NCBI GenBank assembly: GCA_030644725.1 | Contig: CP130629.1 | Coordinates: forward strand, 1,838,795-1,902,794 | Reading direction: 5' to 3' | Length of the DNA stretch: 64,000 nt | DNA from: Candidatus Electrothrix communis | GTDB lineage: Bacteria; Desulfobacterota; Desulfobulbia; Desulfobulbales; Desulfobulbaceae | Shown here: piece after piece, positions 1 through 64,000 of the stretch | Position numbering within the stretch: the first letter of the stretch is position 1 | How the letters are laid out: every line of letters begins with the position of its first letter | Program-made: the position numbers and the translations under genes | Notes under the pieces: generated by a model | Told to the model about the DNA's origin: nothing | The model's database searches: none | Seen by the model: only the letters and a program-made list of their open reading frames with translations

Positions 1-27
1 CGATAAATCACCGGGCTATTGGCAAAT

Positions 28-97
28 GTCCCTCCGGGACACCTCGTCCCGAAGGGACTGACCCATCATAGCCCACCGTTTCAACGGTGGGCAAGGC
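28..97. repeat. Two adjacent REP-like palindromes downstream of hcp
   Basis: Two inverted repeats sit just past the hcp stop codon. One pairs GTCCCTCCGGGAC with the nearby GTCCCGAAGGGAC. The other is GCCCACCGTT / AACGGTGGGC with a 2-base loop. No T-run follows on the hcp strand, so they look more like REP-type palindromes than an intrinsic terminator, though they could protect the hcp mRNA 3' end. Confidence 0.5.
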
Positions 98-104
98 AAA
101 CAGA

Positions 105-1736
105 TTATCCCAAAATAGCCTTCAAATCCTCTTCCGGTGTGGCCGCAACTGGTTTGATATCAAAGGTCGCAACCAGAAAATCAAGAATCGCCGGGCTGAT
201 AAAGGCAGGCAAGGAGGGTCCGAGGCGGATGTCCTTGATGCCGAGATAGAGCAAGGTCAGCAGAATTGCTGCTGCTTTCTGCTCGTACCAGGAGATAATC
301 ATGGACAGGGGCAGATCATTAACCTCGCACTCAAAGGCACCGGCCAAGGCCACCGCAATCTGGATCGCTGAATAGGCATCATTACACTGACCCACATCAA
401 GCAGACGCGGAATCCCGCCGATGTCACCAAGGTCTTTATCAAAGAAACGGAACTTACCACAGGCCAAGGTCAAGACCACGCAGTCATCAGGCACCTGCTC
501 AACAAATTTGGTGAAATAATCCCGGCCCGGCTTGGCACCGTCGCAGCCGCCGACCAGAAAGAAATGACGGATATCTTTATTTTTCACCGCCTCAATCACC
601 TTATCAGCAACCCCGAGCACTGCATTGCGGGCAAAGCCGACCATGACAGAGCCGTTATCCGCATCGTCCTGCCAGCCATCCATAGCCAGGGCCTTGTCAA
701 TGACCGAGGTGAAATCCTTCCCCACAATATGAGCGACTCCGGGCCAGCCAACTAGACCGGTGGTAAAGATACGATCCTTATATTCATCCTTGGGTTTCTG
801 GATGCAGTTGGTTGTGAACAGCACCGGTCCGGGAAAATTCGGGAATTCCTTATGCTGATTCTGCCAAGCAGTGCCAAAGTGACCGTAAAAATGATCGTAT
901 TTTTTCAGCTCAGGATACCCATGACAGGGCAGCATCTCGCCGTGGGTGTACACATCAATGCCCTTGCCTTGGGTCTGCTCAAGAAGTAGCTGGAGATCGT
1001 GCAGATCATGACCGGTGATCAGAATACATTTATTAGGACGATGACCCAGCGGCACCGAAGCAGGAACCGGATGACCGTAGGTGCCTGTATTACCTGCATC
1101 AAGCAACTCCATCGCCCGCAGGTTAATCTCACCGGCCTTCATAGCCACAGGCACGCAGTCCGCAATGGTCAGTCCTTCAGCCAGCAAGGCGGACAGGGCT
1201 TCGTAGGTGAACCCGGCAATGGCCGGATCATTCTGGCCGAGAATAGAGGCATGATCTGTGTAGGCGGCAATACCCTTGAGCCCGTACAACAGGGTCTGCT
1301 TCAGGGAGCGAATATTTTCATCACTGTCCAGATTCGGGATAAATTGCAGCTCAGCACCCTGTTGAACTAGGCCAGCCATTGAATCCGCCGGGCTAAAAGA
1401 TGCTGCCGGATGATCAAAGTCAACCGTACCGCCAGCCTCAGCAATCCGTGTTTTCAGGGATTCACGCAGGTCCACAACCTTATTAATCAGAACAACAAAG
1501 CGTTCCGGGTCAAAGTTCACATTGGTCAGCGTGGAGAAAATCGCCTCCATTGTGAAACGATCAATCTTATCATCAATAATTCCCTTCTGCCGCGCTTCAT
1601 GGGCAAACAGGGACATACCGCACAGGGCATAGATCAGGACATCTTCGATTTCTGCAACTTCTTCGTTTTTACCGCATACGCCCACAGTGGTACAGGCGAT
1701 GCCCTTGGCTGTCTGTTCGCATTGATTGCAATACAT
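105..1736 (-). CDS. hcp: Hydroxylamine reductase / hybrid cluster protein
   Basis: A 543-residue protein with the full Hcp signature. The N-terminal cysteines (C3, C6, C15, C21, spacing CX2CX8CX5C) ligate the [4Fe-4S] cluster and match the class I pattern of strict anaerobes. Downstream lie the hybrid-cluster ligand motifs TGHDLHDL (His), THGEMLPCHG (Glu), TTNC, GGCDGAKPGRDYF (the persulfidable Cys in the family), TLACGKFRF, DVGQCND and WYEQKA (Glu). Hcp is a cytoplasmic protein of nitrosative-stress defence and reduces NO or hydroxylamine. The start is supported by GGAGAG about 9 bases upstream. It is divergent from a Crp/Fnr regulator with a TTGA-N6-TCAA site between them, the arrangement known for hcp and HcpR in sulfate reducers. 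Confidence 0.96.
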   Translation of the reverse strand: MYCNQCEQTAKGIACTTVGVCGKNEEVAEIEDVLIYALCGMSLFAHEARQKGIIDDKIDRFTMEAIFSTLTNVNFDPERFVVLINKVVDLRESLKTRIAEAGGTVDFDHPAASFSPADSMAGLVQQGAELQFIPNLDSDENIRSLKQTLLYGLKGIAAYTDHASILGQNDPAIAGFTYEALSALLAEGLTIADCVPVAMKAGEINLRAMELLDAGNTGTYGHPVPASVPLGHRPNKCILITGHDLHDLQLLLEQTQGKGIDVYTHGEMLPCHGYPELKKYDHFYGHFGTAWQNQHKEFPNFPGPVLFTTNCIQKPKDEYKDRIFTTGLVGWPGVAHIVGKDFTSVIDKALAMDGWQDDADNGSVMVGFARNAVLGVADKVIEAVKNKDIRHFFLVGGCDGAKPGRDYFTKFVEQVPDDCVVLTLACGKFRFFDKDLGDIGGIPRLLDVGQCNDAYSAIQIAVALAGAFECEVNDLPLSMIISWYEQKAAAILLTLLYLGIKDIRLGPSLPAFISPAILDFLVATFDIKPVAATPEEDLKAILG

Positions 1737-1836
1737 GATTACTCTCTCCGGTAAAGTTTATGCAGCATTTATGTATAGATTCACACAGTACGTTTTCATT
1801 ATGTATGAACAATACAGTGAATATTTCTTGCCTACA

Positions 1837-1850
1837 TTGACTTGTATCAA
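1837..1850. promoter_or_regulatory. Candidate Crp/Fnr-type (HcpR-like) operator
   Basis: The 14-bp imperfect palindrome TTGACTTGTATCAA (TTGA-N6-TCAA) lies about 100 bp upstream of hcp in the 343-bp gap shared with the Crp/Fnr gene. This is the half-site and spacing of FNR/HcpR-class regulators. Assignment to the adjacent regulator is inference. I see no other gene in this gap. Confidence 0.6.
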
Positions 1851-2079
1851 AAAAACGAAAATATGCCTAAGCAAATCCAAAATCGTATCAACAGCATGAA
1901 CCTCATTGTAATAAATCGCAATTTAGCAACTCGGTAATTAGGGGGTTGACAGGCAGAACGTTATCCATAATGATAAGCATCTCCGTTCTCAGCTGATAAC
2001 GCTGACAAGGACGCAGCATTCGCTTGATGAACAAAAAAACAGCTCCAGACAGATAACCCCACCAAAAAAGGACAAGGCC

Positions 2080-2745
2080 GTGCTGAATAAAAAACAACTC
2101 CTTGCCGAATCAATCCTTTTCAAAGGACTTACCCCGCCCCTGCTCCAACAGATTGCCGACCTCGCTTCCGTAAAAAATTTTCAGCGAGGCGAATCCATCT
2201 TTTTTGAAGGGGATGAGGCGACCGGATTCTACATGGTGGGCCAGGGCAGGGTAAAAATTTTCAAAATGTCGTTGGACGGCAAAGAGCAGATTCTCCACAT
2301 CTTTGGACCTGGCGAACCCTTTGGCGAGGTCCCGGTTTTTCACGGCAATCCCTATCCAGCCAATGCCTTTAGCATTGAGCCTTCCGTCATGCTGTTCTTT
2401 CCCCGGCAGAAATTCATCGACCTGATCAACAGCACGCCTTCTCTGGCTCTTTCCATGCTGGCGGTCCTCTCCATGCGCCTGCGGCGCTTTGCCGCTCAGA
2501 TAGAGAGTCTATCGCTGAAAGAGGTTCCGGCACGGTTGGCTGCACACCTGATCTATCTCGCTGAGGAGCAGAAAAATACCAACGCGGTTACCCTTGAGAT
2601 TCCCAAGGGCCAGCTGGCAAGTCTCCTGGGAACCAGTCCAGAGACTCTGTCCAGAATTTTCGCAAAAATGAGTGGGGAAGGCTTAATCAAAGTCAGCGGC
2701 AAAAAAATCGAGCTCCTCTGCTATGACAAGCTGCTGGAGCGATAG
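2080..2745 (+). CDS. Crp/Fnr family regulator, probable HcpR
   Basis: 221 residues. The N-terminal cyclic-nucleotide-binding-type beta-barrel (about 15-125) contains FQRGESIFFEGD and GPGEPFGEVPVF. A long dimerisation helix (about 125-155) precedes a C-terminal winged helix-turn-helix (about 165-215) with the recognition-helix motif LLGTSPETLSRIFAKM. The start is GTG, preceded by AAAGGA. There is no N-terminal cysteine cluster as in FNR, so it would sense something other than through an FNR-type [4Fe-4S]; HcpR proteins respond to nitrosative stress. The divergent position next to hcp and the TTGA-N6-TCAA site support control of hcp. I leave the symbol blank because HcpR and other Crp/Fnr subfamilies cannot be separated by eye. 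Confidence 0.85.
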   Translation: MLNKKQLLAESILFKGLTPPLLQQIADLASVKNFQRGESIFFEGDEATGFYMVGQGRVKIFKMSLDGKEQILHIFGPGEPFGEVPVFHGNPYPANAFSIEPSVMLFFPRQKFIDLINSTPSLALSMLAVLSMRLRRFAAQIESLSLKEVPARLAAHLIYLAEEQKNTNAVTLEIPKGQLASLLGTSPETLSRIFAKMSGEGLIKVSGKKIELLCYDKLLER

Positions 2746-2751
2746 AGAACG

Positions 2752-3495
2752 TCAGAGGATTTTACGGCAGCTTATTCTCCTGCGGAGCGATTCCGCCTTG
2801 TCATTGCTCGCTCTTTGGCGCACCAAAATATCTTCCAGACTGACCGGGTGACCATAATAGGCAGTATTTAATGAGCTGCGCGGGGTTATGACGGCCCCGC
2901 CAAGTGCAACACCATTAATAATTCCCCTCATGGATCGGGCAAAGGCCAGAATATCAACAGCATCTTGAGGAGGCCCGTCGCCAACCAACCCTGCTTTGAC
3001 CACGATTTTCGAATCGATTTTCGAATCGATCTTGAACTCAGGCGAGAGCATGGCATTCATCCCCTGCTCCGTCATGATCAAGAGAATAATCTCCGAGGCG
3101 TCCGCACCGATTTGCAGCCCCATTGACACCGAATCTATGGCATAAAACCCAGGATAGCTCCACGTTCCGGTTACCGAATCACGGGCAAGGAGCAGCCCGG
3201 ATCCCCTAGAACTCCCTATCAAAAATGCTCCTCTGAGCATTTGCGGGGCAATAAAAACACCGCGCACAGTGCCAATATTTCCACGAAACCATTCCATATT
3301 GGGATCTTCCAAAAAAACACGCAGAACAGCATCACTTTTTGTGACTAATTCTCCGGCATCCAAGAGATCCTGTTGAAGCAGTGCATTTTTTGAAAATCCC
3401 CGAGAGGGGTATAAGATAAGAACACAACAAAAAAGAAGGCCTACTGTTCCTCTTGCTGCGTCAGAAAGGAAAAGAGTGTGTTTGAGAAAAAACAT
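2752..3495 (-). CDS. SYLF/Ysc84 lipid-binding domain protein, exported
   Basis: 247 residues. An N-terminal hydrophobic segment (about 17-32) suggests export. The rest matches the SYLF (DUF500/Ysc84) pattern: GAFLIGSSRGSGLLLARD, WSYPGFYAIDSVSMGLQIGA, SEIILLIMTEQGM and GPPQDAVDILAFARSM. Bacterial members are periplasmic proteins of unknown function with phosphoinositide-binding eukaryotic relatives. A small in-frame tandem duplication (KIDS-KIDS, around position 3010) falls in a variable loop. The start follows AAGGAT. It converges on the Crp/Fnr gene with only 6 bp between stop codons. Confidence 0.85.
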   Translation of the reverse strand: MFFLKHTLFLSDAARGTVGLLFCCVLILYPSRGFSKNALLQQDLLDAGELVTKSDAVLRVFLEDPNMEWFRGNIGTVRGVFIAPQMLRGAFLIGSSRGSGLLLARDSVTGTWSYPGFYAIDSVSMGLQIGADASEIILLIMTEQGMNAMLSPEFKIDSKIDSKIVVKAGLVGDGPPQDAVDILAFARSMRGIINGVALGGAVITPRSSLNTAYYGHPVSLEDILVRQRASNDKAESLRRRISCRKIL

Positions 3496-3663
3496 ACGAT
3501 CCTTTATAAGGTTTTGAAGAATGAGCAGAGCAAGAAAACTCTTCTCACAGCCTTAAACTATCCGGTGAGACAGGACATACTTGCCTGACTGCGCCGATGC
3601 GACCTGTGTGTTTTTCTAAAAAAATGACCGGCATCAACAAGTGGCCGGTCACTCCTATGCAGC

Positions 3664-3822
3664 TCAATCGGCTTCGAAAAAAAACTCTTTTTCGGCCTGG
3701 CATTTAGGGCAAACCCAGTCATCAGGCAGATCTTTAAAAGCAGTTCCCGCTTCAATACCGCTATCGTCATCTCCCTCTTCTGGATCATAAACATAACCGC
3801 AGGGACACTCATACTTTTGCAT
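3664..3822 (-). CDS. Rubredoxin
   Basis: A 52-residue protein, the normal size of rubredoxin, read from an ATG with a strong AGGAGG 6-9 bases upstream. It has the family core [21 protein letters not shown] and a C-terminal CPKC knuckle. Oddities: the first metal-binding knuckle reads ECPCG, so its cysteines (C6, C8) are one residue apart instead of two, and the second knuckle ends CPKCQ rather than CPxCG. Rubredoxins carry one Fe(Cys)4 and pass electrons to rubrerythrin, oxygen or NO reductases in anaerobes. That fits the nearby hcp. A longer frame covers it in another phase but has no similarity to anything. Confidence 0.88.
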
Positions 3823-4062
3823 TGTTCACATTCCTCCTGTTGAATAAAATAACGTTCCTCTTTGCTTCTTCTAACGGGGTACAACTTCTTTACTGAATCC
3901 CGCCTCTTCAGGCGGAACAACAAGGAAGCTAGCTTCCTAAAAAGAGTATAATTAACCTGCTACTATTAAGCAAGAAAAAGCCGTTGTTTTCTTCCAAGGA
4001 GAAACACTCCCCCTCCCCCCTGTTTCCAGCGGGTAAATTATCTGAAATTCATATTTTTTCCC

Positions 4063-4092
4063 TTGACAAGAAGGGTCTTCCTGTAGTTTAAT
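4063..4092 (+). promoter_or_regulatory. Probable sigma-70 promoter of rplU-rpmA
   Basis: TTGACA at 4063-4068, then 18 bases, then TTTAAT at 4087-4092 in an AT-rich stretch, 64 bp upstream of the rplU start. The rest of the 333-bp gap between rubredoxin and rplU shows no other gene. Confidence 0.6.
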
Positions 4093-4155
4093 TATATTTT
4101 TTATTCAGCATAATTTGATAAAATTTTATCATTGATCATATATGGAGGAAAGAAT

Positions 4156-4464
4156 ATGTATGCCATAGTACGTACCGGCGGAAAGCAGTATCAGGTCGCG
4201 AGCGGTGATACTTTACGGGTAGAGAAATTAACAGGAGAAGTCGGCGAAACTGTAGAACTTTCTGATGTTTTACTGATCGCAGACGGAGACAACATCCGGG
4301 TTGGAACTCCTGCGGTTGAGGGTGCCAAGGTCGTCGCCAAAATCGTTGAGCAGGGCAAGGCGAAGAAAGTACTTGTTTTCAAGAAAAAGAGACGTAAAGG
4401 ATATCGAGTCCTGCGTGGTCATCGTCAGCTTTTCACTGCTCTGAGTATTCAGGAGATCATGTAG
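4156..4464 (+). CDS. rplU: 50S ribosomal protein L21
   Basis: 102 residues beginning [14 protein letters not shown], the universal L21 start, and ending [19 protein letters not shown] lies 7 bases upstream of the ATG at 4156. An earlier in-frame ATG would add eight residues and place this ribosome binding site inside the gene, so it is rejected. L21 binds 23S rRNA in the large subunit. It is first in the conserved rplU-rpmA-obgE order. Confidence 0.98.
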
Positions 4465-4465
4465 G

Positions 4466-4484
4466 ACACCGCGCGGTGTCTTTG
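4466..4484 (+). other. Intercistronic hairpin between rplU and rpmA
   Basis: GGACACCGCGCGGTGTCTTT: perfect self-complementary arms (GACACCGC/GCGGTGTC) directly after the rplU stop, followed by only TTT. It could be a weak attenuator or an RNase-processing site balancing rplU and rpmA output. Confidence 0.4.
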
Positions 4485-4534
4485 ACATGCATTCTGACCA
4501 TTAATTTTTTATTTATTTTACCTAGAGAGAGCTC

Positions 4535-4846
4535 ATGGCACATAAAAAGGCAGGCGGCAGTTCGAGAAACGGTCGCGACAGTGGAGGACAACGGCGTGGA
4601 GTAAAACGCTTCGGCGGACAAACCGTGACAGCAGGTAGCATTATTGTTCGTCAGCTCGGCACCAAAATCCATCCTGGAACCAATGTCGGTTGCGGACGTG
4701 ATTACACTCTGTTCGCCAAAATTGACGGCGTGGTTACGTTTGAAGACTTCGGCAAAAACCGCAAGCGGGTGGCTGTATATCCGTCTACGGACTCTTGCTC
4801 CTGTACCCAAGCACAGACGCAGGAACAATGCGGGGCAGATTGCTGA
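4535..4846 (+). CDS. rpmA: 50S ribosomal protein L27 with Cys-rich tail
   Basis: 103 residues starting [20 protein letters not shown], the canonical L27 N-terminus that reaches the peptidyl-transferase centre, with no cleavable Firmicutes-type extension. The conserved domain ends near RVAVYPS. It is followed by a tail of about 18 residues with four cysteines (CSC, then two more near the end, CGADC). Typical L27 is about 85 residues, so this tail is an extension. AGAGAG lies upstream of the start. Second gene of the rplU-rpmA pair. Confidence 0.97.
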
Positions 4847-4872
4847 TCGCGCTAGCGGAACAGCAGGAAGAT

Positions 4873-4906
4873 AAACCCGGTGCCGATTTGGTGTCGGGTT
4901 TTTTTA
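4873..4906 (+). terminator. Intrinsic terminator after rpmA
   Basis: Stem AAACCCG / CGGGTTT with an imperfect inner stem, followed by a run of seven Ts, 27 bp after the rpmA stop. Confidence 0.8.
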
Positions 4907-4990
4907 TTGGAACAGACAAACTGATCAGTTTTTTAAAAAACTCCCTGTCCTCCTTTCCTCTTTTTGGTGAAAAAACTTTGCCAAACATGA

Positions 4991-7260
<2,270 letters not shown>

Positions 7261-7421
7261 CCCTTACCTTTTACGCCGGGTATCGAAGTTATGGACAAGA
7301 GGTAGCCGGTACAAGAGCCGTACCCAAAGGATATCGGGGGCTTTGGTAGTCACGGGTACCTCGCCCCGCTACTCGGCGGCGGCTTGAGCGGATAGTTACG
7401 CTCTATAATGCTGCGAATACG

Positions 7422-7898
7422 TCATTTATAAAACGCAGAGTCATATCCAACAGTGAACTGGTTATTTGAGTTATTGCGTATACCCAGAAAATGGGTATTG
7501 TTTTTGTCAAATGGGCAAATTGGTGTTGCACAAGGTTCAAACTCAAATTTTTTATAAAAATTCGGCTCACCCAAGACAAAAATGGTTTTATCCTTTATTT
7601 CAGGCTGCCTCAATGCAAAACGAAGCAACTCTGAGCCTACCCCTTGTTTTTGAAAATCCGGTTTTACAGCCATCGGCCCCAAATGCAAGCCGCAGATGCC
7701 AGAGCCGTTATAGGCATTAGAAAAAGCAATATAGGCAATTACTGTATTGGAGTGAATACACACCCATTCATGAACTGCCTTTCCATTCTTGTGGAATTTT
7801 TCAGCTAATTGTATTTCATATGTGCTGCGAGGAAACGCCTGACGCAATAATGCATAGGCTTTGCCAAAATTTTCAGGAGTAAGCTTTCGTATTTTCAT
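7422..7898 (-). CDS. GNAT family N-acetyltransferase
   Basis: 158 residues with the GNAT acetyl-CoA-binding core: beta-4 LGPMAVKPDFQKQGVGSEL, containing the Q/RxxGxG/A loop (QKQGVG), then the FVLGEPNFYKKFEFE motif shared by YhbS-type acetyltransferases, where the Tyr is a likely general acid. The substrate cannot be inferred. It converges with proB. The 160-bp gap before it holds no gene I recognise. Confidence 0.88.
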   Translation of the reverse strand: MKIRKLTPENFGKAYALLRQAFPRSTYEIQLAEKFHKNGKAVHEWVCIHSNTVIAYIAFSNAYNGSGICGLHLGPMAVKPDFQKQGVGSELLRFALRQPEIKDKTIFVLGEPNFYKKFEFEPCATPICPFDKNNTHFLGIRNNSNNQFTVGYDSAFYK

Positions 7899-7943
7899 TT
7901 TTCTCTATTCAATCAGTTGTTCTCAAATTTTTGACTTGATTCG

Positions 7944-7973
7944 GAAAACGGGGGGCAGACCATGTTTGCTCCC
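7944..7973. repeat. Short repeat flanking the COG2509 gene, copy 1
   Basis: A roughly 30-bp sequence around GGCAGACCATGTTTG, weakly self-complementary about the central CAT. A related copy lies at 9653-9683 in the same orientation, so the two bracket the flavoprotein gene. Identity is only moderate (about 75-80% by eye). Confidence 0.4.
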
Positions 7974-8022
7974 TGGGGAAGCAAGGTGATCGGTAAATAA
8001 TGGTACGTCCCCTATTAATTTC

Positions 8023-9570
8023 TTACAATTCGTGTATCTCGACAGCCCTTATTGCATCAGCGGCAGAACTCGTTATTCCGCCGGTATACCCTGAACCTTC
8101 GCCTATTGGATACAAGTTTTTTATATTTACTGATTCAAATTTTTCATTGCGTTTAATCCGTACAGGAGATGAAGTTCTTGTTTCCGCTCCGAGCAATATC
8201 GCCTGATTTGAAATAAATAAGGGTACTTCTTCTTTCCATTTATTAAATGCCGCCAACAGTTGTTCAACCACAAATCCAGGAAAGATGTCCTTCATATCAG
8301 CAGAAACGATACCCATTTTATACGAGTTTTCACGTAAGCCAGCAGAGCTCTTCTCTCCTAAAAAATTCACCAAATTTTGGGCAGGGACTTCCCAGTTGTT
8401 CCCTCCTTCGTTAAAGGCCTTTCGCTCAATCTCTTTTTGGAACTCTATGCCAGCCAATGGACTGGTTGATTTATAATCGTCGGTATGACACCTTACAACC
8501 AGCGCTGCATTTGAAAATGGAGATGATCGTCGTGAGTAGCTCATGCCGTTTAAAACCAGCATGCCTTGCTCGGATGAAGCATTAACTACCTCACCTCCCG
8601 GGCACATGCAGAATGTATAAACCCCTCTTTTAATTTTTCGGTTCGTATAATTCAAAGAATAGGTGGCTGCGCCCAACCCATTGAAATGCTGATACTTGGC
8701 ACCATATCGCATACGGTTTATAGTCTCGACAGGATGCTCAATTCTTACACCAACAGAAATCGGCCTCTGCTCAAGAGCAACACCTCTTTTATGCATCATC
8801 TCAACTGTATCACGCGCAGAATGTCCCAAAGCAATATAGATGCGAGAGGAACGATATTCCTTCTCGCCATTTATTATAATCCCTGAGGCCTTACCCTCTG
8901 ATATCAGGAGGTCCGTCATTTTTGAGTCGTAATGTATCTCACCTCCTCTATCAAGAATATAGAGTCTTATATTACGAACTATTTTGCACAACACATCAGT
9001 CCCCAAATGTGGCTTGCTGATGTACTCTATTTCATCGGGCGCACCAAATTTAACAAAGGTCTTCAACACCCGATTTACAGCGCTTGTATTATTATTTCTC
9101 CGGGAAAACAGTTTACCGTCTGAGTATGAACCGGCACCGCCTTCGCCAAATTGGATATTTGATTCAGGATGTAACTCCCTTTCTTTTATAAATCTTTGAA
9201 CATCAATCGAGCGTTTCTCTATCTTTTTACCGCGTTCAAAAATTAAAGGTTTCTGCCCACAAGCTATAAGTTCAAGCGCCGCAAACATACCAGCAGGGCC
9301 GAAACCAACAATGATAGGGTTATCCTTAGTGCTCGAAGCCTTCCTGTTTTCTTTTATTTGTTCTGTATATTTGGGGAATTTTTGCTTATTTTCATAGCTG
9401 TCACGAACGCTGACAACGAGTGACATTATGTAATAGAATTGATTTTGATTTTTTAAATCTAGAGATTTACTTAAAATTTTTACGATGGATAGTCCTCCGC
9501 CTATTTTCATCTTTTGGGAAGCAGCATGTACATATTCATCCATCCCATCTTTTTCAATGGGAATGTGCAA
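8023..9570 (-). CDS. FAD-dependent dehydrogenase, COG2509 type
   Basis: 515 residues. The N-terminal region (1-75) is the small domain typical of COG2509 proteins. It is followed by the dinucleotide-binding motif VGFGPAGMFAALEL (about 88-101), the acidic end of beta-2 (IFERG), FGEGGAGSYSDGKL, the second Rossmann motif IALGHSARD, and the C-terminal FAD motif LYPIGEGSGYTGGI. Family members are uncharacterised cytoplasmic flavoproteins; the substrate is unknown. The gene is low in GC compared with obgE-proB and flanked by a short direct repeat and an IS. That suggests recent acquisition (inference). Confidence 0.88.
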   Translation of the reverse strand: MHIPIEKDGMDEYVHAASQKMKIGGGLSIVKILSKSLDLKNQNQFYYIMSLVVSVRDSYENKQKFPKYTEQIKENRKASSTKDNPIIVGFGPAGMFAALELIACGQKPLIFERGKKIEKRSIDVQRFIKERELHPESNIQFGEGGAGSYSDGKLFSRRNNNTSAVNRVLKTFVKFGAPDEIEYISKPHLGTDVLCKIVRNIRLYILDRGGEIHYDSKMTDLLISEGKASGIIINGEKEYRSSRIYIALGHSARDTVEMMHKRGVALEQRPISVGVRIEHPVETINRMRYGAKYQHFNGLGAATYSLNYTNRKIKRGVYTFCMCPGGEVVNASSEQGMLVLNGMSYSRRSSPFSNAALVVRCHTDDYKSTSPLAGIEFQKEIERKAFNEGGNNWEVPAQNLVNFLGEKSSAGLRENSYKMGIVSADMKDIFPGFVVEQLLAAFNKWKEEVPLFISNQAILLGAETRTSSPVRIKRNEKFESVNIKNLYPIGEGSGYTGGITSSAADAIRAVEIHEL

Positions 9571-9652
9571 ATTACTAATTATTAGATTCAGGGGGATGCT
9601 CCTCGTTGTCGGGAAAATGGTTAGAATTGGAATATTTGCCTACCAACTTACC

Positions 9653-9683
9653 GAGAACAGGGGACAAACCATGTTTGTTTCTC
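9653..9683. repeat. Short repeat flanking the COG2509 gene, copy 2
   Basis: A copy related to 7944-7973, centred on ACAAACCATGTTTGT, a clean 6-bp inverted repeat around CAT. The gap between 9571 and the insertion sequence holds nothing else. Confidence 0.4.
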
Positions 9684-9747
9684 GGCATAAAAAGCATCGG
9701 AAATCCGTGTGATTGGTTCAACTTAACGCTCCTTAAAAAAAAAAGGG

Positions 9748-11524
9748 TACCAACTTAAGCCGGGACAAAATGAACCTCGTCCCAAAAAATCATAACCTGA
9801 AATATCGTTTTTGATTGCCAGAAGTCTATGAAAAATAAGTTTATTGAAAAAATACTTTAACTGCTCGTAAAAAAATAGCATATTTCCGTTATGAAAGCAT
9901 TAACGGAAAAAATACGATCTATCGGTGGCAGAGTTTTTGCGGCTCTGGGGAAGTCAGACAAGCTTACCTACGAACAACTGGCAAAAGAAGCGAATACAAG
10001 CAAAAGTAGTGCGTTTCGACAAGTTAAAGGAATTCAAAGAAGAAATATCTATCCCGAATCTGTTTTGTGGGAACATGAAGAGGGGTATGAGTGGATTCGC
10101 AGGCATTTTTTGCCACCTTGTTGATATTCGGTGTGCAACATGGAATAGGAGCGGACACCCTTTCCGAATATTTCAAGGTGCTTCGACTCGACACGCATAT
10201 CGGGGTATCACCCACGCCTATACGAACCAGACTCTCTCAGCTTCAGGATGCAATTATCAGGTTTCAAAAAGAAGTTGAACAAAATTATAAAGATGTATTC
10301 AAAGAGGTGATCGGTGCGGCGGACGAAACATTTTTCTGCAATGCACTCATTCTGGTATTTATGGACCTGTCATCGGGTTATTTAATTTTAGAGGATGTCG
10401 CTGATGACAGAAGTTTTGATACCTGGTTTAAAATGTTGGAACCACGCCTTGAGGAGTTAGGTGTACACGTTCAGCTGATGGTATCTGATCGAGCTAAAGC
10501 GTTAATAAAGTTGGCTGTGGTCGGGCTTAAATGTGATCACAACGCTGATATTTTTCACGGCTTGCACGATATCAGTAAATGGATGGGCTCAACTTTAGGC
10601 CGCCGTAAGAGCACGACGAAAAGACAGTTGGATAAGTGCGAGTCAAGTCTTGAAAAAGCTGAAAAAGAGGAGCAAACAAAAAAATTGTGGCCTCCAAAGT
10701 GAAGCAGGTCGAAGAAGCACGGGCTCAAGACCAAAAAGCCACGCAAGATCTGGATAACTACCGTGGAACAATAAGGAAAATATCAAAAACGGTGCATCCG
10801 TTCAAACTGGACGACAATAAACCGCAAGATTCTGCAAACGTTGCAAAAGAGCTGCGAGAGCAAGCCAAGAATATTGAAACGCTGGCCTGCAAACAAGGTA
10901 TTAACGACAATACCGGCGTTATGAAGAAATTTAAGAATCAAATAAAAGAATTGGTCCCATCAATTGATTTTTGGTGGTTGTATGTGTTCACTAACCTGAT
11001 AGGGCTGGGAAAGAGGAGCAAGGAACTGCTGGATTGGGCAATGTACCATCTTTTGCCTACGGTGTATTGGTACAATCAGGCAAGAAAAACTAAGAACCCA
11101 ACCCTTCGAAAAGAATATGAAAAAGTATGGGAAAAAGCTTTGGTCGTCTTTCAGGCGCATGCCTTGACTGGAACATTTAGCGAGGATGAGATTTTCTTTT
11201 GGCAAAATTGGGCCGAGGAAATGGTGGGAAAATTTCATCGAGCTTCCTCTGCTGTCGAAGGACGTAACGGATTCTTGTCACAAATTCATCATAATAATAG
11301 AGGATTGAATTCAAATCGTCTCAAATCGCTTACCGTTATGCATAATTATTTCACAAAACGCTCAGATGGCAGTACAGCAGCGCAACGATTGTTTGGTGAA
11401 AAGCCACCGGACTTATTTGAATGGTTGCTGCACCAAGTGGGCGAGTTGCCCCTGCCTCGTAAGCCGAGAAAACATGTCAAGAGTAACCCTTTGAATTTAC
11501 TTTCTGTCCCGGCTTAAGTTGGTA
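9748..11524 (+). mobile_element. Complete insertion sequence with DUF6399-type transposase
   Basis: A 1777-bp element bounded by near-perfect terminal inverted repeats. The left end, 9748-9770, begins TACCAACTTAAGCCGGGACA. The right end, 11501-11524, is its complement, with one mismatch inside the inner few bases. The match may extend outward through GG. Both flanks are A-tracts (A10 at 9735-9744, A8 at 11528-11535), consistent with an A-rich target duplication of about 8 bp. The transposase stop codon lies inside the right repeat. The single gene occupies almost the whole element. Confidence 0.9.
9891..11517 (+). CDS. Transposase, DUF6399 type, in three frames joined by two -1 shifts
   Basis: Three overlapping frames (9891-10124, 10091-10702, 10687-11517) read as one protein of about 540 residues. 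Part 1 carries a small HTH-like N-terminus (LTYEQLAKEANTSKSSAFRQ). Part 2 has the family block GVQHGIGADTLSEYFK and acidic positions in GAADETFF and LMVSDRAKAL. Part 3 has VEGRNGFLSQIHH and ends inside the right terminal repeat. Each junction falls on a canonical slippery heptamer in the right phase: T_TTT_TTG at 10106-10112 and A_AAA_AAA at 10678-10684. Either shift could be programmed frameshifting, or both could be one-base homopolymer expansions (mutation or assembly error). The DUF6399 assignment is from memory of its conserved blocks. Confidence 0.8.
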
Positions 11525-11667
11525 GCCAAAAAAAATGTTGGCAGGAGAGCGTTTAGTATAAGAATAATGGGCTATATATAAATAAAAATTGTACTGTTAA
11601 ATAAGCAGGGAAATGCAGAATTTTCCAACTCTCCCTCACCCCTCTTACTCCTCCAAGGTGACTTACC

Positions 11668-12153
11668 ATGAATGATACCTGCCCTAATGACATGTTCTCA
11701 GCTTTTATGGCCTCTCATCTCCAAGATTTCTTTAACCATTTCGGTGTTAATTTTTGCATTGATGGGCCACAACTTGAGTATTTCGTTTACCAAAAAATAA
11801 CAGGGTTGGATATTTCCTGTTCACTTACTGTCAACTTCGATAAAACAGCAGAACAGATTAACGTGATGACTTTCTATCCTGGTTTATTGCTGCATCCTAG
11901 AACTCGGTACTTTTCTGCTGTGTGCTTTTTTATGGTTCTGAATCATTTTGCAAATTTTCACCATATCAAGTGTGATTGTAAAATTTTTCTCAAGACCAAA
12001 AGAGACGTTTTCGATAATTTTTATTCATTGCTTAAGGATTTTGATTTTCTTATTTTGTTAACTGGTAAAGATGAGCAGGTTGAAATTGAAAGTTGCTTTT
12101 TCCCTTTGGGTATTGATACCTCAATGTTTAGTGAACGAGCTTTACTGTTATAA
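11668..12153 (+). CDS. Hypothetical protein, 161 aa
   Basis: I do not recognise this protein. It is rich in Phe (FF, FYPG, HFANFHH) and hydrophobic but has no clear signal peptide or transmembrane helix. The fold looks mixed alpha/beta, with alternating short strands and a CDCKIFLKTKRD segment. AAGGTG stands about 9 bases before the ATG. It lies alone, 140 bp past the insertion sequence, with low GC. The length and acidic/aromatic composition are reminiscent of type III secretion chaperone or YbjN-like folds, but I see no motif that decides it. Confidence 0.55.
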   Translation: MNDTCPNDMFSAFMASHLQDFFNHFGVNFCIDGPQLEYFVYQKITGLDISCSLTVNFDKTAEQINVMTFYPGLLLHPRTRYFSAVCFFMVLNHFANFHHIKCDCKIFLKTKRDVFDNFYSLLKDFDFLILLTGKDEQVEIESCFFPLGIDTSMFSERALLL

Positions 12154-12368
12154 ATTTTTACAATCTCAATAATGATGGTCTGGTAAAAAGTCAGGAATTG
12201 CGTTTTTGGTGACGACAATTCAATGAGTTGCGATACGAAAAAAGGTTTTTTGGGACTTTTTACGAATCCATCAATAATAGGTACCGCAAAAATCCACTTA
12301 GTTAGATATTGACATGCTGAAAGTGGAAACCTTTTCCACTTGTCAAGTTTCGCCTGCGGAAATAAGGA

Positions 12369-12434
12369 ATTCAACAAGAAATATTCTACCCATTATTTCG
12401 AGTGCCGTAGGGGCGAACCTATGTGTTCGCCCTT
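12369..12434. repeat. 66-bp dispersed repeat, copy 1
   Basis: Begins ATTCAACAAGAAATA and ends with the inverted arms GGGCGAAC / GTTCGCCC. The second copy, 25881-25946, has the same length and orientation with four mismatches (about 94% identity). The 3' end of the M48 protease gene, including its stop codon, lies inside this copy. Confidence 0.85.
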
Positions 12435-13268
12435 AAGTACTGTCGGTAACGGCGCAGTCTCCCGCTCAGCAAATCCTGATACAGAGGCCAAACGACGGAG
12501 CGCATCAATTCGCTGCACTGCTTCTGGATGACTGGCAAAATATCCTCCAAGCCCCCTACCCTGCTCTTCACTCTCTTCCTGCATCGCTTCAAAGAACTCG
12601 GTTGCGCCACCCACATGCTCATAAAAACAATGCAAGGTCTCAAGGGCCAGCTTGTCAGCGAGGGCTTCTCGCTCCTGGGAATAGCGAGCCTGGCCAATCC
12701 CCAAAGCAGGGGCAATGAGCTGGGTGATATCAGAGCCAGCCCCGGTCAACAGGGCAGAAAGAGCCGTAAAAACTAAGCCCCGCCCCATGCCCCGTAGATG
12801 ATCTCTGTGCTTATAATGAGCCATCTCATGGGCAAGGACAAAGGAAAGTCCATTTTCTGAGCGAATCGTATCCAGCAATCCCTCTAAAACGACAATTCGC
12901 CCGCCAGGAAAGGCAAAGGCATTGGCGTCTTTCGATGGTGCCATATTGACCTGCAAGGGATACCCGACCTCGTTGCAACGACCCAGTTCATCCATCAATC
13001 GTTGCAGTTCCACCCGGCGAGGATCATCTTTCTGTTTATCAAACACCGCTGCCCCGGAAACCTGCATGGAAGAAAACATAACCGCCTCCATCTCCGGCGA
13101 GATAAAGCCTGCGGCCCAATCAACAAGCAGGCCCAGACTCCAGGCGGCAAGGAGAATAAAGGCTGTTACCCCGGAGAGCAGGACAGCAAATTCTTTGAGC
13201 GGATGATCATGGGAGACATTATCATTCTGTTCCGGCAGGCCGGGCCTGTATTCCGGGGATGGATGCAT
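12393..13268 (-). CDS. M48 family membrane metalloprotease
   Basis: 291 residues from the ATG at 13268, chosen because it lies 10 bp after the upstream stop; longer readings run into the preceding gene. It has an N-terminal TM segment (about 27-50, AVLLSGVTAFILLAAWSL), zinc motif HEMAHYKHR (HExxH) and the third-ligand motif EREALADKLAL. The mature part is probably periplasmic, as in BepA/HtpX-like proteins that degrade or help assemble envelope proteins. The last 13 or so residues (KGEHIGSPLRHSK) are encoded by the 66-bp repeat, so the native C-terminus seems to have been replaced or extended. Last gene of a three-gene set with two YbjQ proteins. Confidence 0.9.
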   Translation of the reverse strand: MHPSPEYRPGLPEQNDNVSHDHPLKEFAVLLSGVTAFILLAAWSLGLLVDWAAGFISPEMEAVMFSSMQVSGAAVFDKQKDDPRRVELQRLMDELGRCNEVGYPLQVNMAPSKDANAFAFPGGRIVVLEGLLDTIRSENGLSFVLAHEMAHYKHRDHLRGMGRGLVFTALSALLTGAGSDITQLIAPALGIGQARYSQEREALADKLALETLHCFYEHVGGATEFFEAMQEESEEQGRGLGGYFASHPEAVQRIDALRRLASVSGFAERETAPLPTVLKGEHIGSPLRHSK

Positions 13269-13278
13269 GTCTAATGAA

Positions 13279-13755
13279 TTAAGGATGCGTTGCTGTTGCG
13301 ACCGGATACAGGTACACGGCTGTGCCGTAGGCCAGCACCTCCACCGAGCCGATCTGATTCTTCTTCCCCTTTGCAATTGAGGAAGTTTCCAGGCGCAGAT
13401 TAATAAACTGATCTGCCTGCGGGCAGGACTCCTTCATCCGCAGCACCGCCTCTCTCCTGGCCCTATCAACCAATGTCTCATAGGATCGAACATTGCCGCC
13501 GAAGATATTCCGCAGCCCGGCAAGAATTCTTTTGAAATAATCCACAGATATGACCACACTGCCGGTGGCCAACTGCACACGTTTCACCTCCCTGTCCGTG
13601 CTCAAAACACGACGTCCCGAAGTGCTGGGGATCTGCACCCATTGCTTTTCCCGTTCTATAATGGAGCGATAATGCTTTTTTTCCGCAATCTTGCCGAAGA
13701 CGTAGCCCAAGGTCAATAAAGTAAGGAAAAATATCAGCTGAATAAGCGCGTCCAT
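13279..13755 (-). CDS. YbjQ-like (UPF0145) protein with N-terminal TM helix
   Basis: 158 residues from the ATG at 13755, four bases after the preceding ybjQ stop. An N-terminal TM helix (about 3-20, LIQLIFFLTLLTLGYVFG) is followed by a cytoplasmic-type linker and a YbjQ/DUF74 domain (about 55-150: VISVDYFKRILAGLRNIFGG, YETLVDRARREAVLRM, VLAYGTAVYLYP). The fold is a pentameric beta-rich domain of unknown function. A longer start at 13851 would overlap the upstream gene by 90 bp and is unlikely. Confidence 0.85.
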   Translation of the reverse strand: MDALIQLIFFLTLLTLGYVFGKIAEKKHYRSIIEREKQWVQIPSTSGRRVLSTDREVKRVQLATGSVVISVDYFKRILAGLRNIFGGNVRSYETLVDRARREAVLRMKESCPQADQFINLRLETSSIAKGKKNQIGSVEVLAYGTAVYLYPVATATHP

Positions 13756-13759
13756 AGCC

Positions 13760-14074
13760 CTACTCCACAGTGACGGCTGTGCCGTACACATAAATCTCAG
13801 CAGCACCGGCAGCCACCGATGAAGTGGAAAAGCGGACATTGACAACCGCATTGGCCCCGAGCTGTCTGGCTTGAGCCTTCATGCGTTTGATGGCCTCATC
13901 CCTGGATTCCTGGAGGAGCTCCGTGTAGCCTTTCAGCTCTCCACCGAAGATATTCTTGAGCCCGGCCATGATATCGCGGCCTGCATGCTTGGCCCTGACC
14001 GTGCTTCCAGAAACAACACCGTAACAGGTTGTAATGCGTTTTCCTGGAATTTCCTCTGTATTGGTTAACAACAT
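13760..14074 (-). CDS. YbjQ family (UPF0145) protein
   Basis: 104 residues, the usual length, with the domain signature VVSGSTVRAKHAGRDIMAGL, GGELKGYTELLQESRDEA and ANAVVNVRFSTSSVA. The start has GGAGAT 7 bases upstream. It is soluble, unlike its TM-bearing neighbour, and the two share the IFGGE/NxxxYxxLxxxxRxEA pattern, so they are paralogues. Probable operon: this gene, TM-YbjQ, M48 protease. Function unknown; the older 'heavy-metal-binding' label is not supported by visible ligands. Confidence 0.9.
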   Translation of the reverse strand: MLLTNTEEIPGKRITTCYGVVSGSTVRAKHAGRDIMAGLKNIFGGELKGYTELLQESRDEAIKRMKAQARQLGANAVVNVRFSTSSVAAGAAEIYVYGTAVTVE

Positions 14075-14293
14075 ATCGACATCTCCTTGTCTTTTGCAAT
14101 TGTCTTTTGCAATTACCCGGAAGATCCCGGGGCATTTCTCCCTCTCTCCATCAGCTTGTTACATAATTGATTTTCATTATTTTTACATCAACATTTACAA
14201 CGAGATAGGAAGAGGTGCAAAAAATACTTATAATTTATTGTACCAAAAGTACTATTTATTAAACATAACTATTTGACATAAAACATTTTTTTC

Positions 14294-14345
14294 TTGACCA
14301 CCACGTCAGCTTACGATAACCTAAGATCATTAGATAATCATTATC
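14294..14345 (+). promoter_or_regulatory. Promoter with Fur-box-like palindrome
   Basis: TTGACC (14294-14299), 17 bases, TAACCT (14317-14322), then GATAATCATTATC (14333-14345), a 13-bp perfect palindrome made of the two core half-sites of a Fur box, overlapping the expected transcription start. It ends 20 bp before the 131-residue exported protein. Confidence 0.5.
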
Positions 14346-14365
14346 AACAAAAAAGGGGGCCATAA

Positions 14366-14761
14366 ATGAAAAAATACACTCTGTTCTTTATATTAAATGT
14401 CTTACTGATATCATGCATGCTTCTGGCTTCAAATTCTTTTGCAGAATTAAATACCTATCCTATGAATAATGTTGAGGGGTTAACACTCAATGAAGCTGCA
14501 CAGAAATTTGGGGTTGAATCAGGAAGCAACCATCCGGTGTTTTTTGAAGTTAACGCCCGATCCGGCCCACAAGATTGCCAGTTGATAGGCCCTGAAGGGA
14601 GCAAAGCCTGCCCGGTAGCAAAAATCTTTTACCAGTCTCACCTTATCCCGAATAGCGATGGAAGCAGCACATTAAAGGTAGACATTTACTTTGATAACAA
14701 CGAGGTAACAATAAAAAAGCCAGACACGGTCAACGTGTCAAATTTGCTTGCACAACGATAA
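14366..14761 (+). CDS. Small exported protein, possibly iron-regulated
   Basis: 131 residues with a typical signal peptide (KK then a hydrophobic core to about residue 25, cleavage near SFAEL). The mature part has two cysteines (QDCQLIGPEGSKACP) that could form a disulfide, and a beta-rich C-terminal half. Family not recognised. A purine-rich AAAAGGGGG precedes the start. Its separate promoter overlaps a Fur-like palindrome, so iron control is a testable inference. A hairpin terminator follows. Confidence 0.75.
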   Translation: MKKYTLFFILNVLLISCMLLASNSFAELNTYPMNNVEGLTLNEAAQKFGVESGSNHPVFFEVNARSGPQDCQLIGPEGSKACPVAKIFYQSHLIPNSDGSSTLKVDIYFDNNEVTIKKPDTVNVSNLLAQR

Positions 14762-14766
14762 TAATA

Positions 14767-14804
14767 AAAGAGAGGGTGAGCATTGTTCGTCCTCTCTTTA
14801 TATT
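14767..14804 (+). terminator. Hairpin terminator
   Basis: 9-bp perfect stem AAAGAGAGG / CCTCTCTTT just past the stop codon, followed by a short AT-rich tail. The T-run is weak. Confidence 0.6.
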
Positions 14805-14825
14805 GTAAATACCATAAATTGGTTT

Positions 14826-15386
14826 TCAGTCAGTTTTAACAAAAGTCATCGGCTTGTCCCACAAGAAATAATCACCTCCGCCGGATTCTACCTGCTTTAT
14901 GATTTCCTGAGCTGATCCCTTCAGTTGTACATGCGTGCTCGGATAATTTTCTTTTTTTATCTTAATGACCTTTCCTTGCAGGATATTGGATTGAACAGCA
15001 AGCTCGAATCGTTCCGGGTCAGGAAGCCAGAACAGAATACGCTTTCCCTCCTTTTCAATTCTTCCCCAGCAATACTTTTCAAGATCCTTATAGAGCGAAC
15101 CTTCAAGCAGGGTAAGGTACTCCCATTTCTCCCCTTTTGTAATTTGTACCGTTATGGACTCCGGTTTCAAGTCGTTGTCTTTGTCTTCAAACCAAGCGAT
15201 CTTCACAAGACCATTTTCAGCATCGACAACCTTTATGTGCAATGCGGTATCTTCATTTCGCCAAATTCCGTTCCAGGCTTCTGGGGAAAGCTGAACCGCT
15301 GCGCCGCCGATGATGTTTTCTGAAGTGACTACCGCACAGGCTGTCAGGAAAAAAGCTGATAAGATGAATAGAGAAATTGTCTTCAT
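14826..15386 (-). CDS. Lipoprotein, function unknown
   Basis: 186 residues with a lipoprotein signal peptide; the lipobox LTAC places Cys17 as the lipidated residue. The mature domain is beta-rich with NGIWRNEDTALHI and KVVDAENGLVKIAWFEDKD, a layout like lipocalin-style envelope lipoproteins, but I cannot assign a family. It converges with the small exported protein and lies downstream of a MITE-like repeat, which may carry its promoter region. Confidence 0.75.
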   Translation of the reverse strand: MKTISLFILSAFFLTACAVVTSENIIGGAAVQLSPEAWNGIWRNEDTALHIKVVDAENGLVKIAWFEDKDNDLKPESITVQITKGEKWEYLTLLEGSLYKDLEKYCWGRIEKEGKRILFWLPDPERFELAVQSNILQGKVIKIKKENYPSTHVQLKGSAQEIIKQVESGGGDYFLWDKPMTFVKTD

Positions 15387-15424
15387 ATTCCTTTCGCAGG
15401 TCGTTGGTTGAGGTTAACAAAACG

Positions 15425-15519
15425 TAGAGTGGGCAACGGACAATAACGAGAACAACGTTGAAAACGCGACAGCTTTTTATCAAAACAGGATGAGATGAAT
15501 CGAAATATTGTCCACCCTA
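15425..15519 (-). mobile_element. 95-bp MITE-like element, complete copy
   Basis: Ends TAGAGTGGGCAAC and (complement) TAGGGTGGACAAT form imperfect terminal inverted repeats of about 12 bp. TA lies at both outer edges, as in IS630/mariner-type derivatives. A second copy with about 93% identity over 86 bp lies on the opposite strand at 29511-29596, where it has lost one end. No coding capacity. Confidence 0.75.
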
Positions 15520-15559
15520 CCGCCTGACACAATCACACAGGAATTACACGCACAGGAAA

Positions 15560-15600
15560 AAAACAAAAAAAGGGTTGCAGCCAATTGGCTACAACCCCTT
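15560..15600 (-). terminator. Intrinsic terminator of tRNA-Leu
   Basis: On the minus strand, GGGGTTG-T-AGCC / GGCT-G-CAACCC with an AATT loop, then a long T-tract, directly after the tRNA. Confidence 0.85.
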
Positions 15601-15610
15601 GAATATACTG

Positions 15611-15698
15611 TGGTGCCCGGAGCGAGAATCGAACTCGCACAGTTACAAGAACCGAGGGATTTTAAGTCCCTTGCGTCTACCAGTTCCGCCATCCGGGC
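15611..15698 (-). tRNA. tRNA-Leu (anticodon TAA)
   Basis: An 88-nt class II tRNA with encoded CCA. The acceptor stem starts GCCCGGA and pairs with TCCGGGC. The anticodon loop ACTTAAAAT reads TAA. There is a long variable arm and a T-arm with GTTCGATTC. Confidence 0.96.
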
Positions 15699-15874
15699 TT
15701 TTTGCAGTGGCAATTTTACACTGTTAGAAATGATTTGTCAATTAATGTGGTGAGAAAGAAAAGAATGGTTCATAATAGAAGCCATTTTTATCAGAAGTTA
15801 TTCACTGCAGGGCTTTTGCCTGTATGTAATTAATTGCCAACCATGTCTGACCTTGCCACGCTGCATCAAAAAAA

Positions 15875-16861
15875 ATGCGTAAGTATCTTTTGTTTATTGC
15901 CCCGCTGCTGATGTTCCTGGTCATCGGCCCTGCCGGTTATATCTTCTTAGAGGGCACCAGCTTCCTTGACGGGCTATACCTGACTATTATAACCATCAGC
16001 ACTGTCGGTTATGGAGATATCGCCCCGACCACCCCGGCTGGTCGGCTGTTTACTGTGCTGCTGATTTTTTCCGGGGTCGGCTATGTTATGTACATGTTCA
16101 CCCAGATTACCGAGGCTATGGTTGAAGGAGGACTACAACGTTTTGTTGAGAGAAGAAAAATGCACAAAAAAATGACACGGTTGCACAATCATTACATTGT
16201 CTGCGGATTCGGTCGCATCGGCCAAGAAATCTGTTCGATTCTGCGGGAGAATAGCCGTCCCTTTGTCGTAATTGAAAATGTTGACGAGGTGATCCGGGAA
16301 ATTGATCAGCTCGGTTATATTGAATTGCAAGGCGATGCCTCGGATGATGATGTTCTGCTAGCGGCTGGAATCAAAAATGCCCGAGGCCTGATTGCCGTGG
16401 TCTCCACTGATGCAGAGAATCTCTATATTACCCTGACAGCACGGGGGATAAATCCAAACCTGTTCATCCTGACTCGTTCCAGCGGAACGCCTGGGGTTGC
16501 GAAAAAGTTAGAACGGGCCGGTGCCACTAAAGTAATTTCGCCCTACTCTATCGGGGCACGGAGAATGGCCCAGCTCATTGTTCGGCCCACGGTGGTTGAT
16601 TTTCTCGACCTTGCCATGCAAGCACGGGAACTGGGCCTCTGTATGGAAGAACTCCTGATCACAGAGCAGGCCTCATTTGTCGACAAAACCCTGATGCAAT
16701 CCGAGCTCAGGAAAAAATATGATATCATTGTCGTGGCCATCAAGCGGCCTGATATCCCAATGATCTTTAATCCCGGCCCGGACACCAAAATCCAGCAGAA
16801 TGATATCCTGATCGTTCTGGGCGATAATCAACAGATTTCCGCCCTGGAAAAGACCCTGTAA
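15875..16861 (+). CDS. 2TM potassium channel with RCK (TrkA-N/TrkA-C) domain
   Basis: 328 residues. Two TM helices flank the pore helix and the selectivity filter TVGYGD (about 43-48). A cytoplasmic RCK domain follows, with Rossmann motif VCGFGRIGQEI (about 109-119), the acidic VIENVDEVI and GDASDDDVL, and a C-terminal TrkA-C domain (about 245-328). This is the MthK/GsuK layout, in which ligand binding to an RCK ring gates K+ flux across the inner membrane. The start lacks a clear ribosome binding site. It is followed by a perfect GGGCGACC palindrome. Confidence 0.93.
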   Translation: MRKYLLFIAPLLMFLVIGPAGYIFLEGTSFLDGLYLTIITISTVGYGDIAPTTPAGRLFTVLLIFSGVGYVMYMFTQITEAMVEGGLQRFVERRKMHKKMTRLHNHYIVCGFGRIGQEICSILRENSRPFVVIENVDEVIREIDQLGYIELQGDASDDDVLLAAGIKNARGLIAVVSTDAENLYITLTARGINPNLFILTRSSGTPGVAKKLERAGATKVISPYSIGARRMAQLIVRPTVVDFLDLAMQARELGLCMEELLITEQASFVDKTLMQSELRKKYDIIVVAIKRPDIPMIFNPGPDTKIQQNDILIVLGDNQQISALEKTL

Positions 16862-16880
16862 GGGCGACCGGCGGTCGCCC
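16862..16880 (+). terminator. Hairpin after the K+ channel gene
   Basis: GGGCGACCGGCGGTCGCCC, a perfect palindrome immediately after the TAA stop, with no U-run. It may terminate or stabilise. Confidence 0.5.
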
Positions 16881-16927
16881 TGTTATTCTGGGCAGGCACA
16901 GGGACCTACCTCTACCGAAGAATCACC

Positions 16928-18181
16928 TCAGATGCGCCCTGCCCTGTCAATACAATCCTGCATTTCCCGGACTGCCTGATCCAGGCCGACAAAGGCGGAC
17001 CGGGCAATCACGGCATGACCGATACTCAGCTCCTCAATAAAGGGAATGGCTGCAATACGGGTGGTGGTCCGGTAATCAAGCCCGTGGCCAGCATTAACCC
17101 GCAGCCCTCTTTCAAAGGCCAGTTCAGCAGCCTGCTCAATCAGGAGGAATTCCTGATCCCGTTCTTTTTCATTTTCCGCATCGCAATAGCGGCCAGTGTG
17201 CAATTCCACATAGGTGGCCCCAACCTCCAGGGATGCCTCAATCTGCTCAGCATCCGGATCAATAAAAATGGAGACCGGAATCCCGGCGTTGCTCATCTTG
17301 CTGATGGTTTTGCGCAGCTTTTTTTCATTATTGATAACATCGAGACCGCCTTCGGTGGTCAGTTCCTTGCGTTTTTCCGGGACCAGGGTAATCATGTCCG
17401 GATTGATATCCAGCGCGATCTCAACAATCTCCTTAACATTGGCCATTTCCAGGTTGAGCCGGGTCTTCACGGTCTGACGGAGCAGGCGAACATCCCGATC
17501 CTGGATATGACGGCGATCTTCCCGGAGATGAACAACAATGCCCTTGGCTCCAGCAAGCTCACAGATACTGGCTGCATGAACCGGGTCCGGCTCAGCACCT
17601 CCTCGAGCCTGGCGGATGGTGGCGATATGGTCGACATTAATAGCGAGTTGCGGCATTTTTTTTCTCCGTGGGTGATGATGTTGGATTGAGCAATACAGTT
17701 CTTTTTCCCGACTGAACATGATCTCCGCCTGCTCGTCCGAAATTTCGTGATCATAACCGATAAGGTGGAGTAGGCCGTGAATGAGGAGCTCTGTCAGACG
17801 CTGATGCAGAGAGATACCTTTTTCCCGAGCCTCTCTTCCTGCTGTTTCGACGGAGATGAGAATATCCCCCAGTTCACCGGCCAACCCACCCGGGATAAAG
17901 GGCTGCGTTTCATCCCGCTCGTCCTGGTTATGGGCCGCCGGAAAGGAAAGCACATTGGTCGGTCCCGGCTTGAAGCGGTATTGCTGGTTATAAGCGGTCA
18001 TGGCCGGGTCGTCCATGAACACGACACTCACGGTGCTCTCAGATTTATCAATCTCTTGCAACAGAAAGAGAATGCGGCTTAGGAGCAACCCTTCATGTAA
18101 ATGCAATGATGGCAGAATGTTACTTTGCCTTTCGTTGCTCTGCTTTTTCTTCAGAAAATCATAAACGATATTGACAGGCAT
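16928..18181 (-). CDS. YbeY-PdxJ fusion: endoribonuclease plus pyridoxine 5'-phosphate synthase
   Basis: 417 residues holding two complete enzymes. Residues 1-172 are YbeY, the 16S rRNA maturation RNase, with zinc motif HGLLHLIGYDHE. Residues 175-417 are PdxJ, from MPQLAINVDHIATIRQARGG through DPVHAA, HLREDRRHIQD and AGHGLDY, and make pyridoxine phosphate. No stop lies between them: RRKK-MPQ is encoded across a run of eight As. GGAG stands 7 bases before the internal ATG at 17656, so PdxJ could also be started alone. In most genomes these are separate genes. A one-base change in the A-tract would separate them, so fusion, dual initiation and homopolymer error all remain possible. Confidence 0.9.
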   Translation of the reverse strand: MPVNIVYDFLKKKQSNERQSNILPSLHLHEGLLLSRILFLLQEIDKSESTVSVVFMDDPAMTAYNQQYRFKPGPTNVLSFPAAHNQDERDETQPFIPGGLAGELGDILISVETAGREAREKGISLHQRLTELLIHGLLHLIGYDHEISDEQAEIMFSREKELYCSIQHHHPRRKKMPQLAINVDHIATIRQARGGAEPDPVHAASICELAGAKGIVVHLREDRRHIQDRDVRLLRQTVKTRLNLEMANVKEIVEIALDINPDMITLVPEKRKELTTEGGLDVINNEKKLRKTISKMSNAGIPVSIFIDPDAEQIEASLEVGATYVELHTGRYCDAENEKERDQEFLLIEQAAELAFERGLRVNAGHGLDYRTTTRIAAIPFIEELSIGHAVIARSAFVGLDQAVREMQDCIDRAGRI

Positions 18182-18403
18182 GAACTGAGACCGATGAGGT
18201 TAAAGAGTTCTTAGGGCAAATTATCAGGAAAAAGATAGCAGAGTGTTGCTATTTTGTCAACGGAACCAGGATGCTGACTCGCCTATACCTAAAGACCGTT
18301 CTGCTTGATTCTACAAGGAAGCGCCAAGGTACCCCCCCTGCTCTCTGGATGGTTATTTTACGACTCTTTTTTAACAGGCCGAGATAAAAAAATATTTCCT
18401 TTC

Positions 18404-18432
18404 TTGACAATTATCGACCACCTCGCTATATA
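18404..18432 (+). promoter_or_regulatory. Strong sigma-70-like promoter
   Basis: TTGACA (18404-18409), 17 bases, TATATA (18427-18432), with TATAAT overlapping just after. It lies about 230 bp before the exported carbonic anhydrase, implying a long 5' leader. I recognise no riboswitch in the leader. Nothing else is visible in the 480-bp gap. Confidence 0.6.
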
Positions 18433-18661
18433 TAATTTATTTTTTAGTATCTCTTTGAGAAGACAGCTGATTTATATTCCGTGGCAGGTGTCATTTTGAA
18501 AAACTCTTCTGTTTACAAAAGTCACTTTCCGACAATTTGGATGGGTATTTAATACACAGCGAAACTGACAGAGGGAAAAATCGGCACCCAACTCTGTCGA
18601 ACAGGTGTTCGGGTTCGGCAAATCAATTAATTTTAATAACTCAGTAAGAAGGAGAGAGGTC

Positions 18662-19447
18662 ATGAACAAGTCAATCTTGAAAACCGTTATCAGCGCCTGC
18701 TGTGTGCTGGCTCTGGCTGCTGCCCCTGCAATGGCAGAATCAAAAGTAAAAAAGCCGAGCCCGGACGAAGCAATCAGGATGCTCAAGGAAGGTAATGCGC
18801 GTTTTGTCAGCGGTAAATCCAACCATCCGCACACAGACGCAGCACGACTGATTCAGGCTGGCAAAGAGAATCAAGGTGATCATGCCTATGCCACTATTAT
18901 TGCCTGCTCCGACTCCCGTGTGCCTGTTGAGCGCCTTTTTGATGCAGGTATCATGGATACCTTTATTATCCGTGTTGCTGGTAACGTCATTGACACTGAT
19001 GAGGCCGGTTCTGTTGAGTATGGCTTGGCTCATGTCAACACCCCGGTTTTTGTTGTTCTCGGTCACACTCAATGTGGTGCGGTTACTGCGGTAACCAACG
19101 AGGTACAGGGACACGGCCATGCCCTGGAAATCAATATTCCGCCCCTGGTTGACAACATCATCCCTGCTGTACAACGTGCTATCGAAGCTCATCCCGAAGC
19201 AAAGGGTGCTGACGTTATTCCCCACGCCATTGCTGAAAACGTATGGCAGGGCGTGGAAGATCTGTTCATGAAGAGCCCGGTTTCCCGTGAGCTGGTTAAA
19301 GAAGGCAAGGCCAAGGTTATCGGTGCTATCTATGACGTAGGTACCGGTAAGGTTGAATGGCTGCCGGAAGAAAATGTGACCAAGATCCTGGACAAGGTCG
19401 AGAAAGATCCTAAGCGAGAAATGAACAAAATGGCTGGCGGTCATTGA
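18662..19447 (+). CDS. Exported beta-carbonic anhydrase
   Basis: 261 residues from the ATG at 18662, which has AAGGAGAG 7-14 bases upstream. A cleavable signal peptide (to about residue 23, AMAES) sends it to the periplasm. The beta-class zinc site is intact: ACSDSR (Cys, Asp-Arg dyad) and GHTQCG (His, Cys), with the supporting segments FIIRVAGNVI and GSVEYGLAHV. It interconverts CO2 and bicarbonate. A second, cytoplasmic beta-class enzyme is encoded at 37149-37814, so both compartments are served. It is followed by a good terminator. Confidence 0.94.
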   Translation: MNKSILKTVISACCVLALAAAPAMAESKVKKPSPDEAIRMLKEGNARFVSGKSNHPHTDAARLIQAGKENQGDHAYATIIACSDSRVPVERLFDAGIMDTFIIRVAGNVIDTDEAGSVEYGLAHVNTPVFVVLGHTQCGAVTAVTNEVQGHGHALEINIPPLVDNIIPAVQRAIEAHPEAKGADVIPHAIAENVWQGVEDLFMKSPVSRELVKEGKAKVIGAIYDVGTGKVEWLPEENVTKILDKVEKDPKREMNKMAGGH

Positions 19448-19498
19448 TTGATCGAAACAGTGTAGTGATGACCTGTTCGTCGTCATAGGCTGACCGAT

Positions 19499-19533
19499 AA
19501 GGGGCGTGATTCTGAGGAATCCGCCCCTTTTTT
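19499..19533 (+). terminator. Intrinsic terminator
   Basis: Stem AAGGGGCG-GATTC / GAATC-CGCCCCTT (one bulge) followed by TTTTTT. Confidence 0.88.
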
Positions 19534-19646
19534 ATATCCCCCCTTGCTCACGGGAGTTAAGGGATAGAGGATACGAGAACACCCTGTAGGGCTAAATTCA
19601 TAAAAATTCATACATCATCCCTGATTATCACGAGAACAGACAGGCC

Positions 19647-20570
19647 ATGGATTTAAACAAGTATCGTAGGGGCACGGCGCGCCGTGCCCCTACCGCTTCA
19701 GCCAAGATCAAGCACTGGATCGCCTCAAGCGTGATAACAAGAAGAGGGCGAGTTCTCCTCTGTACGCTTTTTGTCCTCAGCGGCGGGCCGACACTTGCTC
19801 TCCATGCCGAGGACCGCGCTAAAAAAATCGACCAAGATCCGAGCAGAGAACAACCCTTATCCCTTGACCCAAAAGCCCTTACTGTGATCTACTCAGGCCA
19901 GGAAAGAATGCACTTCTCCATCTCCTGGTCAGGCGGAGTAAAAATAGGCGATCTCGTCCTCACTGTTACACCAAACCCATCAGGGGACGGACTGGTGATC
20001 AAAGCACGGATCACAGATCACGGTATGTTCAAGATGCTCTATCCTGTAGATGATACGTTTACCACCCTTGTGCACGGCCCGCTCAAATTACCCTCCCGCT
20101 ATGAAGTCGATCAACGTGAAGGGAGGAGAAAGGTGCATCGACTCACCCTCTATGATCAGGAAAAATTCGAGGCCAGGTATCGGAAGCACCAAGATCCCCT
20201 GACCCTCTACACCCTGGCCGGGCCAGTGTATAATGAGTTTTCCGCCTTTTTCATCACTAGGGCTCTGCGCCTTCAAAAGGAGGCGAAGCAGATAATCCCC
20301 TCTTTTGTGGATAAAAAACGGCACAGGGTTGCAGTCAAGGTGTTCGGCAAAGAACAGAAAGAGACCATGTTCGGCCCGAGGAACACGATCAAGGTGATGC
20401 CAAAAATGAACTTTAAGGGCTTATACGATAAGGACGGCAAGACAGTCTTCTGGCTGACCGATGATGCCTGCCGAATTCCGGTGGAGATCAGATCAAAAAT
20501 TCTTATCGGCTCGTTGGTCGCTCAGCTGAAAGAATACTCCAACCCTGCATGTAAAAGCATACTACCTTAG
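19647..20570 (+). CDS. DUF3108 domain protein with REP-derived N-terminus
   Basis: 307 residues. A basic cytoplasmic tail (1-35), a hydrophobic signal/anchor segment (about 36-54, VLLCTLFVLSGGPTLAL) and a DUF3108 domain (about 75-300; MHFSISWSGGVKIGD, DTFTTLVHGPLKLPSRYEVDQREG, FWLTDDACRIPVEIRSKI) are visible. DUF3108 proteins are periplasmic and uncharacterised. Residues 7-15 (RRGTARRAP) are encoded by a 26-bp perfect palindrome that recurs at 58531, so the N-terminus includes a REP-like insertion. The start has only a weak ribosome binding site; initiation further in would lose the tail but keep the anchor. Confidence 0.82.
   Translation: MDLNKYRRGTARRAPTASAKIKHWIASSVITRRGRVLLCTLFVLSGGPTLALHAEDRAKKIDQDPSREQPLSLDPKALTVIYSGQERMHFSISWSGGVKIGDLVLTVTPNPSGDGLVIKARITDHGMFKMLYPVDDTFTTLVHGPLKLPSRYEVDQREGRRKVHRLTLYDQEKFEARYRKHQDPLTLYTLAGPVYNEFSAFFITRALRLQKEAKQIIPSFVDKKRHRVAVKVFGKEQKETMFGPRNTIKVMPKMNFKGLYDKDGKTVFWLTDDACRIPVEIRSKILIGSLVAQLKEYSNPACKSILP
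19667..19692. repeat. REP-like 26-bp perfect palindrome inside a gene
   Basis: TAGGGGCACGGCG followed by its exact complement. A near-identical copy lies at 58531-58553, with relatives near 25910-25980. It lies in frame in the DUF3108 gene. Confidence 0.8.
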
Positions 20571-20598
20571 AATAATTAAAAAAACCCATACCCACTCT

Positions 20599-21144
20599 AT
20601 GAAAGAAAACTTATTGCTCTTGGGAATCGTAGCGTCGGTTGCTGTCAGCTTAAACCTGCTTGTTTTAAAATTATTCAAGCAAAAAAGCGTGTATCGATCC
20701 GAGCACAGCCTGGTCGGAATTGTAACCCTTATGCTTGTCTTCAGCACCTTTCTCTTTGGGGAAGGTCCAAAAGAAGCCTCTCTTATTGGCACCTTCCTTC
20801 TTTGCTTAATCCCCTGCTATCTGGGCACGGTATTTCCTGATCTGGATATCAAATATTTGGGAATCGGCGCCCATAGAAATGCTCTCTTTCATAGCGGTAT
20901 TCTTTTTGTTGTGCTCTTTTTTATCGCAAAAATGCTCGACATTTTTCTCTTCACCGTCTTTATTGCCGGATTCGGCATCGGGGTGGCATCACATCTGCTC
21001 TGGGACCTCTTTGATCGTGCCAATATCCGTGGGATTCCCAGCAGAGGATGGTCGCGATTCTGGTTGGGCAGCAACGGAGTACTCTGCCTGCTCCTTGCCT
21101 GGATGCCCCTACTTGTGCTCATCGAAGGGCCTGCGAACCGTTAA
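20599..21144 (+). CDS. DUF457-like membrane protein
   Basis: 181 residues, about five TM helices, with the motifs GAHRNALFHS and ASHLLWDLFD. The His/Asp pattern in the membrane recalls the DUF457/YdjM 'metal-dependent hydrolase' family, a membrane group with little biochemical characterisation. It begins 28 bp after the DUF3108 gene and probably forms an operon with it. Confidence 0.7.
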   Translation: MKENLLLLGIVASVAVSLNLLVLKLFKQKSVYRSEHSLVGIVTLMLVFSTFLFGEGPKEASLIGTFLLCLIPCYLGTVFPDLDIKYLGIGAHRNALFHSGILFVVLFFIAKMLDIFLFTVFIAGFGIGVASHLLWDLFDRANIRGIPSRGWSRFWLGSNGVLCLLLAWMPLLVLIEGPANR

Positions 21145-21189
21145 GCTCTGCGTTTTTCCCCAGAGCGCCCCCCTAAAATTGCATCCTCT

Positions 21190-23049
21190 TTAAAGCAAAG
21201 GCTTGATAATTCCTAAAAAAGTCTTGGTCGTCAGCGCACCGAGTATTTTTCCGCTTCGCTCGGCAGGAACATTAGGGAAACTCCCTTCCCACTTATAATG
21301 TTCATAAAAATCTTTATGCCCTCTCTCCAGGGGCGTTTTATTTTTCCTGAGATTATACGAGGCTGCATAACGAAGCGGCCAGGGATCTATAAAGGGAATA
21401 AGGCGGGATAATTCTCCCAGAATGGCATTGGGAACGCCTAATCCCAGTGGATATTTGTTTTTGGCGATCACCCAGCTGTTCTGTGGAAGCATGTCTTTCA
21501 GAATGCTTTTCTTCACAAGAGTGGCAAATCGCTTATCCTGAACAACCAAGCCCGCTTCTGTATTCAGGTTTTCGCTGCGTGGATCCAGATTATACGAGCC
21601 AATAAAAGTTATTTCATCATCAATCACCAAGGACTTCGCATGCAAAGAGAAATAGGGCTCCGCTACCGAGGGTGCTCTTTGCAGGCCTTGTCCGGGCCTT
21701 GCCGGAACCAAGCCTGCGGCCTCAAACTCTTCCTTCTCCGTTGGGGTAAGCCCCCTGGATCTCAGAGTATCAAACCCTGGCATGTAGGTGCGCATCTCAC
21801 CTGGCAACGGCTTAAATTCGTAAATTTTAAATTTCAGATCCGTCAGCATAACCTGTTTCTGCTGAAAGGATATGGCGTAACAGTACCAGCTGTCAGTGGA
21901 TGCCAGACTGTTGGTGGCAATACGAATATCGATATCAGGATGCTTTTTCACGAGCTTTCTAAAAAGATAGATAGCTGATTCGGTCAAGACCAGATACGGG
22001 GTATTGATATAAACACTCTCCTTGGCATCGGCAACGAGCTTGGCCAGCTCACGAGTTATCTTGCCGGAGCCATAGAACCTCCATAAAAACATTTTATTAT
22101 TCTTCCCTGGATCATCAGCAATAAAATATGCCTTCTCAACAGGAAGCAGCTGACGTCCAAATTTATCCTGAATTATCTGCCGGTTGTTGGCGTTTACGAA
22201 AAGTTCTTTAAACAGGCCATTAAAGGCAAAATCTTTCTTGGTCGACCACGTTTTCAAGGTACCGTTTTCTTGCTCATCTTCCCAATCGACCAAGGACTGA
22301 ATGGGGACAGAGTCCTTAAAATCCCAAAAATTATCAAAACTTTTTCGCATATCAGCCACCACCGGGCCATCAATCAGGACATCCCTGTCTCGGTAATTCA
22401 TCCCCCTTGCCTGGTCATAATAGGCATTTTGGTTATTTCGGCCACCAGTAATTCCGATCTGATCATCCACGACAAAAACTTTGTTGTGCATGCGCTGGTT
22501 AACCCTATCAAACCCAGTTAAGAGGTGAAAAAACTGATCCAGGAGAGAGGGATAGATCCGGTGTTCTGAAAAAAGCCCAACAACCGGGTTGTACAGTTTG
22601 ATTTGCAGATTGGGATGCACAGTTGCCAAGAAGGCTGCGATTTCTGGATGTTTTTCCGAGACAAAATGGTCAACCAATAAGCGAACCTTTACCCCTCGTT
22701 TGGCCGCCTGGATCATTTCATACATCAGCAACCGACCGGTTTCGTCATTTACCCAGATAATAGTCTGCATATCAATGGAGTGCCGAGCTGCCCGGATGAG
22801 ATGAATCCGCAATAACAAGGACTCCTCTCCGAGGTCAAGCAGAGCAACTTTGTTTTTTTCACGCGGATCGACAACAGAGGGATAATGCAGAAGAGGTGAG
22901 GTGATCCCTGGCTGAATGGTCTTGCTTGCCTCTGAAGAACCGCCTGGAATGGGTTTGGGACCGCAGGATACCAAAGGGAGGAACAGGACAATATAGAATA
23001 AAAGGGCATACGTTTTCATCATGAGGCTTGCGGATCCTTGTTTTTTCAT
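21190..23049 (-). CDS. Phospholipase D-like lipoprotein (cardiolipin synthase-like)
   Basis: 619 residues. The signal peptide ends in the lipobox LVSC (about Cys30), so it is a lipoprotein. It has two HKD motifs, MHNKVFVVDD with GGRN following (about 186-205) and LHAKSLVIDDE with GSYN following (about 468-487), both with His and Lys intact. The layout resembles YmdC/ClsC-like PLD proteins, which transfer or hydrolyse phosphatidyl groups; here it acts at the envelope surface. An internal Met at residue 10 is an equally good start. It is followed on the same strand by nothing closely linked. Confidence 0.9.
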   Translation of the reverse strand: MKKQGSASLMMKTYALLFYIVLFLPLVSCGPKPIPGGSSEASKTIQPGITSPLLHYPSVVDPREKNKVALLDLGEESLLLRIHLIRAARHSIDMQTIIWVNDETGRLLMYEMIQAAKRGVKVRLLVDHFVSEKHPEIAAFLATVHPNLQIKLYNPVVGLFSEHRIYPSLLDQFFHLLTGFDRVNQRMHNKVFVVDDQIGITGGRNNQNAYYDQARGMNYRDRDVLIDGPVVADMRKSFDNFWDFKDSVPIQSLVDWEDEQENGTLKTWSTKKDFAFNGLFKELFVNANNRQIIQDKFGRQLLPVEKAYFIADDPGKNNKMFLWRFYGSGKITRELAKLVADAKESVYINTPYLVLTESAIYLFRKLVKKHPDIDIRIATNSLASTDSWYCYAISFQQKQVMLTDLKFKIYEFKPLPGEMRTYMPGFDTLRSRGLTPTEKEEFEAAGLVPARPGQGLQRAPSVAEPYFSLHAKSLVIDDEITFIGSYNLDPRSENLNTEAGLVVQDKRFATLVKKSILKDMLPQNSWVIAKNKYPLGLGVPNAILGELSRLIPFIDPWPLRYAASYNLRKNKTPLERGHKDFYEHYKWEGSFPNVPAERSGKILGALTTKTFLGIIKPLL

Positions 23050-23128
23050 TTTTGCGCGTATTTCTTTAATAATGGTTCGAGCAAATCCAACCCATTACAG
23101 TTGAGCAGTTGCGAAGTTACATCAGCAA

Positions 23129-23719
23129 TCAAATTGATTCATTGTACGTTTTCCAGAGAACATACCCGCCCCAGGCAACGGCAAGCAGCATGATTATACT
23201 CCCGACCCCGTGGGACAGGCGGGCAATTGCCTGGTCATAACGGAGTAACCCAGTTTCTGTGAGCAGAAACTCCCAGTCATGAAATCCATAAGGAGAGGAG
23301 TGGCCGAAATTGCCGCCCAGCAGGGGAAGAACACCGGCCCTAGCATCCCCTATATAGGGTGCAATATCGAGAAAATTTTCCCCGAACCACCAGAGGCTCA
23401 CTGAAGCGGCAAAGGTATCTCGTGTTTGCAGGAGGAACACGACCATGCAGATCAGCGGCACGAGAAGCTGCCCCAAGGTTCCGCCCAATGAGTGAAGGAA
23501 CGAGCCGAAAGGGCGGAAGAAAACATGGCCCGCCTCATGAAAGGGTGTGTTGACAATATGCAAAAAACTTTTCCCGACAGCATTGGAGGCGATGGAAGCA
23601 AAAATGAGCTTCCAGCCCCAGATCAGCAGGACAGCCAAAATAATGATCCTGCCTATGAGGCTGATAAAACTCACGTCCAGGGGCACGTAGAAGAAGAGGT
23701 TTTTCAGCTTGGATTTCAT
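23129..23719 (-). CDS. Membrane protein with HEAGH zinc-protease motif
   Basis: 196 residues with about five hydrophobic segments and the motif FHEAGHVFF at about residue 59, the HExxH pattern of M50-like intramembrane metalloproteases. The C-terminal partner motif of true M50 enzymes (NxxPxxxxDG) is not obvious, so catalytic status is open. GHSSPYGFHDWEFLLTE is a conserved-looking loop. It precedes the PLD lipoprotein by 80 bp on the same strand, and the two may be co-transcribed. Confidence 0.75.
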   Translation of the reverse strand: MKSKLKNLFFYVPLDVSFISLIGRIIILAVLLIWGWKLIFASIASNAVGKSFLHIVNTPFHEAGHVFFRPFGSFLHSLGGTLGQLLVPLICMVVFLLQTRDTFAASVSLWWFGENFLDIAPYIGDARAGVLPLLGGNFGHSSPYGFHDWEFLLTETGLLRYDQAIARLSHGVGSIIMLLAVAWGGYVLWKTYNESI

Positions 23720-23794
23720 TGTGATTATCTGTTTAATTCACGGGACGATCTAAGTGTGTGACGAAATCAGACAATTTGCACTTATTTGCATCCC

Positions 23795-23822
23795 AAAGCT
23801 GTCCGCTTTCGTAGCACTCAAG
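23795..23822. repeat. 28-bp direct repeat, copy 1
   Basis: Starts AAAGCTGTCCGCTTTCGT, with internal arms AAAGC/GCTTT. The second copy, 24098-24125, has two mismatches. The pair flanks a truncated gene. Confidence 0.75.
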
Positions 23823-23904
23823 TAGACCTACCTAGCTGTTTTTGTTGGACGATATGGAAGGTTTCCTCCACCTCTTCAATAGTCCATTTTGAAAATGACT
23901 TCAT
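23818..23904 (-). pseudogene. Truncated gene fragment, 28 codons
   Basis: An ATG at 23904 with a strong AGGAGG 8 bases upstream opens a frame MKSFSKWTIEEVEETF... that ends after 28 codons at a 28-bp direct repeat. The good initiation region and charged helical start look like the N-terminus of a longer protein cut off at the repeat. The family is uncertain. The surrounding 400-bp gap holds no other gene. Confidence 0.4.
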
Positions 23905-24097
23905 GATGTACTCCTCCTGCGCTCTTATCTTATTACATCGTCGGAATTCGCGCCTCACCTCAACCTGCCGAGTTGCGTAAGCCTTGATTGAGTGCAGCAA
24001 AGTCATAAAATTTTCGTTTACTTGCAACCCACTTTCACATTTTTCACAATATCACATCAGGACAATAGTTCCGATTCTCTTCAAGCCGAGAGGTATA

Positions 24098-24125
24098 AAA
24101 GCTGTCCGCTTTCGTTGCAGTCAAG
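24098..24125. repeat. 28-bp direct repeat, copy 2
   Basis: Same sequence as 23795-23822 with two mismatches, 303 bp away in the same orientation. Confidence 0.75.
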
Positions 24126-24130
24126 CATGC

Positions 24131-24667
24131 CTATATTGCACCTTGTCCCCATAAAGTATTTAGATCAATTTCTCGATCTTGTATATTCACAATTTGATTG
24201 CTAGGCATTTTCTCTTCAGAGTTTACATTTGACAGTATGACAGCCATTATTAGACCAAAAATAATTGCATATGGAACTTTGAATTTTTCATCAAAATCAC
24301 CAAGCATTGTTCTATCTGTAAATTCTATTTGCATCTCAATATTACATTGATGGATCAATCCACACCTTACAACGTGATACAAGATAGCCTCAAGAGTCGC
24401 CATACCATTTTGATCCGTTTTAATTTCAGGGATATTTAAACACTTAATCCGAATCCCTCCCGCATTTATACCCGGCATACCAAAAGATGTAACTATCCTC
24501 ATGTTCTCCTTAAGAAAAGCTTTATATCTTTTATTGTTTAGACGCTCATTTGGGTAGCACTTTGCAGAAGTAGCATCAACCGCTGAGCAAGCAAGTGCTA
24601 GTGCCGCATCATATTGACCATCTTTTTTTAAATCTAATGAAGCGCTTACGAATGACCCTATACTCAC
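24131..24667 (-). CDS. Hypothetical protein, 178 aa
   Basis: I do not recognise a named family. The N-terminus (SASLDLKKDGQYDAALALACSAVDATS) looks like a helical repeat. The centre holds YHVVRCGLIHQC, like the HEPN-related RxxxxH-type segments of small nucleic-acid-associated proteins, but the match is loose. A hydrophobic stretch near the end (YAIIFGLIMAVILS) may be a buried helix rather than a TM. Low GC and nearby repeats suggest an accessory gene. Confidence 0.6.
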   Translation of the reverse strand: MSIGSFVSASLDLKKDGQYDAALALACSAVDATSAKCYPNERLNNKRYKAFLKENMRIVTSFGMPGINAGGIRIKCLNIPEIKTDQNGMATLEAILYHVVRCGLIHQCNIEMQIEFTDRTMLGDFDEKFKVPYAIIFGLIMAVILSNVNSEEKMPSNQIVNIQDREIDLNTLWGQGAI

Positions 24668-24755
24668 GATATCCCCTTAAAATTATATATCCAGCCCAGT
24701 CCTACTCAAGCAACAGTGCATAATATAGACAGAAAAGCTCTGCCAGCACCCACCC

Positions 24756-25850
24756 TCAAAACCTCGCCAGCACCTCATACAAAGTATCCCGCTCCACCGG
24801 CTCACGGCCCGCTTCCTTAATCAACTGGATCAGCGTCTTATGCCCCAGCGCCTGCTCACTCTCGCCGCCCGCCATTCGGGTAATGATCTCCTCCTTGACC
24901 GTGCCGTCCATATCATCAGCCCCAAAAGAAAGGGCCACCTGAGCCAGCTTCGGTCCGATCATGACCCAATACGCCTTGATATGCGGAAAATTATCCAGCA
25001 TCAGGCGGGCCACCGCGATATTTTTCAGATCATCTATACCCGTGGTCCGGGAATGCTCGGTCATAGCGGTATTCTTCGGATGAAAAGCCAGCGGAATATA
25101 GGTCAGAAAACCGCCAGTCTCATCCTGGGCCCGGCGTAGGGCGTCCAGATGTTCCAGCCGCTCATCAATGGTCTCGATATGCCCGTAGAGCATGGTGGCA
25201 TTCGTCTTCAGGCCGTGCCGGTGTGCAGTCTGGGCTACCCGCAACCACCCTTCCCCGTCCAGTTTATCCGGGCAGGTGATCTCGCGGATGCGAGGACTAA
25301 AGACCTCGGCACCACCGCCGGGCAGCGATCCTAAACCGGCCTCTTTCAGCTCCTCCAAAGTATCGCCCACTGACTGACCGCTCAAATCGGCCAGATGCTG
25401 GATCTCCACACAGGTAAAGGCCTGGATATGAACATCAGGGCGCACCTCTTTAATTCCGCGCAGGGCCTCAAGATAATAGGAATAGGGCAGATCCGGATGA
25501 ATGCCGCCCACCATGTGAATCTCGGTGATGGGTTCGTCCAAACGCTGGCGCACCTTGTCCTTGATCTCCTCAATCCCCATCTCATAGGCCTGCTCATCCC
25601 CTTTCTCCTTACCAAAGGCGCAGAACTTACAGAGATTAGTGCAGATGTTGGAGTAGTTGATATGCTGATTATAAATAAAAAAAGCCTGGTTGCCGTTTTG
25701 GCGTTCCCGCACAATATTGGCAAGATAACCGAGTGCTAAAATATCCGGGCAGACAAAAAGACGTTTGCCGTCTTCCAAAGAGAGCCGTTCCTGATTACGC
25801 ACTTTGGCGAGAATATCACCCAACCCGGCTTGCTGTATGAGAGAGTCCAT
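24756..25850 (-). CDS. mqnE: Aminofutalosine synthase (radical SAM)
   Basis: 364 residues with the radical-SAM cluster motif CTNLCKFC (CxxxCxxC, about 57-64) and the family blocks FIYNQHINYSNIC, EIHMVGGIHPDLPYSYY, LGSLPGGGAEVFS, TNATMLYGHIE and IPLAFHP. MqnE builds aminofutalosine from the enolpyruvyl benzoate made by MqnA, in the futalosine route to menaquinone. MqnC is the nearest alternative; the ITCPDK and PGGGAEVF context fits MqnE better. This implies a menaquinone-dependent respiratory chain. No other mqn gene is in the window. Confidence 0.88.
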   Translation of the reverse strand: MDSLIQQAGLGDILAKVRNQERLSLEDGKRLFVCPDILALGYLANIVRERQNGNQAFFIYNQHINYSNICTNLCKFCAFGKEKGDEQAYEMGIEEIKDKVRQRLDEPITEIHMVGGIHPDLPYSYYLEALRGIKEVRPDVHIQAFTCVEIQHLADLSGQSVGDTLEELKEAGLGSLPGGGAEVFSPRIREITCPDKLDGEGWLRVAQTAHRHGLKTNATMLYGHIETIDERLEHLDALRRAQDETGGFLTYIPLAFHPKNTAMTEHSRTTGIDDLKNIAVARLMLDNFPHIKAYWVMIGPKLAQVALSFGADDMDGTVKEEIITRMAGGESEQALGHKTLIQLIKEAGREPVERDTLYEVLARF

Positions 25851-25880
25851 TGAAAATGTAGAGAAAGGTTAATGTCAGGG

Positions 25881-25946
25881 ATTCAACAAGAAATACCCTA
25901 CCCATTATTGCGGGTGCCGTAGGGGCGAACCTATGTGTTCGCCCTT
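25881..25946. repeat. 66-bp dispersed repeat, copy 2
   Basis: 94% identical to 12369-12434. It is immediately followed by GGCAGACACACAGGTCTGCCC, a further palindromic unit. This fills most of the 300-bp gap between the sigma factor and mqnE. Confidence 0.85.
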
Positions 25947-26079
25947 TTATGCCGGGCAGACACACAGGTCTGCCCCTACAATTCCGCACCTAAAAACGGG
26001 GGGTATTTTTTGTCATTTTTTTATAACGAGGCGAATGCCTCAACGAATACACGAAACAGGCTGGAATCGCCAGAAAAAA

Positions 26080-26112
26080 AACAAAAAAAGCCCCTTCCAA
26101 AGGAAGGGGCTT
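26080..26112 (-). terminator. Intrinsic terminator of the sigma factor gene
   Basis: On the minus strand, GCCCCTTCC-TTT-GGAAGGGGC followed by a T7 run, 40 bp past the stop. Confidence 0.92.
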
Positions 26113-26151
26113 CTAAGAAAACAAAAGTAATTTGACGTGGATTGACCGATA

Positions 26152-27471
26152 TCAGTCGAGAAAATAACGCAATTTATCCCGACGACTTGAGTGGCGCAAC
26201 CTATTGAGTGCTTTTTTCTCAATCTGGCGAATCCGCTCACGGGAAACATTGAATTTTTTACCGATCTCCTCAAGAGTATACTCGGCCTTTTCACCGATCC
26301 CGAAACGAAGGCGGATGATCTTCTCCTCCCGATCTGTCAGAGTGGAAAGCACCTCGGTGACCCGACCTGCCAACTCCCGATTCTGCACAGTATCGTACGG
26401 CGACTCAGATTCCGAGTTCTCCAGAAAATCTCCCAGAGTGGAATCATCATCACCTACCGGTGTTTCCAGGGAAATCGGTTCCCGTGACGCCTCCAGAATT
26501 GCCAGGATCTTATCCATAGGCAAATCCGTCATCTCGGAAATTTCCGACGGCGTCGGTTCACGGCCCAATTCCTTTAACAAAGAATAGAAAGCCTTGAAGA
26601 ACTGACTTCGAAGTTCCAGAAAATGGACAGGTAGACGAATAGTTCGGGTTTTGTCCAAGATCGCCCGAGTAATGGCCTGCCGAATCCACCAAGAGGCATA
26701 GGTGGAAAATTTATTCCCCTTGGTGTAATCGAAACGGAACACAGCTCGCATAAGACCCAGGTTTCCTTCCTGGATCAAATCAGCCAAGGTCAGTCCCTGA
26801 TGCATGTACCGCTTGGCAATGGAAACCACCAAACGAAGATTCGCCCGGATCATGCAGTCCTTTGCCGTCTCAATAGACCGGTTATAGGCACCTAATCTGG
26901 TATGAAGCTCAAACAACTCGCGATGTTCCTGATGACTGGAAGCAGCTTTTTCCACGCATTTGCGCATATAGTTGAGCTGCTGCTTCTTGGGCTTTAAGGT
27001 GGGATCACGCCGTTCCCAGAGATCAATCCTGTCCACCAGACTCTTGATTTCCGGCGTATTGGATTTAACCTCACGGATAGAGCATATAATAGCGTTAAAG
27101 CCTTCCCGAATCGCCCTGGAATAATGCGCCTCCTCCTCCGGCGTCAACAGGTCAAACTGACCCATCTCCCGCAGGTAGGTGGTTGTGGTCTCTTCCGACT
27201 CGTGCTCCTCGGATACCGAGACAGAGCCGGGATCGTCATCGTCCTGAAATTCATCTTTCCCGGTCCACTCCTCACCGGAAAGGGTTCTTTTTTTCCCCGA
27301 GTCCCCAACAGTCACAATTTCAATATTGTGAGCGTTGAGGAAATCAAATACAGCTTCAATGGCTCCGGGGTCTTTTACCTCGTCGGGTAATAATTCATTG
27401 AGATGGCTAAAGGTTATGCACCCTTCGTCCTTTCCCGCCTTAAGAAGGTCTTCCTTGATACTTGCCAGCAC
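26152..27471 (-). CDS. rpoD: RpoD-like sigma-70 factor
   Basis: 439 residues. It has an N-terminal region 1.1-like segment (about 1-50), an acidic linker, region 1.2 (TTTYLREMGQFDLLTPEEE), regions 2.1-2.4 with ANLRLVVSIAKRY, DLIQEGNLGLMRAV and YASWWIRQAITRAI, region 3, and region 4.2 HTH (YTLEEIGKKFNVSRERIRQIE). The non-conserved region between 1.2 and 2 is short compared with the roughly 600-residue proteobacterial RpoD, so a group 2 sigma is possible. Region 1.1 and the perfect -10/-35 recognition helices favour the primary sigma. It sits alone with its own terminator. Confidence 0.88.
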   Translation of the reverse strand: MLASIKEDLLKAGKDEGCITFSHLNELLPDEVKDPGAIEAVFDFLNAHNIEIVTVGDSGKKRTLSGEEWTGKDEFQDDDDPGSVSVSEEHESEETTTTYLREMGQFDLLTPEEEAHYSRAIREGFNAIICSIREVKSNTPEIKSLVDRIDLWERRDPTLKPKKQQLNYMRKCVEKAASSHQEHRELFELHTRLGAYNRSIETAKDCMIRANLRLVVSIAKRYMHQGLTLADLIQEGNLGLMRAVFRFDYTKGNKFSTYASWWIRQAITRAILDKTRTIRLPVHFLELRSQFFKAFYSLLKELGREPTPSEISEMTDLPMDKILAILEASREPISLETPVGDDDSTLGDFLENSESESPYDTVQNRELAGRVTEVLSTLTDREEKIIRLRFGIGEKAEYTLEEIGKKFNVSRERIRQIEKKALNRLRHSSRRDKLRYFLD

Positions 27472-27653
27472 CTGCCTGCAACCCCCTGCTCATTGAAATA
27501 GAGAAAAAATAAAAAAACATTACTGTTCTAAGTTTATAATGAATAAGGGGGTAATGTATAGTATATTTTTTTAAAAAAAGCAATCAAAGAGTTTTTGCTT
27601 CCGTTTTTACATGCAGATACTCTTTTAAAAAATCTTTCTAGTACTATCTTTTT

Positions 27654-29270
27654 ATGAACTCGTCAGAGACTTCGGATCAAACTTCTCCTGCCTCACAAAA
27701 AAAACACCGTTTTTCTTCGGACACCAGAAACTCCGGTATTCTTCTCCATATTTCATCTTTGCCAAGCCCCTTTGGTATCGGCGATCTGGGCGCTGGAAGC
27801 TTTGACTTTATCGATTTTCTTGCGCAAAGCGGCCAGCAGTACTGGCAGGTCTTACCCCTTGGCCCGACAAACGAAGTATTTGGCAACTCTCCCTATATGA
27901 GCAGCTCAGCCTTTGCAGGCAATCCGCTGTTTATCAGCCCTGAACAACTCATCCGGGATGACCTGCTCAGTAAAGAAGACCTGCCTGCATATGATTTCTC
28001 CGAGTACCTTGTCGATTTTGCCCAGGCCACAGCCTGGAAAAAAAAAGTTCTTAAAAAAGCCTGGGAAACCTTCCAGCAACAGACTTCCTTGGTCGGGCAG
28101 GATCGTTTTTTTACGAAACTGACTGATGATCACCATTGGTTGAAAAAATACAGCCTTTTTATGGCCCTGAAACAACGCTTCGGGCAACAGGGCTGGTTAC
28201 AATGGCCGGAAAAAATCCGTCGCTGTCAGCCAAAAGCAATCCAAGAGGCTGAAAGAGAACTCCAGGAAGAGATTCGCTATTTTCAATTTGAGCAATATCT
28301 CTTTTTCAGGCAATGGAGAAATGTACAGGGCTACGCCCAGAAAAAAGGCATTCAGATTATAGGTGATCTGCCTATTTATGTTGGATTAGACTCAGCAGAT
28401 GTCTGGGCCAACCAGGAAATATTCACTCTATCTCCTGAAACCGGCGAACCAACGCACGTGGCTGGCGTCCCCCCTGATTATTTTAGCGAAACAGGACAGC
28501 TCTGGGGAAACCCTCTCTATCGTTGGGAGAGCACCAAGGCCGTGCAGGGAAAACTTTTTTCCTGGTGGGGGCAACGCCTGCAAGCCACCCTCTCCACGGT
28601 GGATCTTATTCGTATTGATCATTTTCGAGGCTTTGAATCCTACTGGTCTGTCCCGGCTAAAGAGGAAACCGCGCTGAACGGCTCCTGGAAGACAGGACCG
28701 GGCATATCGTTTTTTCAGCAGATGGAAGATCAGCTGGGAGACCTGCCGATTATTGCCGAGGATTTAGGCGTCATCACCCCGGCTGTGGAAAAATTGCGAG
28801 ATGATCTGGGATTTCCCGGCATGAAAATCCTCCTCTTCGCCTTTGATGGAAATCCAGAGAACGCCTACCTACCCCAGAACATAACCCGCAATTGTGTGGT
28901 CTACACAGGGACCCATGATAACGATACCGCTGTGGGCTGGCACCTCAGCGAGGAAGTCTCTGCCCATGCCAAGGAGTCAGCCAGACGTTATGCAAACTGC
29001 CATGATACGGCTTCTGATCATTTTCACAAGCAGATGATCTACTTGGCCCAATCCTCTGTGGCTGCTCTTTGTATCCTACCCATGCAGGATGTGCTGGGAT
29101 TCGGTAACGACTGCCGTATGAACCAACCCGGAACTGCTCATGATAATTGGCAATGGCGCTGCGCCCGCCATTTTATAACAGAGACTCTTGCCGCAGAGCT
29201 CCGGGACACAACAGCATTCTTTGGCAGGCTCCCTGTAAAAAAAGAAAAGAAAGTCGAAAAACAGGATTGA
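27654..29270 (+). CDS. malQ: 4-alpha-glucanotransferase (amylomaltase, GH77)
   Basis: 538 residues with the GH77 blocks SGILLHISSLPSPFGIGDLG, WQVLPLGPT, QIIGDLPIYVGLDSADVW, LIRIDHFRGFE (nucleophile Asp), PIIAEDLGVIT (acid/base Glu) and YTGTHDNDT (stabilising Asp). It is the typical bacterial length. It transfers alpha-1,4-glucan segments in cytoplasmic glycogen or maltodextrin metabolism. The first 25 residues are Ser/Thr-rich and poorly conserved, and the start lacks a strong ribosome binding site. It stands alone, directly before tRNA-Glu. Confidence 0.95.
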   Translation: MNSSETSDQTSPASQKKHRFSSDTRNSGILLHISSLPSPFGIGDLGAGSFDFIDFLAQSGQQYWQVLPLGPTNEVFGNSPYMSSSAFAGNPLFISPEQLIRDDLLSKEDLPAYDFSEYLVDFAQATAWKKKVLKKAWETFQQQTSLVGQDRFFTKLTDDHHWLKKYSLFMALKQRFGQQGWLQWPEKIRRCQPKAIQEAERELQEEIRYFQFEQYLFFRQWRNVQGYAQKKGIQIIGDLPIYVGLDSADVWANQEIFTLSPETGEPTHVAGVPPDYFSETGQLWGNPLYRWESTKAVQGKLFSWWGQRLQATLSTVDLIRIDHFRGFESYWSVPAKEETALNGSWKTGPGISFFQQMEDQLGDLPIIAEDLGVITPAVEKLRDDLGFPGMKILLFAFDGNPENAYLPQNITRNCVVYTGTHDNDTAVGWHLSEEVSAHAKESARRYANCHDTASDHFHKQMIYLAQSSVAALCILPMQDVLGFGNDCRMNQPGTAHDNWQWRCARHFITETLAAELRDTTAFFGRLPVKKEKKVEKQD

Positions 29271-29311
29271 CAAAGAGAGCTGAATAGTGTAAATACCTCT
29301 TCACACTTTAT

Positions 29312-29386
29312 GGCCCCATCGTCTAGCGGTTAGGACGACGGCCTCTCACGCCGTAAACAGGGGTTCGATTCCCCTTGGGGTCACCA
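29312..29386 (+). tRNA. tRNA-Glu (anticodon CTC)
   Basis: A 75-nt tRNA with encoded CCA. Acceptor GGCCCCA pairs with TGGGGTC, the anticodon loop reads CTC, and the T-arm is GGGGTTCGATTCCCC. It is followed by a strong terminator. tRNA genes are common integration points, and the accessory block begins just downstream. Confidence 0.97.
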
Positions 29387-29396
29387 TGGAGCTTTC

Positions 29397-29431
29397 AAGG
29401 ACTTAACGATTTTTCGTTAAGTCCTTTTTTT
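29397..29431 (+). terminator. Intrinsic terminator of tRNA-Glu
   Basis: AAGGACTTAACG / CGTTAAGTCCTT, a 12-bp perfect stem with an ATTTTT loop and a T-run. Confidence 0.95.
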
Positions 29432-29510
29432 GTTTCTGGGGATTGGAAAATACAGATGGACTTATTGCCTGCTTTAAGACTGGTGTGATCCTGGCATCAA
29501 TGAAGACAAC

Positions 29511-29596
29511 AGGGTGGGCAATATTTCGGTTCATCTCATCCTGTTTTGATAAAAAGATGTCGCGTTGTCAACGTTGTTCTCGTTGTTGTCCGTTGC
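29511..29596 (+). mobile_element. MITE-like element, truncated second copy
   Basis: About 93% identical over 86 bp to the 15425-15519 element, in the opposite orientation. The right terminal repeat is missing: the copy stops at CCGTTGC, where higB-derived sequence begins. Confidence 0.75.
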
Positions 29597-29605
29597 AGAA
29601 ACAGC

Positions 29606-29736
29606 GGGCTTGGTTCTAACTTCGGCCATTTTGCTAAAGCAATCCGTGTTTATTTGGCTAATATACTGATTTCATAGTCTTATTTTTACACTGAGTGTCA
29701 GCCGTAAATCTATTGGCCGAACTTAGAACCAAGCCC
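29606..29736. mobile_element. 131-bp MITE with 8-bp target duplication
   Basis: Terminal inverted repeats of about 23 bp begin GGGCTTGGTTCTAA and continue TTCGGCCA with one mismatch between arms. The element is flanked by perfect 8-bp direct repeats GAAACAGC (29598-29605 and 29737-29744), the hallmark of transposition. It is non-coding, and its insertion interrupts the higB-like frame. Confidence 0.92.
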
Positions 29737-29744
29737 GAAACAGC

Positions 29745-29957
29745 TCCTTTGAATCTCCTGACGCTCTTCGGGAATTATTCCCCAGCTTGGACAACTTCAA
29801 ATATAAAAACAAGTGGTTGGTCATTGATATCGGCGGCAACAACCTCAGACTTATAGCTTTCATTGAGTTCCGAGATAATCGGATATACGTGAAACACATT
29901 GTGCCGCACAGCGAATACGACAAGCTCTGTAAAAAATATGCCAAGGAGGCCGACTGA
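29745..29957 (+). pseudogene. HigB-family toxin, C-terminal remnant
   Basis: An open frame of about 70 codons encodes the C-terminal two thirds of a HigB-type mRNA interferase: NKWLVIDIGGNNLRLIAFI, NRIYVKHIVPHSEYDKL. Its stop overlaps the antitoxin start (TGATG). Upstream the frame runs straight into the 131-bp MITE, which contains an in-frame stop. Removing the MITE leads into the older MITE-like repeat rather than a HigB N-terminus. The toxin is therefore almost certainly inactive. Confidence 0.82.
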
Positions 29958-30382
29958 TGGATTTCACGCATGTAAAGGTAAAGGCGGACGACTTGTTCAG
30001 GGAAGCCGGTTTCCTCTGCAACATCAACACGGAAGCTGATTATGAACAGGCATTGGAGCTGATGGATCAACTGATTGAGGAGTATGAAAAATACCTTCCT
30101 CTGATTGAACTGCTTTCCGCTTCCATTGAACGATGGGAGCATGAAGCGGAGGAATTCGCTCAATTCAATCAACGGGTGGAGGCCCTGGACAACGGGGTTG
30201 CCGTGCTCAGAACCCTGATGGATCAATATCAGCTCAAGGCTGATGATCTGCGTGAGGAGATCGGCGGCAGGAGTTTGGTCTCCATGATTCTGAAGGGCTC
30301 ACGCAAGCTTACCCGCGACCACATTCAGGCTCTTTCGGATCGGTTTCATCTTTCACCGTCTGTTTTTTTCAGCGGGGCTTAA
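29957..30382 (+). CDS. HigA-type antitoxin (XRE HTH)
   Basis: 141 residues. An N-terminal helical half (about 20-85) is typical of the longer HigA proteins. A C-terminal helix-turn-helix (about 90-138) contains LKADDLREEIGG, VSMILKGSRKLTRDHIQALSDRF and a final PSVFF. It would bind its toxin and operator. AAGGAGG lies 9 bases upstream, and its start overlaps the toxin stop. With the toxin broken it is an orphan antitoxin that may survive for regulation or as an anti-addiction factor. Confidence 0.87.
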   Translation: MDFTHVKVKADDLFREAGFLCNINTEADYEQALELMDQLIEEYEKYLPLIELLSASIERWEHEAEEFAQFNQRVEALDNGVAVLRTLMDQYQLKADDLREEIGGRSLVSMILKGSRKLTRDHIQALSDRFHLSPSVFFSGA

Positions 30383-30399
30383 ACAGGAAGAGCGGCTCA

Positions 30400-33300
30400 T
30401 CACCCGGCAGCAGCCAGTTTCGCATTTTTGGCGAGATTTTCATCCAGTCGGTCGATTGTCCATTCTAGGCGTTCTTTGATGGCCCCTTCCTGCCCCGGTA
30501 CTTGGCAGGGTTTGAGGTTTTTGAGGATGTCTTTCAGCTTGCTCACGTCTTCTTTTTTGCCGGTGTATTCCAGGTTCCAGAGGGCGAGGTCGATGGCTCG
30601 GAAGGCGGCGTAGGGGAAGGGTGAGGGGAGATCGTCGGGGTCGAAGTTTTGGTGGGCTTGGATGATTTTGCCGATCAGGGTGGCATCGGCAGCTCCGGCG
30701 GCTATCCTGCTTGCCAAGGCACGGATGGCTGCTTGGCGGACCTGGTAGAGGGGGTGATTAAGTAGGTCAATGCCGGTGGTTTCCGGCTTGATGCGGGCCA
30801 GGGCGTTGCCGAGCATATATTCCCAATGTTCTTTTTTCCAGGTTTTATCCTGTTGTTTAAGCTCATTCGAGCTAGTATTCTGCTTATCGCTGTCCCGCTC
30901 TTTGCGCCAGACTACCTTTTCCCGTTCCAGTTCCTTGAGTTCGTTTTCTATGTAATCGTAGGCCGGAGCGTATGCCATGCGGCCAAGCCACATTAAGCAG
31001 CGATAGCGAATCGAATATTCCTTCGTATTTTCCCGATCCAGCTTGGTCAACAAAACGTAAAGATCGGCGGCGTAATTTTCGCTATCAGTTTTACCAAAGG
31101 CGTCAATCACACTGAGACGAAGTATGTTTTTTTGTCCAGGATCTGATAAAGTCGTTTGAAGTTTAGTGCGAATTTGTTTTTCCATCCTTGGGTACTTTCC
31201 AGCCTTTTCCTGCCCTCGGAAGGATATCAGACGACCAAGTGTATTGATAATACTCTCCCGAAATTTCAGATCAGCGTGATCGGTCATGGCCAGCAAACTC
31301 GGCATTTGGTCCTGTACCAGATCGGGGCGATATTCTCCGATGCTACCAAAAGATACAACTGCGGCTTTAACGACCTTTTGATCGTCATCCTGAAAAAGAT
31401 TGACAATAAGTTTGACTGATTGCTCCGTGAAAATATCACCGAGAATGTAAGCCGCATCTACCCTCCCGTTATTCTTGACGGAAGAAACTTTCTCCTGCAT
31501 TTCCTTTAAACTTTTTTCCTGCCAAGCTTGTAACTGATCCGACGCATAGCCTATGCAGTTTAATGCTTGAGCTGCTGTCTGTTGCGTATCGAAACTTCTG
31601 TCATCAAGGAGCTTGGTAATCTCTGTGATTACAGAGGTAGCTTGCAATTTCCCAAGAGCGTACGCCGCCGCCTGACGCACGTCCGCATCTTCATCCATGA
31701 GGAGTTCAGTAAGTTCAGGTGCAGCTGATTTGATGCCCAGTTTGCCTAGTGCAGACGCCGCTGTCTCCCGTACGTATTCGTTTTTGTCTACAAGTAGGTT
31801 GACAAGAGCTGAGAAAATTGACCTATCACCCAATTCACCAAGTGAGGATGCAACTGCCCGCCGCACGTCCGCATCTTCATCCGTGAGAAATCCAGTCAGT
31901 GCTGGTACAACAGATCTGTCGCCCAGTTTGCCTAGTGCGGACGCCGCTGCCAATCGTACGTATTTATCCTCATCTGTGAACAGATTGACAAGAGTTGAAA
32001 CAACCGATCTGTCTCCTAATTGGCCGAGCGCGTACACAATCGCTCGCCGCACTTCCGCATCTTCATCCGTGAGAAGTTCGAGGAGATCAGGCATAACCGA
32101 TCTATCTCCTAATTGGCCGAGCGCGTACACAATCGTCCGCCGCACGCCCGCATTTTCATCAATGAGGAATTCGGTAAGATCAGGTGCAATTGATCTGTCA
32201 CCCAGTTTGCCTAATGCTGACGCAGCTGTCTCCCGTACGTACTTGTCTTTATCTGCAAGTAGACTGACAAGAGCTGGAACAACAGACCTGTCACCCAATC
32301 TGCCAAGTGCCAAGACAGCGGTCGTTCGTGTGTCCTCATTATCAAGCAGTTTGACGAGATCAGGTACGACAGACCTGTTGTCAAGAACGTCTAAAACATC
32401 CAATGCACGCTGTCGAACCATCATGCTTTTATCCAGAAGACGTTTAACGAAAACAGGTGCAACCGATCTGTCGTTAAGCTGATAAAGAGCTCTTGCGGAG
32501 GACATATATACGTTCCTATCCTCATCCTCAAGCAGATTGATGAGAGCAGGAATAATCGATTTTTCACCCAACCTCCCGAGCACTCCTACAGTAGTCGCCC
32601 GTACGAATGATTTCTTATCTTCAAGCAGTTTAACAATGGCTGGCATAGCCGACTTGGCGCCCAATCTTTCAAGAGCTAACACGGCAGAGTTCCGAACATA
32701 ATCGTCTTCATCCGTGAGCAGGTTGACAAGAGCTGGAACAACAGACCTGTCACCCAATCTGCCAAGTGCCCTAGCAATCGTAGTCCGCACTGACCAGTCT
32801 TTATCTTCAATCAACTGTAAAAGATCAGGCACTGTCGACTCCACACCCAGCATGCCGAGAGTTTCAACAACAACCGAGCGGACTTCCTTATCCGCAAGTA
32901 GTGCAACGAGAGCCTCAACAACAGATCTGTCACCAAACCTAAAAAGGACTTCAGCAGCCTCCCTTCGTACATTTGCATCTTCATCTGCGAATATCCTACG
33001 AACTTTGGAGATATCACCTAATTGGGCGAAAGCGGCAATAATCTTTTTTTTCGTATAACTTTGCGTCTCAGCCATATGCAGCAATAGCTCAGAATTTTTT
33101 CTGGTTCTGAGGGTAGCAAGCTGCTCAGGAAGAAAGCCGACATTCTCCGTCTTGCCGTCTCTAAGCACTGCATCAACAAGGTCATACCCTTTTTCATACA
33201 ATCCATTCTCCATATACAAAGGAATGCGGTTAGATAAAGGGAGCATTCCTACTGTATTGGCTTGGCTCTGCCCCATCTCCTCTATCGCACTCGTATAAAA

Positions 33301-34737
33301 CTTCTTATCCGCCTCAATTTGCTGACGAACAAAAGAAGCCTCATAGAGAAAGCCCCGCTGATGAAAAATATCCCATCTGTTTGGTATTCCCTGATACGCC
33401 TCGATCCGGTCAGAAATAGATTCTTTTGGGCTGAGCTGCAAATAACGGCCATAATGATTCGCCCGCCAGTTGTTGCCTGCAAACAGCAACCCGCCCGCAA
33501 ATAGTACCGCAAGACTCCCGCAAGCCAGCCTCTTCAACCGCTGCTGCGCCTTGAACTCCCTATTCCAGCTATCAATAGACTCAGAAAAAATATCATGATA
33601 CAGCTCATACCAAAACTCTTCCCCCCGCTTCTGCCGCCGAAGAATAGCATCATCTTGGAGTCGATCCAAAACCGGTTGTAACTCTTCCACATCAGCACGG
33701 GCCAACTCAGCCAATCGCCCCAAAGGATGAGCAATCTTAACCGCCCGAGTACCGACCAGATGATCAAAGGCTGCCGAGGCAAGGGCCTGTTCTTTTTTAC
33801 TGAACAGATCAATCTTGCCGAGAAAGTACGAGTTCAATATCCCGGCTGTTTTCCCGGCCTTTTCATAAGCCACATGGGTAATCTGTTTGGCCTTCTCATC
33901 CAGATGCCGCTCCCATAACTCTTGACAAACAATCTGCAAATGGGGTGGTTCCACCAAAAGCGGCAATTCCTTGAGTTTGATCAGTTCCTGAACCCCGAAC
34001 TGCCGTTCCTGCTCCCGCTTAGCCAAATCATGCAGCACCTGATCCAATAAGGCTTCTTGATCTTTCGTCTTCGGGGCAAAACAATACCCGGTCCCTTCAA
34101 GAGGCTTTTCTATCGCCTCACGGGCTTGCTCACAGGTCAGCTTCTCAAGGCGAAAATAGTTGTCAAAGACACCAGGCAGAGATTCCTTGAAGCTGTTCAA
34201 CTCCAGCGCAAAATCTTCACGCATAGAAAAAACAAAAGAAACAGGCAGGCTGCGGTCAAGAACTGCCGCGCTCAATTCTTCAATAAAGGGCTGGAACTCC
34301 GGCTTGAAACGATGATAATTGAACAACTCCTCAAACTGATCAAGCAGGAGGATAAGCTGGCCGCTGCTGAAAAGCGTGCAGGACCGGAGTATACTTTTTA
34401 GAGAAACCTCCTTATACGACTCGCCATAATGCTCGCTCACCGCCTGTTTAAAGGCCTGCGGAGAAGCCGACCAGACATTATAATAGATCAGCTCGATATT
34501 GCTGTCAGTCCGCAGTTCCGGCATGATCCCGGCCTGGAGCAAAGAACTTTTACCCACCCCACTGGCTGCCAGCAACAGAGTCAACCGGTTGGCCCGAATT
34601 TTATCCAAAAGAATACTGGTTTCGTTACTGCGACCGAAGAAACGATCCTTTTCCTGTTCCGTAAAGGGCCGCAGCCCGATATAGGGCTGAAAACCGGAAC
34701 CGGCTTGATGGCGTGATGCTGTCTGAGAAGAACTCAT
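30400..34737 (-). CDS. STAND NTPase (nSTAND1-like) with 16 HEAT repeats
   Basis: 1445 residues. The N-terminal nSTAND1-type NTPase (about 18-400) opens with PYIGLRPFTEQEKDRFFGR, Walker A AASGVGKSS (about 57-65) and Walker B LILLLDQFEE (128-137). A hydrophobic segment at about 403-420 may be a TM or a buried helix. Residues 574-1067 are sixteen 31-residue HEAT units around GDRSVVPALVxLLxDED; the units from about 31900 to 32330 are the most alike. More divergent HEAT-like helices run to the end. STAND proteins are signal-activated oligomerising switches; the HEAT array would be the sensor. Its start overlaps the protease-SIR2 stop by four bases, so the pair is translationally coupled. Confidence 0.92.
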   Translation of the reverse strand: MSSSQTASRHQAGSGFQPYIGLRPFTEQEKDRFFGRSNETSILLDKIRANRLTLLLAASGVGKSSLLQAGIMPELRTDSNIELIYYNVWSASPQAFKQAVSEHYGESYKEVSLKSILRSCTLFSSGQLILLLDQFEELFNYHRFKPEFQPFIEELSAAVLDRSLPVSFVFSMREDFALELNSFKESLPGVFDNYFRLEKLTCEQAREAIEKPLEGTGYCFAPKTKDQEALLDQVLHDLAKREQERQFGVQELIKLKELPLLVEPPHLQIVCQELWERHLDEKAKQITHVAYEKAGKTAGILNSYFLGKIDLFSKKEQALASAAFDHLVGTRAVKIAHPLGRLAELARADVEELQPVLDRLQDDAILRRQKRGEEFWYELYHDIFSESIDSWNREFKAQQRLKRLACGSLAVLFAGGLLFAGNNWRANHYGRYLQLSPKESISDRIEAYQGIPNRWDIFHQRGFLYEASFVRQQIEADKKFYTSAIEEMGQSQANTVGMLPLSNRIPLYMENGLYEKGYDLVDAVLRDGKTENVGFLPEQLATLRTRKNSELLLHMAETQSYTKKKIIAAFAQLGDISKVRRIFADEDANVRREAAEVLFRFGDRSVVEALVALLADKEVRSVVVETLGMLGVESTVPDLLQLIEDKDWSVRTTIARALGRLGDRSVVPALVNLLTDEDDYVRNSAVLALERLGAKSAMPAIVKLLEDKKSFVRATTVGVLGRLGEKSIIPALINLLEDEDRNVYMSSARALYQLNDRSVAPVFVKRLLDKSMMVRQRALDVLDVLDNRSVVPDLVKLLDNEDTRTTAVLALGRLGDRSVVPALVSLLADKDKYVRETAASALGKLGDRSIAPDLTEFLIDENAGVRRTIVYALGQLGDRSVMPDLLELLTDEDAEVRRAIVYALGQLGDRSVVSTLVNLFTDEDKYVRLAAASALGKLGDRSVVPALTGFLTDEDADVRRAVASSLGELGDRSIFSALVNLLVDKNEYVRETAASALGKLGIKSAAPELTELLMDEDADVRQAAAYALGKLQATSVITEITKLLDDRSFDTQQTAAQALNCIGYASDQLQAWQEKSLKEMQEKVSSVKNNGRVDAAYILGDIFTEQSVKLIVNLFQDDDQKVVKAAVVSFGSIGEYRPDLVQDQMPSLLAMTDHADLKFRESIINTLGRLISFRGQEKAGKYPRMEKQIRTKLQTTLSDPGQKNILRLSVIDAFGKTDSENYAADLYVLLTKLDRENTKEYSIRYRCLMWLGRMAYAPAYDYIENELKELEREKVVWRKERDSDKQNTSSNELKQQDKTWKKEHWEYMLGNALARIKPETTGIDLLNHPLYQVRQAAIRALASRIAAGAADATLIGKIIQAHQNFDPDDLPSPFPYAAFRAIDLALWNLEYTGKKEDVSKLKDILKNLKPCQVPGQEGAIKERLEWTIDRLDENLAKNAKLAAAG

Positions 34738-36449
34738 AAGGCCGCCTCCAATTTCTGAACAAAATCTGCAAGGGCAAGGTCATGGACCTTCACTCCCTTG
34801 TATCGCCAGAAGTCATGATCAAAGGAAGGAATATTTTCCTGAACAACAAGGGAAGCGGCATCATTATGCTGCAATTCCTTGAGAAACCCGATCAGCAGAC
34901 GCTCTTCCCAACTCTGTGGATGATGTCCTATGAACCAAAGGGAACAGAGCGAACTCTTTAGCCTTTTACTGATATAGTTAGGAAATTGCTGCTCAATTAA
35001 CCTGTTAAAGGCAAAGTAATCCCGCTCCGCCAGTAGCAGATGCTCCTGATTTCCGACAATACCGCCACGTAGCCGATAAATCACTGAATAACCATCCTTA
35101 ATTGGATCAAGAGCCGAAATTTTATCCGGGGTGCAGCTGACCTCCTCTTTATCCGAATAGATCAATAGGCATTTCCCCTCTTCCATGTTCGGATATATCT
35201 CCACAAAATCCCGCCGTTTTGCCCGCAAAATCTCTTGGAGCATATTGTCATAACCAGCTGAAATAACCATAAAGGGTTGTTCAAAATCGGCAAGCACTTC
35301 ATGTAACACGACAGTGGATGTTTTTCTGTCCATCAGCTCACGGAATTCATGAACCAGATCAGTCCGGCTACTTCTCGGGGAAATCAGTTTCTGCTCACAC
35401 AATTCCGACAAGGGGGCCTGACAGCCGCCCTGACAGAGGCATTTTTTTATTTCCGCTGTCGAGGGAATTTGTGCGCCGAGGAGATGCGATATCTCCTGAC
35501 CAAGACAGAGGATGACCTCGCCTCGTGCAAGTTGTTTGGCAAGCCGTAGATAATCCGGCCCTTCAGCAATGTCTTGCCTTTTTTGGTCCAAGGACTCCAG
35601 AAAACGAACAAGCACTTCCCATTCATCAGGCCGGTCAGCGGCATTGCCGATTTTTTCCAACAAGGCTTCATCTTCAGGACAAAGCCCTTTCTCCTCCATC
35701 CGTTTGAACTCGTTGCGAACAGCCTTGGTAAGCCTGTCGTACAGCTTGTCATCAATATCGAAATCCGGCAACAGGCTCCGCAGCTGTTTTTTCGCCAAGG
35801 CAATGCGGTCAGCAGGAGCTAAAGCCGTACACAGCGCGGAGAAGGAAGGGCTAAGGCTCTCAATCTCCGGATAAATGGTTTTCAGATTCGAAATATCAAC
35901 AGCATAGCCGTATTTTCCGTTAGCAACCCGCTCACTGACCACGCCGATTAAACGACCATTCTCGTCGCAGAGTGGAGAGCCGCTGTAGCCGCCCTTCAGT
36001 TGGCAGAAATCATCATCTGTAATATGCAGATCCCAGGTCGGAATATATCCCCCGTCAGAAGACTGACGAGGGGCATTCTGTCCCAAGTGACCTTCTATCC
36101 TTCTGAGCCCATAATTTTTATTGACAAGACTGAACCCACGAAGCTGAATTTTATCGCCTTCCTCCCTCTTGGTTATGCGATTCTGCAAGGGAGGCGGAGA
36201 ATCGTCCCAAGGAATGCTCAACAAAGCCAGATCAATGGCATCAATTGCTCCGATCTTTACAATGTCGGCCTGATCAATTTCCTGCCCAATGACCTTTACG
36301 CGATCGTCAAGGTCTTTCACGACATGAGCGCAGGTCAAAATAAAAAGCCGTTTGTCTTTGCACGCAACGGCAAAACCGGTGCCAAACTTTTTATTCTTGT
36401 CCGGTTCTGGACTAGCCAGCCGAAAGACAGTGTTTTGATCAATTTGCAT
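34734..36449 (-). CDS. Trypsin-like serine protease fused to a SIR2-like domain
   Basis: 571 residues from the ATG at 36449, one base after the upstream stop; longer starts enter that gene. Residues 1-195 form a trypsin fold with an intact triad: His42 (LTCAHVV), Asp73 (AIDLALLSI), Ser156 (GGYSGSP). Residues 200-297 are a helical segment the size of an effector-associated adaptor. Residues 298-571 resemble a SIR2-like domain: VILCLGQEIS (for GAGxS), FMVISAGYD (for TTNYD), YRLRGGI (for KLHG) and LWFIGHHPQSWEERLL (for FLGYSxxD). The SIR2 catalytic Asn and His positions appear to be Gly and Arg, so NADase activity is doubtful. Middle gene of the operon. Confidence 0.85.
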   Translation of the reverse strand: MQIDQNTVFRLASPEPDKNKKFGTGFAVACKDKRLFILTCAHVVKDLDDRVKVIGQEIDQADIVKIGAIDAIDLALLSIPWDDSPPPLQNRITKREEGDKIQLRGFSLVNKNYGLRRIEGHLGQNAPRQSSDGGYIPTWDLHITDDDFCQLKGGYSGSPLCDENGRLIGVVSERVANGKYGYAVDISNLKTIYPEIESLSPSFSALCTALAPADRIALAKKQLRSLLPDFDIDDKLYDRLTKAVRNEFKRMEEKGLCPEDEALLEKIGNAADRPDEWEVLVRFLESLDQKRQDIAEGPDYLRLAKQLARGEVILCLGQEISHLLGAQIPSTAEIKKCLCQGGCQAPLSELCEQKLISPRSSRTDLVHEFRELMDRKTSTVVLHEVLADFEQPFMVISAGYDNMLQEILRAKRRDFVEIYPNMEEGKCLLIYSDKEEVSCTPDKISALDPIKDGYSVIYRLRGGIVGNQEHLLLAERDYFAFNRLIEQQFPNYISKRLKSSLCSLWFIGHHPQSWEERLLIGFLKELQHNDAASLVVQENIPSFDHDFWRYKGVKVHDLALADFVQKLEAAL

Positions 36450-36450
36450 T

Positions 36451-36771
36451 TTAGATTTCGTCAGATTTTGGCGAGATAGACAGCTTAACCTTGAGATTGG
36501 CACTCCCCTTGCTCTTGGCCAAAAAGACCGAACCCTCAGCGGAAAAACCGAGTTGAAGCTCAATCTCCACATTATCAATGGTCATTTCCTTGTTCAGCTC
36601 CTGCCACACCGAGACCATAGGCCGACAGGCCTTGAGCAATACCGGTTTCACGGTATCAATCGCCTTGCCTACCTGCTCCGGCATCCCGCCAGCAATCTGG
36701 TTTACCTGATCATCAGGGACATCCACTTCGACCAGCAGGCCGTCTTCCAATTCAATGAGTTGAGCGGTCAT
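36451..36771 (-). CDS. Trypsin-co-occurring domain (Trypco1-like) protein
   Basis: 106 residues, beginning LIELEDGLLVEVDVPDD and ending in VEIELQLGFSAEGSVFLAKS with a repeated-strand AxLKVKLSI segment. This is the layout of the small Trypco1 (CU044_2847-type) domain seen beside trypsin-like proteases in bacterial conflict loci. GGAG stands 8 bases upstream. First gene of the operon, one base from the protease gene. A role as regulator or substrate of the protease is inference. Confidence 0.82.
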   Translation of the reverse strand: MTAQLIELEDGLLVEVDVPDDQVNQIAGGMPEQVGKAIDTVKPVLLKACRPMVSVWQELNKEMTIDNVEIELQLGFSAEGSVFLAKSKGSANLKVKLSISPKSDEI

Positions 36772-36847
36772 ATCGTATTTTCTCCTTATCAGCTGATTAC
36801 CTGAATTCGTATAAAAACAGCAGCAATACTGCGCTGTCTCGTTCTGG

Positions 36848-36864
36848 CATGTTATACAAACATG
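36848..36864. promoter_or_regulatory. 17-bp palindromic operator candidate upstream of the STAND operon
   Basis: CATGTTATACAAACATG has perfect 6-bp arms (CATGTT/AACATG) separated by 5 bases, 77 bp before the first gene of the operon. On the operon strand it contains TATAAC, a possible -10. The rest of the 377-bp gap holds no gene. Confidence 0.45.
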
Positions 36865-37148
36865 TATTCTTGACAGTTACGCACCATTTTCGCAAGCAAA
36901 AACAGAGCACAGCATTCTCACAGCAATGAATATAGCTCAATCGAACAGGTCCACATGAACTCCGCGCAACATTGATCAGAAGACAGGAAAAAACGCTTAA
37001 GAGGAAGGAAGATACAGAGATTACAGGGTCGTTCAAAAAAGGAGGCGAGGAGTTCGCTGGTCAAGAAAGGTTTGCCCCCCATAAATCGTGAAGGGTCATG
37101 AAAAAAGAAACACCCCATCTACAGATGGTCGATTATGCTCCCAACCAG

Positions 37149-37814
37149 TTAGAAGCTCTTCTTCGCAGCATACCGGAAAAAGCAGAGACCATCCTCCAAA
37201 GTATTGGGGATTTCTTCCGACTTGGTTATACAGATATCCAGGTCTCGCAAAATGCCGTCTTCAACACTGTAGATCCACCCGTGAACGGCCAATTCCTGTC
37301 CCGCTTTCCAGGCCCCCTGAACAATCGTTGTCTGGCAGACGTTCACCACCTGTTCAATAACGTTCAGTTCACAAAGACGATCTATTTTTTCCTGTTCGCT
37401 GCCCAGATTATCAAGCTCATTCTGGTGAAAGCGCTGAACATCCTTGATGTTCCTGAGCCAGTTGTCAATGAGCCCGTGTTCTTTATCCTCCCAGGCCGCC
37501 TGAATACCACCGCAGCCATAATGGCCACAGACGATAATATGTTTTATTTTAAGAACCTCTATGGCGTACTGTATCACAGACAGGCAATTCAAGTCAGAAT
37601 GCACAACGATATTTGCGATATTACGGTGAACAAAGACCTCCCCTGGGAGTGCATCAATAATTTGATTTGCTGGTACGCGGCTGTCTGCACAACCAATCCA
37701 GAGATATTCAGGACTTTGCTGCTCTGAAAGTTTCTTAAAAAACTCAGGGTCAGATTCCTGCACTTTCTCTGCCCAATTCCTGTTCTGGTCAAAAATTACT
37801 TTTAACTTACGCAT
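37149..37814 (-). CDS. can: Beta-carbonic anhydrase, cytoplasmic
   Basis: 221 residues, no signal peptide, with the Can-type signature YLWIGCADSRVPANQI (Cys, Asp-Arg), VFVHRNIAN and IIVCGHYGCGGI (His, Cys). The length and the HNELDNL/VIEQVVNVC segment match E. coli Can. It supplies bicarbonate for carboxylations. The 640-bp gap upstream (37815-38454) holds only non-coding, low-complexity sequence as far as I can see. Confidence 0.94.
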   Translation of the reverse strand: MRKLKVIFDQNRNWAEKVQESDPEFFKKLSEQQSPEYLWIGCADSRVPANQIIDALPGEVFVHRNIANIVVHSDLNCLSVIQYAIEVLKIKHIIVCGHYGCGGIQAAWEDKEHGLIDNWLRNIKDVQRFHQNELDNLGSEQEKIDRLCELNVIEQVVNVCQTTIVQGAWKAGQELAVHGWIYSVEDGILRDLDICITKSEEIPNTLEDGLCFFRYAAKKSF

Positions 37815-38454
37815 GATCTACGACCTATTTTATTAACGGGTTGTTCATCGACACCTGACTACATGCTCAAAACAAAAAAAGAAACCGCCCGCAGCTCTTC
37901 CTGCCCAGCAGTCCCAAAATATACAGCGAGGTGTACTGATCGGAAATTTAAACAGCCCTTGTTCCTTGTCAACCGGGGCGCCTCGCTCCAGTATAACAAA
38001 AAAAGTCCTGCAATTGAAGAGTTGTCTTTATAATCCTTTACGGGACAGGGTGCATCCAATCACATTAAGCATAACCTTATTTTCCATTGACTGCTCAGCA
38101 AATCTGTTTTATAGACACTCAGAACATTCCATCCATCTTTATCAACTATCAAGAAAGCAATGCACTTACCCAAAAGATACTGAGGAAATTGTCTGACAAG
38201 GTCGCCCAGGTTGGGTGTACTGACGGCACATGCATTTCCTCTTCCGCTTTCCTGAACCTGCCCTTTTTTCGGGCTCCATCGTTTCAATAATTCGGAAATG
38301 AAATGCCTGCCGATTCAGGCTGAGGCTCAACATTACCGGATTACTCAAGGATGAAGCTGTCAACGCTTATTGATTCCCTCCCGCCTTACAGCGGAATATT
38401 AAGCAGAGCCCTACTTTTTGCATGCATACGCACGTCCTGCAACAGGGAGTGGTC

Positions 38455-38997
38455 ATGCTGATTGATACCTTTTTACGGCGTGGGTACCATACCGTCCGCC
38501 TGCTGATCAGCGGTCTTTTCCTCTATGCGGGCAGCGGCAAGCTCTTTGCCCTGCCCTCTTTTGCCCTGACCATCAGCGACTACGGCCTGGTCCCGGAAGG
38601 ACTCGTCCTGCCGACAGCATTTCTCTTAGTTGCAGCTGAGCTGATTGCGGCCTTTGCCCTGTTGCTGAACCTTCGCGGCGGCCTTACCGGGATCACCCTG
38701 CTCCTGATCCTGTTTATCGCTGTCCTGCTGTACGGTATCCAGCTCGGCCTTGCCGTGGACTGTGGCTGCTTCGGTTCAGGAGATCAACAACACACTGCCG
38801 CTCAGGGTTTGCATCAGGCTGTATATCGGGATCTCATGATGCTGGCAGGATGTATCTTCCTGTATTGGTACCGCTGGTATCGTTCCATCGCTGCAATGAG
38901 CCTGCGCAGCCTGAAGACATTTCCTTTTTCAAACAGATACCTCCCGAAAAAACGGGAAAAAATGAACCCTTCAAGAAAAGGAAAACACAATGTATGA
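38455..38997 (+). CDS. DoxX/MauE family membrane protein
   Basis: 180 residues from the ATG at 38455, chosen for GGGAG 6-10 bases upstream; an in-frame ATG 33 bases earlier lacks one. Four TM helices, with the MauE/DoxX-type ISGLFLYAGSGKLFALP at the N-terminus and a periplasmic DCGCFGSG cysteine pair. MauE-like proteins help form or carry disulfides across the membrane. Its stop overlaps the rhodanese gene start, so the two are co-translated. A thiol or sulfur relay to the exported rhodanese is a reasonable inference. Confidence 0.82.
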   Translation: MLIDTFLRRGYHTVRLLISGLFLYAGSGKLFALPSFALTISDYGLVPEGLVLPTAFLLVAAELIAAFALLLNLRGGLTGITLLLILFIAVLLYGIQLGLAVDCGCFGSGDQQHTAAQGLHQAVYRDLMMLAGCIFLYWYRWYRSIAAMSLRSLKTFPFSNRYLPKKREKMNPSRKGKHNV

Positions 38998-39532
38998 AAT
39001 GAAAAAAATGCTTATTTGGACAATGGTCGGAGCCTTTCTGACCTTGGGAGCAACCTCAGCCTCGGCATTGGGATTTGGTCAAAACAAATTTGAAAAAGAG
39101 GTGGAAAAAGAGCAGGGGGCAGTCAAACTGGCCCGTGAGACCGTGCAGGGCGATTACGGCCTGATCACCACAGCGGAACTGAAAAAACTCATCGACTCAG
39201 GCAAGGACATTCTAGTCATCGACACCATGCCCTACGAGGACAGCTATAAGAAAAACCACATTCCCGGAGCCAAGCAATTCCTCTTTCCCATCCCGCCGAT
39301 GGAAACCTGGGACACCAAGGAAACAGGTGGAAAAAGCCAGGACGATTATGCAGCCCTGTTAGGAACAGATAAAAATAAAACCATTGTGGTCTACTGCGGT
39401 TTTGTCAAATGCACCCGCAGTCATAACGGGGCCATATGGGCAAGAAAGTTGGGCTACACCAAGGTATTGCGCCATCCCGGCGGAATCTTTGCTTGGAAGG
39501 GTGCTGAGTATCCCACGGACAGCACAAAATAA
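38990..39532 (+). CDS. Exported rhodanese-like protein
   Basis: 180 residues with a signal peptide (about 1-27, ending SASAL) and one rhodanese domain (about 58-175): ILVIDTMPYEDSYKKNHIPGA, active-site loop VVYCGFVKCTRS with Cys at the expected position, and KVLRHPGGIFAWKGAEYP. Periplasmic rhodaneses carry sulfane sulfur, fitting a sulfur-metabolising host. It overlaps the DoxX/MauE gene by 8 bases. An ATG 9 bases further in is an alternative start. Confidence 0.9.
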   Translation: MYEMKKMLIWTMVGAFLTLGATSASALGFGQNKFEKEVEKEQGAVKLARETVQGDYGLITTAELKKLIDSGKDILVIDTMPYEDSYKKNHIPGAKQFLFPIPPMETWDTKETGGKSQDDYAALLGTDKNKTIVVYCGFVKCTRSHNGAIWARKLGYTKVLRHPGGIFAWKGAEYPTDSTK

Positions 39533-39560
39533 GAGTTTGATCGTTTGATCAACCGCGCAT

Positions 39561-39602
39561 AAAAAAAGGCCGCTCCTGCCAAGCAGGAACGGCCTTTCCT
39601 TT
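39561..39602. terminator. Bidirectional terminator
   Basis: AAAGGCCG-TCCTGC / GCAGGA-CGGCCTTT with A-run on the left and T-rich right, between the converging rhodanese and GlsB genes. Confidence 0.88.
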
Positions 39603-39632
39603 ATCCGTCTGCACGAATCGAGGGAGAGTGGA

Positions 39633-39884
39633 TTACTTCTTCACTAAGCCTACAATAAAAAGAAGGATTATCGCCCCCACCACTGCGGTGACAAGGGAGC
39701 CCACCAAGTCGTTTCCCACTGGTATCCCGAGCTGACCAAAGGCCCAGCCCCCGATCACAGAACCGATGATGCCGATGACGATATTCATCAGCAGTCCAGA
39801 ACCGCCTCCCTTTATAATTTTACCAGCCAGCCAACCAGCCAGCGCACCAAGGCCGAGAAAGATCAACAACGAAGTGAGATCCAT
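39633..39884 (-). CDS. GlsB/YeaQ/YmgE family small membrane protein
   Basis: 83 residues, three glycine-rich TM helices: LGALAGWLAGKIIKGGG, NIVIGIIGSVIGGWAF and VTAVVGAIILLFIVGLVKK. This is the 'transglycosylase-associated' family, stress-induced inner-membrane proteins whose function is not established. AGGGG lies upstream. It follows a small lipoprotein gene 10 bp away on the same strand. Confidence 0.93.
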   Translation of the reverse strand: MDLTSLLIFLGLGALAGWLAGKIIKGGGSGLLMNIVIGIIGSVIGGWAFGQLGIPVGNDLVGSLVTAVVGAIILLFIVGLVKK

Positions 39885-39894
39885 ATTTCTCCCC

Positions 39895-40074
39895 TTATTT
39901 TATGATGCAATGTTTGGCAAAATCAACAGCCTCACCCGCAGACCAGTCTGACTTGGGTTTATCCCGCATATTCTGACACCATCGCTCACTACCCACCGTT
40001 GCAAGACAGCCTGACATCATAACTGCTACTCCAACCAGGACAACACCGCATACGATTTTCTTCAACAATTTCAT
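39895..40074 (-). CDS. DUF3012 small lipoprotein
   Basis: 59 residues, with a lipoprotein signal peptide and lipobox MSGC. The mature part reads VGSERWCQNMRDKPKSDWSAGEAVDFAKHC, here quoted only in part: the family marks are VGSxxWCxxM, KPKxDW and the closing AKHC. These match DUF3012, found in envelopes of Gram-negative bacteria. GGAG stands 9 bases before the ATG. The next gene, GlsB, starts 10 bp on, so the two probably form a stress-envelope pair. Confidence 0.8.
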   Translation of the reverse strand: MKLLKKIVCGVVLVGVAVMMSGCLATVGSERWCQNMRDKPKSDWSAGEAVDFAKHCIIK

Positions 40075-40108
40075 TTTTCTTTTCTCCTGTTGCTATTCCG
40101 AGTAAATA

Positions 40109-41692
40109 TTACCGCCTTCTTGTCTGATGCCTTCTTCCGCCATCATTACGGGGACTGCGGGGGTTGCGGGGGCTTTTCTCGCTCCCTTTATTTCTTCCTT
40201 TATTTTCCCCTTTAGGCGGCTTAACCAATAGCTCCGCCTCCGGCAACACACAGGTCATTGATTTCCCGATGTACTCTTCAATGTCAGGAAGCTGAAATGC
40301 CCCTTCTTCACAGGCAAAGCTGATGGCGATACCGCTCTTCCCGGCTCTGCCTGTCCTGCCGATCCGGTGAACATAATCTTCCGGCTCATAGGGCAAGGTG
40401 TAATTCACCACATGACTGATACCGTCAATATGAATTCCGCGCCCGGCCACGTCTGTCGCAATCATTACGGCAGCATCTCCGCCTCGAAAGCTTTCCAGTC
40501 TGGTCTGACGTTTTTTCTGGGGAACATCACCGGTTAACAGAATAGCATTGATCCCGTTACGCTGCAACCGATCATTGAGGCGGGCAGCTTCGATTTTCAT
40601 ATTGGTAAAAACCATGATCCGCTCATGCTCCTGCGTCTTGATCAGGTTGTAGAGCACATGGTATTTCTCATCACTGGTCACGGTATAGACCACCTGGCGT
40701 ACCGTATCAATAGCCACCTGCTCCGGCTTGCTCTCAATAGATATCGGCTTAACACACCATTGCGAAGCCAGATGCTTGACATCCTCGGTCAGCGTTGCGG
40801 AAAAAAGCATAGTCTGGCGTTTTTCCTTGGGAGGCATTTTATAGATAATCCGCCGAACATCCGGGATAAAGCCCATGTCCAACATCCGATCCGCCTCATC
40901 AATGACCATGATTCCAGCCTGCTGGAGATTGAGCACCCTCTTAGAAACGTAATCCAGCAGACGACCCGGCGTCGCAACAAGGACATCAACAGGACGTTCT
41001 GCCAGGACCCGCTCCTGTTTCTGGTAATCGGTCCCGCCGTAGACAGCCACAACGCGCAGCGGAGCATACTTGGCCAAAGCCTGACCGTCTTTGGCAATCT
41101 GCATGACCAGTTCCCTGGTCGGAGCAATAATCAAAGCCCGGGGAAATCCGGGCTTACGTAGAGGTGATTTCTCTTCGGCCTGCCGGTGCCGCTTATTCTC
41201 ATTGATCAGACGGGCAAAGACCGCAACCAGAAAAACCGCGCTTTTGCCAGTCCCGGTCCCAGCTCTGGCAATGATATCCTTCCCGGCCATAGCGTCAGGC
41301 AGGGCCTTTTCCTGAATGGGGGTGCAGTATTTAAAATCAAGATCGGCAATAGCATGCATCAGGCCCAACGACAAAGAAAAATCATGAAAACGGCTCTTGC
41401 CCTCCACCGGATCAACCGAGAACTGCTCCAAAGTCCAGCGCGGCTTCTTCCTTCTCGGATTTCGAGGCAGTCGGTTCTGCGCTGTTCCCTCTGCTGCTCC
41501 CTTTGCACCTCTTTGCTGTTCCGCAGCTGCGGGCTGAACCGTTTTAACAGTTTTTTCGGAAGATGTGTGCTGCAGTTCTGTCGAGTGCAACGGCTCTTGT
41601 TCGGGCAAAGAGGTCGTTTTTTTCTTTTTCTCACCCGATCCAGACAGCCGTTTCAATTTTCGTCCGGCCTTAATAAGGAATCGTTTAATCAT
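40109..41692 (-). CDS. DEAD-box RNA helicase
   Basis: 527 residues. A low-complexity basic N-terminus (1-100) precedes the helicase core with Q motif (YCTPIQEKALPDAMAGKD), Walker A ARAGTGTGKSA, PTRELVMQI, VIDEADRMLDMG, FSATL and the C-terminal motifs VATDVAGRGIHIDG and HRIGRTGRAGKSG. The tail is Arg/Asn-rich (NPRSPRNDGGRRHQTRRR), as in RhlE and cold-shock helicases. It unwinds structured RNA in ribosome assembly or mRNA decay. Closest in style to RhlE/RhlB; I do not assign a symbol. It follows the ABC-F gene by 38 bp on the same strand. Confidence 0.94.
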   Translation of the reverse strand: MIKRFLIKAGRKLKRLSGSGEKKKKTTSLPEQEPLHSTELQHTSSEKTVKTVQPAAAEQQRGAKGAAEGTAQNRLPRNPRRKKPRWTLEQFSVDPVEGKSRFHDFSLSLGLMHAIADLDFKYCTPIQEKALPDAMAGKDIIARAGTGTGKSAVFLVAVFARLINENKRHRQAEEKSPLRKPGFPRALIIAPTRELVMQIAKDGQALAKYAPLRVVAVYGGTDYQKQERVLAERPVDVLVATPGRLLDYVSKRVLNLQQAGIMVIDEADRMLDMGFIPDVRRIIYKMPPKEKRQTMLFSATLTEDVKHLASQWCVKPISIESKPEQVAIDTVRQVVYTVTSDEKYHVLYNLIKTQEHERIMVFTNMKIEAARLNDRLQRNGINAILLTGDVPQKKRQTRLESFRGGDAAVMIATDVAGRGIHIDGISHVVNYTLPYEPEDYVHRIGRTGRAGKSGIAISFACEEGAFQLPDIEEYIGKSMTCVLPEAELLVKPPKGENKGRNKGSEKSPRNPRSPRNDGGRRHQTRRR

Positions 41693-41730
41693 ATTTTTTT
41701 TCGAAACATAGTCTTGGCATTTGCCAAAAT

Positions 41731-43365
41731 TCAGGCAGCCTTTTGATCGGAATAAGCGCCACCGGCAGAAAGATCTCCATCCCGCATGGCCAAATAATCA
41801 TCAAAGTCCATCATCTCATCAACAATACGATCAGGAAAAAACTCAATGATTCTGTTCGCTACCGTGGACACGAACTGATGATCATGGGAGGCAAAGAGCG
41901 CCACCTCGGAATAGGTCGTCAGGGCATTATTCAGAGAAGTGATGGACTCCAAGTCGAGGTGATTGGTGGGTTCATCCAGAATCAGTACATTAGCTCCAGA
42001 AAGCATCATGCGGGACAACATACAGCGCACCCGCTCACCACCGGAAAGGACAGAGGTCTTTTTCATGGCCTCCTCGCCGGAAAACAGCATTCTCCCGAGA
42101 AATCCCCGGACAAAGCTTTCATCCTCTTTGGCCGAAGCAAACTGACGCAGCCAACCGACCAAATCAAGTCCATCATCTTCAAAGTACGTCCCATTCTCCT
42201 TGGGAAAATAGGAGTTGGTGATGGTCACGCCCCAACGAAAAGAGCCACTGTCCGGCTCCAGCTCACCGGCCAAAATCTGGAACAGGGTGGTTTTGGCTAA
42301 ACTGTTTGGACCGGCAAAGGCGATCTTATCCCCTTTATTAACTATCAGACTGAAATCTTTGAACATGGAAACACCGTCCACCTCCTTACTCAACCCTTCA
42401 ATCTCCAGGATCACATCACCACAGGGCCGCTCCGGTTTAAACTCGATATAGGGATATTTGCGGGAAGAAACCGGCATGTCCTCAATAGTGAGTTTTTCCA
42501 AAAGCTTCTTACGAGAGGTGGCCTGCTTGGCCTTGGAAGCATTGGAGCTGAAACGCTGGATAAAGGACTTGAGCTCCTGCTCCTTAGCCTTATTTTTCTT
42601 GCTCTCGGTCTCTTTCTGACGAAAATGAAGTTCACTGGCCTGCTGCCAAAAATCATAATTGCCCACATAGACTCTGATCCTGCCGTAATCGATATCCGCC
42701 ATATGGGTACAGACCTGATTGAGAAAATGGCGATCATGGGAAACAATGATGACAGTATTCTGAAAACGGGAGAGGAAATTCTCCAGCCAGGTAATGGTCG
42801 CAATATCCAAATGGTTGGTCGGCTCATCCAAAAGGAGGATATCCGGGCTACCGAACAAGGTCTGGGCCAGCAGGACCCGGACCTTCTCCGTCCCTTCCAG
42901 CTCCTTCATTTTTTTCTGGAGCTGGTCTTCACCGATCCCGAGCCCCTTGAGGAGAACCGCTGCTTCGGATTCCGCCTCATACCCGTTCATCTCCCCGAAC
43001 AACACCTCTAGTTCACCGGAGCGAATACCGTCTTCTTCATTAAAATCCGGTTTGGCATAGATGGCATCGCGCTCGGCCATGATCTTGTAGAGCTCTTTAT
43101 GCCCCATGATCACGGTATTGATGACTGTATGCTCGTCAAAGGCGTACTGATCCTGGCTCAGTACGGCAACCCGCTGCCCCGGTGTTATGAAAACATCTCC
43201 ATGATCCGGATCAATCTCTCCAGACAAGATCTTGAGAAAAGTGGATTTTCCAGCACCGTTGGCACCGATCAGTCCGTAGCAATTTCCTGGTGCAAACTTA
43301 ATATTTACTTCTTTAAAAATAACCCTCTTACCATAAGAGAGTCCTATATTATTTGTTGTTATCAT
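41731..43365 (-). CDS. ABC-F ATPase, YbiT-like
   Basis: 544 residues, two ABC ATPase domains joined by the P-site tRNA interaction linker (about 245-310), no TM. Domain 1 is canonical: GANGAGKST, LLDEPTNHLD, ISHDR-type VSHDRHF. The second Walker A reads GPNSLAKTT instead of GxNGxGKTT, while its signature (LSGGERVRC) and Walker B (LILDEPTNHLD) are normal. The start MITTNNIGLSYGKR and GHKELYKIMAERD match YbiT. ABC-F proteins bind the ribosomal E-site and rescue stalled translation. It is probably co-transcribed with the DEAD-box gene. Confidence 0.92.
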   Translation of the reverse strand: MITTNNIGLSYGKRVIFKEVNIKFAPGNCYGLIGANGAGKSTFLKILSGEIDPDHGDVFITPGQRVAVLSQDQYAFDEHTVINTVIMGHKELYKIMAERDAIYAKPDFNEEDGIRSGELEVLFGEMNGYEAESEAAVLLKGLGIGEDQLQKKMKELEGTEKVRVLLAQTLFGSPDILLLDEPTNHLDIATITWLENFLSRFQNTVIIVSHDRHFLNQVCTHMADIDYGRIRVYVGNYDFWQQASELHFRQKETESKKNKAKEQELKSFIQRFSSNASKAKQATSRKKLLEKLTIEDMPVSSRKYPYIEFKPERPCGDVILEIEGLSKEVDGVSMFKDFSLIVNKGDKIAFAGPNSLAKTTLFQILAGELEPDSGSFRWGVTITNSYFPKENGTYFEDDGLDLVGWLRQFASAKEDESFVRGFLGRMLFSGEEAMKKTSVLSGGERVRCMLSRMMLSGANVLILDEPTNHLDLESITSLNNALTTYSEVALFASHDHQFVSTVANRIIEFFPDRIVDEMMDFDDYLAMRDGDLSAGGAYSDQKAA

Positions 43366-43672
43366 AGCTTGCTCGCTAAAAGTTGTGCAGGTGAATTCTG
43401 CAATGATGAGTAAGGAGAGAAAAGAGGTGGGAAAACTGCATTAACCGTGCCTATTCAAGGCACCGGGCGCGACTCACAAGGAGCTGGGACGTTTTTTCCT
43501 TTTGACGTGCTCTGGCAGAACAGCTTCCTGTCCTGGCGCTTCTTTGCTTTCTATATACTTGCGGCTTGCTCAGCCTGTTTCTTTCTTTTTTCTCGTAATT
43601 TGATCCACTATAACAGGAACAGCTTGCTCGCGTAAATGTTTTTCCTGTGACAGCTTCAGAACTTCGGACATA

Positions 43673-43709
43673 AAAAAAACCCCGTAATATAACATTACGG
43701 GGTTTTTAC
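43673..43709 (-). terminator. Intrinsic terminator of the cold-shock gene
   Basis: CCCCGTAAT / ATTACGGGG with a short loop and flanking A/T runs, 20 bp past the csp stop. The 43366-43672 stretch upstream of ABC-F holds no convincing gene. Confidence 0.92.
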
Positions 43710-43727
43710 AACTGATTGAATCAACCC

Positions 43728-43928
43728 TTACAGCTGTACAACATTCTCAGCAGCCAGTCCTTTTTGTCCGTCAACGACATCAAAGCTCACTCGCGCTCCT
43801 TCTGTCAAAGACTTGAAACCGTCAGCCTGAATTGCGGAATGATGTACAAAAACATCAGCTCCACCGTCCTGCTCAATAAACCCAAATCCTTTGGCATCGT
43901 TAAACCATTTCACTGTGCCTTCTGCCAT
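43728..43928 (-). CDS. Cold-shock protein (CspA family)
   Basis: 66 residues, a single OB-fold cold-shock domain with RNP1 KGFGFI and RNP2 DVFVHHSAI, start [14 protein letters not shown]. It is a single-stranded RNA/DNA chaperone. AGGAG precedes the start. The 536-bp region upstream (43929-44464) is otherwise empty and AT-rich, consistent with the long structured leader typical of cold-shock genes. DEAD-box, ABC-F and Csp genes lie together, a plausible translation-stress cluster. Confidence 0.95.
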
Positions 43929-44464
43929 TTTCTACTACTCCTTACTGTTCGCGATTCAACCCTTATGAGTATTATAGAACCGCTTAAATCATTCAAACAT
44001 CAAGAGGCTCTCTTTCGCGTGAACACGAAAAAAAAGTCTTCTCAATCGCAGCCACCGTGTTCAAACAAAAAAACCACACGTCTCTCCAGGAGAGATTGTG
44101 CGGCATTCTCTTCGTAATTCATGAACTACAAATAGTGACTACACAAACATTACATTCATAGTAATACCCGATCCCCGAGGATAAGCAAGTTTTTTTTCAT
44201 CATTCCCGAAAAAAATCTCCTGTTAATACAAGAAGACCTCTCCTTTTTCGCTTGTTGGAGAAGAAAAAAACGCTCTCTCTTCTCTGGTGACCAAAGGAAC
44301 AAAATGAGCATTTCTTACCCACTTAAATAATGCATTCCCTGCCTCTGTTTAATCCTCTGTTCATTATACGTTCATGCTCTGTTAAGACTGGTCCTGTTAT
44401 TGTGGAGGCATAAGATGAACAACAAGGGAATCCCCCTTCATAAAGCAACAAAGGAGAGAACACA

Positions 44465-45082
44465 ATGAGAACCAACGGAAAACAGCTCATAATTCGAACG
44501 CAGTTTATCGCCCTGACAGCATGCATTCTTCTCGCCGCCAACCCGACGTGGGCAGCTACATTCGCTGAAGAAACCCAAGAACTTATTACCCAGCAAATGA
44601 CAGCAAGAATTAACGGAAATATGCAAAAGATGCTTGCCGATCAAACGATTTTCTCAAAGATGCAGCAGAGCATGATGACCATGACGAGCAAGACGATCAA
44701 AAAAAGTACTGCTGAAAGAAAACGAGCAACAGTCGTCGAGACCTGCATGGAATGCAGGACCGCCAAACCTCTCAAAGTGAAGATAACCGGTCGAACAACA
44801 ATACTGGACGCAGACACCCAAGCAATTATCAACCAAAAAATGGCGGCAATGGTTACAGATACGATCCGAAAAAACTCCTCTGATCCGACTGTGGCCCGTT
44901 CTGTCCAGGAAAAAATGATGGGTGAGCGCATGCCAAAGAGCATTCTTCGGACAAAGATGCAACCGTACATGATGGGAGCAATCTTCGATTCAACCGGGGG
45001 CTCGCTCGCTGAAAAGAAAGGAGCTGACTCGGTTGCTCAGATAGTAAGAGACACCCCGCTTGTGACGATGCAGAAGAATTAA
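44465..45082 (+). CDS. Exported hypothetical protein, Met-rich
   Basis: 205 residues with a signal peptide (about 1-30, ending TWAATF). The mature part is unusually Met-rich (MQKMLAD, MQQSMMTMTSK, MGERMPKS, MQPYMMGA), mostly helical, and carries one CMEC motif. Met-rich periplasmic proteins often handle copper or oxidants, but I recognise no family. AAAGGAGAG is placed 6 bases before the ATG. First of several envelope genes leading to a two-component system, which might regulate them (inference). Confidence 0.75.
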   Translation: MRTNGKQLIIRTQFIALTACILLAANPTWAATFAEETQELITQQMTARINGNMQKMLADQTIFSKMQQSMMTMTSKTIKKSTAERKRATVVETCMECRTAKPLKVKITGRTTILDADTQAIINQKMAAMVTDTIRKNSSDPTVARSVQEKMMGERMPKSILRTKMQPYMMGAIFDSTGGSLAEKKGADSVAQIVRDTPLVTMQKN

Positions 45083-45096
45083 CCGTACCTGATCCG

Positions 45097-45168
45097 ATGA
45101 TCATACTCTTCGGTTTATTCCTCATCGTAATTCTCACAGTCGTCTTAGTCTACGGGTGCGAGGACTGA
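45097..45168 (+). CDS. Possible 23-aa membrane peptide
   Basis: A short frame with a single hydrophobic helix (LFGLFLIVILTVVLVYG) and a CED tail, 14 bp after the Met-rich gene. The start has no strong ribosome binding site. Small single-TM peptides are common, but length alone gives little support. Confidence 0.3.
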   Translation: MIILFGLFLIVILTVVLVYGCED

Positions 45169-45275
45169 AGCTCAATCAGTCGCTATCGATTGATTCGGGC
45201 CATCAACAAAATTTGCTTAAACGTGATGTGCGAAGGCTCCGGTTCTAACCGTAACCTTCGCCAGAGGTTGGCCTT

Positions 45276-45635
45276 ATGAAATTTACATCAAAACAAATTC
45301 TCAGTATAGGCCTGCTTTTTTCGGTCAGCCTAGCCAGCTCAGCCCTTATCATGCACCTGGGCCTCACGTCTTCCGCATTCGGCCTTATTCCTGTCATCAT
45401 CGCGGCATTGGCAGGGGGTTTTTTAAGCGGCTGCATGGTCAACAGTATAATAGGTGACAAAAACTCGCCGCACCCCATCTCATGGCATATTCTCTTGGCC
45501 GGAACAATTACGGCATCATTGCCGGTTGTCTTTATCGTCTGTACTTTTAATTTGCATGATGAATTCCCCAGCCATTCTTTTTTAAACAAATTGCTCGGGC
45601 AATATCATGACAGAATCAGCCCGCTCCATAAATAA
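45276..45635 (+). CDS. Small membrane protein, hypothetical
   Basis: 119 residues with three hydrophobic helices (about 8-28, 36-60, 72-92) and glycine-rich AALAGGFLSGCMV. Family not recognised. AGAGG is 9 bases upstream of the ATG. It lies between two exported proteins in the same orientation. Confidence 0.65.
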   Translation: MKFTSKQILSIGLLFSVSLASSALIMHLGLTSSAFGLIPVIIAALAGGFLSGCMVNSIIGDKNSPHPISWHILLAGTITASLPVVFIVCTFNLHDEFPSHSFLNKLLGQYHDRISPLHK

Positions 45636-45695
45636 ACTCAACCATATCCAAACACAATGAAAACTTCACACCAGACTCAAAGGAGCTTACCTTCC

Positions 45696-46292
45696 ATGAA
45701 AACCTTTTCTTTTTCCATCGAACTGTTCTCGCTGGCGGCCCTGCTTCTGGCGACCACCTCATTAACCGTTCAGGCCGCAGGCACTCAAGCAATTACCGAG
45801 GAAAAAGCGCATTCCCTCTATCAGGCCGGAGCACTTTATGGTGAGCGAAACGAGATACTCTTTCGCGGAGTGGTACAGAAAGCTCCCCTGGAAGGCCCAA
45901 TCGGCACCTGGACAGTGGACGGCAGCGACGTTCTTGTCTCAGAAGCCACAGTCGTCAAAGGAGAGCCTGTTGTGGGCTCCTATGTAGAGCTGGACGGAAG
46001 CTGGTTGGTCCGCAATAAGATATTCAAAGCCTACGACTTTCAAGTGCAGAATGAAACTGATCCGCTTCTCACCGGCCAGCTTGTCAGCACAGTGGATCAA
46101 ATGCCAACAAGCAACTGGCCCTACGGTATATGGATAGTGGATGGCAGAAAGGTCAACGTAAAAAAAGGCGTTGAAGTTAATGAGAAAAACGGAAAAGCGA
46201 AGACCGGAGCAGGAGTTGCGATCAAAGGCAGTTATGTTGACGGCGTTTTTACCGCCTCCGAACTTGTAATCAAGGCAACATCCGCCAACTAA
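45696..46292 (+). CDS. Exported protein with two DUF5666-like beta units
   Basis: 198 residues from the ATG at 45696, chosen because AAGGAG lies 10 bases upstream; an ATG 39 bases earlier has none. A signal peptide ends near VQAAG. The mature part holds two related beta units, GPIGTWTVDGSDVLVSE and WPYGIWIVDGRKVNVKK, each followed by GxxVxxxGSYxDG-like closing strands. This is the small-barrel pattern of DUF5666. Function unknown. A strong terminator follows. Confidence 0.8.
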   Translation: MKTFSFSIELFSLAALLLATTSLTVQAAGTQAITEEKAHSLYQAGALYGERNEILFRGVVQKAPLEGPIGTWTVDGSDVLVSEATVVKGEPVVGSYVELDGSWLVRNKIFKAYDFQVQNETDPLLTGQLVSTVDQMPTSNWPYGIWIVDGRKVNVKKGVEVNEKNGKAKTGAGVAIKGSYVDGVFTASELVIKATSAN

Positions 46293-46315
46293 CTGATCCA
46301 ACAAGAAGACATAAC

Positions 46316-46350
46316 AAGGGCGCATGCTTTGCATGCGCCCTTTCTTTCTT
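46316..46350 (+). terminator. Intrinsic terminator
   Basis: GGGCGCATGC-TTT-GCATGCGCCC followed by TTTCTTTCTT, 24 bp past the stop. Confidence 0.93.
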
Positions 46351-46375
46351 CTAGCGATTTCCCCTATCATCCCTA

Positions 46376-46511
46376 TCATATATATGACTCTGTTGATTAA
46401 GTCTCTTTTGGAATTTTTCTACACAACATGCTGCGTACCTAGCTGTCACGAAACCCACTCTGTTGTGGTTGAAAATCCAAAATCGGACTTAATCAACAGG
46501 CTCATATATGA
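46376..46511. mobile_element. MITE-like element with long terminal inverted repeats
   Basis: Inverted arms of about 34 bp: the strongest part is CTGTTGATTAAGTC (46390) against GACTTAATCAACAG (ending 46499), continued inward by TTTTGG/CCAAAA and outward by CATATAT..GA. The 65-bp centre is non-coding. No transposase. The outer TATATATGA match may be a target duplication. Confidence 0.75.
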
Positions 46512-46602
46512 TGGGTGATCCTGCACGGCTTCTCGTCAAAAAACATCAAGAGGGATAAGCAACGAATATGCACCCGAAGCTTTATCCTGATACAAAAACC
46601 GC

Positions 46603-46848
46603 TCACGCTCTCTTATTAAAGAAGATAATAATACCAGTTACGGTCACTATGAGTAAACCCAGCCCTCCGATAATACCGACATAGGGTGCGATCATCTCCC
46701 AGGTGTGTACAGACTCAATGATCGACTTTATATCCTTGCTATAGACCCCTGCTTTCCTGAACAGCAGGGCGCAGCCAGAAGCTGCGAGAAGAATAAATAA
46801 CGGGGCAAAGGTGATTGCTGTTATGCGGTGTAGCTTCCTGATTTTCAT
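46603..46848 (-). CDS. PepSY-associated TM protein, tandem copy B
   Basis: 81 residues, two TM helices, with KIRKLHRITAITFAPLFILLA opening, SGCALLFRK, VHTWEMIAPYVGIIGG and a C-terminal helix. The LHxxTxxxFAPL and HTWE pattern matches the half-size PepSY-TM proteins linked to ferric or redox membrane modules. It is about 85% identical to the next copy at 46977-47222. AGGAGG lies before the start. Confidence 0.8.
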   Translation of the reverse strand: MKIRKLHRITAITFAPLFILLAASGCALLFRKAGVYSKDIKSIIESVHTWEMIAPYVGIIGGLGLLIVTVTGIIIFFNKRA

Positions 46849-46976
46849 TCATCCTCCTTTTTTATTACCAACGCATTATTTTTACAATACTCCATCCCCC
46901 TAGGACGAAGCAATTTATCCAGCTGGGCTCTTTTTCTCGACTCAAAAGGCATTGCCGAGCACGCATACCGAACCGC

Positions 46977-47222
46977 TTACGCGTTGCGCTTAAAGAAAAT
47001 AATAATACCGGTCACAACCACGGTGATAAGGGCCAGCCCACCGATCATACCGATATAGGGTGCAATAATCTCCCAGGTATGTACAGAAACAAAGAACGAC
47101 TTTATTTCCTTACTGTAGAGCCCTGACTTCCTGAACAACAGGGCACAGCCAGAAGCCGAGAGAAGAATAAATAACGGGGCAAAGGTAATTGCTGTTATGC
47201 GGTGCAGTTTCCTGATTTTCAT
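46977..47222 (-). CDS. PepSY-associated TM protein, tandem copy A
   Basis: 81 residues, same length and layout as the copy at 46603-46848; the N-terminal 29 residues differ at one position, with changes concentrated in the central loop (KSGLYSKEIKSFFV versus KAGVYSKDIKSIIE) and last helix. The 128-bp spacer and conserved lengths point to a tandem duplication. GGAG precedes the start. It lies downstream of the histidine kinase on the same strand. Confidence 0.8.
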   Translation of the reverse strand: MKIRKLHRITAITFAPLFILLSASGCALLFRKSGLYSKEIKSFFVSVHTWEIIAPYIGMIGGLALITVVVTGIIIFFKRNA

Positions 47223-47352
47223 GTGTTCTCCTTTTTTATTTTTCTTCGTAGAAAGCCATCCCGCCGGGGCGGCTTATTTACCACCAATCTCTTTATGTCC
47301 TGGATTCAAGTAATAACTCCCCCCAAAAAAAGCGGAAAAACATTTTACCGAG

Positions 47353-48795
47353 CTAACATGCCCTACCCTGCTCAATAAGTGTGTCGACCTCTTGTGCCGT
47401 ATCATGTAGAGGGAGCGTTATGGTAAAACAGGCTCCTCCGGATTCCACATTACGGACCTGGATACCCCCCTGATGCCCGAGGACAATGGCCTTGGTTATA
47501 CTCAGACCGAGACCGGTCCCCTTGATCGTTTGCACAGCCTCTGATCGGTAGAACTTATGGAAAATCTGTTCAAGTTCTGCTTCAGGGACCCCCATACCGG
47601 TATCCTGGACAGTAAACAGTATCCGATCATCAAGGTGTTGCAGCGTGACAGACACCGACCCTTCAGAATGATTATAAAAGACCGCATTCTCCAGAAGATT
47701 GGACATGGCCTCTGTCAAAGCATCCTTGTCGCCCCAAACGATCACCCCATCCGCTTCCTCCCGAGTAATCCTGATATGGCGTTCCTTGGCCAGAGGGAGA
47801 ATAAGCCCTATTGCATTGTCAAGACACCTGTTCAGAGATATCGGGCGAAAACCGGTGGACAGAATGCCCGAATCAATCCGGGCCAGAGTCAGCATGCCGT
47901 TCACCTGCCGGAGCATAGTATCGGAAACCGTTCGGACTTCCCGCAGACTCTCGGTATATTCCTCTCCTGAACGTTCCTTCATCAGGGCGATATCGCATTC
48001 CGCCCGGATAACGGCCAAAGGGGTTTTCAGTTCATGAGCCGCATTGCCAATCAGTTCTTTTTCCGCCTCAAAGGCTATCTGCAGGCGCTCCAACAGAGCG
48101 TTAAAGCGTCTCGCAAGAACATGCAGTTCCAGGGCGAATCCGTTAGGAACGATTCTTCTCTCCAGATTTTTATGGGTAATTCGTTGAAGGGCATCGGAAA
48201 AAACCGTTAACGGACGCAAGGCATGTGATGATATAAGGTACCCGACGATTCCGATGAAGAAAATAAAAAATGGGGTGAGAATGTAAAAAAAACGTTCCAG
48301 CCTGGCAAGCATTGTAACGGTTTCCGCCAAGGTCTCGGCTACCCGTATGGAAACCTCTTTTTCCTGTATATAAAAATCGTTTCGAAGTACAAGAAGCGGT
48401 TCCCCGCCAGGGCCTGTTATTCGATAGATCCACTCCCGCGCTTCCGCATCATGGGACTCCAGAGTGCCGGAGATCAGATCAAAGTGGGAAGGTTGCATGG
48501 ACGGGGATGTCAAATACAGATTATCGTCTATAAATACCTGATAATAATGCCCTGAACTCGGGATAGAGTATTCTCCCCGGGCGACTTCCGCCAGCTCAAC
48601 CTCGATATAATTCGCATGCGCATGGATCAGGCCTTTCATAATCTGCAATTTGGAGTGCAGCACATTTTCAAACGAATGCAAAGCAACCTTCTTGAATTGA
48701 TGCAGGAGGACAAAATCAAGCAGAACGACCATGACTGCACCTGAAAGAAAAATCCAGAGCACCAGCCTGCTTTTTATCGATTTCCTGGGGTTCAT
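47353..48795 (-). CDS. Sensor histidine kinase
   Basis: 480 residues. TM helix 1 (about 13-33), a periplasmic sensor of about 140 residues, TM helix 2 (about 172-192), HAMP, the HisKA dimerisation helix with phospho-His in NAAHELKTPLAVIRAE, and an HATPase_c domain with N box NLLENAVFYN, G1 DTGMGVPE and G2 GTGLGLSI. Its start overlaps the response regulator stop by four bases. The CusS/QseC-like architecture would fit metal or envelope stress, but the sensor domain gives no ligand. Confidence 0.94.
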   Translation of the reverse strand: MNPRKSIKSRLVLWIFLSGAVMVVLLDFVLLHQFKKVALHSFENVLHSKLQIMKGLIHAHANYIEVELAEVARGEYSIPSSGHYYQVFIDDNLYLTSPSMQPSHFDLISGTLESHDAEAREWIYRITGPGGEPLLVLRNDFYIQEKEVSIRVAETLAETVTMLARLERFFYILTPFFIFFIGIVGYLISSHALRPLTVFSDALQRITHKNLERRIVPNGFALELHVLARRFNALLERLQIAFEAEKELIGNAAHELKTPLAVIRAECDIALMKERSGEEYTESLREVRTVSDTMLRQVNGMLTLARIDSGILSTGFRPISLNRCLDNAIGLILPLAKERHIRITREEADGVIVWGDKDALTEAMSNLLENAVFYNHSEGSVSVTLQHLDDRILFTVQDTGMGVPEAELEQIFHKFYRSEAVQTIKGTGLGLSITKAIVLGHQGGIQVRNVESGGACFTITLPLHDTAQEVDTLIEQGRAC

Positions 48796-49469
48796 GGCTC
48801 CTCCTTGGAGATATAATATCCCACTCCTCTCTTGGTCAGGATCAGTTTATGCTCGTGCCCCTTATCTATTTTATTGCGGATCTTATTGATGTAGACATCA
48901 ATAATATTACTGTCCAGGTCAAAATCGCCATCATAGACATGCTCGGAGAACTCTGTCCTACTGACAACTCGCCCCTTATTCAGCACCAGATATTCCAGCA
49001 CTGCATACTCCTTGGCAGAAAGCAATATTTCTCTTCCAGCCCTGGAAGCTGTTTTGGCATTCAGGTCAAGACAGAGATCCGCAACCTCCACCATCGAAGC
49101 AGGCTGCCCCTTATTCCTTCGAATCACCGCAGTCAAGCGAGCAAGGAGTTCGCTAAAGTCAAAAGGTTTAGGAATATAATCATCCGCACCCCGATTCAAC
49201 CCCTTAACCCGACTCTCCACCTCTGTTCGTGCGGTGAGCATAAGCACAGGCACGTCAACCCCCTGCTTGCGCAGGTTTTCAAGCACGGCAAAACCGTCCA
49301 TCTTGGGCAACATAACATCAAGCAGCACAGCATCATAGGGAAAGGTCTCTGCCATATACAGGCCCTCTTCGCCGTCAAAGCAAAGGTCAACCGCATAGGA
49401 ATTCTCTTCCAGCCCTTTTTTCAACAGAGCAGCCAGCCGCTGCTCGTCTTCAACAATAAGAATTTTCAT
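48792..49469 (-). CDS. OmpR-family response regulator
   Basis: 225 residues. A receiver domain (1-120) with acidic pocket VEDE, phospho-Asp in VLLDVMLPKMDGF and Lys in PKPFDF is followed by a winged-helix DNA-binding domain (about 128-222; YAVLEYLVLNKGRVVSRTEF, NIIDVYINKIRNKID). It is the first gene of the pair with the histidine kinase. Likely targets are the neighbouring exported and PepSY-TM genes (inference). Confidence 0.95.
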   Translation of the reverse strand: MKILIVEDEQRLAALLKKGLEENSYAVDLCFDGEEGLYMAETFPYDAVLLDVMLPKMDGFAVLENLRKQGVDVPVLMLTARTEVESRVKGLNRGADDYIPKPFDFSELLARLTAVIRRNKGQPASMVEVADLCLDLNAKTASRAGREILLSAKEYAVLEYLVLNKGRVVSRTEFSEHVYDGDFDLDSNIIDVYINKIRNKIDKGHEHKLILTKRGVGYYISKEEP

Positions 49470-49534
49470 CCCTGTCCTTTCCCGACAGCCCGCCTCACCT
49501 ACTTGACGGGATGTCTATTATCTAACCGTTTCGT

Positions 49535-49725
49535 TTACACCGAACACGCTTTCATTCCGATTTTAATCACGATCATTGAACCGTTCCCGATACTCACGGC
49601 GCTCATAACGTTTTGCCCACGCTCGTAGCATTCGTCGTCTCCACCCCCACTTGCCATTCCAGCACCTGCAAAGGCTGTTACAGAGAAAAATGAGCTGAGC
49701 AATGCATTATCATGCTTTTTTTCAT
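49535..49725 (-). pseudogene. Small exported protein with a frameshift in an A7 tract
   Basis: An ATG at 49725 opens MKKS and stops after 15 codons. One frame away a convincing signal-peptide core (ALLSSFFSVTAFAGAG) continues to a mature region with GGGDDECYERGQNVMSAV, stopping at 49535. Joining them needs one base at the A7 tract (49716-49722). It could be a decayed gene, slippage-corrected expression or an assembly error. Confidence 0.45.
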
Positions 49726-50190
49726 GACTTTTTCTTTCCTTTTTGGGGATAGTTCAGCAAAACCACAGCCTGTTCTTTCTCTTACGGTACCAGAAAAGAG
49801 ATGAACACAAGATGAAAGAAAACATTTTTTATGAAAAATATGATGTATACCGGGCACCCGAACCATTCGGGACTATACGACGAAAGGCGACGGCGAAAGA
49901 CGACACCAAGAGATCAAGCCCTCGTTCCAGGTGCCTGCACATTCACTTCTGGTCACCACTGGACCATTGCCATAGTTCTTCTCGATTTAGATTTAACTAC
50001 TTAATACCACCCAACAAACTCACTAGAAAATATCCTACGGGGGCCGATTGGATTTGTCAAGAAAAACTCTTAACTAACTCACTGCCAGGGTGGAACAATA
50101 TCGAACCCTGGTTCCACCTTAGTCGGCGGCTCCCTTCTGTTATTAACTCTGTATCGATTTATAAAAAAATAACCGTGCAGTATTATTTAT

Positions 50191-50669
50191 TCACCGTAAA
50201 AGAAGAAGATATATCGGTGCCAAACTTATCACTCCGCCGCCGGTATCAGCACCAGTATCCCGAACACAACGGACATAATTCAAACTCCGCACCACATCTC
50301 CCTGAGGACCATGAATGATAGCCATGATGTCTTCTTGATAGGTGGGAGCCTCTTGGTAACTTTGGTTTTGTCAGAGGAATTGATAATGCCGTTGCTGTCC
50401 GCTGTATTTTGCCATTCAAGGCCGGTGTTAAGGTCAACGACCGTGCCGTTGCCGGTTCCCATGTATGCCGGTGCCTGCTCATCATATTGCGCATCCTGGC
50501 CATAATACAAACCGGCTTCATCTGGACAGGTGATTTGACCGTCAAAACCAAAGCAAGTGGTCTGGCCGCTATCGACTACGGTGTAATCGGCTTGAACTGC
50601 TGTTGTCCCGAGAAAGACAAAAACAAGGCTCATAAAAGAAATTTGTCGCATTAAAGATATTGTCTGCAT
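50191..50669 (-). pseudogene. DUF1566 (Lcl-like) exported protein, frameshifted and shortened
   Basis: The frame from 50669 encodes a signal peptide (to about AVQAD) and the start of a DUF1566 domain, GTGNGTVVDLNTGLEWQN, then stops at 50280. The domain's closing segment (HGPQGDVVRSLNYVRCVRD) continues in another frame to 50191. The shift lies near 50352. The middle of the domain, normally about 100 residues, is mostly missing, so an internal deletion as well as the shift is likely. Between 49730 and 50190 I see no gene. Confidence 0.7.
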
Positions 50670-50699
50670 GATTCCTCCACGTGCTTCGATTTACGATGC

Positions 50700-51400
50700 A
50701 ATCCGCAACATTTATCAATCCATTTTAATATTATTTTTGACAACTTGTTGCTTGCTCTAAAAAAATATATCAACAAGAAAACCTGTGGTTTCGCAAGAAC
50801 CCCCAGGCGCTCCCTCCAGAGCAACCATTTGATTTATCGCCACAAAAGGTAAAACTACTGGCGTTTCAAGAGACTGTAAAAATAAGTTTCTTAAACGTTA
50901 CTTTCCTTTTCACTATGAGAATATATTAGCACTTAACTATGACATAATAAGAGTTATAAATATGAAAAAAATGTCATTTAAAGTCTAGAGACACTGAATA
51001 GCCCTTCTCTCCTTCAAAAAACTTCACTTTTTTATTTTAAACGGTTCTGTTATTATCTGGTGTCCTGAATTTGTATAATAGGTGAAATTTTAATTCGTAT
51101 AGTAAATTTACAATAGCCATATGCACCTGATACAAAGAGTATCTTTTATGTGTAACAGAACTCAAGTCTACTCTGGAGATAGGTGCAAAACTATTTTTAA
51201 AGGTTACAAATAAATTATATAAATCTGAGAATTGTTGAAAAACACTCTTCTGTATTCAAGTGACAAGTGCATAATTGATAATTTTTCTGCTATCTACCTC
51301 GGTCAATTTTTCCAATACATCATAGGGTACTTTACGTTCATCCTCTACAACTATACAGAATATATAGTTATTCACTGAGCATCTTGTATTCAGAGGTGCT
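50700..51400. other. Gene-free AT-rich stretch
   Basis: About 700 bp with no plausible coding frame on either strand. AT-rich with scattered A- and T-tracts. It must contain the promoter of the GH17 gene, but I cannot pick one with confidence. Confidence 0.6.
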
Positions 51401-51426
51401 CGACAAACAGAAATAAGGAGATGGCT

Positions 51427-52476
51427 ATGAAGAAAATAATTATCGCTATATTTCTCAGCTTGCTGTGGTCACCAAAACCCAGCCAGGCCGTGAATGTCTT
51501 TACTGATTTTTTTGTCGGCATTAATTATGGGCCGTTTCATAACGCCGGTCAAACGCCGGGTACCCCTGTGAGTGAAGAGCAGATCAAGACAGATTTACAG
51601 ATTATCAACAAAGCTGGCTTTAAGTATATTAGGACCTACGGCCTGAACAGTGGGCTCGATAAGATCATTACGGTGGCCAATCAATATTTCCCCCACTTAA
51701 AAATCTGTATCGGGGTGTATGAAAGCAGTGCCGACCATGATAATACGGCCAATCCGAGCAGCACTAAATCACAATTGATACAAGCTGTGAGCCTCGCCAA
51801 CACCTATGATAATGTTGTTTGTATTGTCGTGGGCAACGAGTGTCTTCAAGGCGACCCGCAGGCCGGTGCCCACTGGGTTCTCGCCCAGACCGTACTGGAC
51901 GACTTGGCCTATGTCCGCAATAATCTCGATGCAGCTCGGAAAGAGCAAATTGTTTTAAGCACGGCACTCACCTATGCTGCTGCCCACGGAGACACTTCCG
52001 ATGCTGGTGGTAACATCCGTGATCAATTAAAGGCCAATTATAGCAATATCGATGTCTGGATGATTAATATTTACCCCTTCTTTAAGCCGGGCGGGATAGA
52101 GAGCAGCGAAGCAGCAATCAATGAAAATTTAGATTGGAATTATCAGGAATTTAACAATATATATGCCTCTACTGGCAGACCAATCATCATCAGTGAAACC
52201 GGCTGGCCCAGTGCTGGAAGTTCTTACGGCCTCTCTATTCCTAACCTTGAGAATCAACGGGCCTTTACCCAGATCAGTTACCAATGGTTCGTTGCTAAGC
52301 AATGGAGTGGTTTCCTCTTTGAGATGTTTGATGAACCTTGGAAAACTGCTGAAGGCGATACAGGACCGCACTGGGGACTTTACGACAAAGACGGACAGAC
52401 AAAATTATCATGGCAGCCAGCCAATACAACGATAACGCCTTTTATGCATTTACTGCTAAATAATAATGCTGAATAA
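51427..52476 (+). CDS. GH17 beta-1,3-glucanase-like glycosidase, exported
   Basis: 349 residues from the ATG at 51427; AAGGAG is 6 bases upstream, whereas the ATG at 51421 abuts it. Signal peptide to about PSQAV. It has the GH17 TIM barrel marks: GINYGPF, IRTYG, acid/base Glu in VVGNECL, MINIYPFF, nucleophile Glu in IISETGWPSAG, and FEMFDEPWK with HWGLYDKDG. GH17 enzymes cleave or transfer beta-1,3/1,6-glucans and are best known in plants and fungi. It may act on environmental glucans or an own exopolysaccharide. It is followed 82 bp later by a MurE-like ligase. Confidence 0.9.
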   Translation: MKKIIIAIFLSLLWSPKPSQAVNVFTDFFVGINYGPFHNAGQTPGTPVSEEQIKTDLQIINKAGFKYIRTYGLNSGLDKIITVANQYFPHLKICIGVYESSADHDNTANPSSTKSQLIQAVSLANTYDNVVCIVVGNECLQGDPQAGAHWVLAQTVLDDLAYVRNNLDAARKEQIVLSTALTYAAAHGDTSDAGGNIRDQLKANYSNIDVWMINIYPFFKPGGIESSEAAINENLDWNYQEFNNIYASTGRPIIISETGWPSAGSSYGLSIPNLENQRAFTQISYQWFVAKQWSGFLFEMFDEPWKTAEGDTGPHWGLYDKDGQTKLSWQPANTTITPFMHLLLNNNAE

Positions 52477-52558
52477 TAAGTGAGCGTGAAGAAGCTCTCT
52501 GTAGAAAATATTTTTGTAATATATACAAAAGTATAATAAACCCCTGAAGGGAGCTGTT

Positions 52559-53665
52559 TTGGAAAATCCTCAAAAAAATAATATTTCTCACCTGCTTGAC
52601 CCCAGCGAACACCCCTCCCATAAACTTTATGTAATCGGCATCACCGGGACAAATGGAAAAACAACCGTTGCCCATTTACTTGGAGAAGTACTCACTGCGG
52701 CAGGTTGTAAGCCTTTTGTTTTAGGAACGTTGAATTCAGGAAATAAGGATCTGTCTACCCCGGAGTCATTGGATATTCTCAAATTCATGCAAGATCATTT
52801 GGATCAGGGCGGTACCCATTTCGTAATGGAAGTAACTTCGGAAGGGATAGATCAGGAACGAATTAAAGATATTGATTTTGACCTTAAATTGCTCACAAAT
52901 ATCACGCGGGATCATCTTGATTATCATAAAACATTCCGGAAATATGAAGTTGTGAAGCTGAATTTCATGAATGAAGGCGAAGCGCATAAAATTTATCCAG
53001 AAGATTTTTCGGAAACTCCTGTTGATTTCGCGACGCAGCTGGTCGGTGATTTCAATTTGCTCAATATTAAGGCAGCAATAACTGCACTAAGACATGTCGG
53101 CATTTCTGAAAAATATATCAGCGGAACCTTGTCTTCATGCGGTCCGCCGAGAGGCCGTATGGAAAATGTCGAGGCTGGGCAAAAGTTTATGGTCTTGATT
53201 GATTATGCTCATACCCCGGATGCACTTGAGAAGGCATTGCTCACAGTTAAAAAAGTTGCGAAACATCGAAAAGGTCGTCTCTTGCTTCTTTTTGGTTGCG
53301 GCGGGAATCGAGACTGTGGAAAAAGAATCCAAATGGGAAGGATTGCCGGAGAGATATCTGATTTCTTTGTGATTACAGATGATAATCCTCGTTTAGAGGA
53401 GAGTCAAAGTATTATGGATGAAATTGTGAAAGGCATTAATCCTGATTTTCATGATTATGTTTTAATTCAGGACAGAAAGAAAGCTATCGAATTTATTATC
53501 AATAAGTCCGAAAATAATGATGTTGTGATTTTGGCGGGAAAAGGGCATGAAACATATCAAGTGCTCAAAACAGAAACTATATATTTTGATGATCAGGAAG
53601 AAGTTACAAAAGCAATCGTACATCGGCTAACCAAAGAATATCCTTTGCAAGAAGCACTGAATTGA
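52559..53665 (+). CDS. Compact MurE-like Mur ligase
   Basis: 368 residues from a TTG at 52559 with GGGAG 7-11 bases upstream. The Mur ligase ATP motif GITGTNGKTTVAHLL lies near residue 28; canonical MurE has about 100 residues before it, so the UDP-MurNAc-binding domain is absent. Further on are MEVTSEGI, NITRDHLDYH, FNLLNIKAAI, the C-terminal domain ARG-type GPPRGRMENV, LIDYAHTPDALEKAL and DDNPRLEE (the DNPR motif linked to diaminopimelate use). About 70 residues of the central domain before FNLLN are also missing. ATP-dependent ligation of an unknown acceptor is likely; it is not the housekeeping MurE. Confidence 0.85.
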   Translation: MENPQKNNISHLLDPSEHPSHKLYVIGITGTNGKTTVAHLLGEVLTAAGCKPFVLGTLNSGNKDLSTPESLDILKFMQDHLDQGGTHFVMEVTSEGIDQERIKDIDFDLKLLTNITRDHLDYHKTFRKYEVVKLNFMNEGEAHKIYPEDFSETPVDFATQLVGDFNLLNIKAAITALRHVGISEKYISGTLSSCGPPRGRMENVEAGQKFMVLIDYAHTPDALEKALLTVKKVAKHRKGRLLLLFGCGGNRDCGKRIQMGRIAGEISDFFVITDDNPRLEESQSIMDEIVKGINPDFHDYVLIQDRKKAIEFIINKSENNDVVILAGKGHETYQVLKTETIYFDDQEEVTKAIVHRLTKEYPLQEALN

Positions 53666-53859
53666 TATCCCTGAAGGCTTCCCTCTCCAAGCTGCTGAAA
53701 GAAAATGATAAAACTCTAAGAAACTCTGGAGAACAAGAACGATAAGGAGCGGTAGGACGGCAAGCTCAACAAAGTTGACATCCTCGTGAAAAACGAGGAT
53801 GGCGACCTAATTGCTGATTAAGATGCTGAACAGATCCCCGGTAACTTGCAAAAATCCTG
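53664..53859 (+). pseudogene. Rpn-family nuclease remnant
   Basis: Two broken segments match the intact Rpn protein at 61811-62800: SLKASLSKLLKENDKTLRN (compare ILEGFLSELLKED), then after stops and a shift KLNKVDILVKNEDGDLI (compare KFNKIDILVKNTADDLM). No start, several stops. It is a decayed copy, not expressed. Confidence 0.7.
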
Positions 53860-53870
53860 AGTCCTCTTTT

Positions 53871-56258
53871 TTACTCTTTCCCGCCTCCCCGAAAAAAATC
53901 AGGCCGTAATGCAGCCAATTTATTTCTCTCTTCAGCAAAGACGTTTGCAGCAGCCAATCTGCTTTTAATATCCTCTAAATTGGGCATCACCTGCTCCACA
54001 TCACCGTCATCCGGCTGGATTGATTTAAGCAGCTCGCTGATTCTGTAAACTTTATCCGACCCCTCAGGAATATAACGCTCAATCCCTTTTTCAATATAAG
54101 TGATCAGGGTAGAATAGGCGGCAGAGCATGCCGGATTATCAGGCATGGAGACCCGTTCTGTTACCCGGAGTTTTTCAAAGGTCTCATTGATCTCCTGAAA
54201 AGAGAGACGGATGAGCGCCAGGTAGACCTTACGCTGGGCCCCCATGACAAAAATATCAATACGGTTAGCCGCATTATCCGCCCTAACAACAGCAGTTGCC
54301 TGAAAGGCCTTATTCTCCAGGACAATGCCGGTTCGCCAGCAAAGACCATCCTTGAGATCCCTATGGCGTTTAACAATAAAACGGGACATGATGGACTGGG
54401 GAAGGAAATCGTCATAATCAAATACAAACCTGAGTGATTCCTCATAGTCGAAGTCAAATTCTGGTTCAACCAAATCCAGGAGTTGGGGAATGAGTACGTG
54501 ATCCTCATCAAGAGGAAAACAGAGTTCATCGGTCCGCATTAGCTCAATAAGGTCGTGGTATTGGGTTGTGCTGTGGCAGCAATCCTGGCGATTTAAAATT
54601 AACTTCATGCTGCTTAAGGAAAGAATACCGTTCCGCACAACCACGTTTTCCGCATTGATGATCTTATAGATGCTTGCCGTGACCCATTTTGGATCAAGAA
54701 CCTGACCATCTTTCGACTTGAATTTCCTCGAATGAACTATCGATCCAAGATCATTAAGAAAGTCCAAAAGAAGGTCCTGACTAACCTCCTCGGTTATTCC
54801 GGTCTCAATGCATATCTGGGCAAACTGCTTATAGGTGATGCAGGGCTCTGGCAAATCTTCCAAGGCCTTCTTAACAGCGAACCAGTTCTTGCTCCAGCGG
54901 GTTCCGGTAAAATGTTCACTGGTTAACCCCTGGATGAAGGCTGCTTTAAATTCCGCGATCCCGTGCCCGGAAGCGCAGGAGGTTTGGAAAAAGCCGAAAA
55001 TCTGGGGATATTTTTTCAGCAAGAAACGTTGATTGACCGTAAAACCGGGATTGACATCCTGTTTATTGAGGGCAATCAGGACCGGAGAACCACCGCCAAA
55101 ACTTTCAATATGTCGTAACCAGTATTCCAGGCGTTCATCCCGGCCCCCGTTCAGCACCAGAACGTAGAGGCTGCGGGTGGAGAGAAAAAGTTGGTGTGCA
55201 GTGTCCATGATTTCCTGACCACCAAAATCCCAGATATTGATCTTAACCTGTTTTTTCTCTCCCTGGACAAGCTGCTCCGTAATGCTGATACCGTTGGTGG
55301 GCGGCTCATCCTTATCAAATGTCTCCTCAAACAGGCAACGGGTCAAGGAGGTCTTGCCGGAACCGCCCTCACCGAGCAGCAGAACCCTGACTTCGTCCAG
55401 CACCTGACTTTCCCGTTCTAAGGAGGCAAAATATTGCCGGACAGCCGGAACCCCCTGCCGCCCTATTTCCAGAGGAGGTGAAGTGAGCGGGTTATCCTCC
55501 AGATAAAGATTGCCCAGAGAGCTCAGCTCAACAATGCGGCCAGGCAGGCCACTGAGTTGGTTATCACTGAGATCAAGGGTGCTCAACTTGGTCAGCTGGG
55601 TAATCTCCTGGGGAAGGTCATGCAGGCAATTACCGCGCAGATCAAGATTGCTCAGTCCGGTCAGACTGAGGATCTCCTCTGGCAGTTTATCAAAGCGGTT
55701 ATCGCTGAGATCCAGGTTGATAAGCGTGGTCAGGGTGCTGAATGCAGAGGGTAAGGCTTGGAGGCGATTAAAGCTAAGATCCATGATGGTTAGAGAGCGC
55801 AGCCGAGCGATCTCCGGGGGCAATTCAGTGAGTTGATTACCGCTGAGCCCAAGGATGGTGATCCTCTTAAGCTCGCTGATCTCCGGCGGGATTTCGCTCA
55901 GGCGGTTATCGCGCAGGTCCAGATGGGTGAGCCCGGTCAGTTGGCCGGTTTCTGGAGGCAGCTTTCGTAACTGATTGCCGTTGAGATCAAGGCTGGTCAG
56001 GCTGCGCAGGCGGCTGATGACAGGGAAGGGATCAGCCAGATGATTATCGCTGAGATCAAGTTCAGCCAGTTTGGTGAGCTGACAAATCTCCTCGGGCAGC
56101 TCGGTGAGGGTGTTAAAGCTGAGATCAAGATGGATGAGATGAGTCAGCAGGCCGATTTCAGGAGGCAGCTCCCGCAGCCGACATCCCCGCAGGTCCAGGC
56201 TTTTCTTTTTTGCTGCAGCGGCTTCCTGAATACGGCGGATTACTTCTTTTTTTTCCAT
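53871..56258 (-). CDS. Roco protein: LRR-Roc-COR
   Basis: 795 residues. Eleven 23-residue leucine-rich repeats (about 21-265; LDLSxNxLxxLPxEI) are followed by a Roc GTPase with G1 GEGGSGKTS (296-304), G3 DFGGQE (344-349) and G4 NKQD (398-401), then a COR domain (about 430-730). There is no kinase after COR. Bacterial Roco proteins are homologues of LRRK2; the COR domain dimerises and GTP controls the dimer. Their bacterial roles are little known, with signalling or defence suspected. The LRR segment would bind a protein partner. It is downstream of the oligopeptidase on the same strand but 250 bp apart. Confidence 0.93.
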   Translation of the reverse strand: MEKKEVIRRIQEAAAAKKKSLDLRGCRLRELPPEIGLLTHLIHLDLSFNTLTELPEEICQLTKLAELDLSDNHLADPFPVISRLRSLTSLDLNGNQLRKLPPETGQLTGLTHLDLRDNRLSEIPPEISELKRITILGLSGNQLTELPPEIARLRSLTIMDLSFNRLQALPSAFSTLTTLINLDLSDNRFDKLPEEILSLTGLSNLDLRGNCLHDLPQEITQLTKLSTLDLSDNQLSGLPGRIVELSSLGNLYLEDNPLTSPPLEIGRQGVPAVRQYFASLERESQVLDEVRVLLLGEGGSGKTSLTRCLFEETFDKDEPPTNGISITEQLVQGEKKQVKINIWDFGGQEIMDTAHQLFLSTRSLYVLVLNGGRDERLEYWLRHIESFGGGSPVLIALNKQDVNPGFTVNQRFLLKKYPQIFGFFQTSCASGHGIAEFKAAFIQGLTSEHFTGTRWSKNWFAVKKALEDLPEPCITYKQFAQICIETGITEEVSQDLLLDFLNDLGSIVHSRKFKSKDGQVLDPKWVTASIYKIINAENVVVRNGILSLSSMKLILNRQDCCHSTTQYHDLIELMRTDELCFPLDEDHVLIPQLLDLVEPEFDFDYEESLRFVFDYDDFLPQSIMSRFIVKRHRDLKDGLCWRTGIVLENKAFQATAVVRADNAANRIDIFVMGAQRKVYLALIRLSFQEINETFEKLRVTERVSMPDNPACSAAYSTLITYIEKGIERYIPEGSDKVYRISELLKSIQPDDGDVEQVMPNLEDIKSRLAAANVFAEERNKLAALRPDFFRGGGKE

Positions 56259-56502
56259 ACGCTCTCCATTCCTGTCTGCTGTTTTCTCGTATTATACGCG
56301 TACTGCTCCGGCACCTCCGATCCTGCATCTTTGCCGGAGTAGATTCCGATTTATCTTAATGTACTGTCTCTTTCTGTAGAAGCACGGTAAGGGTGAAAAG
56401 TCAATAAGAATCTGGGATCTTGGTACGGTCTCGGAAAGGAGGGCGGACTGTATCCGCCCTGAGAAGTTTTTCTCTCTGAAAAAATTCGACCAGAAGGAAA
56501 GT

Positions 56503-58281
56503 TTATTCCTTTTCCACACTGACGAGCATCTCCTCAATAACCGCTAAACCGCCCTGCCAGAATTCAGGATCATTGAGATCAATATTAAAGGGTTTGAGCA
56601 GCTCATAGGGCGACTGATTCCCTCCTTGGGCCAGCAGATGAGTATATTTCGGCACAAAGGAGGCGGCCCCTTCTGCCTGGTAGATGCGATAGAGGGCGAG
56701 CACCAGCAGCTCGCCAAAGGCATAGGAGTAGACATAGCCGGGTGTGTGCAGGAAATGAGGGATATAAGACCACCAGGTCCGGTATTGTTCGCTCAGATTG
56801 ACCGAATCACCGAACATGACCACCTGGCTCTGCATCCACAGATCGGAGAGCGCGTCGGCAGACAGCTCGCCTTGTTCCCGGCGGCTATTATGGATCAAAT
56901 CCTCAAAGCGATTCATGGAGATCTGGCGAAAAACCGTAGCAAAGATCGATTCCAGTTTTTGGCAGATAAAGGCCCGGCGCTGTTCCGGGGCCTCCAGGAT
57001 ATCCAGCTGGCGATGAAAAATGAGCAGCTCAGCAAAAACCGATGCGGTCTCAGCCAGGACCAGGGTGGTGTCACCGTTAAAATAGCCCTGCTCGCGGGCA
57101 AGGTATTGATGCACACCATGCCCCAGCTCATGGGCCACGGTGGATACATCGCGCAGGTTGCCAGTGTAGTTGACCAGTACGTAGGGATGAGCGTCTGGCA
57201 CCGCAGGATGGGCAAAGGCCCCGCCTCGTTTACCATCAAGCAGAGGAGCATGGATCCAGTTTTTCTCAAAAAAGAGCTCGGCAATATCGGCCATCTCTGG
57301 GGAGAAGCCGCGAAATCCTTCCAGGACCATGCTGCGGCATTCCGGCCAGGAAATCTGCTGGTCCGGCAAGGAGGGCAGAGGGGCGTAGCGGTCATAATCC
57401 TGCAACTCGTCCAAACCGAGAAGATCCTTTTTGAGGTGGTAGTAACGCTGTACCAGATCATAGCGACCCACCGAGGCCGTGACCAGGGCATCAACGGTTA
57501 CATCTTTCAGCTCGTTGGACAAGTTTCTTGTCCTGATCCAGGAAGGATACTTGCGCAGCCGATCGCTGATCATCTTTTCCGCCAAGATGGTGTTAAAGAT
57601 ATGGGTGAGGATGTGGAGTTGGCTTTGCAGACCCTCGGTCAGCTCCTGGGCTGCTTGGCGTCGGACTTCCCGGTCGCTGTCATAGAGATCGGAGAGCACC
57701 TCTTCCTCGCCGCGTTTGTCTTCGCCGAATTGGAGATGGCCCAGCACCTTTTCAAACAGGGTCAGCCAGCTTTCCGTACCCACCGGCTCAAATTCCACCA
57801 GTAACTCTTCTTCTACTTCAGAAAGGAGATGATTGGCATAGCGGCGGAGATTTGTCAGGAAATGGTGAAAGGGTGCAACCTCCTCATGGGCAAGCAGGCA
57901 ATCAGTAACGGCCTGATCCATCTTGGCCCATTCCAGATTAAAAAAGACCAATTTTCGGTTGATCTTGCTGCTTTCCTCTTTGATTTTTTGGAGAAAGGCG
58001 CCTGCCTCGGCGTTTTTCACCTGGGTGGAAAAATTGAGAAAGGCATAGGTTGCAATCCGGCCCAGATTTTCCTGGATGCGCTCCAGTCGCCGGACCGTTC
58101 GGGCAAAGACCGAAGGCTCCAGTTCAGCCAGTTTGCCCTGAATTTCCTGAAGAAGATCTGCTTCCTGGTGGCAGAAGTCCAGATCATCCTGGATTTGCTG
58201 ATCATCCAGGGATTCGTAGAGATCGGTGAGCTTCCATAACACTTCGGTGGTGTTGAGTTCGGTATTGCGTTCTGTTGACAT
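56503..58281 (-). CDS. M3 family oligoendopeptidase (PepF-like)
   Basis: 592 residues with zinc motif HELGHGVHQYLA (HExxH) and the downstream Glu in LAETASVFAELL. An N-terminal helical half is typical of the M3/PepF clan, and the C-terminal part has RTWWSYIPHFLHTPGYVYSYAFG, the family's substrate-proximal block. It is cytoplasmic, with no signal peptide, and degrades short peptides. The start is the ATG at 58281. The 327-bp gap beyond is filled by REP-like palindromes. Confidence 0.93.
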   Translation of the reverse strand: MSTERNTELNTTEVLWKLTDLYESLDDQQIQDDLDFCHQEADLLQEIQGKLAELEPSVFARTVRRLERIQENLGRIATYAFLNFSTQVKNAEAGAFLQKIKEESSKINRKLVFFNLEWAKMDQAVTDCLLAHEEVAPFHHFLTNLRRYANHLLSEVEEELLVEFEPVGTESWLTLFEKVLGHLQFGEDKRGEEEVLSDLYDSDREVRRQAAQELTEGLQSQLHILTHIFNTILAEKMISDRLRKYPSWIRTRNLSNELKDVTVDALVTASVGRYDLVQRYYHLKKDLLGLDELQDYDRYAPLPSLPDQQISWPECRSMVLEGFRGFSPEMADIAELFFEKNWIHAPLLDGKRGGAFAHPAVPDAHPYVLVNYTGNLRDVSTVAHELGHGVHQYLAREQGYFNGDTTLVLAETASVFAELLIFHRQLDILEAPEQRRAFICQKLESIFATVFRQISMNRFEDLIHNSRREQGELSADALSDLWMQSQVVMFGDSVNLSEQYRTWWSYIPHFLHTPGYVYSYAFGELLVLALYRIYQAEGAASFVPKYTHLLAQGGNQSPYELLKPFNIDLNDPEFWQGGLAVIEEMLVSVEKE

Positions 58282-58394
58282 GAGTATTTTCCTTTGAAGG
58301 GTTCGTTGTTTGAAGGTGAATTTTTAGAGCACTTATCAGGAAATTGCAAGCATGGAAGAGGAAATTATGGTTGAGTTATGAGGGCCTCCATCGC

Positions 58395-58555
58395 CTGAAG
58401 GGCGTATATTTATCAGCTCGGGGTAACACCCCGAGTACGGGCTGAGTTCAATGTTGAGTGCCCAGGGTGTTACCCTGGGCTAATTATATATAACCCCGTT
58501 GGGGTATCGTGAAATAACGAGGTATTTCGAAGGGGCACGGCACGCCGTGCCCCTA
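58395..58555. repeat. Cluster of REP-like palindromes
   Basis: Four palindromic units in 160 bp: CGGGGTAACACCCCG, CCCAGGGTGTTACCCTGGG, CCCCGTTGGGG and AGGGGCACGGCACGCCGTGC. The last (58531-58553) matches the palindrome embedded in the DUF3108 gene at 19667. No gene lies here. Confidence 0.82.
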
Positions 58556-58608
58556 CCATTCCATCAACAGACCGTGTATTCGATAACCAATCATTAGAAT
58601 TATTTCCT

Positions 58609-59790
58609 ATGCAAAATTTTGTTTTTCATAACCCAACCAAGATTATCTTCGGCCGCAAAACCGTCCCCTCAGTCGGCGCGGAGACCGTTGCCCTAGGGCA
58701 AAAGGCCCTACTGGTCTACGGCCAAAGCAGTATAAAAAAAACCGGGCTCTACGGTCAGGTACTCAACTCCCTTACCGAGGCCGGAGTCACCGTGATTGAG
58801 CATGGTGGCACCCGCTCAAATCCGCTGCTGGATCATGTCCGGGCTGGTATTACCAAGACCAAGCAAGAAAAAGTGGATGTCATTGTCGCGGTGGGTGGGG
58901 GCTCAGTGATTGATACGACCAAGGCCATTTCCGCAGGCTCTGTGGTGGAGCATGATGTCTGGAAATTCTTTATCGGCAAAAAATCCATCAAGGCCGCCTT
59001 ACCCGTGGTCACGGTGCTGACTCTGGCCGCAGCTGGCTCAGAGATGAACTCGGGCATGGTGATCACTAATCAAGACACTCAGGAGAAGTTCGGCTTCGGT
59101 CATCGCCTGCTCTATCCCAAGGTGTCCATCCTTGATCCAGAAGTCACCTTTACTGTGCCGCCCGATTACACGGCCTACGGAGCAGTGGATGCCATCGCCC
59201 ATGTCCTGGAGTTCTACATGACCACCCAGGATGCTGACACACCGGTGCAGGCCCGCTTTATAGAGGGGTTAATTCTGGATGCAATGGAGTCCTGTGAGCG
59301 TTGCCTGGAAGATCCCCGTGATTACGGGGGGCGGGCCAACCTGATGTGGACGGCCACCTTGGCCCTGAACGGCCTGACAGCAGCAGGGCTGGGTCGGGTG
59401 GGTTTTCCCATGCACATGATTGAGCATTCCCTCAGTGCGCTCTATGATGTGCCACACGGGGCCGGATTATCCGTGGTCATGCCCGGCTGGCTGCAATGGT
59501 ATCTGAAGCAGGATGCCGCCCGTATTGCCCGGTTGGGACGTGGGATTCTCCCTTCTGCTGAGCAACAGGAGCTGGCAGGGGAGAACGAAACCGTCATTGC
59601 GGAGCGAACGATCGCTTTTCTCCGCACCTGGTTCAGCAAAGTACACAGTCCGGTCTCCTTGGCAGAGCTAAATATCCCGGCAGAGGATATTCCCCGTATT
59701 GCCGAGAACGCCTTAGGTTTGGCCAAGGTATGGCGTCTGAATCAGTACAGCCAGGAGGTTATTGAGGAGATTTTGCAGCGTTGTGCGTAA
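58609..59790 (+). CDS. Iron-containing alcohol dehydrogenase
   Basis: 393 residues. The N-terminal NAD(P)-binding half has VGGGSVIDTTKAIS (the GGGS motif, about 97-110). The C-terminal helical half carries the metal ligands Asp and His: DAIAHVLE, MIEHSLSALYDVPHGAGLSVVMPGW. The FVFHNPTKIIFGR start matches the YqhD/butanol dehydrogenase group, which reduce aldehydes with NAD(P)H. It stands alone between REP repeats and a convergent gene. Confidence 0.93.
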   Translation: MQNFVFHNPTKIIFGRKTVPSVGAETVALGQKALLVYGQSSIKKTGLYGQVLNSLTEAGVTVIEHGGTRSNPLLDHVRAGITKTKQEKVDVIVAVGGGSVIDTTKAISAGSVVEHDVWKFFIGKKSIKAALPVVTVLTLAAAGSEMNSGMVITNQDTQEKFGFGHRLLYPKVSILDPEVTFTVPPDYTAYGAVDAIAHVLEFYMTTQDADTPVQARFIEGLILDAMESCERCLEDPRDYGGRANLMWTATLALNGLTAAGLGRVGFPMHMIEHSLSALYDVPHGAGLSVVMPGWLQWYLKQDAARIARLGRGILPSAEQQELAGENETVIAERTIAFLRTWFSKVHSPVSLAELNIPAEDIPRIAENALGLAKVWRLNQYSQEVIEEILQRCA

Positions 59791-59889
59791 TCGTGGGTGC
59801 AGGGTGGGCTCCGCCCACCGATTTAAAATTGGCTTAATCGAAGAGGAGCTGCTTTTCCATCACCAAGTCCACTATCCAGCCTGACCTGG

Positions 59890-60672
59890 TTACTGTCGAA
59901 CAAGGATAACAGCAGTACTGCCGTCAGCAGCTTTCAGCGTCAATGTATTCCCCTTAATATGATAGCTCTTCACTGTCTGCAATGCCGTGATGAAATGCCC
60001 TTCCTGCTGCATTATATTCCCGTCCGTACAGGCCATCATGGTTCTCAGTAGTCGCCCGAGCTCAAGGGTCTGATCAACAGCGCTGTATGTATAATCGGCG
60101 GAATAACTGTTGCACCCGGATGAACCCGAAATACTATCGGCAGCGAAACTTGCTGTCAGTTTCCGGCCGCTGTTGTTTATTCTCATGATTGTGCCCTGAC
60201 CATTATCGTAGCCGGATACGTCCCAGGATGTTCCATGTAATTCCTGATTTTGCGGCAAAAAAACTGCCGAAGCCGTGCCGTCAGCGGCTAACAGGGTCAG
60301 CTGTCCGTTCTCTGTGCGATAGGCGACTGCCTGCTTAAGGGCTGTAGTGAATATCGCGGCCTGCTGCATAATCGGCTCCAGACATGCCCTTTCCGTCATA
60401 GCCATCTCCTCGCCGATATTGATTGTATTGTTTCCGGCTGTATAGGTACTCCAATACTGATTACAGCCGTCGCTGCCGTCAACTTTACCCTTGTCGGAAA
60501 AATTCAGGGTCATTGCCGAGGATGATGCAACCGGGCTGCCGCCCAGTTCTATCAGCAGCCAGCCGGTGTCGCTCAGCAGGTCTGTCGCCCCGTCAGGCTG
60601 ATGGAACGCACATCCCGCCAGCATCAGTCCGGCAAAGATCGTCAGGATTACCATAAAGTTTTTTGCTGTCAT
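59890..60672 (-). CDS. Lipoprotein with two META domains (HslJ-like)
   Basis: 260 residues from the ATG at 60672; a longer frame upstream belongs to repeat sequence. Lipobox LAGC. Two META/HslJ domains in tandem: the first with TGWLLIELGG, DGSDGCNQYWSTY and MTERACLEPIMQQ, the second with GTSWDVSGYDNG, SGSSGCNSYSADY and RTMMACTDGNIMQQE. Each keeps the paired cysteines (GCN and AC) seen in the family. HslJ is a heat-inducible outer-membrane protein tied to stress and novobiocin resistance. The tandem form is less common than the single one. Confidence 0.88.
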   Translation of the reverse strand: MTAKNFMVILTIFAGLMLAGCAFHQPDGATDLLSDTGWLLIELGGSPVASSSAMTLNFSDKGKVDGSDGCNQYWSTYTAGNNTINIGEEMAMTERACLEPIMQQAAIFTTALKQAVAYRTENGQLTLLAADGTASAVFLPQNQELHGTSWDVSGYDNGQGTIMRINNSGRKLTASFAADSISGSSGCNSYSADYTYSAVDQTLELGRLLRTMMACTDGNIMQQEGHFITALQTVKSYHIKGNTLTLKAADGSTAVILVRQ

Positions 60673-60739
60673 GATGAAGCTCCTCTGTGTTTTTTTCAGG
60701 GGGGAGGCTGCGGCTGATATCTTGGATCTTGATAAATTA

Positions 60740-60846
60740 CCGGATAAGTACAACATACTTATATTCGTCAATTCTGTAAAATATATTATTTCATGGCTCC
60801 ATGAAGATGTGCATTTGGTCAGGATACGCAGAATCCAAACCCGGCT
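60740..60846 (+). repeat. About 105-bp dispersed repeat, copy 1
   Basis: From CCGGATAAGTACAAC to a GCAGAATCCAAACCCG end. The second copy, 63723-63826, has the same orientation with about 85-90% identity. It holds an inner ATAAGTA/TACTTAT inverted repeat. Its end resembles the T-arm of a tRNA read on the other strand. It takes up part of the 420-bp gap before hemerythrin, which is otherwise empty. Confidence 0.82.
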
Positions 60847-61093
60847 TTTGGGTGATTCTGACAATTTTGATCACCCAAAGTGCCGTCGTCCTCTGACGGA
60901 TAAAAAACATGAGGGCACCTTTAGAATTTTGGTTGTCCCGCAATGAATTTCATAAATATACGAAATTTCACCCACCCTTATAAATACTTAGAAGCATTAA
61001 TATTTGTTGACTTTAGAACTTTTAAATGTTTTAAAAAAAATCATCATGTTTTAATAATTTACATCTATACAATACCAACCTATTGGAGGAAAA

Positions 61094-61504
61094 ATGTCTC
61101 TCTACCCGTGGAAAGATGACTATTCTGTTGGAGTTGCTCGTTTCGACAGACATCATAAAAAACTCTTTGATATTGCTAACGATCTTCATGAGATGATGAA
61201 ACTGGGAAAGGGGGAGGATGTAATTAAACCGCTCCTTATAGAATTGGTCGATTATACGAAGTATCACCTGGTGGAAGAAGAAAAAGTCCTGGTGTCTATA
61301 GGCTACTCAATGGTTGTCGGGCACAAGGCTGCTCACAAGGTTTTTACTCAAGAGCTTAATAACGCAATGGTTGAAGTGGAGAAAGGACGCACTCTTTTTG
61401 TTGTTATTAAAATTGCAAAAACCGTTATTGATTGGCTGATTGATCATATTTATGCGATTGACAAGAAATACTTGCCCGAGATGGCTGCTGCCGGAATAAG
61501 GTAA
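61094..61504 (+). CDS. Bacteriohemerythrin
   Basis: 136 residues, single four-helix domain with a complete di-iron ligand set: FDRHHKKLF (His, helix A), YHLVEEEKVL (His, Glu), HKAAH (two His) and WLIDHIYAID (His, Asp). Start MSLYPWKDDYSVGV is typical, with TGGAGG upstream. It binds O2 reversibly; single-domain forms serve oxygen supply or sensing in microaerophiles. That is consistent with life at oxic-anoxic interfaces. Confidence 0.94.
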   Translation: MSLYPWKDDYSVGVARFDRHHKKLFDIANDLHEMMKLGKGEDVIKPLLIELVDYTKYHLVEEEKVLVSIGYSMVVGHKAAHKVFTQELNNAMVEVEKGRTLFVVIKIAKTVIDWLIDHIYAIDKKYLPEMAAAGIR

Positions 61505-61666
61505 TTATAATTCCTGTTAACAAGTGGCTTGCTGGACGTTAGTTGTACAGCTCCCCGCATGGGGAGCATGGATTAAAACTGCTTGTTTCGCCAGTCGTAG
61601 AATTCCAGGCCTCCTTCCCCCCTCCTTTTCCTGCTGCCTGCGCCGATGTGAAAATTACGTGACGAA

Positions 61667-61699
61667 CGAAAAGTTCATTTATGATGAATGAACTTTTCG
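61667..61699. other. Perfect 13-bp stem-loop
   Basis: CGAAAAGTTCATT and its exact complement around a 7-base loop. With no T-run it is not a standard terminator for either flanking gene. The rest of the 306-bp gap contains only a tRNA-like remnant (see 61738-61795). Confidence 0.6.
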
Positions 61700-61737
61700 G
61701 ATTGCGTAAAGTGAACAGGCGGGATCTGCTCGCCCCT

Positions 61738-61795
61738 GACCTCAGCATTTGAACCTGTGACTCCGGCCTGTAACCCGCTTCAATGCGCGGTTTGG
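61738..61795 (-). repeat. tRNA-like remnant
   Basis: TTTGAACCTGTGACTCC...CGCTTCAATGCGCGGTTT is related to the sequence at 63814-63865 (GATTCGAACCCGCGACCCC...TGCGCGGTTT). Read on the minus strand, both end with a T-arm-like GGTTCGAATCC or a degraded form of it. Neither folds into a complete tRNA. Confidence 0.45.
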
Positions 61796-61810
61796 TTTGG
61801 GTTGTACCCC

Positions 61811-62800
61811 CTATTTATCATTCTGCTCGGTCGAATCAGATACGATTTCCCCTCCCAATATCTCGACAATGACCTCAACAGGTCGTTGCAGTTTCCGGGC
61901 AATCTGCTCCACATCCATTCCGCTCTCATGTAAAACCTGCACAGTTACTGAAAGCATTTTCATTTCTTCGGCCTGGGCCTTTTCCTTCTGTCGACGCTCT
62001 TCTTCCGCTTTCGCTTTCGCTGCCTCCGTTTTTGCTTCAGCCTCTTTTACCTTCTGCTCGGCACGTTCCTCCCCTTCAGCAAGGGCTGTTTTATAGACAT
62101 TCTGCTCAATCCGCTTGGAATCAAGGTACTTCTCGTAGCTCTTCTTTTCAGGCTCCGGCAGATTATCCACCCGCAATTTCTCTTTGGCTTCCCGAAGCCC
62201 CTTGGCCTGGAATTCTTCCTTGATTTCGTTATTTTTCAGGAAGTAAATCCACTCATCAAGGCTGTCTTTGGCAAAATTATCAAACTTATTGACCTTGAGC
62301 AGGTAATAGGTTGTGAAAATATCAGAAACTTTGGTGATAGGATAGGCTTTTTTCTGCGATGCGTTCAGCTCCAAAACGTCGTGGGTGTGCATCCCGACAA
62401 AATTGGTTGAACCGACATAGACGTAATCTTTGCCCAGTCCCAAATCGAAGTAAACGATATTGATGGAGAAAATCTTTTTGATATTTTCATAATCCTCGCC
62501 TTCAGCGATATGCTCTGTCAGCAGCTTGGCCTGGCCGAAGTTCATTCGGTGGAAAAAATCCCGTTCCCGCTCGTTCTGTACTTCGATCAGCATCAGGTCA
62601 TCCGCAGTGTTTTTGACGAGGATGTCGATCTTGTTAAACTTGCTGTCTTCCCGTTCCTTATTGCTTTCGCTTTCCAGGATTTCGCTGATTTTTATGTCTT
62701 CTTTGAGCAGCTCGGAAAGGAAGCCCTCAAGAATGCCGAAATTGGCTTTCTGGCGCAGGAGTCGCTTGATGGCCCAGTCGAATCGGATGTGTTTTTTCAT
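61811..62800 (-). CDS. Rpn family recombination-promoting nuclease
   Basis: 329 residues. The N-terminal PD-(D/E)XK nuclease domain (about 1-200) has Asp in NKIDILVKN and Glu-x-x in MLIEVQNERE, the core of the Rpn/YhgA transposase-like family. A long charged coiled coil (about 240-290, rich in E, K and A) precedes a C-terminal helical piece with VEQIARKLQRPVEVI. Rpn proteins are Ca/Mg-dependent DNA nucleases. The ATG overlaps the HepT stop (TAATG), so this copy appears translationally coupled to a toxin-antitoxin pair, while a decayed copy lies at 53664. Confidence 0.9.
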   Translation of the reverse strand: MKKHIRFDWAIKRLLRQKANFGILEGFLSELLKEDIKISEILESESNKEREDSKFNKIDILVKNTADDLMLIEVQNERERDFFHRMNFGQAKLLTEHIAEGEDYENIKKIFSINIVYFDLGLGKDYVYVGSTNFVGMHTHDVLELNASQKKAYPITKVSDIFTTYYLLKVNKFDNFAKDSLDEWIYFLKNNEIKEEFQAKGLREAKEKLRVDNLPEPEKKSYEKYLDSKRIEQNVYKTALAEGEERAEQKVKEAEAKTEAAKAKAEEERRQKEKAQAEEMKMLSVTVQVLHESGMDVEQIARKLQRPVEVIVEILGGEIVSDSTEQNDK

Positions 62801-63141
62801 TACTTTTCTTTTATTGATTTCAGCAAGGAAAGTAGCGCAGGAATTTCATCACAGATGATACTCCACAGGATATCGTTATCAATTCCCAAATACCCATGAA
62901 TCACTCGGTTTCGGGTGGCAATAATCATTCGCCAAGGTATTTCCGGATGATCAGCACGAATTTCAGCAGGTATATGCGTCGCCGCTTCTCCGATTAACTC
63001 TATATTGCGTAAGGTCGCATCGTAATTCAATCCACTTTCAACGAAGCTATCCTGGTCCAGCCCATCGGTGTACACAAGAACTTTTTGAGAAAAATCGATC
63101 ATGTCATCAATATAAAAACCGCCATTCACGGTCAGAAGCAT
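62800..63141 (-). CDS. hepT: HepT-like HEPN toxin
   Basis: 113 residues, all-helical, with the HEPN RNase motif RNRVIHGY (Rx4HxY) at about 77-84 and ESGLNYDATLRNIELIGEAA, both typical of HepT (DUF86). HepT is an RNA-cleaving toxin that its MntA partner silences by adenylylating the Tyr of this motif. Its start overlaps the mntA stop by one base (TAATG). Confidence 0.92.
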   Translation of the reverse strand: MLLTVNGGFYIDDMIDFSQKVLVYTDGLDQDSFVESGLNYDATLRNIELIGEAATHIPAEIRADHPEIPWRMIIATRNRVIHGYLGIDNDILWSIICDEIPALLSLLKSIKEK

Positions 63142-63431
63142 TAGACATAAACCCCCTCCTTTTCAACATAAGGACGAAGCTCAGGCCTGAGTGCTTTTTC
63201 CGTCACCAAATCCACTGTGCATTCAAGTAAATCTTCCAGATAAAATAAAAGTCCGAAATATCGCTTCGAATTCGTCGGCCCATCAAAAGCGACCAAAATA
63301 TCCACATCACTGGCATCCGTCGCTGTATCACGGACAGTTGAGCCGAACAGCAGCAGCTTGCTCACGCCGAAGCGTTTTCTGAGCTCTTGTTTGCATTGAG
63401 TGAGTAGCTTGATAGCGTGTTGGCGTTTCAT
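63141..63431 (-). CDS. mntA: MntA-like nucleotidyltransferase antitoxin
   Basis: 96 residues with the minimal nucleotidyltransferase motif LFGSTVRDTATDASDVDILV (GSx10DxD), then a helical end PELRPYVEKEGVYV. It is the type VII antitoxin that modifies HepT with AMP. The start lies 3 bp after the preceding small gene's stop. Confidence 0.93.
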   Translation of the reverse strand: MKRQHAIKLLTQCKQELRKRFGVSKLLLFGSTVRDTATDASDVDILVAFDGPTNSKRYFGLLFYLEDLLECTVDLVTEKALRPELRPYVEKEGVYV

Positions 63432-63434
63432 AGT

Positions 63435-63641
63435 TTAGTCGTCTTTTTTCTCTTCACAGCTTTCTATCGCGATATCGAGTGTGTCGTTATTAAAATCCTT
63501 TATGCCGGAAATTGCTATACCGTCATGTGACAGCGTATCAATTATACTGTCTTCCAATCCGCCATCAACGGCCCAAGTATAAAATCGTTGTGCCGCTTCA
63601 TCGGAATTGAATCCTACAAATGTAAGGGTTACTTTCTTCAC
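63435..63641 (-). CDS. Hypothetical 68-aa protein upstream of mntA
   Basis: A small acidic protein (about a fifth Asp/Glu) with an alternating strand-helix-strand start (KVTLTFVGFNSDEAAQRFYTW) and an EEKKDD tail. I know no family. Its stop is 3 bp before mntA, so it is part of the same transcript and would be the first gene. AAGGAAAA lies upstream. Low-complexity acidic proteins of this size can be antitoxin-like or DNA mimics, but nothing here shows it. Confidence 0.6.
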   Translation of the reverse strand: MKKVTLTFVGFNSDEAAQRFYTWAVDGGLEDSIIDTLSHDGIAISGIKDFNNDTLDIAIESCEEKKDD

Positions 63642-63722
63642 AATTTTTTCCTTAATTGAATTTGAGGGGTGCAGGTGAACAGCTACGCGTCAGCGGCTGA
63701 CACTTTATATTTTTGTAAACTC

Positions 63723-63826
63723 CCGAATAAGTACAACATACTTGTATTCGTCAATTCTGTAAAATATATTATTTCATGGCTACATGAAGATATGAATTTG
63801 GGCAGGATAAACAGGATTCGAACCCG
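63723..63826 (+). repeat. About 105-bp dispersed repeat, copy 2
   Basis: The counterpart of 60740-60846, ending in GGATTCGAACCCGCGACCCC, a T-arm-like sequence on the minus strand. The two copies bracket the hemerythrin and mntA-hepT-Rpn genes. From 63866 to the window end I see no gene. Confidence 0.82.
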
Positions 63827-64000
63827 CGACCCCAATCTGTAATCCGCATCACTGCGCGGTTTAATTTTGGGCTGTGATATCGGCAGGGGTACTTTTTTTT
63901 GCGAAACTAAATCAGATATTTTTTATTGGCCCACAAGCTTTTTTCTAATTCTAAATAGATATTAAACAATGGTTCGGTAATTTTTCTCTCAGCTGCGAGG

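What the first reader, a model, noticed from the sequence alone, without database searches (positions are those of the whole stretch)
61811..63641. Four-gene unit: small acidic protein, MntA, HepT and Rpn nuclease, with start-stop overlaps
mntA-hepT and hepT-rpn each overlap by one base (TAATG), and the leading small gene ends 3 bp before mntA. A type VII toxin-antitoxin pair coupled to a PD-(D/E)XK Rpn nuclease suggests joint function, for example a layered defence in which RNA and DNA are both cut. Alternatively Rpn, a mobile-like nuclease, hitchhikes on addiction.
Basis: partly seen in the sequence, partly recalled or inferred. Interest (0 to 1): 0.65.

Follow-up and report, generated by a model that had tools for sequence, protein, structure and literature searches.

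The report
Toxin pair fused to nuclease gene
A bacterial toxin-antitoxin pair sits directly in front of a DNA-cutting nuclease gene in a small, fast-rearranging genome island; the arrangement is real but found only in close relatives, so the two systems are more likely neighbours than one machine.

Summary
The four genes, their minus-strand order and close junctions are real. mntA-hepT is a type VII-like pair with both signature motifs; the fourth gene is a PDDEXK_2/Rpn nuclease. But the partnership is local. In 57 genomes (this one and relatives), 2 of 63 hepT matches lie within 1 kb of an Rpn, both at this locus. None of the 80 closest hepT loci fetched from other genomes has an Rpn in its flanks. 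Of 8 genomes of the genus, 2 have mntA-hepT-rpn. G003 has small and rpn 20 bp apart, with 27 bp where this genome has 641. Others have a YhcG nuclease before rpn, or remnants. Here hepT is out of frame with its conserved start, so the mntA/hepT TAATG junction is an alternative start. In G005 the rpn directly behind hepT is frameshifted. Best reading: two separate nuclease-toxin systems, co-expressed in a rearranging defence/TA island near nifS. Some relatives of this mntA-hepT abut restriction-modification genes, so a joint role is not excluded.

The parts
63435..63641 (-). small acidic 68-aa gene (GTG start), no known family; restricted to the genus
   Evidence: ORF; no Pfam, NCBIfam, PADLOC or PHROGs family; found in 4 of 57 genomes; G000 vs G003 4 synonymous and 1 non-synonymous codon changes in the first 66 codons, interrupted in G001 and G004
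63432..63470 (-). 3' tail of small that also forms the leader of mntA; in G005, G006 and G002 this tail is fused to the first ~96 nt of rpn instead of to small
63141..63431 (-). mntA: minimal nucleotidyltransferase antitoxin with GSX10DXD
   Evidence: Pfam NTP_transf_2 1.2e-16; NCBIfam MntA 4.8e-12, below cut-off; PADLOC PDC-S09 3.5e-28; motif read from the translation, defined in PMC7641770 (passages)
62800..63141 (-). hepT: HEPN RNase toxin with RX4HXY; ORF starts at an alternative ATG (TAATG)
   Evidence: Pfam HepT-like 5.6e-26; motif RNRVIHGY read; start analysis
63114..63118 (.). homopolymer run (five A on +, five T in the gene) at which hepT is shifted out of the frame of its conserved start (ATG at 63146-63148)
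61811..62800 (-). rpn: PD-(D/E)XK nuclease of the Rpn / PDDEXK_2 family with a coiled-coil and helix-turn-helix-like C-terminal part
   Evidence: Pfam PDDEXK_2 2e-18, NCBIfam TIGR01784 above cut-off, D59, E73, Q75 invariant in 47 aligned sequences; length of the coil differs between orthologues by 7 and 14 aa
62705..62800 (-). first 96 nt of rpn; copies of this piece recur alone at the same locus in G005, G006 (three) and G002
62801..63441 (-). 641 bp carrying mntA-hepT; G003 has 27 bp in its place between homologous small and rpn
63693..63826 (.). 134-bp direct repeat, copy upstream of small (second copy 60710-60843)

Best explanation
Two separate nuclease-toxin systems stand in tandem in a genus-specific, fast-rearranging defence/toxin-antitoxin island near nifS. 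MntA (AMP-transferring antitoxin) and HepT (HEPN RNase) form a self-contained type VII-like pair; MntA would disarm HepT by adding AMPs to the tyrosine of RX4HXY. Rpn is a DNA endonuclease that would be restrained by its own C-terminal domain, as in E. coli RpnL/RpnS, and needs no MntA. The start-stop overlap puts rpn under the promoter and translation of the pair, so they are probably co-expressed, and the pair may help keep the island in the population (addiction). Shown: anatomy, families, motifs, rarity of the adjacency, partner turnover and loss in the genus. Inferred: AMP transfer, RNase and DNase activity, co-expression, addiction.
For: The pair is almost always complete without Rpn: mntA adjoins hepT in 79 of the 80 loci kept from 314 confirmed (the 80th starts 31 bp after a contig end), and no Rpn lies in their flanks by tblastn or by an HMM built from 49 Rpn ORFs. 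Rpn is almost always without the pair: 2 of 126 PF12784 matches in 57 genomes are near hepT, both at this locus, and of 20 Rpn copies here only this one is so coupled. At the same island G003 has small and rpn 20 bp apart with no mntA-hepT; G006 has rpn5'-mntA, no hepT, and a YhcG nuclease overlapping rpn by ATGA; G001 has small, a YhcG part and an rpn part joined out of frame; G007 has rpn split by an ISL3 transposase. rpn keeps D59/E73/Q75 and stays more than 90% identical in protein between G000 and G003, which lacks the pair. mntA of G005 is more alike to G006 (80% of 45 fourfold sites) than nifS is (48% of 146), while G000-G006 agree (75% and 72%), pointing to exchange of the module inside the genus. 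In G005 the rpn directly behind hepT is frameshifted and an intact rpn follows.
Against: The hepT/rpn overlap is kept in both genomes that have it although the stop differs (TAA|TG here, ATGA in G005), which could mean selection on coupling. mntA persists in 4 of 8 genomes of the genus beside rpn or its 5' end, so the association is old there. Relatives of this mntA-hepT abut restriction-modification genes, so pairing with DNA-cutting systems is not random. One distant genome has a PF08780/MNT pair convergent with an Rpn (L218). The RpnS-type internal start is not conserved (ATG in G000, G003, G005, not in G006).
Confidence: 0.62

Rival explanations
1. Joint layered defence: HepT (RNA) and Rpn (DNA) act in one response, with the pair as a fuse that fires when Rpn is blocked or overwhelmed, as proposed for HEPN domains linked to restriction-modification systems.
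For: One-base hepT/rpn overlap, kept in G000 and G005 with different stops. Of 10 flanking genes that I picked and scanned beside relatives of this mntA-hepT, 6 are restriction-modification or candidate defence genes: type III methylase (L109, L082), type III restriction enzyme (L115), type I methylase (L127), type IIG (L093, PADLOC only), YhcG N-terminal part (L099). Coupling of immunity and suicide genes is an existing hypothesis (PMC3506569 and PMC3710099, passages).
Against: Adjacency confined to one locus in one genus; complete triple in 2 of 8 genomes, each with one damaged member; rpn persists without the pair.
Confidence: 0.15
2. Hitchhiking: mntA-hepT is an addiction module and Rpn, plus whatever else is in the island, is simply kept by it.
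For: Changing cargo beside the same mntA (YhcG and rpn in G006, rpn alone in G005, neither intact in G002). Exchange of mntA inside the genus.
Against: rpn is kept where mntA-hepT is absent (G003; G007, whose rpn is split); in G006 and G002 mntA is kept without hepT, the reverse of addiction.
Confidence: 0.15
3. Relic: the unit is decaying, with hepT out of frame and the overlaps by-products of deletions and duplications, and nothing is selected now. A single-base assembly error in the homopolymer is a version of this.
For: hepT frame shift at a homopolymer; rpn 5' pieces, split small genes, frameshifted rpn and chimeric junctions around the genus.
Against: rpn and small show mostly silent change (rpn 94% protein identity against 80% of 89 fourfold sites; small 4 synonymous to 1 non-synonymous); hepT reads on intact from the second ATG.
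Confidence: 0.08

Closest known systems
HepT/MntA type VII toxin-antitoxin (Shewanella oneidensis SO_3166/SO_3165; PMC7641770, passages seen)
   Same: Antitoxin-first gene order, PF01909/PF01934 domains, GSX10DXD in MntA, RX4HXY in HepT
   Different: Below the NCBIfam equivalog cut-offs; hepT start shifted here; an extra small gene in front and rpn behind
Rpn / RpnL-RpnS genes-within-genes antiphage proteins of E. coli (PMC10327210; abstract, Results part 1 of 2, Discussion read)
   Same: Rpn nuclease family (NCBIfam TIGR01784 above cut-off), many copies per genome, coil of varying length before a C-terminal helical domain, tandem arrays and remnants
   Different: Pfam PDDEXK_2 rather than Transposase_31, the family named for E. 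coli in the abstract of PMC5350276 (listing); length varies by 7 aa, not 4, in this orthologue group; internal start not conserved
HEPN domains embedded in restriction-modification operons (PMC3710099, PMC3506569; passages seen)
   Same: RNase toxin gene next to DNA-cutting enzyme genes, as in some relatives of this pair
   Different: Here the DNase is an Rpn and no methylase was recognised among the ten island proteins scanned
YhcG (DUF1016) nucleases, PADLOC candidate PDC-S02
   Same: Sits in the same slot in front of rpn, with an ATGA overlap, in G006
   Different: Not present in this window's unit; an alternative occupant

Membership tests
Type VII HepT/MntA toxin-antitoxin | HEPN protein of PF01934 next to MNT protein of PF01909 | tested here: met
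   5.6e-26 and 1.2e-16, both above Pfam cut-offs; genes abut
Type VII HepT/MntA toxin-antitoxin | RX4HXY in HepT and GSX10DXD in MntA | tested here: met
   RNRVIHGY and GSTVRDTATDASDVD in the translations; 79 of 80 and 79 of 79 in homologous loci
Type VII HepT/MntA toxin-antitoxin | NCBIfam equivalog score | tested here: not met
   33.3 and 45.7 bits against a cut-off of 60: the broader HEPN/MNT kind, not the named equivalogs
Type VII HepT/MntA toxin-antitoxin | hepT readable from the conserved start | tested here: not met
   the frame from ATG 63148 stops after 13 codons; the ORF uses ATG 63141
Type VII HepT/MntA toxin-antitoxin | AMP transfer to HepT and neutralised RNase toxicity | not testable with these tools
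   needs biochemistry
Rpn nuclease | PD-(D/E)XK domain of the Rpn family with catalytic residues | tested here: met
   PDDEXK_2 2e-18; TIGR01784 59.3 bits, cut-off 52.1; D59, E73, Q75 invariant in 47 sequences
RpnL/RpnS intragenic toxin-antitoxin | internal start giving a separate C-terminal antitoxin | tested here: inconclusive
   in-frame ATG in G000, G003 and G005 but not G006 at the same place; other starts and expression not tested
RpnL/RpnS intragenic toxin-antitoxin | solved-structure match of the C-terminal domain | tested here: inconclusive
   model pLDDT 80.8, no PDB match with E <= 0.001
Conserved mntA-hepT-rpn system | adjacency kept across genera | tested here: not met
   0 of 80 loci from other genomes; 2 of 63 hepT matches in 57 genomes, one locus

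The most novel reading that the evidence does not exclude
mntA-hepT is a portable fuse that docks by stop-start overlap in front of different DNA-cutting enzymes (type I, III and IIG restriction-modification genes elsewhere, Rpn here), so that MntA's AMP transfer or the shared translation ties release of HepT to the state of that nuclease; in this genus the slot in front of rpn is exchanged between mntA-hepT and YhcG.
Probability: 0.08. Interest if true: 0.7.

Novelty: new variant of a known kind. Interest (0 to 1): 0.3.

Why it matters
If the coupling were functional it would tie an RNase toxin switch to a DNA nuclease without a methylase, a simple form of the proposed link between immunity and suicide genes. 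As it stands it mainly shows how fast such islands trade parts: one locus in eight related genomes holds the same few blocks (small gene, mntA, hepT, rpn, YhcG) in different orders, including empty-site and remnant states that let the joining be followed step by step. It is also a caution: a tidy one-base overlap here comes from a shifted reading frame, not from a conserved design.

Tried and rejected
Cassette insertion with duplication of the rpn 5' end (as with elements that restore their target gene): suggested by rpn 5' pieces ending near nt 95-97 in front of mntA in G005, G006 and G002. Rejected as first choice because the three share one junction (one event, then inherited or exchanged), the other pieces end elsewhere (nt 80, nt 62), and tandem duplication followed by deletion, which PMC10327210 describes for rpn arrays, explains them.

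Viral spread: no relative of Rpn, HepT or small in viral contigs with the single-protein queries used; small has no match in phages or plasmids. Distant HepT relatives (under 60% identity) are common on plasmids (1433 records); I did not look at their neighbours.

Structure: small folded without an alignment gave pLDDT 57 and was not searched further; Rpn gave no significant PDB match, and its sequence and that of HepT found no solved relative at the limits used.

Promoter and terminator scans found about as many sites as shuffles; no tRNA gene near, although tRNA-like stretches caught my eye.

A second rpn group with a Phd/YafQ-like pair 112-119 bp upstream (G001, G003, G004) scores below Pfam cut-offs and is not coupled. 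Three of 84 rpn loci (several overlapping) have another MNT gene in the flanks without coupling (L227, L236, L218).

Searches of the held papers for HepT, MntA and Rpn gave no paper that joins Rpn with the other two as genes; a search with toxin-antitoxin, an Rpn annotation phrase and operon listed none either among the 10 shown. Subscription papers are not held.

Organism name: not determined by any search; I guessed a lineage early and dropped it (one paper search on that guess gave nothing used).

Full report
OBSERVATION. The four genes lie on the minus strand as described: small 63641-63435, mntA 63431-63141, hepT 63141-62800, rpn 62800-61811; the two TAATG junctions and the 3-bp gap are there. 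Families: MNT nucleotidyltransferase, HepT-like, PDDEXK_2/Rpn; small matches nothing in Pfam, NCBIfam, PADLOC or PHROGs. MntA also matches the PADLOC candidate PDC-S09 at 3.5e-28.

A SHIFTED START. In 79 loci with both genes, hepT starts 8 nt inside mntA in 71 (start nearest to the mntA stop taken), and the protein begins MSxxxxREWRFY in most of those printed. Here the ATG at that spacing (63148) reads MSNASDREWRFLY and then stops; the open frame starts at 63141 as MLLTVNGG and joins the conserved FYIDD. The change sits at a run of five A on the + strand (63114-63118). It may be real, may slip, or may be an assembly error; no read data are at hand. So the one-base overlap between mntA and hepT is not an ancestral design. 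The hepT/rpn junction is also seen in G005, there with the stop as ATGA.

HOW COMMON IS THE PARTNERSHIP. mntA adjoins hepT in 79 of 80; the 80th begins near a contig end. An HMM from 49 Rpn ORFs of the genus found no Rpn in these 80 loci (flanks up to 4 kb, many cut by contig ends) nor in 28 further loci from relatives (flanks about 1.5 kb). In 57 genomes (own and relatives), 63 hepT matches and 126 PF12784 matches meet within 1 kb twice, in G000 and G005, at this locus. PF12784 occurs in 12 of 57 genomes and 4 of 33 genera at E <= 1e-10, with 7-24 copies in each genome of this genus. Close relatives of this Rpn (E <= 1e-40) are in 4 of 297 genomes drawn from the phylum, own included. With HMMs for HepT and MntA, 84 rpn loci (several overlapping) show hepT only at this locus; MNT genes appear also in L227 and L236 (orthologous, convergent) and in L218, a distant genome, with a PF08780 partner.

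WHAT THE GENUS SHOWS. Eight genomes were compared at the island near nifS (G001, G002, G004 and G006 are in many contigs; in G001 and G006 nifS is on another contig). G000: small-mntA-hepT-rpn. G003: small, 20 bp, rpn; 27 bp stand where G000 has 641 bp. G004: small interrupted, then rpn begins and the contig ends; another contig starts with a damaged rpn piece and is probably the continuation. G005: rpn nt 1-95, mntA-hepT, a frameshifted rpn, a second intact rpn overlapping it by ATGA. G006: rpn piece, mntA, rpn piece (80 bp), YhcG, rpn; further mntA and rpn scraps behind. G002: rpn nt 1-97, mntA whose frame runs on to 171 aa, no hepT found. G001: small interrupted, YhcG residues 25-196, then rpn from nt 332, out of frame. 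G007: rpn split by an ISL3 transposase, with a weak Gp49-like gene below cut-off and its neighbour nearby. Copies of the rpn 5' end above 90% identity were found only at this locus in 59 genomes of the family, if the two G004 contigs adjoin.

HOW IT GOT THERE. In G005, G006 and G002 the rpn 5' piece joins the same point of the small tail, the tail that leads into mntA: one event, then inherited or passed on. mntA has 80% identity at 45 fourfold sites between G005 and G006 and 78% between G000 and G005, against 48% of 146 and 57% of 148 in nifS; G000-G006 are equal (75% of 44, 72% of 155). I read this as exchange of the module inside the genus, followed by tandem duplication and deletion, a mode reported for rpn arrays (PMC10327210, Results part 1). 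Whether the G003 state is ancestral or a loss cannot be decided from eight genomes.

MECHANISM. Motifs place HepT and MntA with the class in which MntA adds AMPs to a HepT tyrosine (PMC7641770, passages); that activity is inferred here. Rpn keeps its catalytic residues. E. coli Rpn proteins are DNases held by their own C-terminal product (PMC10327210); the C-terminal part here is similar in kind (coil of varying length, then a helical end), but the internal ATG is missing in G006 and the coil varies by 7 aa rather than 4 in this group. So each system plausibly carries its own restraint, and the shared operon gives co-expression. Restriction-modification genes abut relatives of this mntA-hepT: 20 loci in all (17 of 78 examined, and three more among the 14 of 80) have a downstream ORF within -10 to +20 bp, and 9 of 76 an upstream one, many of them ORFs that may not be genes; 6 of the 10 I chose to scan are restriction-modification or candidate defence genes. 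That keeps a joint role possible.

SMALL GENE. In 4 of 57 genomes, one genus. Four synonymous and one other codon change between G000 and G003 over 66 codons suggest a real protein, but it is interrupted in G001 and G004 and replaced in three genomes, so it is dispensable. Its structure model is unreliable.

VERDICT. A real, tightly packed unit of known parts, rare and unstable; most likely two systems sharing an island. Interest 0.3.

Noticed in passing
window 60710-60843 and 63693-63826: 134-bp direct repeat (84% identity) on both sides of the unit plus the hemerythrin-like gene; one copy each in G003 and G004 upstream of small, no other match in 8 genomes at E <= 1e-5.
   Followed up: partly
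G006:C52 (L164:4484-5611 -): YhcG (DUF1016 N-terminal + PDDEXK) gene, PADLOC candidate PDC-S02, overlaps rpn by ATGA in the slot that mntA-hepT holds here.
   Followed up: partly
L155, L010, L009, L160, L152, L146 (rpn C-termini): Other Rpn groups of the genus carry GLEK/EGLKEGK-type four-residue repeats in differing numbers before the C-terminal helix, like the repeats reported for RpnS (PMC10327210).
   Followed up: no
L137 about 9690-9785 and L136 about 6505-6676: Small genes of G004 and G001 are interrupted by short inserts whose ends look like inverted repeats, possibly miniature transposons.
   Followed up: no
L144, L148, L154: A second rpn group has a Phd/YafQ-like pair (below Pfam cut-offs) 112-119 bp upstream in three genomes.
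   Followed up: partly
L218:455-2250: PF08780 + MNT pair, convergent with an Rpn, in a genome of another family of the phylum.
   Followed up: partly
window 61094-61504: 136-aa ORF that looks like a hemerythrin-type protein by eye, between rpn and the lipoprotein-like gene; G003 has none between its rpn and that gene (family not searched).
   Followed up: no
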